Shown here: one piece after another, positions 1 through 64,000 of the stretch
Numbering within the stretch: position 1 is the stretch's first letter
How the letters are laid out: each line of letters starts with the position of its first letter
Notes under the pieces: model-generated
What the model was told of the DNA's origin: nothing
Database searches by the model: none
Seen by the model: only the letters and a program-made list of their open reading frames with translations
Source of the DNA: Amyelois transitella
Taxonomy: Eukaryota > Arthropoda > Insecta > Lepidoptera > Pyralidae
Direction of reading: 5' to 3'
Length of the DNA stretch: 64,000 nucleotides
Assembly (NCBI RefSeq): GCF_032362555.1
Contig: NC_083505.1
Coordinates: 8,237,501 to 8,301,500, forward strand
Position numbers and translations under genes: made by a program

Positions 1-990
1 TCATGGATTTGGTTTCGGGGTGAAATTGGTGAATTTTTTATTCGTGTAACATCTCAGCCTCGCTGGGATCTGGCTATTGATACACTGCAAGCGAAAGTGA
101 GCTCTTGGCCAATCGATCCTTGCAGTTGCGGGGAATCATGCGAATGTTATCGGACAACAGTTCTTATGATACCTCATCGGAATGAGCTTATGATTAGATC
201 TTTGCGACATGCGCTACTTGAACACGCATCAGCAGTTATGATGCAAGTTTTCGACCAATTAATAGGTGAGCTGTAAAATATATTGTTACTTCGTAGGAAA
301 TTTTAATTAACATTTTATTAAAAAACTTATCTACATAAATAAGTCTTTTTGTGTTCAAATTAGGAATATTGCCACGTTATATGACTAAGTATTTTTATTT
401 ACCCTATATCTTTCTCTGGTTTTCATGTGATAGACGAAAAAACAAGCACAATTTTACATTTATAGTATTTGTATGGATGCGACAAAAAACGTACATAATT
501 TTAGTCAAAATAGTGACGTCAAAAACTCACTTTCTCTATTGATTACCTACCTCAACTTAAAATGATTCCTTTAATTAGCTTTAATTACGTCCGTGAGTTT
601 TATACTTATATTTTTAAGAGACTACATAAAATACAATGCTACAGTACATTATAAAATTACTTTTTATTTTTAGAGACCGCTACGGGAAAGATTATTTTAG
701 GGATGTTGTTTGCCGAAGGCGGTACAAACATGTCAGATATTCAACACATCCTGCGAAGCGAAGCCTCTTATCGGATCACTTCGCGGACTCTCGAACCTCG
801 AATCGACCACGTCAAATTGGCTCAACATACTTTATCTACGCTGCCTCTGCTAGTCACAATACCAGTTCACGACAAGGCAGAGAAGTACTCTGTAACATTC
901 ACGTCAGACTGTGGGATGGACATAAGAACCTATAAAATTATCTTTATAGAGAACTCAGAAAATGCAGATCAAACTCAAGAATCTGGTTAG
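1..990 (+). CDS. CFAP47-like protein, C-terminal end (partial)
   Basis: The 3' end of a multi-exon gene that begins before the window. Exon A (1-265) is open from the first base and ends at a GTGAG donor. Exon B (674-990) follows a pyrimidine-rich acceptor, and the split codon (g + ag) restores the frame to a stop at 988-990. The joined peptide (about 193 aa) has no membrane segment. It starts with a stretch of the type GEFF-I-V-(T)-QP, followed by a Cys-rich turn (CSCGESCEC). The style resembles the repeated Ig/MSP-like domains of CFAP47, a large axonemal protein of motile cilia and sperm flagella. The family call comes from recognition by eye and is uncertain; the gene structure itself is well supported. 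A common polyadenylation signal was not pinned down. Confidence 0.5.
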
Positions 991-1372
991 ATTTTTTTTT
1001 GTCTGTAATGGCCTTATATTTCATAAATGCCTATTTGATTCGAATGCTGTTTAGTTGATGTTTTGTCTTGTAATTCTTGACTTCTCGTCAAGAAGTCTAA
1101 TTAAACATATTTTTATCATATAGACTTTTATGTATGATTTTAGGTTACTATAATGTATTTTTTATCTATTGGATTCTATTATACTTATCTTTAATTATTT
1201 TTAGCGGTTATTTTATTCTGTGGTGATAAATTTAAATTAATTATCTGTTTCTTGCTTTTTGACTATTAATTTTCTGTATTGAAATAATTAAAGGTGTTAA
1301 CTTAAATAACTCCATTGTTTTATTAATTGTAAAACATCAAAAAATTAAGTATTATGCTGAAAGTCCAAAGCC

Positions 1373-1473
1373 AAACAGCTGAGCGTGGCCTATCAGTCTT
1401 TTCAAGACTGGTGGCTCTGTCTACCCCGCTGGGGATATAGACGTGATCATATGTATGTATGTATGTAAGTCCA
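1373..1473 (+). repeat. Family-B interspersed repeat, 3' part
   Basis: Contains the recurring core 'cttttcaagactggtggctc', then a segment of the type 'taccccgctggggatataga', and a (GTAT)n tail. The same core recurs more than ten times in the window in both orientations. This copy retains only the tail-proximal third. Confidence 0.7.
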
Positions 1474-1986
1474 ATATCTGCGGCAAAAATTACTAAGATA
1501 TTAACAACATACTTACTTGTATGGGTACTTATATTGTCAAAAGATTAACGCTATTTTTCAGCAGATACCTACCGAAACATTAAACGTGTAAGTAAGTACA
1601 TGGTAACTATGCAATGATTTTGTCATAAGCACCGCCTATAATTGTCAGACGATGGAAGTATGATACGAATTTTTAATCAGGAAGAAGACCGTACCACTCT
1701 CCAATTTGACCGGCCATGGCGCGCCTGACCGAGCGAAACCTTTAACCTCACTAAAAATTTACCAAAAAAATATTGTTATTTTGTACATTTGATCCGAAAA
1801 GTAAGTGCACACTTGTACAGTGTCACTATAATAGATTATATTTATTTTGCAACCAAATACTTAATCAGACTATTTATTCACTTATATAGAACATACTTAA
1901 AACCTAAAAATAGCGAAAGCGATAACATATATTTTACATGCTTAAAACGGCTATAAGGTACATATTAAACAATCCTACTTTTGCTA

Positions 1987-2046
1987 ATTCACATACATAC
2001 ATACATACATACATAAAATCACGCCTCTTTCCCGGAGGGGTAGGCT
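1987..2046 (-). repeat. Family-A retroelement tail with CATA microsatellite
   Basis: (CATA)n followed by 'aaaatcacgcctctttcccg', the reverse complement of the 3' end of the retroelement ORF seen at 9900-10150. It is a 5'-truncated insertion reduced to the last few codons and the tail. Confidence 0.7.
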
Positions 2047-2535
2047 AATTCACATAGTCCTTCAATTCATTAGTTACGAAAGTACCTAGAATTCCCAGGT
2101 TACGAAATAAACAAAATAAAACTTAGTACCTACTTCGTCCTTAACGAATATATCTATATCTACTCCTCGCCTATTCCAGCTCATAAACTGATGAGTTACG
2201 TAATTAAAGATCCATTAATAATTACTTTGTCTATACTCAAGACGTCAAATTACTACTTGTAGGTAAGTCTTCCGAGTAGAGGATTTTCCAATTAAATTTC
2301 CTGTTAATTATAATTAGGATTTATCCAATTATCTTTAAAAATTCCATTATTTCTTTGATTTGGGCTTACACAGAATTTCTTCAATAATCAACTCACTTTT
2401 TAGTCATTGGTAAGTTCCTACTTACTCCCCATACGATGTTATATCGCGGCCTAAGTTAATATCAAAAATGAGATATATTTTTATAGCATGTAGTAGGTAC
2501 AATGCTACAGATCTAGACCCCAACAAATATCTAGA

Positions 2536-2645
2536 CCTCTCTTCATCCAAGCTCGGCGGTTTCAGGTATTCTTGACCTGACCCTTTGCCAGGACATCCTT
2601 AATTTGATCAAGATACGTTCGTCTAGCACAGCCAGGCGAGCCATA
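2536..2645 (-). repeat. Family-A retroelement coding fragment
   Basis: The reverse complement encodes a decayed version of the peptide [12 protein letters not shown] found at 9940-9975. This is a short relic of the C-terminal end of a non-LTR reverse transcriptase. Confidence 0.55.
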
Positions 2646-3155
2646 TTGGACAGTTTCTGACTGCTCATAAAGGCATGCAAAGCTCCATTCACCATGTTTC
2701 TCAACTAATAATAAGCGGTAGTTTGATTATTTGTTCATTATTAAGTTTTATTTACTTAATCTATCTAAATCTAAGTTCAATCTCTTTCATAAAGAGTTTT
2801 CTTGAAATTACGACGACACATACCTATGTGGTTACTTTCTTACATAGACGGACAAACATCTTTTCATCTCAAACCTAGTAGCTGTACATTTTGCACGCGC
2901 AATCGAGGCTGCAATTCAAAGCTAGAGCTAAATTAATATTTCTATCGTGAGACAATTGTTTAGAAGACAACGGCGCGAGTCAGGCCGGTAGAAAGCCGAT
3001 CTCTGCCAACATCAACACCTATAAAACTACCTGTTGTATAATCATGCCTTCATTACTCCACTTGGCGGCATCACTGCAGTAGTGCCTTTGTGATTGTCTG
3101 TTCCGTTAAATCTTATAAAACTTGACCAGTTGTTAAGTGGTGTTGTGATAACGCA

Positions 3156-4736
3156 ATGGATTCGCAGCAGTTTCGCGAATTCGGCAAGGCAGCTATTGAT
3201 ATGGTCGCTGACTATTTGGATAATATAAGAAAATTGTGAGTATTTAAATACCTACATAACATACCCACACAAGTACTTATAAATCTATTTATATAAAACG
3301 CGAAGGTGACTTGATTGACTGACTGATCTATCAATGCACACCAAATTGCTAGACCGATCGAGCGAGAAATTCGGCATGCCGATAGCTGCTATGATGTAGT
3401 CATCGTCTAAGAAAGGATTTTTAGAAATTTCCGCTGCAACAGGTGATAACGGGATATTTCGTTTTACGCAGACGGAGCCGCAGGCGCTCTCTAGTATTAT
3501 TAATAACCTAATTAATTACTTATCGTCGTCATAGTGTTTTTGTTCCTAGGGTCTACCTTAAAGAAGACCAACTAATAATATTAGCTACGTTAGTTTACTA
3601 GTTACCTACCTACATAATAAATGTACAAAACGCGTATGTATAATAGCTGCAATTATTTAAAAAATGCACCCATATTTCAGTATCACGGAAAATCCTTTAA
3701 TATTTATTTAAACTGAAAATAATAATATTTCAATAAGTATTTATAGCTGCATATTTTCTGCCCTTTGATTAACACGATTTTTTGGATTAACCTGAAAAAT
3801 TATTACACTTGGTAAGTATTCAGAAATAAATACTTATCACTAAAATTTTTTTATTCATTATTATAGGATACTATAATATCGCTTAATAATTGTCAAATCT
3901 TTTGGTTTCACAACATTGGTTGACGACAAATCCAAGGCGTCAGTGCAGAAGAAGCGGTTACAAACTGCACTGCAGCATTTTCTTCAACAACGTCAACTTC
4001 ACAAATATCCAAACTTGGAATAGAAAGTGGACGTGGTTATTTTTATGAGATTTTAATAATAAATAAAAAAATATTTTTTTAAGGATTTTTATCTCTTTCC
4101 CGGTGGGGTAGGCAGATACTAAATTTTTCAACTTGGAATAATATCTGTAAAGGTACTATCCTCGCTTCATCCATATTCATAAATAATTTGTTTTTTAATC
4201 TCGAATTTTCTCTTCACTCCAGAACCAGCCCTAAATCTTGACTTAAATTTTAGTCTTCACTTCATCAAAAAACTTATCTAAAACATTATTCGTCAAAGTT
4301 GCAATGAAAAAAAATCCTCAATATGGAGATATATATACTTCTTACTAGCTCTACCTACGCTTATAAATACTTTTCATTTTAAGATCTTTCTTTGAAGATT
4401 ATCACGTTAAATCACTAGATAGATAGATACTAGAGGTACCTAACTATGCTATTCTATTGCAGATTTATTTATTGGATGTTTGACAAATTAGCATATAATA
4501 AAATTGATATTGACGGCTTCTGTGGCTCAGCGGCAGTACGCTTGTCTGTGACACCGGAGGTCCCGGGTTCGAATCCCGGTCAAGGCATGATGAGAAAAGA
4601 TCTTTTTCTGATTGTCCTGGGTCTTGGATGTTTATCTATATAAGTATTTATTATAAAATATAGTATCGTTGAGTAAGTATCTCGTAACACAAGTTTCGAA
4701 CTTACTTCGAGGCTAACTCAATCAGTGTAATTTGTC

Positions 4737-4768
<32 letters not shown>

Positions 4769-7700
4769 TCCGTAAAATTATGGGTCAACATAGGTCGACA
4801 ACTGACAAAGCACGCTACCTTGGTATTCTCGGGGCTTGTTCAAAACATTGCACGGAATCACAGAACATTGGAGTATTCACCCGGTCAATTGGTGCGTTTT
4901 TCTGAGTTCTGTGCACTGAGCACTGAATGAATGGCGACAACGCCGACAACAATAATTCATAAACGAGATCAATACAGACGTCTGTGTGCGGAGTCGCCTG
5001 ACCAGTGTCGACTTTCCCACCTGAACTTTTACTTGAATAAAAATACCTAGGTACCTAACCTTATTGATTTTTAAAGACCAAACAAATATGAGAAGTTTCC
5101 TATAACGCGACAGTTGTCTTGTGTTAAACGAAAGTGTAGCGCCTAGACAATCCATTGCATGATTTTAAAGGTTTTAATACTTATATTATCTATTAAGTAT
5201 AAGATAATATTTTCCTTTTTTTTTTTGAAAATTAATATTTAATTGAATCAGATCAAATTTAAAAAAAAATCTGATGCGAAAAATGATAGTTATTTTTGCC
5301 TTCCTTTATAAAACACTTTGTTTTGACGGAATTTTTTCATATTTTACCTTAGAATCGATTCATATCGGCAGTTTCACGGTACTATGTCCCAATTAGGTCG
5401 AATAATTAATCCTTGGTAGGTATTTTGTAAAAGGATAAGTCATAAATAGGCGTTAACGATAGCAAAGTGATAACAATTGAAGATACGTAATACGACAAAG
5501 ATAAAATTATTTCATTCGTTTTTCGGATACTAACCACGCCCAACATTGCTTAATAAAAATATAAAATAATTATTGTAAAATTTCCTGATTCATACTACGA
5601 TCTTGCTTTTAACATAAAGTAGATATCTACTTATAAAAACAAAAAAAAAATGATGAAGGATACATTTATGTTCTTATTTGTTTCAGAGACGTCCTGCCTT
5701 CAGTTGAACCTGGATATTTGCTAAAAGCTCTACCAGAAGATGCGCCAGAACAGCCTGAGCAATGGCAAGATGTTTTGAAGGATTTCAGTGAAAACATTAT
5801 TCCTGGAGTAAGGAAACTCGTACTTTATTTTTAGCAAATTGCTGAAAGAGGCTATAATAAAGATCTGTAATAAGATCGCTCTATAAGCTGTAGACATGCC
5901 CTACGGGAGAGAGAGCCAATAGAACACCACCTCCATGGCATAGAATTTATTATGCCCGCGAGAAATAAGTTTTACTAATTTTGTTTTAAGCTTTTTAATT
6001 TGTGCTTTTTTCACATTCTTTTAACTTTTTACTCGTATGGGCAATTTAGTTACTATAGTTGCTCTAATAATTATACTCGGGGTCCGGTCAGGCTTAACAT
6101 GGTGAAAAAATAAATTGTTTAACTAGCATCAAAAAAAAGAAGGCAACCGGACAAAAGGCGGAAGGCGACTTAGTTTTATTACGATTTATCTTATTGCATC
6201 AGAATATTATTTTTTAATCTATTTTATTCAGTCTTATAATGTTGTTATCTTTATTATTAGGTGACACATTGGCATTCTCCACGATTTCACGCATTCTATC
6301 CCACTGGATCTTCATACCCAAGTCTGGTGGGCAATATCCTAAGTGACGGCTTAGGAGTCATTGGATTCAGTTGGGTAAGTATTATTTTTTTATTTATAAG
6401 TATTTGAAACGTGAACAATTGAAAGCTTGCATAAGACTAAGTAATCTTATTGTTAATTTTCAACTGGTTGAAATTTTTACAGGCTTCATAAATTTACAAA
6501 TTAATAACGGAATTATTTTATTTATGAATGTACTTTGTATAACTAACCTACTTAAGGTTAGTTATACAAAGTACATTTAAAGTTTTTTCCATATTTAGAA
6601 ACGAATATTAGGAATATTCGTTTCTAAATATGTTCCTGTTTTGAGATTGTAACTTTAGGTTTCATTATCATTATAGATGTCGAGTCCAGCGTGCACCGAA
6701 TTAGAAGTAGTGACACTGAACTGGCTGGGGAAGCTTCTGGGCCTTCCCGAAGAGTTTCTCAACTGCTCGAAAGGCCCTGGTGGTGGAGTTATTCAGGTAA
6801 ATTAGTATTTTGGTAATGAGTCTAAGACCTTTTGTACTATTTAGGTAACTTTAACATTATTTTGACGATACGACAAAATGATGTCGTAAGAAAAAATGTT
6901 CCTATTTACCAAGTGATTAGTAGGTACACTTTCCCAGGTCGAGTTTAATCTTTCAGCAAGGTATCTAGAAGATACCTTGCTGCTTATACGCTATCATAAT
7001 TTTGAAACTAACGTTTGAGAATTCACAAGGGCAAAGAGCAAATCAGAAATTTCAACGGGTCAAAAATGAAAATCATCACTATTTAGGTTTTTAAAATACA
7101 ATTTTAAATTTATTCATTTTTATAGGGTTCCGCAAGTGAAGCAACTCTAGTCGGATTGCTCGTCGCAAAAGAAAAAATGGTACGAAAATTACTAAAAAAC
7201 AATCCAAGCCTTGACGAAGGTATCATTAAATCTAAGCTGATTGCTTACACTTCCGATCAATGCAATTCATCGGTTGAAAAGGCAGGATTACTTGGTTCAA
7301 TGAAAATGAGACTATTAAAGGCTGACGCAGACGGAAGACTACGTGGCGAAACTTTGAAAACAGCGTTTGAAGAAGACAGAGCCCAAGGTTTGATACCTTG
7401 CTATGTCGTTGCGAACCTCGGTACTACAGGAACATGCGCATTCGATCCTTTGTATGAATTGGGACCAATATGTAACGAAGAAGATGTATGGCTTCATGTC
7501 GACGCTGCATATGCAGGCACTGCCTTCATCTGCCCGGAGTACAGACATTTAATGAAAGGGGTGGAGTACGCAGATTCTTTTGATGTCAACGCTCACAAAT
7601 GGATGCAAGTACATTTCGATTGCTCTGCCATGTGGGTAAAAAATGGATATGATCTAATAAATACATTCGACGTCCAGAGAATTTACCTGGATGATGTTAA

Positions 7701-8193
7701 AACAGATATCAAAATACCAGACTACCGACATTGGCAAATGCCACTCGGTCGTAGATTTAGGGCTCTGAAGCTATGGACAGTTTTAAGGATAAACGGCGCC
7801 GAAGGGATACGGAGTCACATTCGTAACCAAATCAGCCTCGCCCAGTACTTTGCAAAATTGGTCCAAAATGACAATCGATTTATTGTAGAGCCTGAACCAT
7901 CAATGGGGCTCGTTTGTTTTAGATTAAAAGATGGTGACATCATGACTAAAAGATTATTAGAAAATATTACAGAGAAAAAACAGATCTATATGGTAGCTGC
8001 CACATATAGAGGCAGATATATCATTCGTTTTGTTATATGTTCACGTCTTACGACTACAGAAGATGTTGACTTTAGTTGGAAAATAATTAAAGCAGAAGCT
8101 GATTTGACTTGTTCAAATAACGTGATCACTAAATCCAAAATTCCAGCTATTAATCTCCAAGAGACAATTAGCTCGTGTGAGAAATCTAAATAA
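3156..8193 (+). CDS. DHPAAS: 3,4-dihydroxyphenylacetaldehyde synthase (AADC family, amd-type)
   Basis: Five coding exons: 3156-3235, 5687-5807, 6261-6374, 6677-6796 and 7126-8193. All introns are GT-AG and the frame closes at 500 aa. The protein is a cytosolic PLP-dependent group II decarboxylase: PLP-lysine K303 in NAHKW, cofactor aspartate D271 in HVDAAYAG, and loop tyrosine Y332. In true dopa decarboxylase residues 79/80 are Tyr-Phe and 192 is His. Here they are F79, Y80 (HAFYPT) and N192 (SDQCNSS). That combination is established for insect DHPAAS, which converts dopa to 3,4-dihydroxyphenylacetaldehyde, CO2, ammonia and hydrogen peroxide by oxidative decarboxylation. The product cross-links soft cuticle; Drosophila amd is the counterpart. 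The start ATG has a good context (acgcaATGG). An AATAAA lies at 8372-8377. Intron 1 carries a SINE; introns 3 and 4 carry hairpins. Confidence 0.9.
4513..4765 (+). mobile_element. tRNA-derived SINE, copy 1
   Basis: It begins with a tRNA-like head containing an RNA polymerase III A box (TGGCTCAGCGGCAGTACGC) and B box (GGTTCGAATCC), followed by a tRNA-unrelated body and about 29 A residues. Two further copies lie on the minus strand at 55015-55255 and 60346-60586. It sits in intron 1 of DHPAAS. It is not a functional tRNA: there is no acceptor-stem pairing after the B box. Confidence 0.85.
6527..6577. repeat. Perfect hairpin, 23-bp arms
   Basis: Arms 6527-6549 and 6555-6577 are exact reverse complements around a 5-nt loop. 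It lies in DHPAAS intron 3. Confidence 0.9.
6590..6632. repeat. Perfect hairpin, 20-bp arms
   Basis: Arms 6590-6609 and 6613-6632 are exact reverse complements with a 3-nt loop (agg). It lies 12 bp after the preceding hairpin in the same intron. Confidence 0.9.
6954..6982. repeat. Perfect hairpin, 12-bp arms
   Basis: Arms 6954-6965 and 6971-6982 are exact reverse complements with loop tagaa. It lies in DHPAAS intron 4. Confidence 0.85.
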
Positions 8194-9461
8194 GGCATTT
8201 TTTCCCCTATGGAAAATAATGAACATCGCATATAACTTAGCTGAGTAGACTAAAATACTTATTTAGTTATTTACGATTTCAACTTGTCTACAAACGGTTT
8301 AGAAAGGCGGAAAAGACAAAACGAATGTCAAGGTTTAATTTTACAAACAAAAGAAATATTGTACTTACCAAAATAAACACTAAGAACTTAAGTGATATAC
8401 TTACCAACCGGCTTATTTTTTTATTTAAATACAAGTTACTTGATTAGTGATCGATTTTTATTATATGTATAATGGAATACTATGCTATTTCAGAGAGGGA
8501 AAATATTGTGAGAAAACCTGCATATTCATGCAACTGAATCTTTAAATATAATCTAAGCTGGGATAATTTTCAATTTAACAAAGTCATGGAGGTGAGGCGG
8601 TAGTCGCTCCGTGTAATAAAATCCGTGACTTTACCCTCTCCTGGATCGTAGTTATAGGAGGACGCAACAACACGAAAAAAGGAACCAACGTTTGCAACAG
8701 CACAGTTTGTAACTTTTTCGCAATAATAAGTAGATACGTAACCTATGTGTATCTTCCTCGGGGTCAACTCTTATCTCGGGTACCGGGTACCGAATTTCAT
8801 CGAAATAAGTTCAGTGGTTAGGTGTGAAAGCGAAACAGACAAACAAACAGTTACTTTCGCATTGATTATAATAGTAGGGATAACTAGATCGCAAAGAAAA
8901 TTATCCATACATGCATAGCTTTATTTATTTGAACTTTATGCACGTAAAATGTACAACAGTATGTACAACAACGACTTTATGCCACAAAGCATTCTGTGCC
9001 AGTTGAATCATTACATATACCTATAGATGACAGGCATGCATGATTTTGCTGGTTTCATATATCCATTGTCCCATAATTAAGTAAACAAACGAACGTCTAG
9101 ACTTCAGACACACCGATAACCGGGAGAGATCACTCTTATAGGTGAGATATCTATATTTATCCTGCGGGTTATTTACGAATCTTGGTACGGCTTGGGTATC
9201 AATTTGCATTGATGTATGATGATGGAGCCAAAACATACAGAGACGTACCTAACAAAAAGGTATTTATCGTCAACGTGTATGAATGAGCCCCCTGGACCTT
9301 TGACTTTGACATGTAGTAGGTAAATAGATAGGTTATGAGAGGATGCCATTAAAAACACTACACATTGATGGATTTAAAATAATATAATGTTAAACCAGTC
9401 TCCAAATACTTATCTTACTTTCTAAACCAATTAAGTACATGACTTATTCACAAGTAATATT
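8194..9461. other. Intergenic region with 3' UTR and repeat debris
   Basis: The DHPAAS 3' UTR probably ends just past the AATAAA at 8372-8377. A block around 8575-8770 has the texture of an interspersed retroelement tail. The stretch 8800-8885 is a short fragment of a common lepidopteran repeat ending in 'aatagtaggga'. Nothing else is coding. Confidence 0.5.
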
Positions 9462-10641
9462 TCAAATACAAGTGCATGTTTTGCTGACACAAAGTCCATA
9501 AGAATATCCTTTGGGAAGGCAGTGTTCCTGGCAGACGATGTCTTCCGTTGGTTCTTCATCCTGGTTATCGCATGCCACTCGATGAACGACGTTTGGCGCC
9601 TCCGGGAGTTGTGTGGAAACTAAAAAATAACGCAGGTAATAAGTGTAGGTATTCTTTCTTACGTCTATAACTACTAAGATAGTTGTTTTTCACATAGGAA
9701 AGTCTAGCTCTGTCAACGATGCCAAGCAATTTTGGTTGCACATAGGTAATTTTAAATCTTTTCAAAATAAGTGTTCAGAATTACCGTTTGGTTCTAGGCA
9801 CTTTAGAATAGGACCACGCTCTCTTTCCCATGGATTTCGTAAAAAGCGACTAAGGGATAGGTTAATACATTAGATTCTACTTATAACCAAAGTACGTACA
9901 CGGAGAGTGTGGAGGGAAAGGTCGGAGTGGGAAGACCTAGACGAACGTATCTTGATCAAATTAAGGACGTCCTGGTAAAGGGTCAGGTCAAAAGTACCCG
10001 AAACCGCCGAGCTTGTATGAAGAGAGTTATGAATGTGGACGAAGCGAAAGAAGTATGCAGAGATCGTGGCAAGTGGAAAGAGGTAGTCTCTGCCTACCCC
10101 TCCGGGAAAGAGGCGTGATTTTATGTATGTATGTATGTATGTATGTACGTACCTACTTAATCGGCGGTGACATGGGAACGCGAAACGCATTCACTTTAAT
10201 AATTCCCCATATTGTATGTGGGGAATTATTAAAGTGAATGCGCAACAACAACAATAAAACACTTGACAGTCGTAAATTAATATGAAAACCACCAGCATAA
10301 TAATCGAACAATATCTGAAGGCCACTTATGAGACTGTTTAGTGCCTAAAAAGGCCTAGCCTAATAGGTCTATGAACTGCTAAGGCAAAAAATTTCTACCA
10401 AGCTCAGAGTAACTTTGAACACACCAGTTCTCCATTAAATTTTTAGTATACACATATTTAAGTGGTACGTACCAACACTAGATGATTCATAGACAGGTTC
10501 TTCCGATTTTGTATTTGGTAAAGAATTTTCATTTCCATTCACATCTTCGATTACTGCCAAGCCAACGTCTCTAGGAAAACCACTAGAATTTTGTGATAAA
10601 AACACGATTGCTAATGATAATAACAGTAATTTCATAGCCAT
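9462..10641 (-). CDS. Insect defensin (CS-alpha-beta antimicrobial peptide precursor)
   Basis: Two exons on the minus strand: 10641-10473 and 9619-9462, joined by a phase-1 GT-AG intron into a 108-aa secreted precursor. Residues 1 to about 21 form a signal peptide (MAMKLLLLSLAIVFLSQNSSG). An acidic propeptide of about 50 residues follows. The mature region near residues 72-108 has six cysteines spaced C-x12-C-x3-C-x9-C-x4-C-x1-C, including CQEHCLPKGYSYG and the CTCI end. This is the disulfide pattern of arthropod defensins and closely matches lepidopteran members such as spodoptericin-like peptides. Such genes are normally induced through Toll/Imd NF-kB signalling, but I could not see a convincing kB site upstream (10642-10900). 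Its intron contains a family-A retroelement tail and a perfect hairpin. Confidence 0.9.
9775..9870 (+). repeat. Family-B repeat, head fragment
   Basis: Contains 'ctctttcccatggatttcgt' and 'gcgactaagggatagg', the head-proximal core of the family-B element seen complete at 43815-44072. It lies in the defensin intron. Confidence 0.65.
9900..10150 (+). mobile_element. Family-A non-LTR retroelement 3' end
   Basis: An open frame to 10118 encodes [16 protein letters not shown], then RNRRACMKR, then the terminal SAYPSGKEA and a stop. After that comes a (GTAT)n microsatellite tail. This is the C-terminal end of a lepidopteran reverse transcriptase (non-LTR type; RTE-like by eye). The insertion is 5'-truncated and lies in the defensin intron. 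Shorter copies of the same tail occur at 1987, 13722, 33030 and 45177. Confidence 0.75.
10186..10242. repeat. Perfect hairpin, 24-bp arms
   Basis: Arms 10186-10209 and 10219-10242 are exact reverse complements with a 9-nt loop. It lies in the defensin intron, directly after the retroelement tail. Confidence 0.9.
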
Positions 10642-11240
10642 ATTGAAATCAGCGTTTCTTTGTTATGTTGGAAAATAACCACAATCAAGGTAATAGACAC
10701 AAGCGAAGTCCAAAGGCCTAAGTTAGCCCGCGACGATTCACTGAGTGAACACAATACGAATTAAAAATCAAAAGGTCAAATGTGTTAACATCCTTATACA
10801 CAGATTACACCTACACGTAAGTGCCATTGTTAACTGCGAAACGTCATGCTATAGCAGTGACTAATGTTTTTCCAGTTAATCCAAATTACCTACATAATTT
10901 AACCATACCATAAATTAATTAATCTAACTACCTACCATTAATTAGTAAAGGTATTCATACCTAGTTGTTGAACTACGAGTATGCTTATTATTTGAGAAAT
11001 ACTTATTGCCTGAACTTTTTCGTAATATAATAAGTAGATATTTAAAAAAAACCTTATATTCAAGAATCACTAGAAATTGATAAAGAAAAAGAAAGATCCT
11101 AATCCTATTCTAACAGTGTGTTGTAAAGATTATATGATTGGATTTTTAAAAACTTTTCACCTGTTTTTAGTGATTATATTAGTGATTATTATACCTATAT
11201 TAAATTTTCAATGAAACAAAAGTTAAATACTACCCATAAT
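10642..11240. other. Spacer between defensin and NELF-E
   Basis: It holds the defensin promoter (minus strand). The only core-promoter-like string I see is TATAAG read on the minus strand near 10791-10798, about 150 bp before the ATG. The rest is AT-rich with no coding signal. Confidence 0.4.
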
Positions 11241-13041
11241 TTATTCAAAAATGTCGTCATAGGTCAATAAGGTGCGCTTAGGATCTTTAGGTGGAGGGGC
11301 ATTTCGAGGGGATGCCGCAGGAGCCCATGCCCCGGTCTGGGGTGGTCTGCGAGCAGTGCTTACACGCCAACCTTCCTCGTTGCCATCCAATGCCGTCTGA
11401 GCATGCCCAGCTATATCAGCAGAATCAAATGTTAAAAATACCCTGAAACAACAATATAAAAGATTAGTTACAATAAGTTAACAAGCCCTAGTTAACTGTT
11501 GTCTAGTGTAACTTTATTTATTTATAGTTTATTTTCAAAATAATGTATAATAGGTGGACTTATTGCCAAAGGTATTCTTTACTGGTCAATAATACATGTA
11601 ATGTTCAGAATAATTGTCATGCTGTAAATTTTTAATCTAGCACATATTTTTTTCATTCTGTAGATACATAAATTGTATTTACTTTATGTAAGTTTATTAT
11701 TATACATTTATATATGTATTTTATTATATTTTATTTATGTATTTGTTTATGTTTGTCTATTATTAGTTGTGTGAGTGGAGTACACGCCTGTCACCCTTTC
11801 CATCATGTCTCCTATCTCGGGTCTGCTGGAAGAGATTTCTTTTGAAATAAGCAGAACCTTTGTAATTTTGTTTCTTGTGTTTATCAGTCTCGATGTTTTC
11901 TGTGTACATAAATTAGTAAATAAATAAATAAATACAAAAAATAACATCTATTTCCCTTGAGGAGTCGAGAGAGCCAACAGTCTTGAAGACTGAAGGGCCA
12001 TGTTCAGCTGTACAGCTTTATGATGGAATTGAGATTCTGTAGATAATAATAATTATATATCTTCATCATCCTCCTAGTGTTTGTCTGAGTTACATAATTC
12101 CTGAGAAGGAGCGTTATAATTGACCTTATAAGAGTAAAAAACTTACTTATCATCATCTGACTCCTGTGTATAAGTGAAAGGTTCAAAGGTCTTGAGTCGA
12201 CGTCTAATAACTTCCTCAGTTATTTGGCTACCAGTAACACACAACGTAGAAGAACGAGCCCCACTTGTAGCAGCTGCGTCCCCACCAGCATTAGGCCTGA
12301 GACTTTTGTCTTCTCTAAAATTAAAATTATTTTATAATGTCAATGGAAGGAAATATTTATATATTTCTACATAAATCAATATATGTGTTATGCAGCACTT
12401 CAATATTAACTTTTAAAATGGTCATGTCTGGTCAGGAATGAGTTCTAAAAAGTAAAATTAATCAGAATGTCTGTTTAAAATAAAAACTAATGTTAATAAG
12501 TATGGTATGTGCTTAATTGAAAAATAAATTAACTTACTTCTCCCTAGCAGTGACAAAGGAATCATAAAGATACTTCACACGTGGAGCAGTTTTTTCTTCA
12601 GGTGGTGGAGGTTCTTGGGAAGCACTGAAAGGTTGATATGATGCCACCCCTCCTGCAGTACCAGCTGATCCACTGAGTTTCCTCTCCCTGCCTATAACCA
12701 GATTAAAATGACACATTAAATATTGAAAATTGATTTTCGTAATTCACAAGAGAAAAATAAAATATAAATTTACCTGCTCGAGGCCTCTTGAAAGTCGCAT
12801 TTTGTGGTGGAGGTGGAGGAGTTTTTATAGCTTGTATAGCACCGCTCTTTATTAACTTGCGAGCTATCTCACGTGCGTCCCTAGCTTCCGTAGGTCTCTT
12901 AGGTAATATCGGCTTCTCAGGCTCTTGTTTTGGAGCTTTCAAAGCCTGTAAAGCTTTCTTCTTTTTCTTTAGCTTCTGATATTTGGCTTGTAACATCAAT
13001 TCTTCTTCGGTAAGATTCGAAGGAAAATGTAAATAAACCAT
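11241..13041 (-). CDS. Nelf-E: Negative elongation factor E (NELF-E)
   Basis: Four exons on the minus strand: 13041-12774, 12691-12538, 12314-12147 and 11442-11241, giving 263 aa. NELF-E is the RNA-binding subunit of the NELF complex, which holds RNA polymerase II paused near promoters. The N-terminus (MVYLHFPSNLTEEELMLQAK, then KLKKKKKALQALK) matches the family's conserved leucine/lysine helix, and KLIKSGAIQAIK is another family block. The middle is proline-rich. A compact RRM spans about residues 155-225, with strand-like STLCVTG and KVFLTF. The C-terminus (KRTLLTYDDIFE) matches the end of other NELF-E proteins. Vertebrate proteins have long Arg-Asp repeats that are absent here. An AATAAA overlaps the stop codon (11240-11245 read on the minus strand). 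It is divergent from NFS1. Confidence 0.9.
11750..11945 (-). repeat. SINE/LINE-tail-like repeat in NELF-E intron 3
   Basis: Contains the block 'ctgctggaagagatttcttt', recurrent in lepidopteran genomes as I remember them, and ends in (TAAA)n. Followed by a degraded family-B fragment (11945-12030). Family assignment is from memory only. Confidence 0.45.
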
Positions 13042-13516
13042 TTTATATTTACAGCCTATAAATTTATAAAAAAATCTATTGTGAATTTTAAAAAATATGT
13101 AGGTACACAAACTCACAAGCACAAAAACAAACACTCCAAAAAGAAGGCAATGCAACGAGAAATAAATAAATAATCACAGTAGGTAATTTTAATCGTTATA
13201 CTAATAATAAGACATTGACTTTGACAGATTTTAATGGCAAATTGCAAAAAAAAAATAATGGTTTCCCTCTAAATTCCTTGGTCCAAAGCTACCTGCGTTT
13301 TGAAGGGAAACCAGAGATAAGAAGCTACCTACCTACTGTAATTATCACTCGCTGTCATCTGTCACTGTAAACTAATTGACATTGACTTGTATATTCTTTG
13401 TCTTGCTTTTGCTTTTGTCAAAAGAAGTCTTCATTTCAACAGTTTTGGAAATTGCAGAATCAATTTTGTAAATTTTGTTGTACTAACGAATTCTAGGTAA
13501 AATAGCATAAAGAAAT
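13042..13516. promoter_or_regulatory. Divergent promoter region, NELF-E / NFS1
   Basis: Only 475 bp separate the two start codons, which point away from each other, so both promoters must lie here unless leaders are spliced. No TATA box is obvious, as is usual for housekeeping genes. Confidence 0.6.
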
Positions 13517-16500
13517 ATGTTTCGTGTAACTAGAAATATAATACGTACACTTTCGAATGTACAGAAAATTAATTCAAATCAGAGTAATTTACTCATAGTG
13601 ATACAGAAACAGAGATCGTTATCCAATTCAGGTATTGTATTCAGCGTTCATTTCATTTGTTTAATAAATTGATTTCTTATTTCGTTCTTACACATCACTG
13701 AACCCCACACTGTAGGAAACACCTACATACATACATAAAATCACGCCTTTTTCCCGGAGGGGAGGTCTCCGATCTCTGCATACTTCCTTTGCTTTATAAT
13801 TAACCCTATAATGCTTGTATTAAACATCTAACAGATCCCAGATCTGCCATGACCAGGTTATAGCTACACTTATAATAATTACACTCCTAGCTTATGCCTG
13901 CAAATGCATCAGGCTTATATCTCTATATATATTTTAATTAACTATAGACACTCCGATTTTTATTCAAATTTCTAGGATAAAAATTGATTCATTAGTTTTT
14001 TGGGTGAAAGATTAATAAACATTTCCACACATCCTTACAAACTTTTGCATTAATTATATTAGTAGAATTACTTCTATGGTTCTGTAATTGTACAATATTG
14101 CAACATCTAGTTAATTAATGAGCCCGTCTCATTAATAATGTCCAAACAGTACTGGCACTGACATATAATTGATATACACTATAGAATAGAATAGTAGATA
14201 AGAGGTTATTGTTTGTGTGCATTATAGTCTATAATTTCTTATTTCAGCTGATGAAAAATTTTCTTTGAAACATGAAGAATTTGGACGGCCTCTTTATTTT
14301 GATGCACAAGCAACAACACCAATGGTAAGCTATAAAAATATATATTTTATATCAATTGCAATGAAAAGGGATTTTTCTTGGGGCTTGCAACCTGTCACTA
14401 TTTGTGTTTCAATACCATCATTAAACTATACAGTTTTTAGTATTTCAAGAAACTTCAAGGGAAATAGACGAAATAGACGTGATTATATTATACATACATA
14501 TGCAAAGGAAATTTAATAGGCACATACCTATAGGTATGATGGACTGGCATGATGTAATACATATTATAAGAAAATGTAACATTCATGGTCTAATAGAAAA
14601 GTAAATATTGTAACATCCACCTATTGATGCGTTTTGAGCAACTATGAAGCAAAGTGTAGAACAGAGTTCCCCAAAATTTTTTGTGTCTTAGACCCCTTGC
14701 CATGTTGTTCTGTGTTGGGTAGACCCCCCACTTACCTGATATTGATTTCCTGTATCCTACAACTTACAATCTTATAAACATGTATAATATTTTTTTTACT
14801 TAATGGGTACTTTTATAAATATAAATAATTATATTTTGATGTTATAAGATAGTATGATGTAAGTAAATAGGTGCTATCAGTACATGTGTTGAGATCTACT
14901 ATCATGGACACTCATTCTCATTTCATGGATCTCCAAATTTTTTTCCCTGATGTATACCCCTTGCAGGTTGTCATAGACCCATAGGGGTCGGTATAGAGCA
15001 CTTTGGGAATCACTGGTGTAGAATTTCAAACAAAAATGGCTCTAGTTTTTTTTAGTAAGAATGACATTTTTGAACTTCCATACAAATTAAACACACTCCA
15101 TTTTTAATGGCTTTGATAAAAAAGGGTTCTTGTATCAAATTCTAGTATGTAAATATAGAATTTTGTCTGTGATTGTTTCGCTGAACCGATTTTGATACGG
15201 TTTTCAGGAAAGTGTTTGTTACACTTATTTAGAAACTTAACCAACTTCAAAAAAAGAGGTGTTATATTAGTTTTTTAATAATATGTAAAAAAAATATAAT
15301 AAAACACATTGAATTAGTGTTAAAAAAATTTGATTACTCATTATTCTATTTTAGGATCCAAGAGTCCTTGATGCTATGCTCCCCTACCTGGTCAGTTATC
15401 ATGGTAATCCCCATTCTCGAACCCACGCCTACGGTTGGGAAAGTGAAGCAGCAGTAGAAAAGGCACGAGAACAAGTTGCTCACCTGATTGGGGCAGACCC
15501 TAAAGAGATCATATTTACTTCAGGGGCCACTGAATCCAACAACATATCTGTGAAAGGTGTTGCACGATTCTATGCACCAAGGAAGAAACATGTTGTTACT
15601 ACTCAAATTGTAAGTAAAAAGTACAAAGTGCAGTTTTTAAGTTAATGTAAATCTGGATCTTTAATTTACCAGACATGAACTCTTGTTGTTGCTTGTTTCC
15701 AGTTGCATCCTATGCATTCTATTACTGGGGACTGATATTTGACAAAATTATCTTAGGACTTAATATATGCTTACTTTTTTTCAGGAACATAAATGTGTTT
15801 TAGACTCATGTCGTGCCTTAGAAGGGGAAGGTTTCAAAATTACATACTTGCCTGTTCGCAGCAATGGAATAATTGACCTCAAGGAATTAGAAAATGCACT
15901 TACACCTGAAACAAGTCTGGTGTCAATAATGACTGTAAATAATGAAATAGGTATGTAATAAAACAGTATTTCAGTTAAAGGACATTATTTTAATTAAACT
16001 ATTTGGCAAATACCCAAAACTGAAAAAAAAATATTATTCGTAATCCCCATAGCTCATCCACTAAAATATTTTTGTTTATTTTAGTATTTTCAGATTTAAT
16101 TTAAATTTTCAAACCTTTTCTAGGTGTGCAACAACCAATAGCTGAGATTGGAGCAATATGTAAAAGCAAAAAGATATTCTTTCACACAGATGCAGCACAA
16201 GCAGTTGGGAAAATGCCTTTAGATGTTAATAAAATGAACATTGATTTAATGTCAATTTCTGGACACAAATTGTATGGCCCAAAAGGTGTCGGCGCCTTAT
16301 TTATTAGGCGTCGACCCAGGGTACGAGTGGAACCCATACAAAGTGGTGGAGGGCAGGAGAGAGGCATGAGAAGTGGCACTGTTCCCACACCTCTGGTTGT
16401 TGGATTAGGTATGCTTCTATTTGAAAACAAAAAAGAATTGAGCATTTCATTTCATCATATCGACTTCGACATTCGATTGTTTAAAATTAAAACAAGTGAA

Positions 16501-17829
16501 TTTTTGCTGTTACACCAATGTATGAATTTAACTTTTTCTAAAACATAACAGGTGCTGCATGCGAACTGGCAGAGCGTGAAATGGCATACGATCATGCTTG
16601 GATGAAGAAATTAGCGCAAAGATTTTTAGATAAAATAAACTCAAAACTAACACATGTTATTCGAAATGGAGACCCAAAAGAATCATATCCAGGCTGTATA
16701 AATCTGTCATTTGCATTTGTTGAAGGTGGGTGAACAATCTGTAACTAATTAAAGATGTTTTAGATTATACATTCGTAATATCACGCCACTCCTTGCACTG
16801 CACACTTCATTTGTTTTATCTAATTATTTTTATTTCAACTAAGATAAGGGTATGTTGGTCCCAACATTAATGTATGGAAGGGAAAGTTGGGTGTAGCAAA
16901 AAAAGCACGAAAGCAGAATAAATGCGTTGGAAATGAGACTATTAAGGGAGTATGATCGGTGTGAAAATGAGTGACCGGATAATGAATAGCGTGATAAGGG
17001 AATGTGATGTGAAAGAAGATGTAGCAACAGGTATAGAAAAGGGTATGTTAAGATGGTTTGGTCATGTGGAGAAGATGAATGAAAGCAGGTTGACTAAGAT
17101 ACAAGGAGATTGTGGAGACAAATCTTGATCAAATTAAGGATGTCCTGGCAAAGGATCAGATCAAGGCTACCCAAAACCACCGAGCTTGCATGAAGAGAGT
17201 AATGAATGTGGATGAAGCGAAAGAAGTATACAGAGATAAATATTATAGAAACAAATGAAGATTTTAATGATTTATTGAAACATTTTAATTTATAGGTGAA
17301 TCTTTGTTAATGGCATTGAAAGACGTGGCATTATCTAGTGGGTCTGCCTGTACTTCAGCATCACTGGAACCTTCTTATGTATTGCGAGCGATTGGAACTG
17401 ACGAGGACTTGGCGCACAGCTCTATCAGGTAGTTTTAGTTTTTCAGTGTCAACTCCCATTTCAGGAGTTTAGAAATTTAACAGGGAAATAATTCTGGAAC
17501 GTCATCATTTGTGAAGGTGTACACCATCCAGTATTACTGTTGTTATTGAGCCTATTATATACTTAAAATTGTTATGTTAGAGTAAAACACAAATTGGAAG
17601 CAATAAGTGATTGAATAATGTATTTTTACCTGACTACCACAGAGGGTAATGTGTTTGGAATGTTTTTGGTTATAGATTTGGTTTGGGCCGATTCACAACA
17701 GTGGAAGAAGTAGACTACACAGCTGAAAAAACAATCAGACATGTGGAGAGGCTTCGTGAAATGAGTCCCCTGTGGGAGATGGTACAAGAAGGTGTAGATA
17801 TCAAAACAATACAATGGTCTCAGCATTAA
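13517..17829 (+). CDS. Nfs1: Cysteine desulfurase, mitochondrial (NFS1)
   Basis: Eight exons: 13517-13631, 14248-14324, 15355-15609, 15785-15950, 16124-16408, 16552-16725, 17296-17428 and 17676-17829. They give 452 aa, close to the 457 aa of human NFS1. The enzyme is PLP-dependent and takes sulfur from L-cysteine for Fe-S cluster assembly on ISCU, with ISD11, ACP and frataxin. The first ~45 residues are basic and Ser/Asn-rich with no acidic residues, a typical mitochondrial presequence. The PLP-binding lysine is K253 in [10 protein letters not shown]. The persulfide cysteine is C376 on the mobile loop [10 protein letters not shown]. The HTDAAQ cofactor motif and the C-terminal IQWSQH are present. 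AATAAA signals follow (for example near 18118). Introns host a hAT MITE (14662-15015) and a retroelement relic (16855-17240). All key residues are intact. Confidence 0.97.
13722..13790 (-). repeat. Family-A retroelement tail in NFS1 intron 1
   Basis: (CATA)n, then 'aaaatcacgcctttttcccg' and a short coding remnant. It has the same orientation as the 1987 and 45177 copies. Confidence 0.65.
14662..15015. mobile_element. hAT-type MITE with perfect 8-bp target duplication
   Basis: A 354-bp non-coding element with hAT-like inverted ends: left CAGAGTTCCCCAAAA, and right end reading CAGTGATTCCCAAAG on the opposite strand. It is flanked by the direct repeat GTGTAGAA at 14654-14661 and 15016-15023. 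It lies in NFS1 intron 2. It has no transposase ORF and so depends on an autonomous hAT element. Confidence 0.9.
16855..17240 (+). mobile_element. Family-A non-LTR retroelement relic in NFS1 intron 6
   Basis: Broken frames encode pieces such as [25 protein letters not shown] and [16 protein letters not shown]. These overlap and extend upstream of the 9900-10150 fragment. Several frameshifts and the loss of the end make it a dead copy. Confidence 0.7.
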
Positions 17830-18846
17830 TATTTTATTATTAAATATATTTAATTCAAAACATCAAAGAAGCTTCAAAAATTCCAGCTTATGCTTAAAGA
17901 GATCTGGTGAGAATATTAATGTATTATTAACTTATACAAATAGGGTTTTTATTATTTTGTTGTCCTTTAAATCTTTGGACATTTGAAAGACACCTTTGAC
18001 TTCATTGTGATAAAATTTGTCATGTTGACTCTAAGGAAACATTGATGTTGAACAAATTATGTGATAAAAATGTCTAGCAGTCTGTTTATATGTCATAATC
18101 ATTTTAAAATATGGAACAATAAAGTTAATTGTAACTAATTACCATAATATTTTGTTGTGAATAGATATTATTTTTTGTTAATAATAAAGGCTGCATCAAT
18201 GTAAACCTGAATTTTATTATGCAGAGGAACCTTATTATTACTTTATTATCCAGTTTACATAATAATATTTGTTGGGAGTGCTATCAATCACCAATAAATA
18301 ATATATTTGGTTTAGCCAAAATTAAAAATAATACACTCATTATTGTACTTGTTAGCTTGTGCCTAACACATTAGTATGAAACTTAACAGTTATACATTGT
18401 AAAACTTTAGGCTATGTACAGTCTCCAAAACATTGGTAGGTATATTTTAAGATTACCTTTGCTAATTTCTATAGATATAAATTGATATTTTATAAATTTC
18501 AAAAGGCCTTACTGAAACAAATTTTAAACAGGAGATTATATCTGAGCATATATTTATCTACATTCAAGCTAACAGTAAATTTTTCATCTGGGTTCACAAA
18601 GAGAATGTCAGTACCATATTCACTAACTAAGCCCTTACTGACTTGCCCAGTATTATGATTAACATGATATACAGCAAACAGTACATCAGTCCCCATAAGT
18701 TAGAATTCTTGATTATTCAAGAATTCTAATGTAAGCAATTAATTGTATGCTGTTGGTATATTGTACTGTTCATAGCACAAGAACACACACTTCTACAAAC
18801 ACAAATATAGTAAAGCTAGAAGAAATCCAAATTGAAATTTGTTGAC
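17830..18846. other. Convergent 3' flanks of NFS1 and the Rab gene
   Basis: Both transcripts end here. AATAAA occurs near 18118 for NFS1. On the minus strand 18696-18499 is a 65-codon open frame just beyond the Rab stop; it may be 3' UTR. No other gene is supported. Confidence 0.5.
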
Positions 18847-20047
18847 TCAACAGCCACATGAAGGCTCTTCAGGAGGTTCAGGATTGGTTATCTTAAAACT
18901 GTTATGATCCAGAGTTTGAAGTTCTATCCTTGACCTGTTTGTCTCTACCAGCTGCTGTGCAATGTCAAAGAACATTTCTTCCACTCCTTTGCCAGTCTTA
19001 CATGATGTCTTGTATGTAGTACTGATCAGGTTATGGCACTGCTCACTAAAACAATAATTGTCAAGTACATACATACATATGGTCACGTCTATATCCCTTG
19101 CGGAGTAGACACAGCCACCAGTCTTGAAAAGACTGAATGGCCACGTTCAGCTATTTGGCTTAATGATGAATTGAGATTCAAATAGTTTACAGGTTGCTAG
19201 CCCATTGCCTAAAAAAGAATCCTAAGTTTGTGAATGTATCCTTTAGTCGCCGTTTACGACAACCATGGGAAAGAGATGGAGTGGTCCTATTTATTTTTGT
19301 ATTGGTGCCAGGAACCACACAACACTTGTCAAGTAATTTGTATTATTGCCTTATGAATGTATGTACATAAGCATGCCTTACAAGAATAACAAACAAAATA
19401 CAAGCCTACATGCAATAGCTTCATGAAGAGAATTACATTATGAAATCAACACAATAGTTTGCCAAAATATTCAGTTGGTACATTAGATTATTATAAAAAA
19501 CTATGTAATTTGAAAGCAATAAAAATACCAGAAGGTTTCAATATCAGCATCAGTGACTTGTGGAGATGATCCTTCCAAATCAGACTTGTTTCCACATAAG
19601 AATATTTTAGCATTCTCTGCATAGGTAACAATATCCAACAGGTGTTGACTTAAAATGTGGAATGAAGAGGCATTGTCTAGTGAGAACACCAATATTGCTG
19701 CCTCAGCGAATTTGTAGTAACTTGATGTAACTGAGGCTATTCTTTCCATGCCCCCAGTGTCCCACAACTGCAACTGAAGCAACAGAATTTCGGGTAAGGA
19801 ACTAGTAATAATAAAGTAGGTATAACTCATTAATAGTTATGTGATGATGTGAAAGCTAATTAATAACCTTGACATCCTTTTCCCCAACTTTATATAGTTT
19901 CTCAAAATGGTCTAAACCCAATGTCGATCTTCGATCTGAGTTTGGGAGAAAAGTATTATTGATGAAGCGCCTAAATAAAGAACTTTTCCCTACTCCGTAT
20001 TCGCCACATAATATAACTTTTAACACAGGGGTTTTCACAACAGCCAT
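18847..20047 (-). CDS. Rab-family small GTPase, atypical switch II
   Basis: Three exons on the minus strand: 20047-19868, 19773-19529 and 19045-18847, giving 207 aa, the usual Rab size. The G1 P-loop is GEYGVGKSS (residues 14-22). G3 is WDTGGMER, where Rabs normally have WDTAGQE, so the glutamine needed for GTP hydrolysis is replaced by Met. G4 is GNKSDLE and G5 is TSCKTGKG. The C-terminus is CGC, a double-geranylgeranylation signal that anchors Rabs to membranes. The subfamily is not clear to me; it resembles insect RabX-type divergent Rabs. The second intron carries a family-B repeat. It is divergent from MPND across 1.1 kb. Confidence 0.85.
19062..19326 (-). repeat. Family-B interspersed repeat, near full length
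   Basis: Runs from a (CATA)n end through 'cttgaaaagactgaatggcc' and 'gggaaagagatggagtggtc' to a GTGCC-AGG-AACCACAC head. It lies in the Rab gene's second intron. Confidence 0.8.
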
Positions 20048-21134
20048 TGCTTAATAAATCGTTAACTGCAACCGATCCATATATTCTCGTGATGTTGGTT
20101 TTTGCGTGGGAATAGCTTATTAATGAATATCAATAGATAGTCGCTATAAGAGAGTAGGGTACATAAATTGTCGCGCTCGAACAAAAACAATATGAAGTTG
20201 AGATTACAAGTAGATTACAGGGATCATCCATCATCACAAAATCATCACAACATAACAAAAAAATTATTTTAATTTTATTTGACACTTCACATTGACTTGC
20301 TTGACACCTCAAACTGGTGTTGCCGCTCGATTCCGCTCGATATTCTACTATTGATCGATATATAGTTGAGTAAGGGCTCGTGCAGCGTGCGGTCGACTAG
20401 CGACCAATGACTTCAATTCAAAGGTACGGTATGGTGTGGTGCGAACGAATTCGGCGGCACGCTGGACGAGCCCAAAAGCATTAGTGTTAACAAAATAGTA
20501 TTTTTTGGTTTACAAAACATATCTTAGGGTGACTATATCCACATATACATAATTAACAAAAAGAAAAGATTTGCATTTTTGTACCAAATAAATTCAAAAA
20601 CTACTGAACCAATTTCAAAAACTATTTTATCATCTGAAATCTACAGTGTCAAAAAGTGCTATAGGCATTATGTATGTTTTGAAATAAATTAGATTTTAGA
20701 CAGGCTAATTTATATGAAGAAATCCGGGGAAAAAACGCTTCCGAAAACTGTTCTTGCTCTGCTGGCCACACGGTTAATTAGGATCTGTATCTATATGCCT
20801 AAATGTCACAAAAAAAGTTTGGATTTTCGGATTTTATAACAAATAAACTCAAACACTACTGAACCGATTTCAAATATTTCACCATTAGAAAGCTACAATA
20901 GCCGAAAGTTTATTCTTCTCTTTGAGAAATCAATGTCATGTATGTCATTGTCAAGACTCAAATAATCAGATAGCTTTCAGTTCATCTCATCGTAGCTTGT
21001 TCTTGTTTTGTTTGCCTGGTTGTGATTTTTTACGGTTCTTACCGAATTACGAATACCATATATATAATATATAATTCAAAGCCTTTTTTGTGTAACAATA
21101 TTTATATCAGGAAACAAGTGTTAACAGATCTACT
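20048..21134. other. Divergent Rab / MPND promoter spacer with repeats
   Basis: It contains a 100-bp MITE (20374-20473) and a repeated block (about 20560-20690 and 20840-20930), each with 'actgaacc-a/g-atttcaaa' and an ending near 'gaaagctac'. That block is an interspersed repeat in two tandem-like parts. No coding signal. Confidence 0.5.
20374..20473. mobile_element. Small MITE with 17-bp terminal inverted repeats
   Basis: Left end GGGCTCGTGCAGCGTGC, and right end the reverse complement of GGGCTCGTCCAGCGTGC: one mismatch in 17. The element is 100 bp with no ORF. The target duplication is not clear. Confidence 0.65.
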
Positions 21135-24100
21135 ATGGATCTTCAAACATCTCACTTAGCCGCAGCTTTGATGTCGGGTTCCACGTATAATTCAATATCA
21201 GAAACTGCACCTGCGCCTGTGGAAACTGAAGATAATAAAACAGATAAATCTAATGAAACTCGCAAAGAGCCTTCTGACGAAGATAAAGAAGAGATGGCAA
21301 GCGGGGAGGAATACAGTGATGAGGTAATTAGTGTCCTCACTATTAAAAGATTTTTAACTGTACTGAAGTAGTCTAAAAAAAATTCAATTCCATTATAAAT
21401 GTTTAGTAAATAGCTTAAGACAGAATGTATGTGGTTGGTTAGTTACAATGAATTTACACTATTGTTTGGCTTTTTCTTTACTATTCTGTAAAGAAAGAAA
21501 GAAAGAAAGAAAAATCTTTATTTGGCGCAAGATGTAACATAACATTTTCATTCATAAACAGAGATAAAAATAAAAAAAAAAATACATGATGCGACCAAAA
21601 GGGTTTCCACTCAGCATATGCATGTGTATGATGAGGTTACACAATGCGCTGATTTTCAGTGGAACCTAGTACGGAGGCTTTGCCATTCAATATGAAGGAT
21701 ACATATTAAAAATATGAACACAAAATAACAAGAAGACAGCAGTGCTAGGGAGTTAATATATGTTGAGTATGAGCGTGAGTGTAACTATGTTCTTATTGTT
21801 GAAGCAAAGTAGACAAAAGGTAGGCAGGAAGGACAAAAGGTAGGTAGAAGGAAACTACAGAAAAATGCAAAGGTTATGTAAAGGTTTGCTGTTATGTGTT
21901 GGATTGAGATTGTAGTAAGTGACTTTTCAGTTTATCTTTGAAGTGTGATACCGTAGTGCAGTTACGCACAGGTGGCGGAAGATTGTTCCAACACTTCGTA
22001 GCAGCGTATCGGAGTAGTCAGCTTCCCGACTGTAGTAGAAGATGATGCTGTTCTTATATTTCGATAATATCTTAATGAAAAATTTATAAATTAAGAATAT
22101 GCTAGTTATGCATACATACATACATACATATGATCACGTCTATATCCCTTGCGGGGTAGACAGAGCCAACAGTCTTGAAAAGACTGAATGGCCACATTCA
22201 GCTATTTGGCTTAATGATAGAACCGAGATTCAAATAGTGACAGGTTGCCAGCCCATCGCCTAAAAGAGGAATCCTAAGTTTATAAGCCTATCCCTTAGTC
22301 GCCTTTTACGACATCCATGGGAAAGAGATGGAGTGGTCCTATTCTTTTTTGTAATAGTGCCGGGAACCACACGGCACTACACGGCACTAGTTATGCTTAA
22401 AATTATATGATTAATGTTCATGATGGTATTAAATTTCATATATTAAATATGGTACATAATTTTTTAGTTTCACTTTTGTTTTAGGAAACTGAAGCACAGG
22501 CTGGGAGTAAATCTATGCCAGGCCGAGGAGTGACATTGCAAATGCTTTTGGAAGAAAAAATGTTAGAGCCAGGGACTGCTGCAATGACCATAGAATACCT
22601 GGTTAGTTATAACCTGCTTTAATTTTGTTTCAAATAAATTCAAAAGAATAGTGGCATGCATAACATATTCTACTTTTCTGTCCATAGCATCATGTATCTT
22701 CCACTGCAATTGCGCCACTATATAAATGATGCTCTAGTCATTTCTAGATTAGTGATTTAAAAGGATGATTGAAAGAAATTCTCTTAAACTTGGTATATTG
22801 ATTGTTTGTCAAGTAGGTTAAAAAAATATATATTCAAAAGAAATAAATCATAATGATCAATCCAAGCACAATATTCTCACATTATTGGCTGGGTAATTAA
22901 ATATATTTTGAATTTGAAATATTCTTTGCAAGATTGAACAAGTTTATATGACATATTTCTATGCAATATTTCACCATGAAATTAATTTATGTTGTTTTAA
23001 AATATATAATAATTTTAAAATTACAAGTATCATTGTTTAAATTTTAGGGTCAAAAGTTTGTTGGTGATTTACAATCAGATGGCAAAATAAAGTCACATGA
23101 GACAGAGACTATATTTTGCTCCCCTTCTGCATGGGCTATACATTGTAAGCGAATAATAAACCCTGATAAACGTTCTGGATGTGGTTGGGCTTCTGTGAAG
23201 TACAGGGGCAAGAAGTTGGATACCATCAAAGCAACTTATCTTCGTAAGAAGCAAATTCAGCGAGAAAATATGCACAGTGATGGTAAGATTACCTCAACAC
23301 ACCTGTGTGTAGTGTGTATAGTGTATGTAATAAGTGACATAGTATTTCATTTCCACTTTTCTAGAAACCACATACCAGTTTAGTATATTTTCCCATTTTA
23401 TAATTCAGTTCTATTATTAAGTTATGAATAATAAAATAACCTAGGTGTTCAAAGTGGAATAAACTGGACTTCAGTCTTTCAAGACTGTTGGCTCTATCTA
23501 CACCTTAAAGGATACAGACATGATTATTAATGTTTTAATGATAGATTTCTTAATGATAATGTACTGAGCAGTTTTTAAATAAATTATCAACAAAACATAA
23601 GTATAAATTTTGTGTTTATTTAATGGGGAGATGTTATGTCTCTACCCATTTCACTTGACTATGGCTTTTTCGCTCAATGTTAACTAATATCTTTTCAGAG
23701 GAAACAGAGATGGAAGTAGAGAATCCTCCTGAACCACCACCACAACGGATTGTTATGAAACATAACACTGTGCCTAACAGAATGATGCAACAGTAAGTGT
23801 GATATCTTTTTCACTTGCAGAATGATAATTATAATACAATGATAGATTTACTTATTTCAAAAAGGTACCTAACCAACTTTCTAAAAGAGGTTAAAAAACA
23901 GGAAGTTAAAAATTTCACATAAAAATGCATGCAAATGCTTAAATCTATGTTAGACTATTTTTATTTTGAGTTGTTTTTAGTAATCTTAGTATCCTATGAA
24001 GAAGTAATTGCTTGTTTATTTGCAGTGACACCAACATGCTGATAGAGGCAGTGTCATTTTCTTCAGCTGGTAAAGTGCAGCCATTCTTAGTATCTGTAAG

Positions 24101-26516
24101 TTCCAATGCTTGTTTAGTTCTTGACATTCATTGTCATTTGAAGAAAGAAGAAGTGTATGGATACTTAGCGGGAACCTGGGATCTTAACAGTCATAGTAAG
24201 TTGTCTTATTTTTTAAATATAAGGTAAGTTCCACAGTTTGCATGTGTTAAGTTCAAATAAATAAACATCACTTACTAAAGGCGACTACTATCATGAAATA
24301 TAGCAACACATAACGCGCACAGCAATAATTCTACTACTTTGAAACCAGCATAATGATTTTAGACTATTATATGTCCAAATAAAATTCAACATTTAATTAT
24401 AGATAGATGTTACTGTTAAAATTCCTAGCTTATGCATATTTTAGTATTTTTTGTTTTTTTTTTTACTCATATCAAGTTTTTTTTTAGATTTAATAATTAC
24501 ACATACATTCCCTTGCCTTGTGAGTAAAAATGATACCCGTCCAAGAGTATTGGTTGAGCTTGAAATACAAATGGAAATTGAAAAGCTTGGTTTGACCCTA
24601 CTTGGTTGGTATCACTCACATCCAACCAATCCAGCTATGCCAAGTTTGAGGGATTGCGACAATCAACTCGAATACCAAATCAAAATGAGAGGTCCATCGG
24701 AAATATCATATGTTCCTTGTATTGGAGTCATATGCTGTAAGTATTTTTGATATATATTAATTGACTTTGGAATGTTATTTTATGTGCGTCATGTCTTGTA
24801 TAATCAAGCCAATCCTGATTTAAATTATTATTAACAAATATTGGATATGTTAGGATGCTTATGTTAATAACTCTTCTTTCATTTACAGCGCCATATAATC
24901 CGGAGAGCCCAGTGCTGGAATCATCGCTTACCTATTTCTGGGTCATGCCTCCGCCGGAACAACGCCCTACAGAATACCCGAGACCTCTGTTACTACAATA
25001 TAACATGATACATGACAGTCACTTGTCAAAACACGCCATGGAACAAATAAGGAAATGTATTAAATATTACATTACATATGCCGATGAAACATTTATCAAT
25101 TTTAAGGATAGTTTTAAACCTGATATAACCTATCTAGATAAGCTAAAGTGTACATTAAGCGCAAAATTCCCTAGGGAACAAAGTGATGGTTTACTGTGGC
25201 ATTTCATCCGTGATGAGCTAGGATGCTCTTCAGAAAATGACGACAAAATGGACTTGGACGCCCTTTTAGCAGTACCACAGCCAATACCTGTGTCCAAACC
25301 GAGCCAAACAACATCAGTGCCTAATTTCCCGTCGGTTAGTACTTTGCAGCAGATGGTCAGCCGGCCAGCGGGCGTGCCACCTATTAATGTGTCATCGGGC
25401 ATCGGATCGCCTCATAAGTTCGAAACGTCGCCCCAACTTAACATCCCAGTACTGCCTACTTCTTCAAAATCTTCTAAGTCAGCTACATCAACTCTTTCGT
25501 CTGCTTATCCCAGTGGATTGGATATGCTCACAAGTATGGCTTTAGGATTGGGTTCTTCAAATCTTCCTTTGCCTTTAGGCGGTAGTGGTTTAGATAGTCT
25601 AGCTGCTGCTAACAGTATGATGTCAGGTCTCACTCCGGGTATGCCGTCTAACTTATCCGCTAGTTTGTCTAGCTCAAAATTACCTGATCCACCGTCTTAT
25701 GCTGCGTCATTGCAAAATTTGACAAGTAGTATTGGAAGCTATGACAAGACATCCACTAGTACATCCACGAGTACTTCTTCAGCGACTCCAATTCCGGCAA
25801 GCATAGCTTCAAATCTAATGATGAGTTCAGCTGATATCGCAAACGCTCTCTTTTCGGCAAGCAAGTACTCCAGTGCGGGTATATTAGGCATTCCAGATCC
25901 CATGTCAAAGTCGACTTTGGCAGCAAACAATATGTTCTTGTCTCCATCTCTATTGAAAATGCAAGAATCTCTGATGAAGCCATTATCTAGTAGCAGTCCT
26001 ATTTCTTCAAAGGTTGGTTTAGATCAAAATAATTTGATGAAGTCTCCTCATGATTTGCTAAAAGGTAGTAAAGATTATTTGCCGCCTGATTTCGGAAGTG
26101 TTGGAAAAGGTAAATCAGAGAGTTCTTCTTTGGACTCAATGAAACATACCGAAGTCGGCATGAGTTCTAAATCTGAAAGTATCAAATCAGACCCTATGGA
26201 TATGGCATCAGATTTCAGCATGCCTTCACGGGTAGGCGGCGAATCTTTTTTGAATCAAATGCTAGAATTAACAAAAAAGACTACAATGCCAGATTATATG
26301 TCTGACTATGGACAACCTTTGAAAATGTCAAAGTCCGAAGACTTGGCGACATCCGTACCACCTTCTAGTCATTCTTATTTAAGTTCTTCCAGTATTGTGG
26401 ATACAATTGCTCAAGTGGCAATGGGAAATTTCTCGAAGCATGATGAATCTTTGGACTATAGTAAGGAACAAGATTATAGCACAAATAAGAGCAGCATGAG
26501 CGAAAATGATAATTAG
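21135..26516 (+). CDS. MPND: MPN domain-containing protein (MPND; fly CG4751-like)
   Basis: Seven exons: 21135-21323, 22485-22601, 23048-23282, 23699-23792, 24026-24195, 24488-24736 and 24889-26516, giving 893 aa. An acidic N-terminus leads to a RAMA domain (about residues 76-170, with GVTLQMLLEEKMLEPG and GCGWASVKYRGKKLD). An MPN domain follows with a complete JAMM zinc-protease motif: E254, H311-S-H313, S321 and D324. The metal site is therefore intact, consistent with an active isopeptidase or deubiquitinase. Mammalian MPND has the same order and its RAMA domain has been linked to sensing adenine-methylated DNA. The last exon adds a Ser/Pro-rich, low-complexity tail of roughly 450 residues, much longer than the tail of mammalian MPND; its role is unknown. 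It is probably nuclear. Confidence 0.93.
21490..22095 (-). mobile_element. LINE 3' end with (CTTT)n tail in MPND intron 1
   Basis: On the minus strand, around 22010-21899, an open frame reads RYAATKCWNNLPPPVRNCT then FKDKLKSHLL and stops. This is the typical WN-LP-VR end of jockey/CR1/L2-type reverse transcriptases. A 3' UTR and an (AAAG)n tract (21490-21513) follow. It is 5'-truncated. Confidence 0.75.
22108..22387 (-). repeat. Family-B interspersed repeat, full length
   Basis: (CATA)n, then 'gatcacgtctatatcccttg', the pair 'cttgaaaagactgaatggcc' / 'gggaaagagatggagtggtc', and a CGGGAACCACACGGCAC end. Directly abuts the LINE end in MPND intron 1. Confidence 0.85.
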
Positions 26517-29089
26517 TTGAACTAATAATAATTATCAAATAAATATAATCTGTCCTTTTCTTTATCTCAACTAATAATTTATAACATTACAATGAATCAA
26601 GTAAAAATTATTGTAAACTTTTTTCGGGTCAGTATAAATGTTAATCTATTAAGACAACGACTGTAAGTTTTGTATTGTAGCTAGCGATCGTGGTAAGTGA
26701 GGAACAAAATTCTTTATAGCTGTACTGGTACGGATCACAGACTGAATATTATTTATTTTAATTTATAACTACCTAATTAGTAGTAGGATACAATTGTATT
26801 TTAAGCTTATTTGTGAGAACTCAGTATCTCTGAAATCAGCCACAAGATAACTAGTGTGAACTGCACGGAAATATTGAGGTTACAAATATTAAGTACCTAC
26901 TTTCTTATAAATATAGTATTCCATTAATCGCTGGTGTCTTGTGGAATTAAATGTTTCATCTTGGTGAAAAAATTACTTTATTAAATTGTATTATTTCATT
27001 TATGAACACATTGAATAATACACAAAAAATAATAATAACTTTGTCTACTACTAATATAATTTCTTCGTGAGGAGATTGTACTAAATTTTAACGGATCTCA
27101 TTATCATTTAATAATTGTCAAGGGTGTTTTACCTTTAAGGTATGGAGCCCTGAAATATTTTTTTTTCTATTTTTTCTATGAATATATAGATTAATTTCAG
27201 ATTCTTGTATTGTAACAAGTGTTAAGTTATGCAATATGGATTCTTATTGGTAATATCATGATGGCATTTATTGTGTAATAATGGTTTTTAAGTAAAATAA
27301 TAAACGTAATAAATCATTTAGATATACGTCCAGTGTTAAGTAACTAATTAAAACATGCATAATCATTTAGAATATGTTTTACAAGTTAACATAATAAATA
27401 CATATTTATGCGAATTGTTATATTATTTAATCGAATCACCTTAATGATTCATGATTTCAATTTACTTTTCTTCTTCTTAAAAACTTCAACTTTTTAATTT
27501 GATCTTTTAATCTATTGCTTTTTTTAAGTTTGTCTAATTCAATGACTCTGCTTAACATAGATTGTTAGTAACGTAAATATCCTTGTTATGTTACCTAAAC
27601 GAGTAATATTTTCGTAAATATTTTAACTACTCACAACACATATAATGACTACTCAATATGTACTTAACTAGAGGCCGCCCGCGACTTCGTCCGCATGGAA
27701 ACCCTATCAATCCCGCGGGAACTCTGGGATAAAAAGTAGCCTATGTGTTATTCTGGGTCTTCAGCTACCTACATACCAAATTTCATGGTAATCGGTTCAG
27801 TAGTTTTTGCGTGAAATAGTAACAAACATCCATACATCCATACAAACTTTCGCCTTTATAATAGTAGTAGGATTATAATAGTAGTAGGATAATTTTATTG
27901 GTGATATTTGCATTCTCTTCATATCATAGAATCAAGGTGTATGAGTGTCTCTTACTTGCCTTTTACGTTTCGTAACCTTAGTTTATGTCACTCGTTTTAA
28001 TGTAGGTAATACAGTCTTAGGTATATACTACTTTTTTATTCAATTATCGGTCACCTGCAGTATTATCACTGCGTTCTTCCCCTGCTGTTATCAATATTTT
28101 AAATTTATCAGTTGAATACTAAATTGAAACCTTTATTTCGTTCTTGAAATAGTTACAGTATTTTCTTATTGTCTTTGTCATAGATGAGAGATAAGAAACA
28201 TGTTGAAATGTATTACGAATGCTTATAAACTTCGATATGGTTTGTATTAGAGTATTATCATAAGTCGCTGTTTTCTATAGGGCTTAAATCACGGTCGCAA
28301 ACGATGTACTGATCCTCGATAAGTAGGTAATCAGGGTGATAAAGCGACACCGCCAATTGATATGGAGATTAGTGCAGGCACTTGAATATAATTAATATAA
28401 TTTGTTTTATTTCGTATCGACAGTTTGAGGATAACACACTAATCGGATTCAGCCCGTTTGTTTTGTGTTTGTCCCTTTGAGTGGTGCAAGGATGTTGTTT
28501 TTATGACATATTTTTATGTCAAAATATTTAAGGTGAGTTCTATACTGGATATAATTCAGAAATCAGGGCAAGTGGAAAGTTGTAGTCTCTAGTTAGATAC
28601 ACCTCCAGGAAAGAAGCATGATTCAAGCATCAACTTATTATTGGTTTAGTGAAAATAAAATATGTTTATGAGCGGACCTCGTGTCCTGTCAAAAGTGAAA
28701 TTCAAACAAATAATGCCTGGATAAAGAAAACTTCAGCGGCTACCACAATAAGTATATGAGGTACCTATATAAATGTATTCCTATATGAATGTTTTCTCAT
28801 AAGAATTATCAGGAATATCTGGAATCATGTCAAATTTGAGCTTATGCTCGGATCAGTGAGTAATGAAGTTCCTACTATTTTTATTGGTAAATCGGAAAAG
28901 GTTAACAATAAAAATAGTACCTACCTATTATTTATTAAAACGGTAAATTTTGCATAGAGTTTGGGTTTCCTGAATATAAATTAATAAAAGAGGAGATTGA
29001 CTGACGGACATATCAGCGCACAGCCAAAACCACTGGGTATAGGTATTTTAAATTTTGCATCTAGGTTACCTATTAATGTGGTAGGAGTA
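26517..29089. other. MPND 3' UTR and intergenic region
   Basis: An AATAAA lies at about 26538, soon after the MPND stop. Beyond it is AT-rich sequence, one clear interspersed repeat (27671-27890), a degraded family-A scrap near 28565-28630 and a short common repeat (28981-29050). No gene is supported. Confidence 0.55.
27671..27890 (+). repeat. Common lepidopteran interspersed repeat
   Basis: It starts 'gaggccgcccgcgacttcgt' and ends in a doubled 'ataatagtagtaggat'. Similar pieces in one or other orientation occur at about 31345-31480, 46776-47045, 50017 and 52765-52830. The family is very abundant in moth genomes; the class (SINE or Helitron-like) cannot be settled here. Confidence 0.7.
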
Positions 29090-30433
29090 GGGGAGCGGGG
29101 GGCTAGTTGTAACAATTTTTTGTTTTTTGGCTATAAACGCTTACTTGTTTGGTATTTAGGAAATCTAACAGTACTATTCTAATGAAAAACTATTCAACTA
29201 ATGATTCCAAGTAAAATTTTAATCAATCCTGTAAAGACTTCTTGTAGAAACGGCTTTAAAAAAAAACTGACGAGTGTTACAACTTACCCCGCGATAGGGG
29301 CTAGTTGTAACAGGCTTGGGGTAAATTGTAACGTTAGGAATTAAAAACTAGTTTCATATTTTATAACGATTTATATTGGCATAAAAACATAACCCACACT
29401 TCTCTAAACCTATTTGGTTCAGACTTTTAAGTTAAATTATTATTTCAACAGAAAAATATTCCAAAAATGATTTCTTACTACAACCATAATAATCTTAACT
29501 ACTTCAGTAATCTGAATTTTGATTCATTTAGCGTATTTAGCATTATAAATCTTCGGCATGTTATAACAAACTTAAACTGCTTAGCTTTATTCTTAATCTA
29601 ATAGAAAATATTAAAAAAATTACAAAAACATGTTCTTTCTTAAGTAAGTAATCAGCCTTTTGATTGACGTAGGTAAAATATGAAATCTATGGTCTTATTT
29701 TAGATGGGGAGAACATGTAAGCAAGTACTCAGCTATTTTAGCTTCTTCTTCCTCTTTAAAACCAATCTGGGTTTGATATAGCCGACCGATAAAGATTGGT
29801 TACTCTTCTTCTTTTTCACAAATCTATATAGCGATACATGACATAAATTTAAACGTTTTCCAGCTTTTCGTACACTGGTTTTATTTTTCAATACTCCAGC
29901 AGAAGCCAATTCGTAAACATCTTGGTTTTGGGAAGCACCTTCAGTTTTTCTTTTGTTGTTTCTCATCCTGAAATAGATAGAACCAATGAAGTTCAACAAA
30001 AAAGTATTCAAAACATGAAAATAATAACTTGTTACAACTTGCCCCGTAAAAGGGTTACAACATACCCCACGGCAAGGTTTTTTGAAATAAAATCTATTTA
30101 AAAAAATGTCGCTTACTTGAAATGTAATTACAATTACTATGATCACACTAAACAAATGATAAATGTATCTGTATAAATCAACAACTGCTAAACAATTGTA
30201 TGTCTACGATAATCAATATTGTACAAACAAAAAAAAATACATTACCAGGCTTCATCGGAGCGCCTGCACAGCACCGCTTCCTGCGCCGTCTGGTGGGATA
30301 CTGATTGCACTTTTATGATAGAATGGGTATTAAATAGGAGGTAAAGTTAGAAATCAAGCGTATATTCTTTCATTATGTAGGTAAAAAATCCATGTTACTA
30401 CTTACCCCTGTTACATCTAGCCCCTCGCTCCCC
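29090..30433. mobile_element. Pogo-like DNA transposon derivative (1344 bp, TA duplication)
   Basis: Terminal inverted repeats 29090-29113 and 30410-30433 (24 bp, two mismatches, beginning GGGGAGCG) are flanked on both sides by TA. The inside repeats the motif GTTACAACT-(T/A)-(G/A)-CCCC near both ends, as subterminal binding sites do. Its only ORF is a short DNA-binding domain on the minus strand (29966-29733). It lies between MPND and CHS-B. Confidence 0.8.
29733..29966 (-). CDS. Truncated pogo/psq-type transposase: DNA-binding domain only
   Basis: 77 aa: MRNNKRKTEGASQNQDVYEL, followed by KTSVRKAGKRLNLCHVSLYR and a lysine-rich end. The pattern 'V-A-K-L-N-x-s-T-L-R' in helix-turn-helix spacing fits the HTH_psq domain at the N-terminus of pogo/Tigger transposases. 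The DDE catalytic part is absent, so it cannot transpose itself. A splice-like acceptor precedes the ATG. It could be a dead remnant or an expressed DNA-binding peptide. Confidence 0.5.
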   Translation of the reverse strand: MRNNKRKTEGASQNQDVYELASAGVLKNKTSVRKAGKRLNLCHVSLYRFVKKKKSNQSLSVGYIKPRLVLKRKKKLK

Positions 30434-30542
30434 TACAGTAAGAATTCTCCAATATTCCCGCGGGAACGGAAATTTGCGGGAATTCTCGTTTTAATGGTTT
30501 CTATCACGCATGTTTCACAAAATAAAACTAGACACAGAAGTT

Positions 30543-30803
30543 ACACATACATATGATCACGTCTTTATCCCTTACGGAGTAGACAGAGCTAACAGTCTTG
30601 AAAAGACTGATAGGTCACGTTCAGCTGTTTGGCTTAATGATAGAATTGAGATTCAAATAGTGACGGGTTGCTAGCCCATCGCCTAAAAGAAGAATCCCAA
30701 GTTTATAAGCCTATCCCTTAGTCGCCTTTTAAGACATCTATGGGAACGAGATGGAGTGGTCCTATTCTTTTTTTTTATTGATGCCGGGAACCACACGGCA
30801 TTA
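30543..30803 (-). repeat. Family-B interspersed repeat, full length
   Basis: Same structure as the 22108 copy, ending CCGGGAACCACACGGCA. It lies 70 bp before the CHS-B coding start and so probably in the 5' leader intron or promoter. Confidence 0.85.
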
Positions 30804-30876
30804 GAAGTTACACCTGTGGTACAAATAAATACGAACCAATTTGGTAACATTTAACGTTTTTTCAGAAGCATAGGAG

Positions 30877-33800
30877 ATGACGACAGTAACGTCAGGCTTT
30901 ACAAAAGCACCAGGGTTTGCAGACGATGGCAACCAGTCCGACGAGGACTATGTGCCCCTCTACGATGACGATGAACCAGAGTAAGCGTTTTGATTGTCAT
31001 ATTATATCAGCCTTATAAAATTAATTATCATGATGATTTTTTTTTGCGTATTATTGGAAATTCTTACCCTATTAACAATAGAAGAATATTAATGATAAGG
31101 TGGACGAAAATTTTCCTCGGTGCAGATATTTCTGCTTTTCGTTTTCTAATAAAAATTTTAACGTTTGTAACATAAGTAAGTACTTTCCATTTTTGGCTTT
31201 GACTCGAATTCTCTTTGAGGAATGTTTTTAGGAAATGTCGGAAAAATATCTCTGAAAACAAAAATACAAATAGAATTTCCAAGTCAGAAATTATAGTGAA
31301 TATCTTCACAATGGTATTTAAAAGTAATGAACCAATTAGGTACAAGATAAATCCTAATATTATAAATGCGAAAGTGTGTGAGTATGTATGGATGTTTGTT
31401 ACTCTTTTACGCAAATACAATTGAACCGATTACGATGAAATTTGGTATGTAGGTAGCTGAAGGCCCAGAATAATGCATTAAAACAGGTGGAACAAATACT
31501 TTTTTCTTCGCTACCAACCATTGTGGCAACAGTGGTATCTGGCAGTCACTACTTATATCATTTTATCGAAATTCAGTATATCCTTTGTTCATGAGCTTAA
31601 TTGCGTTGTATCCTTACATTCATACTGGTGAATTAAAGAATATTGCTCATGCTCCTATTCATATGTTAAACATAATTTGAAACAGATTAAAGTGTTTACG
31701 AAGAAAAATTACTTTATTAGCTCATTTACCTTAAATCTCATATCAGTTTCAGTCATCCATCAGATAATAAGTATATTTAATTTCTGCTTATTGCGTCGTG
31801 TTTGTCATATTTTGTTTGTTTTATCAACTAGCAAATGTCGCTGGGCTTGTATGAAAAATATCACATTTAGTTTTTGTACGTACAGACACAGAAATCAGCT
31901 TAAATTGTTATCCGGACGTATAATATTCTGCATGTTAGTCAAACTTCCAAACTAGAGAAGATCATTTGTGCATCAGTAGCCAAATCATTGAGTTTTGAGA
32001 TTTTAATCAGAGAAAAAGAATTTAAGCCTTGAGCCAAATGGAATTATGTATTTGAGTTTTAGTATTAAAAAGTTCAGACTTACAAACACGACGATATTAC
32101 CTTTAATTCTTTTATTTTTCTTTGTACAGTCAGCGAACGGCACAGGAGACGAAAGGATGGAATTTGTTCCGAGAACTTCCTGTCAAGAAGGAGAGCGGCT
32201 CCATGGCTTCATCCGAATGGATAGACATCAGCGTCAAGGCTCTCAAACTGCTTGCTTACATACTAACATTTATAGTAGTGCTGGGCTGCGCGGTTATAGC
32301 CAAAGGCACTTTACTATTTATAACGTCACAGTTGAAGAAGGGCCGCGAGATTGTACACTGTAACAGAGCTTTAGGTAAGTATTGAATTACAAAGATACCA
32401 AATCCGAATTACAAAGAAAAAAAAATTTGTTCTTTTTCCTGGAATTAGTTCCTGTTGCGTTCAACCCCGGTGGCCCCGATCCTGGAGATAAGACATTACC
32501 TAGGTATTGCAGGTAGGTACTTGACAGAGTTTCGATCATAGTTACCCATAATCTTCCTTGCTAGCTCTACCAGGTTCGATAGAATAAATCCAACTGTCTC
32601 GAGTTCATCTACGATTGTTTATTGCAATAAAACATATAGGTACCTATGAGTAAGTTCTTCATCAACAATGAATATAACAAGGCCAGTTTAATCTTGTGTG
32701 ATTCATCCTTCCTTTTATTGATAAAATAAAAAATATATGAATAATGTATTTTTTCTTAGACACTTTTGTTTTTATTTATTACAGCTTTAGATCAACAATT
32801 TTTAACAACGCTTACTTTAGAAGAGCGTGTCACATGGCTCTGGGCCGCGCTTATAGTTTTCGGTGCGCCGGAACTTGGAGTACTTCTTAGATCTGTTAGA
32901 ATATGTTTTTTCAAGACTGTAAAAAAACCAACTGCCACACAATTTTTTATCGTAAGTACGAACATTGAATTTATACCTATTTAGTAAGTTCAAGAGCGAA
33001 GCGCATTCCAAGCGCCTGTGCTGTCAGGTAACATACATACATGTATAAAATCATACTTCTTAACCAGAGGGTAGACAGAGACTACCTACATATTTCTAAT
33101 GCCACGGTCCCTGAATAATTCTTATGCTTCGTCCATTTTCATCTATCTTTTTAATTGTCAAGGTCTTAATAATGACTTTTGCCATGATGTCCTCGATTTC
33201 ATCAAGGGACGTTCGTATTCCCACTAGGCTGTCAGGATATACAAATTGAACTTTCTCTAGCTTTTTTTGCAATTTCTCTTTTTTTGTTTCACTGCGACAG
33301 AGTTCCTTTAATTTTTTTTTCAGGCGTTCATCGTCGACACGTTACACACGATAGGAGTAGCAATGTTGATTCTCATTGTTCTTCCCGAATTGGACGTGGT
33401 AAAGGGCGCTATGATAATGAATGCCCTATGCATAGTACCAGGGTTTCTCAACGCGGTTACAAGAGATAGGTCAGACCCTCGCTACTCCATGAAGCTGATT
33501 CTGGACGTGCTTTCATTATCTGCCCAAGCGACAGCATTTGTTTTATGGCCCATGCAAAGCGATAAACCAATCCTGTGGTGCTTGCCTTTAGCATGTGTTT
33601 TCATATCTCTGGGATGGTGGGAGAACTTTGTGCGCGTGCCGGATAAACATTCACCAGGTAAGAGTTCAACTAGCCTTACCAATAGTACAAGCCCCTTTCG
33701 TTTCGGTCGTCATCATTGCCTCGAAGAGATTACATTATTCGATAAGGCTGCCTTTTGAGTATGATAAGGTTTAGATTTTTAATATTTTTTTAAACACACC

Positions 33801-36800
33801 ATTAATTGTTTTAATTTTATCATTGTAAAGATATCGCATTTTTATTGTTCATGCTTACAGAAACTAAAGAGGTGTGATTGCTACGTTAAGGTTGACGTCT
33901 TACTGCTGGATTTAATCGAGATTCCCAGTTCAGAGAAAGAGTCAGGTTACTAGTTCATCGCCTAAAGAATAGATCTCAAGTTTATAAGTCTTTCCCTTTT
34001 GCTTTGAAGAGGAGAAGCTGACACACAATGTTTTAAACGCCACCATAAAAAATGCAGCGCTTATCAGATATTTAATAATTTTATACTATAAATAATAATA
34101 ATTTTGTACCTATAATTTTATTCCCAACAGTTTTCTACATTTATATGTGCGACCTCCGCGACGGACTGAAGAAGTGTCGCTACTACAGCGAGAGGTTCCT
34201 AACTCTATGGAAGCTAGTTGTGTTCGCGGGGTGCGCGATGATATCGCTACACTTGCAAGACGATGACCCTTTTTCGTTTTTCACGTCTATCGCCACGGCG
34301 TTTGGTGAACGGAACTATACCGCACATGAGGTAATATACGAAAATATCTTAACTTATTTATTTTTTAATCCAATGCACCCTCGTTTGTCTCAATAAATAA
34401 CTCTTTATTTGATAGATTTCCTTTTATGATTAATATTGTTATAAGAAATAGACCATGAGAATCGGTGATATTTTTCACTGATTTCATACGATTGCGTTGC
34501 GTGTGCTCTTAAAGGTACTTTTTGTACGAAGGATATTATGATATCATATGATAAGTACCTAAGTAGCACGATAACGGATGAAGAATTTTTATTTCTTGCT
34601 ACTTAAAAGTATTGAGTGGGATTCACCGTAATCATAATCCTTAGATAATATAGACATCCTTAGGTAACCTAGAGACGTCTTTAACCTTCCAAAATGAAAT
34701 AAGTATTAAATGACCATATAAATGGATTAAAAACTAAAGTTACCTTTTTCTTTCCTCCTAGGGTTACATCCCGGGGTGCGTCTTTAGGATTTTTACACAA
34801 AACGACTACGAGTACTATATGACCTCCTTTGCATAGGAACCTAACTCATATTAAATAATGGTTATACACTCATTCGTCTAAATGTGCAGGATTCTTCACG
34901 ATACTTTCCCTCATAGTAAGAGCTTCAGTTAGCACTTATACCAACGTATGATACTCAGAAAAAATAATTGGTATGTGGCCGAGGTAGGATTTAAATTTTC
35001 CCGACACGCATTACCTACATGCGCACTTTAGCCGGGCAATGTAACCGTTCGACCAACGATGCTCTTCAAATCACCGATGCTCGGATTAAACTGTCACCTA
35101 TCTACTCCCAAAAAATATTTGCACCGTAAATCTTCTAAAATTTTTATTATAAAGCAAACTAAGTAAGAAATAGTTCCTTTTCATCCTGAAAAAAGTACAA
35201 ACCCCGTAAAGTTTGAACTATCTATAAATTCATTTATCAGCAAAGTTGCCCATTAGTAAAATAATATATTTTTTTCAGTTTCACGTGTTTCAAGATTTAC
35301 ACACCGTGGACGACCTAAATTTCCAATTCACAAATAAGGTCTTTACTCTTCCGGCATCATGGAGTTCATCTCTCTGGGTTTCCCTGATCCAAGTTATAGC
35401 CGCTTACGTATGCTACATTAGCGCCAAGTTCGCGTGCAAGATACTCATACAGAGTTTCAGCTTTGCATTTTCTTTGAGTCTCGTGGGGCCATTCACTATA
35501 AACCTTCTTATTGTGTTTTGTGGCATAAGAAACATGAACCCATGTGCGTTCTATGGAACTATACCGGATTATTTGTTCTTCGAAATTCCACCAGGTTTGT
35601 TGTATTTTTGATATACCTATGCATATACCTATTAATTTTACGTGAATTTTATTATTTGCGAAAGTGCCTATGAAAATACACAGGTACGTGCAGTTGAAAT
35701 GATTTAAGTAAGTTCCCCAAACATTTTTTTTATTTACAGTATACACACTCCGAGATTACTTGGGTCCCGGAATGGCCTGGGTATGGGTACTGTGGCTGAT
35801 GTCGCAAGCCTGGATCTGCTTCCACGCGTGGCAGCCTCGCTGCGAGCGACTGGCGGCTACAGACAAACTGTTCTGTAAGCCCTGGTACAACGGCCCGCTC
35901 ATTGACCAGTCATTATTGATGAACAGAACCCATGACGAGGAAACCGATATATCATACGAGGTAAAAAGTGTATTATAATTTTAGTATAGGCATACACTTC
36001 AAGATTACGTAGGTCCCGGTATGGTGTGGGTGCTGTAAGCCTTGGTACAACGGCCTGCTAATTGCCCAGTCACTGTTCATGAACAGATCTCATGATGAGG
36101 AATCGTACGAGGTAAGATGAGAGCAAAATCAATCAAAAAACGTCACGCCTTTCGTTCGTTTTCATTTTGCTTACGCTTATTTTTTTTACATAATTTATAG
36201 TTAAATACTATTAAAAAATGTATTTTAACGTATTGCAGCGAAGCACGCAATACTTAATATTTTTAAAGTGAAGTTTTTGTTATACGATTTGTATGGTGTA
36301 CTACGTGTATGATGAAGGTTTATTGCGATTTTCTAGACTGGCCAGTGTTAAAAGACAGTGTTTTCAGGAGCTGAAAGAAAAGAAGAAAGAACCATCGGAA
36401 TCCAGTGAAGATGGCGATAAAGACGTCAGACCTACTGACAGCATAACAAGGTAAAATAACTGACGATTAAAATATTTTTGCGACTAAAAAACAAATGAAT
36501 CTAAATGAGAACTTCTATTTAAACTGTTCATTGACAGCAAGCATACTATAGTATCTTGTTTTCCGAGTTTTATTGTTTGTACCTCTAAAACGTGTTGAAT
36601 GTACGCAGGATATACATATGCGCGACGATGTGGCATGAAACAAAAGATGAGATGATAGAGTTTTTGAAATCCATCTGCCGACTGGACGAAGACCAATGTT
36701 CGCATCGAGTCGCTCGCAAGTACTGGGGCATCGTCAACAGCGACTATTATGAGTTGGAAGGTAAGATAGAAGTAAGACGTAAAGTTTTAATCATACATTA

Positions 36801-39800
36801 AAATATTTGGATTTATTTCTTAATGGGATACAAGGTTTCACTTATGCCGTCAATACGCGAGTGTAGAGTAGTGGCGGAACAGACATTGTGTCAATGCGTC
36901 AGTTGTGTGGTTTCCAGAACAGGAGAATACAACCACTACACTCTCTTCCTCAAACAGTAGCAGTTCCGTTATTATAATGAATTCGCTACCAACAAAGAAA
37001 ATTTAATACGATTGTGTTAATTATACTTATTATCAGTTAATTAGAAACCGATTACCCATGACCACGAAATATACTTCCGTTTATTGTTACTTATTTTTGA
37101 GATTAGATTTTAAGATAAGATTATGACGTAAATGATAATAAAACTATGCATTCCTTTCATTAACTTTAATATGATATTTTAGCTCATATTTTCATGGATG
37201 ACGCTTTTGAAATATCAGACCACAGTTCTGAGGAATCGCAAGTGAATTCGTTTGTTAAATGTCTGGTGAATACTATGGATGAAGCGGCTTCAGAAGTACA
37301 CGTAACCAATGTCAGGTTAAGGGCTCCCAAGAAATTCCCCACGCCATACGGTGGCCAACTTGTTTGGACACTGCCTGGGAAGAACAAGTTAATATGCCAT
37401 ATGAAGGATAAGGCTAAAATAAGACATAGGAAGCGTTGGTCGCAGGTAAGAGAAAAAACGTTAAAGAATGAAAATAGTGCAACTAAATAAATGAAAGTAA
37501 AAATCCGTGAGTCATTTATTCATTCATATAATGACGTGTGATATACACGGGGTAGATAGAGCCAGCAGCTTTGAAAGACTGATACGCCACGGTTAGCTGT
37601 TAGGTCTAATGATAGAATTGAGATTCAAAAAGTGAGAGGTTGCTAGCCCACCGCCTAAAGAGAAGAATCTCAAGTTTATAAGCCTATCCCTTAGTTGCCT
37701 AATTTACGTTTTTAGATAATTACTAACGACATGAAATCCGCTCAGAGTATGTATGAGGCGAAATGCGAGGTGAGGCCTTTAAAGGCTATAACTTTAAAGG
37801 CTTTCTTACAAATAAAGTTTATAGAAAGATCACATAAACGGAAATAATTATTCAGGCAGAGATTAGGTACTTCGGACTTACAAAGGTTTTTAAATATTTA
37901 TTTATTCGCATTTATTTTAGTAAATAATTGTAAGTGATGTAAGTAATTATTGTCGCTATTGTAGGTGATGTACATGTACTACCTGCTCGGCCACCGCCTT
38001 ATGGATCTGCCGATCTCTATCGACCGCAAAGAGGTGATCGCAGAGAATACCTACCTCCTTGCGCTGGATGGAGATATCGACTTCCAACCGTCCGCTGTCA
38101 CGCTGCTAGTCGATTTGATGAAGAAAGATAAGAACTTGGGTGCGGCCTGCGGTCGTATCCATCCTGTTGGCTCGGGTTAGTTATATTGCGATGTACAGTC
38201 ATGCAGAGAAACCTGACCCCAAAGGTTTTGGTTTGTATCAAAGGGGGGTTTTGGTTTGTATCACTATTCTTTGCCATTAACTCTAGATAACCATAATAAT
38301 ACACGTATTACTTTTTTTCGGACATTTTCGTTAGAGTTTATTTATCTATGCTACAAACTGGACGGATTCCTGTTATAAGATGATATTTTGAATCGCTTTT
38401 GGAAATTAGTTTCTTTTAAAAGATACTATAGGTACCACAGATATACAGCTAAACACGCATAAATATGTACTTACATCTCTTTATCTCATAAATTAAATAT
38501 TATTTGTAGAGTTGATTAATACCTCTTAATATAGAAAATGACAGGAAAAGATCATAAAAAAGATTATATAAAGAAATTTTAATACATTCAATGTGCAGGC
38601 TTCATGGCGTGGTACCAGATGTTCGAGTACGCCATCGGCCATTGGCTGCAGAAGGCGACTGAACACATGATCGGCTGCGTACTCTGTAGTCCCGGATGCT
38701 TCTCCCTCTTCAGAGGAAAGGCTTTGATGGATGACAACGTGATGAGAAAATATACGTTAACCTCACATGAAGCTCGGCATTACGTGCAATACGATCAAGG
38801 TAAAGACTTTATTGACAGAATATCTATCAAGTACCTAACCTAAGCGATTGTGATCCACTGTCCGGTGATACTCGGTTTTGCCACTGCTTAGTGACTAGTA
38901 TTTGTTTCAATTTGCATCAAAATAATTTTATTTACTTGTTCTTTCTTTACCTAATAACTCGGTGAACCTTGTAGCAATAGAAATCGGAATAATATATGAA
39001 CCGAATTTATGCTTGTAGCCAATAGTTGCTCGAGTTGTCCATTAAGACTTCCTTGTTTGTTTATAATATCTTTATTGCACAGATTTGCTTATTAGTTCAA
39101 TTCTTATAAGAAAATATTGTTTTATTCTAGCAATTATTTGCTCAAGTTAAATTAAACTTTCAGGAGAAGATCGTTGGCTTTGCACCCTACTTCTTCAACG
39201 TGGTTACAGGGTGGAGTATTCCGCCGCATCTGACGCCTACACACATTGTCCTGAGAGGTTCGACGAGTTCTACAATCAGCGCCGTCGCTGGGTGCCATCC
39301 ACCATGGCCAATATCCTGGATCTTCTTGTTGACTACAAACACACTGTGAAAGTCAACGATAGTATTTCTACTTTGTATATTATGTATCAGGTAAGGATTC
39401 CGCGAAGCTGCCAAGTTTTATGAAGTAGTTGATTAAATTCGTGCACCTGAAACCCGCTATCTTCAATTAAATATAGGTACATTTAGTTGAAAGTTATCTA
39501 CTTCTTGTTTGTTTGTAAACTCTTTAGTTCACATAAATAATATAACAAATTACAAAACAGTCATTAGATTAAGAAGAATGTGTACAATGGCGGACTTATC
39601 ACAATCGGTATTTCTTGCAGTCAACCGAACTTCTTGTACTCAATAATTTTGTTACTACAAACTAATATTGCAAACTTGGATACATTCACATTTTAGTTTA
39701 ATGCACTTGTGAATCTTGGTTCAACTTAATATTATAACGAATGAAATTTTAAAAAATTGAATAAATTAAAAGAAAGATGTAGTCTCTTTCTATATCAGAG

Positions 39801-42800
39801 CTAAGCAGGCTAAAGCTAAGATCAGAGATTTTTGTGATCGCAAAATTTTCTCGTTTCCAGATATTCCTCATGGTAGGCACGGTGCTGGGCCCCGGCACCA
39901 TTTTCCTGATGATGGTGGGCGCTATGAATGCGATCACCGGCATAAGCAATATTGACGCCCTCATTTTAAACCTCATACCCATCGCCATCTACATCACAGT
40001 CTGCATGACATGCAAGTCAAATGTACAGGTAAATAGATTTTTAAATTGACTTATTTTTGTTTGTTTTTAAATGTAGACATTAATTGCTTATGTAAATTAA
40101 GATTCTAAAGTAAAAGAACTCATAGATATTAATTGTGGATTAGTTATCCGCTACCTTTCGTTACTGTTTAAATGTTTTAATATCCTTCCTAAAGTTATTA
40201 CTACATATTCTATAACATATATAACATATTAAACTTTATATGTATTAGAACATTTAAAAAATAAGGAAAGGTATAAGTCATTATAATCATAAGTCATTAA
40301 AATCCGTATGACAACTTTTGCAAAATACGTCCAGAACTTTCGGCTGCGAATTTGAGAACTCGACTGATTCTAAACTACTTAATTAATAGAAACACTGATC
40401 TTTATCATAGATTATATATAAATATGCCATCATTCTTCCTCAACAGATTTTCCTGGCTAACGCAATAACGTGCGCATACGCAATGGTAATGATGCTTGTA
40501 ATCGTAGGCATAGCTCTACAGATAACAGAAGACGGCTGGCTAGCGCCATCTAGTATCTTCACCGTGGTAACTTTTGCCTCTTTCTTCTTGACGGCAGTCA
40601 TGCACCCTCAAGAAATAATATGCCTATTGTACTTGGGAGTGTACTACATAACCATTCCAAGCATGTACATGTTGCTGATCATTTATTCTCTGTGCAACTT
40701 GAACAATGTTACTTGGGGTACCAGGGAAATTGCCCAAAAGAAATCTGCTAAGGTGAGCAAAGTCGACTTTCTTTTGGTTCTATCAATTTGATGAATAAAC
40801 GTTAATTTCTACGCCTTCTATAGCCAATTCACTTTATTATTTGAACAAAAAATGTTCTATGTGTTACTGTGTGCACATAAAAAACATACACAAAGTTGAA
40901 ATTTGTTATTTTAGAGCTCACCTATTTCCTATGCTTCTCATAATATTGCTATATTATATTATTACCCTTATTTAATGCAAGTAATTTTAAATGTCTCAAC
41001 ATGTTTTGATAGGAATTGGAAATGGAAAAGAAGGAAGTCGAAGAAGCTAAGAAGAAGATGGATAGTAACGCTGTTATGAAATGGCTCGGGAAGTCTGAAG
41101 AGGAGAGCGGGTCCATAGAGTGTGGTGTTTCGGGGCTGTTCCGTTGTATGTGCTGCACTAACCCCAAAGACCACAAAGAAGACTTGCATTTACTTCAAAT
41201 TAGCACCGCCATTGAGAAGATGGAGAGGAAATTGGATTCTCTGTAAGTATAAGTCGGTTTTAGAATAAAATAGGACAAATATCTAATGAATCGCTTAATA
41301 CCTATCATATAATCGTGTATATTTAAAATATTATATGTGAAAATTCCAGTGGAGCAACTAGCGAGCCTGTAGAAGCACCTCGACGGCGGTCGTCGATAGG
41401 GCTTCGGCGAGAGTCCGCCAGGAGGGAGTCGATGGGGATGCGCCGCGAGTCGCTTAATATTCTACAGGAGTACGCTGATAGCGATGACTCTACCGATATA
41501 CCCAAGGTTTGGAAAACTTTAATTCTTTTTATACAATAACGAAACCGCTGTAATGCCTTCAATATACGGGAACTTGATCAAATTTGGACAGGGATCCAAA
41601 TGTTGTCCGATATTTCGTCGAACCAGGTAAACTGGAGTAAAATTACCGACATTGAAGAAATTTTCATCTTATATTAAATTTAATTTTCTCATGATAATTG
41701 TATGCATAAAGTAATAGAATTTTAACTTTAACTTTTTTCTATACATTTTTTTATTTTATAGGAAGAAAGAGATGATTTAGTCAATCCATATTGGATTGAA
41801 GACCCTGGACTACAGAAAGGAGAAGTTGATTTCCTGTTGACAGCCGAAATTGAGTTCTGGAAGGATTTGATCGACACGTACTTGAGACCTATTGAAGAAA
41901 ATAAAGAAGAACAGGTAATATTAAGAAATGAATAAACTGTATCTTAAGTTTGACAATTGTTTTGTGTTGATAGGACATTTTATAAATCCTCACGTGGTTT
42001 GAATTATCTCTGTGCTTAAAGTAAAATTACGGCAAGAGTTTTGTCTGAGTATGGATAAATATATAGGTTACCGTCAGTGTGAGATTTGTTCTCAAGGGTT
42101 CCGTAGATTATGACTATCTAGAGACAAAAGATAAAGGTGACAAACCGGGGCATCTTTAACCACGATTATGAATTAGGTAAGTCAGGGTTTTCACGAAACG
42201 ACATTCGCAACCTTTACAGGGAACATAAAATGTTATCGTTATTAAACCAGGAGGAAGAAAAAGCTTATAAAACATGTTAACGAAATCGTTAAATGTTATA
42301 ATACCTTCTTTAGAGATATTAAAAGGTGAACAAACAAAACAACGCAAAACTTTAATACGTCATTTTATAGATCGACGAACTTGTTTGGCTCGAAAACTTT
42401 TTGGGAGACATTATGAGTCTGTATACTACATTCTCCTCAACAGGAACGCATCAAAACCGACTTGAAAAACTTGCGCAACACCATGGTGTTCGCGTTCATA
42501 ATGCTAAACTCCCTGTTTGTGCTCACAATATTCCTGCTGCAACTCAATCAAGACCAACTCCACATCCGCTGGCCGCTGGGAGAGTCGGTGGTTATTACTT
42601 ATGATGATGATATGAATATTGTAAGTTTACTTTTTATTTCGTTTTATTGTCTATCATATTTTAATAGTCATGCATTTCATGATCTATTTTACACACACGC
42701 CACACGGTCATTTGACGGAAATTTACAAAGCATATGTTTTATCTTCCTTCAGGTAGATTGGTCGACAGAAGACGACGATTATGCATTATAGATCCTAATT

Positions 42801-45438
42801 TATAATAAACGGGAACGAATGCTTTTACAACTTTGATGAGACTTGACCGTAATATAGCTTTTCAGCAGAATATCTAATCACAGTTTACATGCGAGCGACG
42901 CCGCGGGCGGAAGAAAGCCAATTATGTATTTATTATTATTAATTCATTTATATGTTTCGATCGTCAGGTTAATCTGAACCGAGAGTACCTAATGTTGGAG
43001 CCGATCGGGTCTTTATTCCTCATATTCTTCGGGTCGGTGATGGTGATCCAATTCACCGCCATGTTGTTCCACCGGCTCGGAACCCTCACGCATCTGCTGG
43101 CGACCGTTCAGCTCAATTGGTTCTTCACTAAGAGGGTAATTTGTTTGTTTGTAATATCTTTATTGCACAGAAATTTACACAGTTACACGAAATAGTACCT
43201 ACATCGTTATAAATGTTTTGTTTGGGGGAAGATACATTTTTCGTGCGACAAAATCTGCGTCGGGCACGGGGGGCTGAGAGGCAGGTGTGACAGATTATTT
43301 CAGTTTAACCGATGTCTTTTACTTTGCAAAGAATTAAATATATGGCTGACACGAATTTGACTTTCGACGAACTAAACTTAGGATGTCTTATAATAATATA
43401 GCTAAAACTGTACACGCTAATGCACAATATAGGTAGTCATCAAATCATAGGTAAGGTCCATTTACCATTGAAAGTCAAACCAAAGATTTCCATGTATTCG
43501 TGTGCCTGAAAACGTACTAAAAAACCTTATTATTCTAGCCCGAAGATACAACAGATCACGCGAAGATCGAGCGCGAAGCCATTATCTTGGCGAAGAACAT
43601 GCAAAAGGTGGACATGAGTGATTTGGACGGAAGAATTGACGACGACAAGGATGTGACCCGGAGGAAAACTTTACATGCTCTAGACAAGGCCAGAGTCACG
43701 AAGAGCAACGTGTTCAATTTAGACGAAAACTTTAAGAGGCGCATGACCATATTGGAAAACGCTGATCCGAGTAAGATTTTTTATTGTTTTTTAGATAATT
43801 CGTTCAATAATGAGAAGTGCCGTGTGGTTCCCGGCACCAATACAAAAAGAATAGGACCACTCCATCTCTTTCCCATGGATGTCGTAAAAGGCGACTAAGG
43901 GATAGGCATAAAAACTTGGGATTCTTTTCTAGGCGATGGGCTAGCAACCTGTCACTATTTGAATCTCAATTCTATCATTAAATTAAAAAGCTGAACGTGG
44001 CCATTCTGTCTTTTCAAGACTGGTGCCTCTGTCTACCCCGCAAGGGATATAGACGTGACCATATGTATATATGTAATGAGAATAAGAGAATGATTAATAT
44101 ATAGTGATTAATATAATTTCTATAATAGAAAGAATATTATAATTGATATCATAGGGATATTGATGTAAAAGAAACCAGTTATTCTATATGATTTTGTGAC
44201 GCATAACGCATTGGGCGCTGCCTTTCTTAACTACCTACAAAATTTATTTAGTGTTCCTTTACTAGCGCCGTTGATCTATCCTACCACCATCAATGACTCT
44301 AACAATCTTCCGGTTATACGAGACGAATCATAGGATGCGCTGGTCTCGCGTTAGCTTCCTCTAACAGCGCACCCTCCCTTGACTCCCTACTTTAATTCGT
44401 ACAGATCTCGCTCAGTAACAAGGTTCACTTTCTCGGCGCCGCAGATTTATACGAATTTTCACGAACGTACAGATACGTTGAAATGAATTTTAATTGTTAT
44501 ATTAACAGAAGTGTTATCGGGTCTCCCGTGGCTGGGCGGCGACGTGGCGGCGCGCCGCGCCACGCTGCGCGCGCTGCAGACGCGGCGCGACTCGCTGGCC
44601 GACAAGCGCCGCTCCGCGCTGCCCGCCCGGCCCTCCGGCGACGACTTCCTGTACGGAGTGCCCGGCACTTCCGTAAGTATCGCCAACCTGCTGTTACCTC
44701 CAACAGAACCCAGGTGTAATAGTTGAGCCGTTGGCCCTAGTTTGCCGTGGTTGGGCGACAATGCTTTAGATGCCATGACCTTCCGAAGAGAAATTATGTA
44801 TCTAGATAAGTTTACATTATTTGGTGGAGTATCTTTATCTTTGAGAAAGCTCTCTTCCAGCTGTTGCTTTTCGAAGTCTGGGATCTGTCTTTGATATTTT
44901 TTGAATAAGTGAAGAGAGGTTATTACAGTAGAGCGACTACGGTACGATTACGGTACTACGATTGGACCATGATTATACATCTAATTGCCTGAATGTGCAG
45001 ATTTCCCCGCGATGTTTCTCTTTATCGTTAGAGCATCGGCACAAAATAATCTACATAAGTCTGTTAAAAGTCATTGATCCTTGGCTGAGATGAGATTTGC
45101 CTCCATGCACGTCGCGTATTTTGATCGGGCACTTTATCGATTCGACCACCAATGCCGAGGTATTATTTGTTAAATATATACATACATACATACATAAACT
45201 CACGCCTCTTTCCCGGAGGGGTAGGCAGAGACTACCTCTTTCCACTATGGAAAGAGGTTAAATATATGCTTTCACTTATTGTATTATTCATTTATTAATT
45301 TCCTTTCAGGGAATCCGGCCTAGACGGGATACAGCGGCGAGCGTGTACGTGAACAACGCGTATGAACCCGCCCTCGACAGCGACGAAGACGAAGCACCGA
45401 GGCAAAGCATTGTGCGCTTTAGAGAAAATTACGCCTAA
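30877..45438 (+). CDS. CHS-B: Chitin synthase B (CHS-B / CHS2, gut type)
   Basis: Exons: 30877-30980, 32130-32374, 32785-32951, 33324-33657, 34131-34330, 35279-35594, 35740-35960, 36368-36450, 36609-36760, 37183-37445, 37965-38175, 38599-38799, 39164-39390, 39861-40028, 40447-40752, 41013-41242, 41350-41506, 41762-41914, 42444-42620, 42968-43135, 43539-43770, 44509-44672, 45310-45438. These sum to 1535 aa, close to the family's usual ~1525. It polymerises UDP-GlcNAc into chitin at the apical membrane of midgut cells for the peritrophic matrix. Order: N-terminal membrane segments, catalytic domain (CATMWHE 561-567, DGD 730-732, EDR 834-836, QRRRW 871-875), five membrane spans, T-WGTRE (1053-1058), a charged helix, then more spans. 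Assigned B because the neighbouring copy has the CHS-A N-terminus and the B copy lacks a second version of the 177-bp exon 42444-42620. AATAAA at 45653. Confidence 0.95.
31345..31480 (-). repeat. Interspersed repeat in CHS-B intron 1
   Basis: Begins 'aatcctaatattataaatgc' and contains 'aattgaaccgattacgatga' and 'aaatttggtatgtaggtagc'. It is the opposite-strand relative of the 27671-27890 element. Confidence 0.6.
33030..33240 (-). repeat. Degraded family-A retroelement end in CHS-B intron 3
   Basis: A CATA-rich start, then 'cagagggtagacagagacta', then a decayed coding remnant ending near 'catcaagggacgttcgtatt', the counterpart of the LDQIKDVL region. Confidence 0.55.
35990..36111 (+). pseudogene. 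Decayed tandem duplicate of CHS-B exon 7
   Basis: It lies 29 bp after true exon 7 (35740-35960). It matches both ends of that exon, from 'ttacgtaggtcccggtatgg' to the cluster 'tggtacaacggcc', 'gaacagatctcatgatgag' and a GAG/GTAAGA donor. About 99 bp of the middle is missing. A stop codon (36036-36038) sits at the deletion junction in the expected frame, so inclusion would truncate the enzyme. Confidence 0.85.
37530..37705 (-). repeat. Family-B repeat, partial, CHS-B intron 10
   Basis: Contains 'tgaaagactgatacgccacg', 'aatgatagaattgagattca' and 'ttgctagcccaccgcctaaa'. The head third is missing. Confidence 0.7.
43815..44072 (+). repeat. Family-B repeat, full length, forward orientation, CHS-B intron 21
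   Basis: Reads from a hairpin-forming head (GTGCCGTGTGGTTCCCGGCAC) through 'gtaaaaggcgactaaggga' and 'tcttttcaagactggtgcct' to an ATGTAT-rich tail. This copy defines the family orientation: head, body, microsatellite tail. Confidence 0.85.
45177..45255 (-). repeat. Family-A retroelement tail in CHS-B intron 22
   Basis: (CATA)n, then 'aaactcacgcctctttcccg' and 'gaggggtaggcagagactac'. It is the reverse complement of the SAYPSGKEA-stop end plus microsatellite. Confidence 0.75.
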
Positions 45439-46004
45439 TATTCGTATTAAAGATTGCCTATGAATTAATGGCAATCATCTCAGCCGAGAAGTCCACTGTC
45501 GGATAGGTAAAGGATATTTCTAAACATTTACACCTCGACCAGTCGGAAACAGCACGAATCCAGCGTTTCTCGCTGGATTCGGGGTTCCTAGAGAATCGAC
45601 TATTCAAATATGTGAGTTTGTTTATTTGATGAATGAAAAACGTAGTTATTGGAATAAATATTTAATTAATTTACAAGTGTTTTTAATTTTGTAGTACTCT
45701 TTAAACCATATGATTTTTTAATTTATTAATTTCGTGAATGGTGGTTATTGTTATCTTGACTTGCTTTCACACTTTTTAAAAAAAAATTTGTTTCATTTCA
45801 CTTCAACATTATTAACCCTATTGAAAAATTAGTTTTGTTTACTATGAAACACATAGAAAACAAATATTTACAAAAAAAAAACCGGAAGGACATGACATTC
45901 TCTACAGACTCAGTTGATCTAATTTAAATGGCTTATAAATTCTTTCCTAAATAGACTTTAATCAAATTGATATCTTTACGGAAAAACCCAGGGCACAGCA
46001 CTAG
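45439..46004. other. CHS-B 3' UTR and spacer before CHS-A
   Basis: CHS-B polyadenylation signal AATAAA at 45653-45658. The rest is AT-rich and must hold the first CHS-A promoter if the GC-rich block at 46005 is its leader exon. Confidence 0.55.
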
Positions 46005-46218
46005 TCATAGTCACCCAAGTCCGTAGGAAAACGAGAGCGAGTGAGGGGTCGGCTGATGTCGACAGGCGCAGGCGCAGGCAGTGAGCGCGCGGCGACCTTA
46101 CCGACCGCACGAGCGCACCATGCGCGCGCACACCGCGAGTGAATACCACCCTAACATACAATATAGTGAAGTGACACTAAGGATTTCCACATTTAAACCC
46201 CGCTGGAGCTCGATTTAA
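46005..46218 (+). promoter_or_regulatory. CHS-A: Probable CHS-A 5' UTR exon / first promoter
   Basis: A GC- and CpG-rich block in AT-rich surroundings, ending in a consensus donor (GATTTAA/GTAAGT at 46218/46219). The exon's left edge is a guess. It contains a 32-codon upstream open frame starting at 46120, whose TAA is the last three bases before the donor (46216-46218). The position between CHS-B and the first CHS-A coding exon fits a leader exon. Confidence 0.5.
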
Positions 46219-49200
46219 GTAAGTAATCTTAAAATAAAACTCTCGCTCTTTTCTTCTTTATTATGACCTTTAATGACAAATCGTACGCGATCAGCTGCGA
46301 AAGTTACATTGGGTGTAAGAGGTATGTCTCCTTACAAAAATTTAATATAATTTTTGTAAATCTGTTAAGTATGTATTCTTGTTACTGAATAATGGTTAGA
46401 TATATTTTATTTAGGTGTGTTTAGTCAACTTACCTACTAAAGAAAAGTGACATGATTTCTCTTTCGAAAGTTTCGAAATCGTTATGTTAACGTGAAATCC
46501 GTAATAATACGACAACAACAAAGACATTTAGTTAGATATTAAATCCATCATTTGACAAAATGTATATAATTTTAACTCTGTGTCATATCTAGTCTTTTTA
46601 GCAATCATAAACAAAAGTGAATGTGGGCGGCATTGGTATGGGAGAAGTGAGAATGGGAAACAAAGAGCTGACAATTCCTACCTATATCTTGACCTCTAAC
46701 AATTTAATTATAAATCAGAATCGGTAATAGCAATAGATAGACTTCAGATTGCATATACTTCATTGAATGTACATCTATACTAATATAATAAAGCTGAAGA
46801 GTTTGTTTGTTAACGCGCTAATCTCAGGAACTACTGGTTCGAATTGAAAAAATATTTTTGCGTTGAATAAACCATTTATCAAGGAAGGCTTTAGGCTATA
46901 TAACATCACGCTGCAACTATAAGGCGCAAAGAATTAATGGAATATGAGAAAAAAACGGGGGGTGAAAAAATTATTCATCCTTGAGATCTTCAATGATGCC
47001 CAAAATAACTATTCCACGCGGACGAAATCGCGGGCAAAGCCAGTCTGAGATAATTTAACATTCAATGACCGAAATTTGAAACGAAAATTCAATCATTAAC
47101 TGCAATCGTTGTTGGGAAAACACTTAAACTAATATCTTTCTCTATTTGTCGTTTTTTAAATTCGAAGGACATGAATTTGATAAGACGGGGTATATTTGTC
47201 TCAAAACTTATTCGCGCTACACACATACATATATCAACGTCTTTATTTCTGATTGGGTGGGCAGAATCAATAGTCAGTAATAGCCACGTTTAGCTTGATG
47301 AAGCTTAAACTACGTAATGAAAAATTATTTAGCAAAAATAAAAAAAACTGTATGTCATTCAGTTAGACGCTACATCTGATTAGAAATTATCAGGAAGGTC
47401 GTTTATACGTAACTTGGTATTCTGCTACCTAATTAAACAACGTGGAGCTCGAAGTTAACGCAGCGTGGCCGCCCTAAGGCCTCGCACACATCCGGTTCCG
47501 ACGGGGGTCGTTCTCACTAGCATTTCCGCGACAGCCTCAATTATTATATTTTGATAGCAAATTGTATTGCGCACACCAAAAAGTTTCACGCGCAAATTCG
47601 TGCAATAGACAACAAACATAAAACAACAGAGCCATCAATCTCAAGGAGAACGAAATGCCACGTTCAGCTGGAAGGTCTAATGATGGAATTGAAACAGGAA
47701 AAAGAAGAATGAAGTCACTTTTACTACCAAACTAACGTGATAACTTGCACAAGATGAATGTGCTTATTCTCTCTTCGCTCGTCTTTTACGACATCATAAT
47801 TTTCATAACACGAATGTGCCGTGAACCACACGGGACAAAAATTTATTTTGATAGCAAATTTGTGAAAAAAATATTGCGAATGTGCACTCACCGACCCGTT
47901 TCACGCGCAAATCCGTAATAATTGATTCTTGTAATTTTCCCAGTACTAACCACTTCTAAAAGGGAAACAGTTATTATTTAGAATTCGATGTATAAGATAC
48001 ACAGTCGACGGTAGTAACAAATTGCCGACAACGATAAAGAATAGTGTGAGTTTTCTGTAAGTAGCATAATCTACATACAATTTAAACTTCTGTTTTCAAA
48101 TTTCTTCGAAGTAAACCAGGTTATTATAAGTACTACGATAATATCTCGCTTCGCACATAGTAAACATGCTAACCGCTTAACAAAACGCAATGTTGCATTA
48201 TGTGATCACGTCAATATTAAACGGTTATATAATTTCATAATCGAATAGGTAACCTTATAATTCTGATTGAATTAATAATGCAACTGGTAACTCTCACTCC
48301 GTGTAGCAATTGCTTTTTTTTACAAATCAATTAAGATAATTTAGTCATTCGCCCAAACATGTAACTAGATATTTGGTACTTTTTTGATACGAGTTAATAA
48401 GATACAGAATATCGAGTAAGGCAGTTAAAAAAAAAGAGAATAAGGTATCATACGATTAGGCACGCGAGGTAGGTTACATACATTATGGGTCTAGCTTGAT
48501 TTTTATGTCAGTAGTCTTTTAGATATTGATTTGAAGAACTGCCAAAGTGGAGATATGTCGGCAAGTGGAAAGAGCGCCTTGAATAATTGTAAAGGAACGA
48601 TCCTGGGAATACTCAAAGTTGAGAAGACAATACCGGCGATAATCAAGGATGGCGATTACTTAACATTGCAAATTGTTTTGAAACTCGTGTAAAGATAATA
48701 GTTTTTTTTAAATAAGATATAATATTATATTTACCCATTTTATTATTTATATAAGGACCTGCTTAATTTTGTTCTCGTAAAATGTGTCTTTGACCAAAGC
48801 AAATGAGACAGAAGAATTTCGTATATTGTCTCCCTGTTGTCAAACTAACTTATACTTATTATAAACACTCAAGCTGTTATGGTTTCAACAACTAGGTATT
48901 GCTCTGTATAAAAGACTTCAACGCACGTCGCCACTCTCGCCCACCGCTCACTCGCTGATTCGTCACTAATTGTGTCTTGACTATGTTGAATTATGAATAC
49001 TCTTTAGGTTAAACACTTCTTAAATAGATATTTCAAATAACAATAGTATACTTTTGTTCTTCAATTAATACCATGGCATATGACTTGTAGCAATTAATAT
49101 TTCACTTAGGTATATTTTTAAATTCAACATTCATACAAGCAGTTCTCCTTTTATTTTCTGTGTATCAGTATCAAATTTATTTACACAATATTGAACAACT

Positions 49201-52200
49201 TAATTAGTAAACCAAAACGCTTGTCTTTTATGTTACTATGACAGTTTTATCTTTTCTTTTTGAAAAACATAATAGCGGAAACGGGAAAGTTTTTGATGTT
49301 TCCGTTCGTTTAACACTATAAAACCGGAAAAGTACCTATTTATCTTCGACGACAGTCTATTTAATAATTAAAGTGTGGAAATGTTACCTTCTTACTGTAT
49401 ATTCTTTAAGATTTCCTCTTGAGCTTGATTCGCAGTGCAAGTATTGTTGTTTTAATAGTTATTGATAGAGTCTGAGCTGAGAAACTGCGAGAAAATGTAT
49501 ACAAAAAAAGAGAAAGTGGGCCTCGTCGCAGCGAAACAACAGCCAGCATTCATTACCACGCCATTATCAAGGTTTTCTCAAGGGATTTACACAAAACAAT
49601 ATTTAGTAAATGGATTTTTATATGCATTCAGGGTCAGATTTTTAAGCTTAGATTTTTCGTAGAGATACTATATTTTTAAGATATCTTATCTATTTTTGTT
49701 ATTAGTTAAAGAACAATTTGACCCTCCGTACCAAATAATGATTTTACTATGCATCAATAATAGGTGCCAAATAAATATGATTTTGTATTTTGAAGTTGAT
49801 CATTACCAAGATGTTGAGACTTCTCATCTTGACATTAAAGAGATAATAATAAAATATTTTTTCAAATATAACTTTGCATCAAATGCCAAATGCATAATAC
49901 GCATTACATAAGTTAAGATTCCAAAGAATTTTGCCACAATGGGTGTGATTTGAAATGACCTGTATTACTTGTGTGTAAGATAGATTTTATCTTGACAGTG
50001 GTTTCTTTGTTTCGAGGCCGCCCGCGACTTATTGACCACCACGCTTCAGGAGGTTTCTGGCACGCCGCTTTGTTACAATTTGTATATTTTACAACTTCAT
50101 TTGCTTAGAAATTACACGTTTGTATTATTGCTAAGGTCATCCCTTCCTAATAAAACAAGTATTTATTTAATACAGTAATAACAATCATATGAAAAAAAAA
50201 ATCAAACCTTTTTCAGTGAATAACAAAGATATTTTTATAGCAAGAGTACAAAATAGGGACCTATATAATAAACTAACGCTAAATAAATCTAGTTATTAAT
50301 TAATTGAAACGCGTTTTACCAGTTCATGTCTAGTTTATCAATTAAATTGCATTAGTTCTATATGGATTTATTTTTGTTAATGAGCTAAGACTAATTGTTA
50401 ATTTTATTGCTTTTTTCATATTTAGCAACTGCTTGCAATGACTTGACTAAAATGGATAGATAGAGCGGCACACAAAAATAGAAAGCAAAATATTTTTTGT
50501 CTGTATGATCACGGTAAGTATTCTCCGAAAGTACCGAATAGGTTTATCTAAAAAATTCACCGAACGTTTTGTTTTAAGATCAGCAAAAAAAAAAATTAAG
50601 TTTATTTGTGTTTGATCAAAACGGTCCATGAAATTCGTACAAGGACACAGGTTACTTTACAAGCGGAAAGCGGCGGAATCGCGAATGATAGCTAGTTAAA
50701 ATGTACAGCATTATATGGAACAAAAGTATGATAAAGACAATATCTAAGAGTCGTGAGGCAGTTCGCGAATTGTTACTTAAGTTCAGTTTCTTAATATCGA
50801 CCAGCTGTATGAATAGTGCGATGTAAGTCAGTGTTGCGTAGTGTTTGGGGGAAGGGGTACGGAACTGGTGGGGGGAGAGGGGAGCTGACGGCCGTCAACA
50901 GTGAAAGTAAGCCTGCACTGGCCATCGGCAGCAACTAGTTTAGTGGTTATAAAGACTTGATGAATAAGAGAGAATTCCTGACGAATTACCTATACTTAGT
51001 TACAATCAATAACAGGAGCTTTTGAGTCAATATTAGGTATAGCTCAATAAGATATGTATGATATATACGAAAGATAGCCTGCAATTAAAATCAATCTGGT
51101 TTCGCGATGATAGAACAAAATGATTTTGAATAGATATAGAAGTAACCGTAAGTATCTTATACAAGGATTGATTGATTTATATATCAAAGCACAGCCCAAA
51201 CTTGAGTCTGGAGACCGCTGGTCTAAGAAAATATGATAATATTATGCGTAACTAATCACGACTTACAGTTCTTACATAAGAAAGCGGTTTATCCTGAAAT
51301 TTCAATCTGTATTACATTTTTAAATATTGTGTAAGAGATCAATAAAAACTTGTTGGACAATTATTGTCCACATTACAATCATCACTTTTATTACGCACAA
51401 CGTAAAACTGGTCGCTTAACGAGTATTTTAATTTAATTTAAAAACATATACACTACATAAGTCTCCAAATATTAGACAAAAAAGAGTTAAGTTAGAAAAA
51501 GAATTGTTCATCACAAATACATTGTAAATTTATGAATCTTTTCACATATTCGTTTGATTAAAAAAATTGTGACTTAAGTATAGAAGTAGCCTATGAAAAA
51601 AATGTTTTAAGGCGAGGCGTATAACCCGAGCTGGCGCAGGCGCAAGTCGCTGACCTTCGGCCGCCGCTCTGCACGCACCGCAACTTTTAACAAGAACAAA
51701 ATATTCGATACAATATTAAAATATCAACTTCGTTTGGCATTTATTGATATCCGCAAACCTTGTAGCGAGGAAAATAGTATGAAGTCTGACATAAAATATA
51801 CTTTGTCAAGCAGTCAGTGACTTTTAAGTAAGTATTTTGTTCTATAATGGTATGGTACTTAATTTTTAATGATTAAACCAGCATTGTAGGCAGAGATACC
51901 TTAATGTTTTCAAACATCACAGCTTTGGAAGTTAATTATGATTGATTTGTTTTGTCTTAATCATGTAATAATATTCCATATCCATAGATTTATGGATCTA
52001 CTCGTACCCATTAATTTTTTCAAATCTTTGTTTAAAATAAATCATGCAAATGCTTCCATGAATCCAGCGGGATGAATGACCTGCAAGGTCGAAGCTTGCT
52101 TGAGGAATTTACTTTGTGATTGTGATTCATGTGAACGGAACTTGGTTGCAAAGAAAGTAAATGCTTGGTCCACAATTTTGCGATATACATTATATAAACA

Positions 52201-52438
52201 ACTATTTAGTTAAAACGTTTTCAAGAAAATGTAAAAGAGAATTTCAATCTACGTTGAGAGCCAGCTAGCAAAATATATTTTTAGTAAACCATTAAAACGG
52301 GATCTGTAAATGTGCTTGTTGAAACCGATAGATATTTTAAGAGTTCATTATATTCCTATTTCGTTCTCTTCACACCTTCCTCTATTGATCAAATAGGTAT
52401 TTCATATTATGTATTGTTTCTTTTGAGGTTGATCCAAG
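46219..52438 (+). other. CHS-A 5' leader region (introns and candidate extra promoters)
   Basis: There is no coding exon. It holds a common repeat (46776-47045), family-B pieces (47220-47330, 47640-47850), a TATA-type promoter candidate (48907) and two candidate leader exons with good donors: one ending at 50906 (before GTAAGC, with a TCAGTG initiator-like start near 50829) and one ending at 51827 (before GTAAGT). A GC-rich patch lies at 51605-51680. Several open frames here are short and unconvincing. Confidence 0.45.
48907..48914 (+). promoter_or_regulatory. Canonical TATA box, candidate internal CHS-A promoter
   Basis: TATAAAAG, followed 30-45 bp downstream by a C-rich stretch with a TCACT initiator-like string (48948). 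This is the best core promoter in the 7-kb leader region. Confidence 0.4.
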
Positions 52439-55400
52439 ATGGCGGCGTCGGGAGGGAAGCGCCGTGACGACGGCAGCGATAATTCAGACGACGAGCTCAC
52501 ACCACTGGCCAACGAGATTTACGGCGGCAGGTGAGTTCATGCATCTTCTTGATAGGTTAGAAGGTGCAACTGGCAAAACGCAAAACGCTATCTTCAATCA
52601 CATTAGTCCTGCCAGCGATTTCGGCCACTTTTTATATATATATTAAGATTTATATCTTAACTTCTTATGTTATTCCAATTTCTAATCTTTATTATTACTG
52701 CAACTATACAATACTAATATAACTGCAACATTTTATGAAAATCCTTTAAATAGTACTTTTTGAGTAAAAGAGTAACACACACAAACAGACATCCTTACAT
52801 TCTAACACATTTAAAATATTAGTAGGATACATTTCGCATATTACGGCAGTTCTAGCTTTTCCCAAGAATAGCAAGAAAATCAATTAGTATTTCTATGAAA
52901 TCTTTGTCATTATGGATTCATCATCTGTACCTATGACAAATATCAGCGAAATTCATTCAGTCCGCCAATCGCGAAATATAAGGTTAATACAATAAAGCAG
53001 TTAAACTGTGCATTATTATAAGTCAGTCACTTAATTTGTCCTTTTGTGTAGTTTAAACTAATCATGAATAAGGTAGATTAGTAACTACCAAAACGGTAGT
53101 TTTCTAACTTCATGCCAACGAAAACTTTCTAATACTGTTTAATCAGTGATATCTCATTAACATCTAAATCAATATTTATACAAGCTAGTCAGATTTTACT
53201 TAAAGTCGCGTGATGTTTCCTAATTGCTATTCTAAACCGATGTTCTTAGTCACCAGTTTTAGCGTTGGAGAATACAGTTTTGATTACGTGGAGATGCCAC
53301 GAGTCGACCTCAGAAACTGGATGTGGCATATGACATCATAACGCGTCATCACATTTTGGCTACACGCTATTTTTAATACACGTCATATGATAGTTGGTCA
53401 GGTCATTTTTACGAAAACTCTTTTAGAAAAGAGATTACTCAATTTTTGTTTTGTCTTTTTAACGATTTTGCAATGAAACTGAAATTACATAATTTTACAT
53501 ACAATCATTATTTTTGTTAAGATGAAATAATAAATCACAATTTTGCCGTGACATGATTGCCAAATGACAATTTGCGACTTCTGACCGGTTTTCTCAGGTA
53601 ATAAGATACAAGAAATTGGACCTACTCATACGGAATCTTGTAAATTATTTATTAATTTATTCACTATTTTTCCATAAAATGAACGATGACTAGAATTTAA
53701 TGGTTCTAGCTGAACTATGGCAAACATAAGATTTCAATATACTATTATGAAATAGTTAATTGTGTCATTATATGCGTGTACGCATAGCAATGTTGTTAAT
53801 CTGCTCTAGTAAGGAACATGACGCATTATTTTCCCATCAGACCACGCAATAGTGCGTTGTTCTGTTCTTGAGCAATCCAACAATACCACATAACAACACT
53901 GCATCAGTTCCGCTTCTACGGAGACTCTCACTCACGACCAAGATGTGAAAATCACTGCGATGAATCTCAGATTTGCTCTAACAGAGTTGAACAAAACCAT
54001 TTCTTTTATCGTAGTTCGTATCTAATTGGTTCTGCGGTTAAACACCATGTACTTTTATGTATGAAATCATTATGTGAATTGATAATTATATTAAGGAAAT
54101 TTCTGCTTTCCTCTTCCTTAGTCTTCTCGAACATATTCCTTAAATTATGCTTATACTTTAATATCTGCCTATCCCTCCGGGAAGAAGAGTTGTTGTACTG
54201 AAAGGAAACTCTTCTCTGTTTCAATAATCCCAAAAACCAACTTGAACAATTGTAGTCAAAAACATATTAAATAAAGTACTCTGTGCTGTAAAATGCACTT
54301 GGCTTTTGCATGCAGATCACAAAAGGCATCTGTAAACCAGTTCTAGCCAAGACCTAGACTTCACAAAATAAATGAAAAGGAGCGGCGTCGTACTTCGCTT
54401 TGTTAGAGGTCGGTTCACATTTGCCGATCGGTCACACTGTCTACAAAATAAAGTCAGAGTAGAAGTATTTACATTATAATAATACAATAGTAAGAGGCAT
54501 ACGTAACATTGTTAAAAAATCGCATAACTATAGCATATTCTTCTTAAAAATCTCCATTTTCACATACTGTAATAAAACGTAGTTAAAAGGTGATGATGTA
54601 AATAAATAAAAGTACCAACTCACGTTCGTAGTGTCATAGGTATTGTTAGGATTGGAAATAAAGAAATTATTGCGTTGAGTGTTCTATACTTTTGTTATTC
54701 TGTATAGTGTGTCCGGAACCCACTCAAATGCCAAGGTTGACAACTCTGACGACACAACTTTCGATCAATCGACTGCGCCACATTTTTGCGCCCCACTTGC
54801 GCTACGGCCTTAGATCAAGCGCCTAGACTTTATCCATTTGTAAGAATTGAAAACGCATTTTCTATATACCACCACCAATTTACACACGCGACTTCGATCG
54901 TGTGTAAATTGAAGCCGATGAATAAACTGTATCATACTATCATACCTACTCACAATTTTTTTTTACTTTGAGTTTATTAACATCTTTCGCATTTAAGTTC
55001 GTATAAACCGGTAAATAATAAATAAATACGGGACAAATTACATAAATTGAGTTAGCCTCGAAGTAAGTTTGAAACTTGTGTTACGAGATACTCACTCAAC
55101 GATACTATATTTTATAATAAATACTTAGATAGAAAAACATCCAAGACCCAGATCAATCACAGAAAGTTCGTTTCTCGTCATGCCCTGACCAGGATTCGAA
55201 CCCGGGACCTCCGGTGTCACAGACAAGCGTATTACCGCTGCGCCACAAAGGCCGTCAAATATATATAGGTATGTAGGTAAGGAGAATTTTAGAAATACTC
55301 AGAGCCAGGTCCCGGCAAAAGCTAGTTCAAAACACATAGAAAAACATTACACTTTTAAGAAAGACATTACAATTTTAGTAGTTAAAATCCTATATACTTA

Positions 55401-58400
55401 TAACTGTGGTGCAGCATGGGACGAGTGGGGTCAGGCGTGCTCGGAATACGGGATGAGGACGAGCCGCCACGCTCAACCGCAATCGCTACCAACATCTTGT
55501 ACCAGCGTGACCGCAACTTTGTTCACGTGTGGTGATTTGAAATGAGAAAACGTAAATTAATGCTTTGTGCCTGTATGCACAAATTCACGGCACCAATCTA
55601 CGTAGAGCTGTGCATGTCAGCAATGAATTCTCTATTCCTATATAAATCCTATGGCAAAAGTGAATGAATTCTCTATTCCTATATAAATCCTATGGCAAAA
55701 GTGGTCAAAAATACGCACCCTGGGCTCTCTCCGGAGAGGTGAGGATGTAACCGGGACCAACGCCAGAAACCAGAAGAGAAATAGATTTAATCCGGTGCTT
55801 TGTTACCGTGAATAAAAAAAATTAAATAAAATCACATTAACTATGCATATTTGCACGTACGAGTGTTTGTATGAATATAAAACACATATGTATATCGTAT
55901 CAGAATATTTACCGACGCGTTGATGTCTTTTACAAGAACAAAGTTTACATTCTTTTTCATAACAGTATGCCACTCTTTTCGCTTTGGCCATTCGTTTTTG
56001 AATGGTTAACTGTTAAAACAACTAAAAATAATATGACACTAGAGAATTAAAATTAAATAAAGGTACGTTAAACTTGTAAGTGATGTAATAATGTAAAACA
56101 TGGGAATAAAACAATGAGCTATAGGTAAGAATTAAAACCATGCAGACAGTTTTAAGGTTTTACGTTCGTCGCCAGGTCGTTGACCCGGGCTGCGTTGGAC
56201 ATTCGATATATGGGCATGTATCTGAAGGCATCATTTAGCATAACAAACATCACCTTCCGAATCGAACAATTTTATTATTGACCTCAACGCAAAATATTAC
56301 GTGACACTGTCATGAAGGAAAATTTCATTTTGATTTATCCATGTATATAACGTCTCTATCCCTTACGAGGTAGATAGAGTTAAGTCAGCCTTCTTTAGAT
56401 ACATACATATGGTCACGTCTTTATCCCTTGTTGGGTAGACAGAGCTAACAGTCTTGAAAAGACTGATAGGCTACGCTCAGCTATTTGGCTTTATGATAGA
56501 ATTGAGATTAAATAGTGGAATCTTTAGATTGTTTTTTATTGTTTATTGGTGCGCTGTATATTATGCATCAGGAGACTTTTTATTATAAAAAAAATATATA
56601 TTAAGGAATCTGACCTATGAGGTACAGCTATATTCAACTTTTAAGAATTTCAATAATATTCATAGCTTCAAAAAGTCAAGGCGAAAAAGTGCTTCATGTA
56701 TTTGGAATGCATTTCGCATGAAGTGTAAATGAACATGATTTGACACACGACACGAGTTAGCTTCGACGTGAGCCATCAGATGAAGACTTTCGTAAGTTTT
56801 CGTGCGCTCGAACGACATTGACTGATCTATTGTTAGAAACGTGGGGCGCCGAGCGATAGACTATCGTGATATTACTGACTTATCTTGATATCAAGGGTAA
56901 AACATATAAGCAATCATAAAATATAGTAATTATACAAACGTATATAGGTATATAATAAGTTTGAAAACTATTAAAATTGTTTAAAAAAATAAATAATAGC
57001 TCCATATATCTAGGGTTATTTCACAAATATTTATTCACCTGTCAATATATCAGTAGCGAATACATTCAGCTTTTTATGTATGCTTGCGTGTATTGTCAAT
57101 AGTATATAATAAATATTAAAATTAAAGAATGTTTATCAAATTTCTGAAGCAATTAATGTAGAGGCATTGTTAAAAGTAAGCCATATACATATTTTTCTAA
57201 ATCCAATGCTGTATTGTAATTTGTTATATTTCTTTTTATGTATTGCAATAAAGAGTTCACAAACAAAAAAACAGAGTAGTACCTATGTATATGTTCACTT
57301 GTTTATTACATTTACTAGCATTGTTCAATTATTGTGACCACAATCTACAATGCACTTATGTCTGTTGAAATATTTCAAGACAAGAAATTCTTCTTACTAG
57401 CGATATCCGATCAAGATAACATTATGCTGTGGGAGGTGCGTGCACCTTTAAATACATGCTCGTGCCTATAGAGAATGTACAAGTCTAGTCTAGAGGAAGG
57501 CGGCATTGTAGAATTTGTATCGAACGATTTGAATATAATAAAAGTTAATTCCAAATTTTAACAGCATAGCCTTCGCACTGGAGTCGGCTGGAGTTTTGCT
57601 TAATAATGATAACAAGATGTGAAATATATTTTATATAGATAAAACTTAAAAAATCTAGTAATCCGCTCTGTAGTCTGTGAAACGTTTAGCGACTTTAAGA
57701 TGAATCGGTTTTAGTTGTCACTCTCCTCTTAATTTTAACATTCTTTCCCTGCTACTCGTATAAAAGAAATATGTTACGCACATCCCGTATGGAGTCTTTT
57801 CAGATTGCTGTCATCTATTCTGAAGTTTAACATTATAATTTATGACATAAGAAATAGTTAATGAGATACGAATATAATCAGGAAAGTAACTTTCATTAGA
57901 GAAGTCGTGTGGTATCGCCATCACATAGCAATTAGAACGCCGGGCGATATAATTTCACATGCTTACTGCTGCAGAACGAAGAACTCGGAGTCGCCGCCCG
58001 GTGCATGTGCTCATAGGATCTTTTGTTGAGACTGGCCAATCTTTTAATTCTTTAAATAATGCTTAATCTCAATATGATAATTTTGCAACAAAGTTTAAAA
58101 AGCACTTTATCTGTATGACTGTATTTTTATTGATCCTTGATAAAAGCCATTGTAGATTTTCCACTTATTTTCTGACCGCAGCGACTGATTTGAATTCAGG
58201 TGTAAAAGTTAGTCACCTTTTAGTTGATTGATCCTTTAACGTTTATATTTGAACTTGGTTCACTATGATGTTGAAACTGCGATAAGAATTTAAGTAGATT
58301 AAAAAGAATAAGTACTTATTGTTTTAAAATAGTCTATCAAATCAATACAATATTATAATGCGACAAACAGAAAGAAAACATTTTCCCACATAATTAATAT

Positions 58401-61400
58401 TCACGTTCAGTCTTTTGAAAACAATGACGAATCGGCGTCCATTGGACACGCGTGCCGCCCCGGCAGTCGTTATTGCGATCGCACCGTTTGCTGTCCTCAT
58501 AACAACACGAGTTATTGAACAATACTTGCCCAAGCAGGACATGCGAGTACAGACACCATCGTCCTGACAAACTTTCCCTTACTTTTCCAGTAAAATTACA
58601 GTGATGAGTGCAATATCATAAGTGTAGTACAAAAACAAGGATATGAGTGAACACGACAGAAGAAGCTATTATGAAAAAGATCCAGGCGATGAAAATTTGT
58701 ACGGGGCGAACAATAATTCCTTATATAGTAATGGAACATTACATTATTGCAGCATTTACAGGTAAAAGGAAGGCGGTTCCTGTCATTAGGCCAATTAATA
58801 TTGTTGCACTTCCCTATAAATCACAATCGCAAATGTTCAAATATTGCAAATCGTTCTTCTTACGCACTACTGAATCTAGATGCATGATAAATGCCAATAA
58901 ATTTTGCTGAAAAGAACAACTGTAAACTGATTTCTGGGCGCACTTACTCTTTCATTAATCAAAATAATTATGTATTACAAAATAAATTTTAATATTCATT
59001 AAATGTATTTCAAAATTCTTAAAGAATAAAATTTTATTAATTCAAGGGACCTAATGCACATGCAATCATGTGAAAATGAATACGAGAAATATCAAAAAAC
59101 CGTTTCCTATAATTTTACTTATCGTAATTTTTTTCAGGAACCAATTAACTTAAATGAAACTTAATTGCTTCCCCCTATAGTACCTATGTAACATAGCATA
59201 CTTGCCTTTTTATTATATTAAAACTAGTATTATAAACCTGTAACTATTTGAATCTCAATGTCTGAACGTGGGCTTTAAGTCTTTTTAAGAATGTTGGCTC
59301 AGTCTGCCCCGTAAGGGATATACTCGTACTTACACACAATTAACATCAGCCACTCCCGTTTTCTTACTTTGACCACATTTACATATAGTCACGTCGACTA
59401 TATGTAAATGTGGTCAAAGTAAGAAAACGGGAGTGGCTGATGTTAATTGTGTGGAAACTATGCAGTTTGACCGTCGTACTGTCTAATTGGGTTACCGCTG
59501 TACCACCGTAACTTACGTAAACCCCTGTCACAACTGTGGTACGCGAACCCAGTGCGATTGTGGCGAAACAATTCAATTCCTTTTTGGTGTGAATGATTTA
59601 TGAGCTTAATTTAGCGCCTCCTTATTAAGAGAATGAGCGCGTAAAACTGTGTTCTTAATTCCGTTAATTTACTTGTTCATTGTATCACATTTACTTCTTG
59701 CTATTATATACCTAGAGGAGAAAATTTTATTTTAACATTTTCATGTTCAAGACGATCATTTAATAGGTTTTTTTTATAAAGTACCAAAATCATAATACTT
59801 GAAAGGTTTTTTATCCATAACCCACTCTGTCGGATGCGTACATTTCATAGGTTGGTGTTAAGGTCTCAAAGTCTCAAATATAAGTATAATATATTAATTA
59901 TAAACAGTAATTGCATTTTAAACCAGCATTCATTTCCTATGTAATATGCACTGTACCTTTACCTTTAAATCTGATAAGATATTAACAAAAGTTGGGACTA
60001 TGCGAGACATCGGAGGTACCTATACTGAGCTACGTCGTCGCTCGGAAGGAAGACTACCGTACATGACATGACGTGACAATGTACGAGATTTCTCTCGCTG
60101 ATCGGCACCGTGTGAAAGTTGTTTTTTTTTTAGTATTTATTAGAGCTCATGGCTGTGAAATGTACTGATTCCATATTTTTAAATTATTTTGGGAGAGTTC
60201 AGCTTTTGTTGCATCGATGTCTACACAAAATACCTCATCTTTAGTTCTAGAAAAGACATAGGAATACTTATCAAAATTTGAAGAGCAAAACTCATAGGTT
60301 TTTGCTTTTCGTCAAATCGTCATATTAATTAACACCTTTACTAAAGAAATAAATATATACGGGACAAATTACACTGATTGAGTTAGCCTCGAAGTAAGTT
60401 CGAAACTTGTGTTATGACATACTAACTCAACGATACTATATTTTATAATAAATACTTATATAGATTAACATCCAAGACCCAGGCCAATCAGAAAAAGTTC
60501 ATTTCTCATCATGCCCTGGCCGGTATTCGAACCCGGGACCTCCGGTGTCACAGACAAGCGTACTGCCGCTGCGCCACAGAGGCCGTTTTACTACAATCAT
60601 ATAACACGTTAGTCTTTATCTTCTTCACGGTAAATAACTACGGCATTTAGTTTCACGTCATAAACTTTTACTTAACTCTGGTTTATTTCTCTTTCCAGCC
60701 AAAGAACCGTCCAAGAAACAAAAGGATGGGACGTGTTCCGGGAGTTTCCGCCGAAGCAGGACAGTGGGTCGATGGAGAGCCAGAAGTGCTTGGAGTTCAC
60801 AGTGCGCCTGCTGAAGGTGTTGGCCTATATCGTAGTGTTCGTAGTGGTGCTCGGCTCTGGAGTTATTGCCAAGGGCACAGTACTATTTATGACCTCGCAG
60901 CTGAAGAAAGATAAGCGGTTATCGTTTTGTAATAGGAATTTAGGTAAGTTTGTAATAAGATTCTGCAATATATTCTCAGCAGGTTATATTGAAACGTATA
61001 TATACCATCTCTTAAAATACCCCCTTAATCCAAACGTGGCATCCTTTTCTTTCTATAGCTTGCTGTATAATATGTCGCAAGCACAAGTTATTATTTTAAA
61101 CTGACTAGAAATATGATATGACATATTTCAAAATAATCCTCTTGAAAAAAAAAATAACTAAACAATTTATTTTTCAGGTAGGGATAAACAATTTTTAGTC
61201 ACTTTGCCAGACGAAGAGCGGGTAGCCTGGATGTGGGCTCTTCTTGCGGCCTTTGCGATACCTGAGATAGGAACGCTCATACGATCAGTCAGGATATGTT
61301 TCTTCAAGTCTTCGAAACGGCCTACGAGCGCCCAGTTTATTGTGGTGAGTAGAAAACAATAGTTTTCAATACCAGCAGATTATCCAACCGCGAAATGATG

Positions 61401-63859
61401 TGGATATAAGTAAAAGCCCGAATTACGTTTTGTTTTGTTTCGTCAAGGTTATAACTTAAAGAACCAACAGGGCTTGTATATTTCAAGAATGAACAATGAA
61501 TGCTACCATAAAGAATTCTCACATTATAAATAATATTCCGCTAATATTCTTGACATGTCTGCTTATTTTAAAGAGAGTTTACATAGGGCTTTTTTATTTG
61601 GCCAACTATATAATGTATTTCAATGAAGTTTAATGCTTTAATATTCTATTACAGGTGCTCATAGCGGAGTCACTTCACACGGTCGGAATGGCCTTACTTT
61701 TCTTTAAAATTCTTCCCGAATTGGACGTTGTAAAAGGGGCCATGATAACGAACTGTCTCTGCATCGTTCCTGCAATCCTGGGACTGTTGTCACGAAGCTC
61801 GAGGGATTCCAAACGATTTGTGAAAGTCATCGTGGATATGGCCGCCATAGTCGCTCAAGTCACCGGGTTCATTGTATGGCCGCTGTTGGAAAACAAACCT
61901 GTGCTGTGGTTGATGCCGATCGCTGCTCTGTGCATATCACTGGGCTGGTGGGAAAATTACGTGACCAGGCAAAGTCCCATTGGTAAGGATCACTTAAAAG
62001 TTGAAAACATAAAAATGAAGATAGTAAATAAGTTATCAATGGATTTTTAACTCTTACTACCTTATACTTATTTGTTAGTTGAGGCTATAATGTTATATTT
62101 ATTTAAATTCAGGTATAATAAAAAGTTTAGGAAGACTGAAGGAGGAGCTAGCGTTGACCCGGTACTACACGTACAGATTCATCTCCGTGTGGAAGATCGT
62201 ATTCTTTCTTATTTGCATTCTGTTCGCTCTCTGGATGGAGGGCGACGAGCCCGCCATGTTTTTCCAACTGTTCAACGCAGGGTTTAGTCCCCACAATATT
62301 GTGGTCGAAGAGGTAAATATATTATGTTGAGTTTAAATTTCACACACATTACTATCATTCTCTTTAAAATGAATGGATATTAATAGAAATAGCAGTCTTA
62401 TAATTCGTAACGATAGGTAATTAATATTCTTATCACAATTCTTATACCACGAAAGCACCGCAAGGTAAAAGTAAAATTGGCAAATGGTCAGCATAATATA
62501 GCAAGAATTCATTTTTTATATGCACTTACTAATAGGGTACAAGGTATCAGTATAATTAACTACTTAATGTAAAAAACTCGAGCCGAGCTCGAACTTTTGT
62601 AGAGTAACAAGTGAGAAAATACATACATAATTTAAACTAAAGAGGGACTTACGTTTGTTATTAAATTTGTGTAATTAAATAAAGTACTATTGTTGTTTTA
62701 ATTCCTATTTTCAGGTTCAAATTCAGTTAGGAGGCACGGTCATACCGGACTTGGTCAATGCTACTCTGACTGGAGATTCGGTGGAAGTTCCAGCTGTGCA
62801 CAAATCTGCTTTTTACGTTCTTCTTATCCAAGTTTTCGCAGCATATTTCTGCTACATATTCGGAAAATTCGCGTGCAAAATCCTAATTCAGGGATTCAGT
62901 TACGCGTTCCCGATAAATTTGGTGATTCCTTTGGTGGTTAACATGTTGATCGCAGCCTGCGGATTGAGGAATGGAGATACGTGTTTCTTCCACGGAACTA
63001 TTCCTGATTATCTTTTCTTTGAAAGTCCTCCAGGTATGAATATTTTGTAGCGTTCTAAAATTTTATAGCTATTTTAAGAGTATTATGTATGCCCTTTATG
63101 TCCTTATCATCGGGCCTGCGGACCGCACGGAACGGCGAGCACAAAAAAAAAACATTTTAGAGCTATAAGTCATTTTTAAATATATTTTACAGTTTTTACT
63201 CTCAGCGATTTTATTTCCCGTCAAATGGCTTGGGTGTGGTTACTATGGCTGCTGTCCCAGACATGGATCACGATACACATTTGGACACCTAAGGCTGAAC
63301 GTTTGGCTTCAACTGAAAAGTTATTCGTGATTCCAATGTACAATGGGCTTTTGATAGACCAAAGCATGGCGATGAACAGGAAAAGAGACGACCACAAAGA
63401 TGTTAAGACAGAGGTAAGGCTGAAGAACGTTTTTTATTAACTTATAAATGTTGACTTTTGAAGTTAAAAATTAGTGTGGCAAGACCGCAGTTCTCAATAA
63501 AATTGCGCACTGATACTCACTGTTCTTCCAAAAATATTATTTGATGATCAAACTCGTTTACCAAAAAATACACTAATTATTGTAATTGCAGGATTTGGCA
63601 GAAATTGAGAAAGAAAAAGGTGACGAATATTACGAAACGATTTCGGTTCACACAGATAACACTGGTTCTTCTCCTAAAACGGTGAAGTCATCAGATTCAA
63701 TAACGAGGATCTACGCTTGCGCCACTATGTGGCACGAGACTAAAGACGAGATGATGGAGTTCTTGAAGTCTATCCTCAGGCTGGATGAAGATCAGTGCGC
63801 TCGTAGAGTGGCTCAGAAATATCTCCGTGTGGTAGATCCTGATTATTATGAATTTGAAA
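52439..63859 (+). CDS. CHS-A: Chitin synthase A (CHS-A / CHS1, cuticle type), 5' part
   Basis: Exons seen: first coding exon 2a 52439-52530, then 60699-60943, 61178-61344, 61655-61982, 62113-62312, 62715-63033, 63193-63413 and 63592-63859, continuing past the window. The first 31 residues include [18 protein letters not shown], the N-terminus characteristic of lepidopteran [24 protein letters not shown] follows. CHS-A makes chitin for epidermal cuticle and trachea. The visible part covers the N-terminal membrane region up to the start of the catalytic domain ([11 protein letters not shown]). Exon lengths match CHS-B: 245/245, 167/167, 328/334, 200/200, 319/316 and 221/221. The last visible exon (268 bp) is undivided, whereas CHS-B has an intron inside the same region. 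The alternative first exon 2b is at 58643-58761. Mutually exclusive exons 20a/20b, if present, lie outside the window. Confidence 0.95.
52765..52830 (+). repeat. Short fragment of the common lepidopteran repeat
   Basis: Ends in 'aaatattagtaggata' after 'gagtaacacacacaaacaga', matching the right end of the 27671 element. Confidence 0.5.
54876..54911. repeat. Perfect hairpin, 13-bp arms
   Basis: CAATTTACACACG and its exact reverse complement with a 10-nt loop, in the CHS-A intron between exons 2a and 2b. Confidence 0.8.
55015..55255 (-). mobile_element. tRNA-derived SINE, copy 2
   Basis: Reverse complement of the 4513 element: the B box appears as GGATTCGAACC and the A-box region as CCGCTGCGCCACAAAGGC. 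The tail is TTTATT-type instead of poly(A). It lies in the CHS-A intron between exons 2a and 2b. Confidence 0.85.
55622..55703 (+). repeat. Exact 41-bp tandem duplication
   Basis: Copies 55622-55662 and 55663-55703 are identical (unit begins AATGAATTCTCTATTCC). Confidence 0.9.
56330..56520 (-). repeat. Two adjacent partial family-B repeats
   Basis: A short piece (56335-56385, 'tctctatcccttacgaggta') is followed by a longer one (56397-56520) beginning 'acatacatatggtcacgtct'. Both lack the head. Confidence 0.65.
58643..58761 (+). CDS. CHS-A: CHS-A alternative first coding exon 2b
   Basis: 119 bp coding for 39 residues plus two bases, starting [20 protein letters not shown] and rich in Tyr, Asn and acidic residues. 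It ends AG/GTAAAA in phase 2, exactly the phase of exon 2a, so it can join the common exon at 60699 (split codon AG|C) without shifting frame. The peptide is unlike exon 2a. Bombyx CHSA is known to have alternative N-terminal exons 2a and 2b from separate promoters, 2b being a lepidopteran feature needed in pupal wing development. Position and phase match that arrangement. A very short upstream ORF (ATG near 58604) precedes it. The start ATG context is gatATGAGT. Confidence 0.8.
59235..59332 (+). repeat. Family-B repeat, tail part
   Basis: Contains 'taactatttgaatctcaatg', 'tttaagaatgttggctcagt' and 'cgtaagggatatactcgta'. Directly abuts the large inverted repeat at 59333. Confidence 0.65.
59333..59453. 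repeat. Perfect inverted repeat, 58-bp arms, 5-nt spacer
   Basis: Arms 59333-59390 and 59396-59453 are exact reverse complements around ACGTC. It lies in the CHS-A intron between exon 2b and the common exon. Confidence 0.95.
60346..60586 (-). mobile_element. tRNA-derived SINE, copy 3
   Basis: Same structure and orientation as the 55015 copy, including the 'ctccggtgtcacagacaagc' and 'ctgcgccacagaggccgt' head. It lies 112 bp before the common CHS-A exon at 60699. Confidence 0.85.
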
Positions 63860-64000
63860 GTAAGTAGTTTTTGTATTTGTTGGAAGCTTCAGTATACCTT
63901 TTATTTACTGAAAATTTAATGTCAAATACAAAAGTATTTAAATCTCACTTATGTTCGTTTAAATTGCATTTAAACAAATATTCTTGGAAGCTAGAAAAAC

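Follow-up and report, generated by a model that had tools for sequence, protein, structure and literature searches.

Does chitin synthase A (CHS-A) of the moth Amyelois transitella start from either of two alternative first coding exons, and what would the choice between them change in the enzyme? Such a switch is already known, having been published for Bombyx as CHSA-2a/2b. According to passages of PMC6001065, BmCHSA-2a and BmCHSA-2b are served by promoters P1 and P2, with P1 driving 2a and P2 situated in the 2a-2b interval, and 2b, which Deaf1 activates and methylation represses, rises in the wing at the mid-pupal stage; a passage of PMC7472703 assigns 2a to early and 2b to middle stages. 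We analysed a stretch of 64,000 nucleotides of A. transitella DNA (the window, part of contig 1 in a 327-Mb genome), in which the original prediction had placed a CHS-A first-exon switch. With a probability of roughly 0.8, we read the locus as a lepidopteran CHS-A with two promoters and the alternative pair of first coding exons already known, in a layout matching that of BmCHSA-2a/2b. CHSA-2b was reportedly called Lepidoptera specific, and required for pupal wing development, by Xu et al. 2017, and a 2020 paper is said to describe its control by BR-CZ4 and FoxJ.

By its domain, motifs and exon structure, the gene is identified as a lepidopteran chitin synthase A (chitin synthase 1). When the gene is compared with a tandem paralogue upstream, 20 exon frames of the former correspond to 19 frames of the latter at 35-91% identity, in our own tally, which leaves aside repeat matches and off-frame matches. 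The motifs GEDRW and QRRRW stand in a CHS-A frame at 65690-65923, and passages of PMC7240487 give EDR(W) and QRRRW as chitin synthase signature motifs. The profile PF03142 exceeds its cut-off at four stretches, two in CHS-A beyond the window end (contig 1, 8302504-8302644 and 8303181-8303357) and two in the upstream paralogue inside the window; since it also matches in 4 of 14 prokaryote control genomes, the profile alone cannot name the gene, which has both the domain and the two motifs expected of an insect CHS-A. About 5.5-6 kb past the window end lies a mutually exclusive-looking pair of CHS-A C-terminal exons (69478-69639 and 69812-69973 in window numbering), alike in 39 of 52 residues when counted by eye, the frames of both of which match a single CHS-B exon at 42441-42608. 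We take such a duplicated C-terminal pair to mark CHS-A as against CHS-B, and with this pair included the gene is distinct from its gut paralogue, CHS-B.

Variant pairs of insect CHS1 are numbered exon 19a/19b, and the exons at ~69478 and ~69812 form a like pair. By their titles, papers on CHS1 variants are said to cover Bactrocera, planthoppers, locust and Tribolium. The pair at the other end of the gene is of a different kind: whereas exons 19a and 19b are duplicated, homologous and internal, exons 2a and 2b are first coding exons that are mutually unlike. Within CHS-B, we noted a partial second copy of exon 35733-35962 at about 35993-36111, in two recognisable pieces in different frames, of which the second ends in a donor-like GAG|GTAAGA; it is the decayed remnant of a duplicated exon of the gut gene. 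A match with 3 mismatches at 23079 was considered as the first coding exon of CHS-B and judged unconvincing.

Three exons define the 5' end of the CHS-A coding region:

52439-52530, + strand: CHS-A exon 2a, coding part, with a start codon, a 31-residue N-terminus including the split Ser, and a phase-2 donor.
58643-58761, + strand: CHS-A exon 2b, coding part, with a start codon, a 40-residue N-terminus including the split Ser, and a phase-2 donor.
60699-60943, + strand: first shared CHS-A exon, which fits both 2a and 2b and holds the first predicted transmembrane helix.

Exon 2a comprises 92 nt (30 codons plus 2 nt) and ends in the donor CAG|GTGAGT, and exon 2b comprises 119 nt (39 codons plus 2 nt) and ends in CAG|GTAAAA. 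The shared exon is preceded by TTTCCAG, opens with C60699 and ends at 60943 in TAG|GTAAGT. Joined to this exon, either donor yields the split codon AG|C, and because both joins complete Ser, that residue is counted in the unique N-termini of 31 and 40 residues. On direct reading, the coordinates, ATG starts, AG|GT donors, phase 2 and common acceptor given by the original prediction all proved exact, and its claim that the exon at 60699 completes one split codon holds for both donors. Each start codon has an in-frame stop close upstream, at 9 nt for 2a and 18 nt for 2b, an arrangement that would fit first coding exons carrying their own starts. Exon 2a with exons 3-8 runs for 524 codons without a stop, and exon 2b, entering in the same phase, is stop-free through the same stretch; at the level of sequence, two ATG exons can join one exon in one phase, and share one enzyme body. 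The frame of the full CHS-A model is intact only to exon 8, with 33 stops after it, a break that is probably due to a small exon missed by the model.

The phase itself has a counterpart in the paralogue. Over 90 residues, intron-flanking ones counted, the frame of the shared exon has 60% identity with the CHS-B frame at 32113-32382, and since the acceptor of this homologous CHS-B exon (TACAG|T) is likewise in phase 2, that phase is probably older than the 2a/2b switch. The phase was thus probably inherited, with both first exons conforming to it.

Could exon 2b be an unused open frame, thrown up by chance within a large intron, with 2a as the sole CHS-A start? We scored donor sites on a matrix built from 25 other CHS-A and CHS-B donors (training scores 5.3-13.2), on which the donors of 2a and 2b reached 11.9 and 11.1, respectively. 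The acceptor at 60699 scored 11.7, but itself belonged to the training set, whose 25 acceptors included one wrongly chosen site (score -0.3). In the 8.2-kb intron (52541-60698), 2b is the sole frame that opens with ATG, extends to 30 or more codons and ends in a phase-2 donor this strong, and the reverse strand of the same interval holds no such frame. Under criteria chosen after 2b had been seen, none of 200 simulated introns (first-order Markov) held such a frame of at least 39 codons. When the donor cut-off was relaxed to the weakest training site, two candidates were found (2b, and 55416-55531 with a donor of 5.4), against 0.52 per simulated intron. Exon 2b also occupies the position of its Bombyx namesake, after 2a and before the shared exons, as described in passages of PMC6001065. 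A chance frame is thus very unlikely in our estimate, even though the codon score and the Pfam search speak for one.

For codon usage, a score table was built from CHS-A exons 3-8. On this table 2b scored -0.43 bits per codon, a value equalled or bettered by 78.5% of 628 open intron stretches, from which 2b is indistinguishable, and a shifted frame of 2b outscored the true frame (-0.21 vs -0.43). Codon statistics lend exon 2b no support, and this intron-like score agrees with the earlier remark that so short an exon is easily missed by gene finders. Exon 2a scored +0.43, a level that 0.6% of 1138 stretches attained; one of its shifted frames, however, scores 0.49, so the 2a value mostly reflects base composition (63% G+C in 2a vs 34% in the intron).

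At E 1, Pfam returned no family for three peptides, namely 2b joined to exon 3, which is again what a chance frame would give, and two frames of the shared exon. Among solved structures, no chitin synthase relative was found for either 2a plus exon 3 or 2b plus exon 3, with three (2a plus exon 3) and one (2b plus exon 3) matches to odorant receptors at E 0.91-1.6; a comparison of viral contigs with exon 3 gave 6 pattern stretches, none confirmed. Strings of the 2b peptide, in guessed spellings, had no occurrence in the literature text. In the genome, the 2b peptide matched once, to itself, as did 501 bases of DNA comprising 2b and its flanks, the DNA search being one that passes over very frequent words. 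Exon 2b is single-copy in these searches, and because DNA and peptide match only themselves, we rejected the idea that 2b was copied recently from an abundant transposon.

The surroundings of 2b contain several repeats. Two copies of one element, 55017-55255 and 60348-60586, flank the exon in the same orientation, are 90% alike and terminate in a minus-strand sequence resembling tRNA-His. A first look at the genome gave 4168 candidates, of which 40 were scored, and this abundant element looks like a tRNA-derived SINE. Between 2b and the shared exon, 59330-59456 consists of two almost perfectly complementary 61-nt arms around a 5-nt loop, an inverted repeat that would be present in the pre-mRNA of the 2a and 2b isoforms alike. 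The core of this palindrome matched only itself among 40 scored of 1301 candidates, and the sequence just 5' of it, 59262-59322, is a common repeat. The 2a-2b interval also holds a perfect tandem duplication of a 41-bp unit at 55622-55703.

If the gene is a CHS-A with alternative first coding exons, a transcript from an upstream promoter would have 2a joined to exon 3, and one from a promoter in the 2a-2b interval would have 2b joined to exon 3. Two features upstream of 2b bear on such an arrangement:

52531-58642, + strand: interval expected to hold the 2b promoter if the locus is organised as in Bombyx (P2), from the Bombyx layout.
58350-58574, no strand assigned: CpG-rich cluster directly 5' of 2b, with 13-14 CpG per 150 nt.

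The likeness to Bombyx is one of arrangement. BmCHSA-2a and BmCHSA-2b are described in passages of PMC6001065 as having two alternative exons 2 with different starts, the rest of the protein being almost identical, and there, as here, 2b lies downstream of 2a with space for an internal promoter between them. The 2a-2b interval is large enough for a promoter placed like P2, which bears out the earlier suggestion that there is room for separate promoters. By analogy with the CpG-rich 2b leader in Bombyx, the cluster at 58350-58574 is possibly a leader or promoter element of 2b; segments of 150 nt with at least 14 CpG make up 1.2% of all those in the 64 kb, with others near ~51600, ~52400 and ~56700. 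A 38-base probe for the Bombyx CpGI2 element, approximate in that it was taken from the printed mutant form with C placed at every choice of 3 AG sites, scored at best 24 against the 2 kb 5' of 2b, compared with a mean of 23.9 and a maximum of 29 in 40 shuffles. Here the two moths differ, the CpGI2 probe being unrecognisable 5' of the Amyelois 2b, and the likeness concerns layout. As for core-promoter words, one TCAGT lies within 1.5 kb of each start, where about 1.5 would be expected. For exon 2a, the first 19 bases match an ORF primer for Spodoptera litura SlCHS1, given in a passage of PMC7240487, at 17 of 19 positions, a conservation of the 2a start with the CHS-A cDNA of another moth that covers this one species.

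A single promoter with a common non-coding exon 1, from which 2a and 2b would be spliced as alternatives, is the other arrangement to be weighed. The Bombyx exon number 2 would suggest that an exon 1 exists, and upstream of 2b a spliced leader has room: the nearest acceptor scoring at least 8.2 lies at -443 from the 2b ATG, the intervening 442 nt containing none, and the 900 nt upstream of the 2a start codon are likewise free of acceptors of that score. Against this, P1 leads to 2a and P2 to 2b in Bombyx, where, in passages of PMC6001065, reporter and binding tests were done on the P2 CpG island. We regard the single promoter as unlikely. The two promoters and the mid-pupal wing use of 2b that we favour are taken from the Bombyx papers, and by the same analogy we infer that both exons would be used and controlled likewise in A. 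transitella.

What, then, would the switch between 2a and 2b change? Because both exons leave the same split Ser codon, either donor fits the acceptor at 60699, and the body of the enzyme would therefore stay constant, with differences confined to the N-terminal tip and to how expression is controlled. The original prediction had further placed both tips on the cytoplasmic side of the membrane; its alternative first exons are upheld by the anatomy and the Bombyx layout, whereas this placement is not. A hydropathy scan covering exons 2a and 3-8 gave 20 segments that overlap and that we combined, by eye, into nine helices; a stretch rich in tryptophan, left unflagged by the scan, would make a tenth and switch the parity. 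The side of the N-terminus is ambiguous, since it depends on whether nine or ten helices are counted. Published accounts, as far as their passages go, vary as well: one gives 7-10 helices, allows the N-terminus to lie on one side or the other, and predicts the catalytic domain to be inside in some insects and outside in others (PMC5573318); the catalytic domain is called cytoplasmic in PMC12431666; and GFP tags on Kkv are termed cytoplasmic in passages that leave the tagged end unstated (PMC9894549).

Both tips are net acidic. Among its 40 residues, that of 2b counts 6 tyrosines, one sorting-like motif of the form YxxI (YCSI) and a pair of sequons for N-glycosylation (NNS and NGT), and that of 2a has neither a YxxI motif nor a sequon, by sequence patterns applied by eye. 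It is doubtful that the 2b tip alters the behaviour of the enzyme beyond its timing; if it did, the switch could route CHS-A to another membrane domain in wing or scale cells, and if the tip lies outside, sugar could be added to it.

Codon-based gene finding would tend to overlook exon 2b. Combined with the C-terminal exon pair, the choice between 2a and 2b would make up to four CHS-A isoforms possible, and the locus adds one moth in which a wing-related CHS-A first-exon switch may be read from the genome.
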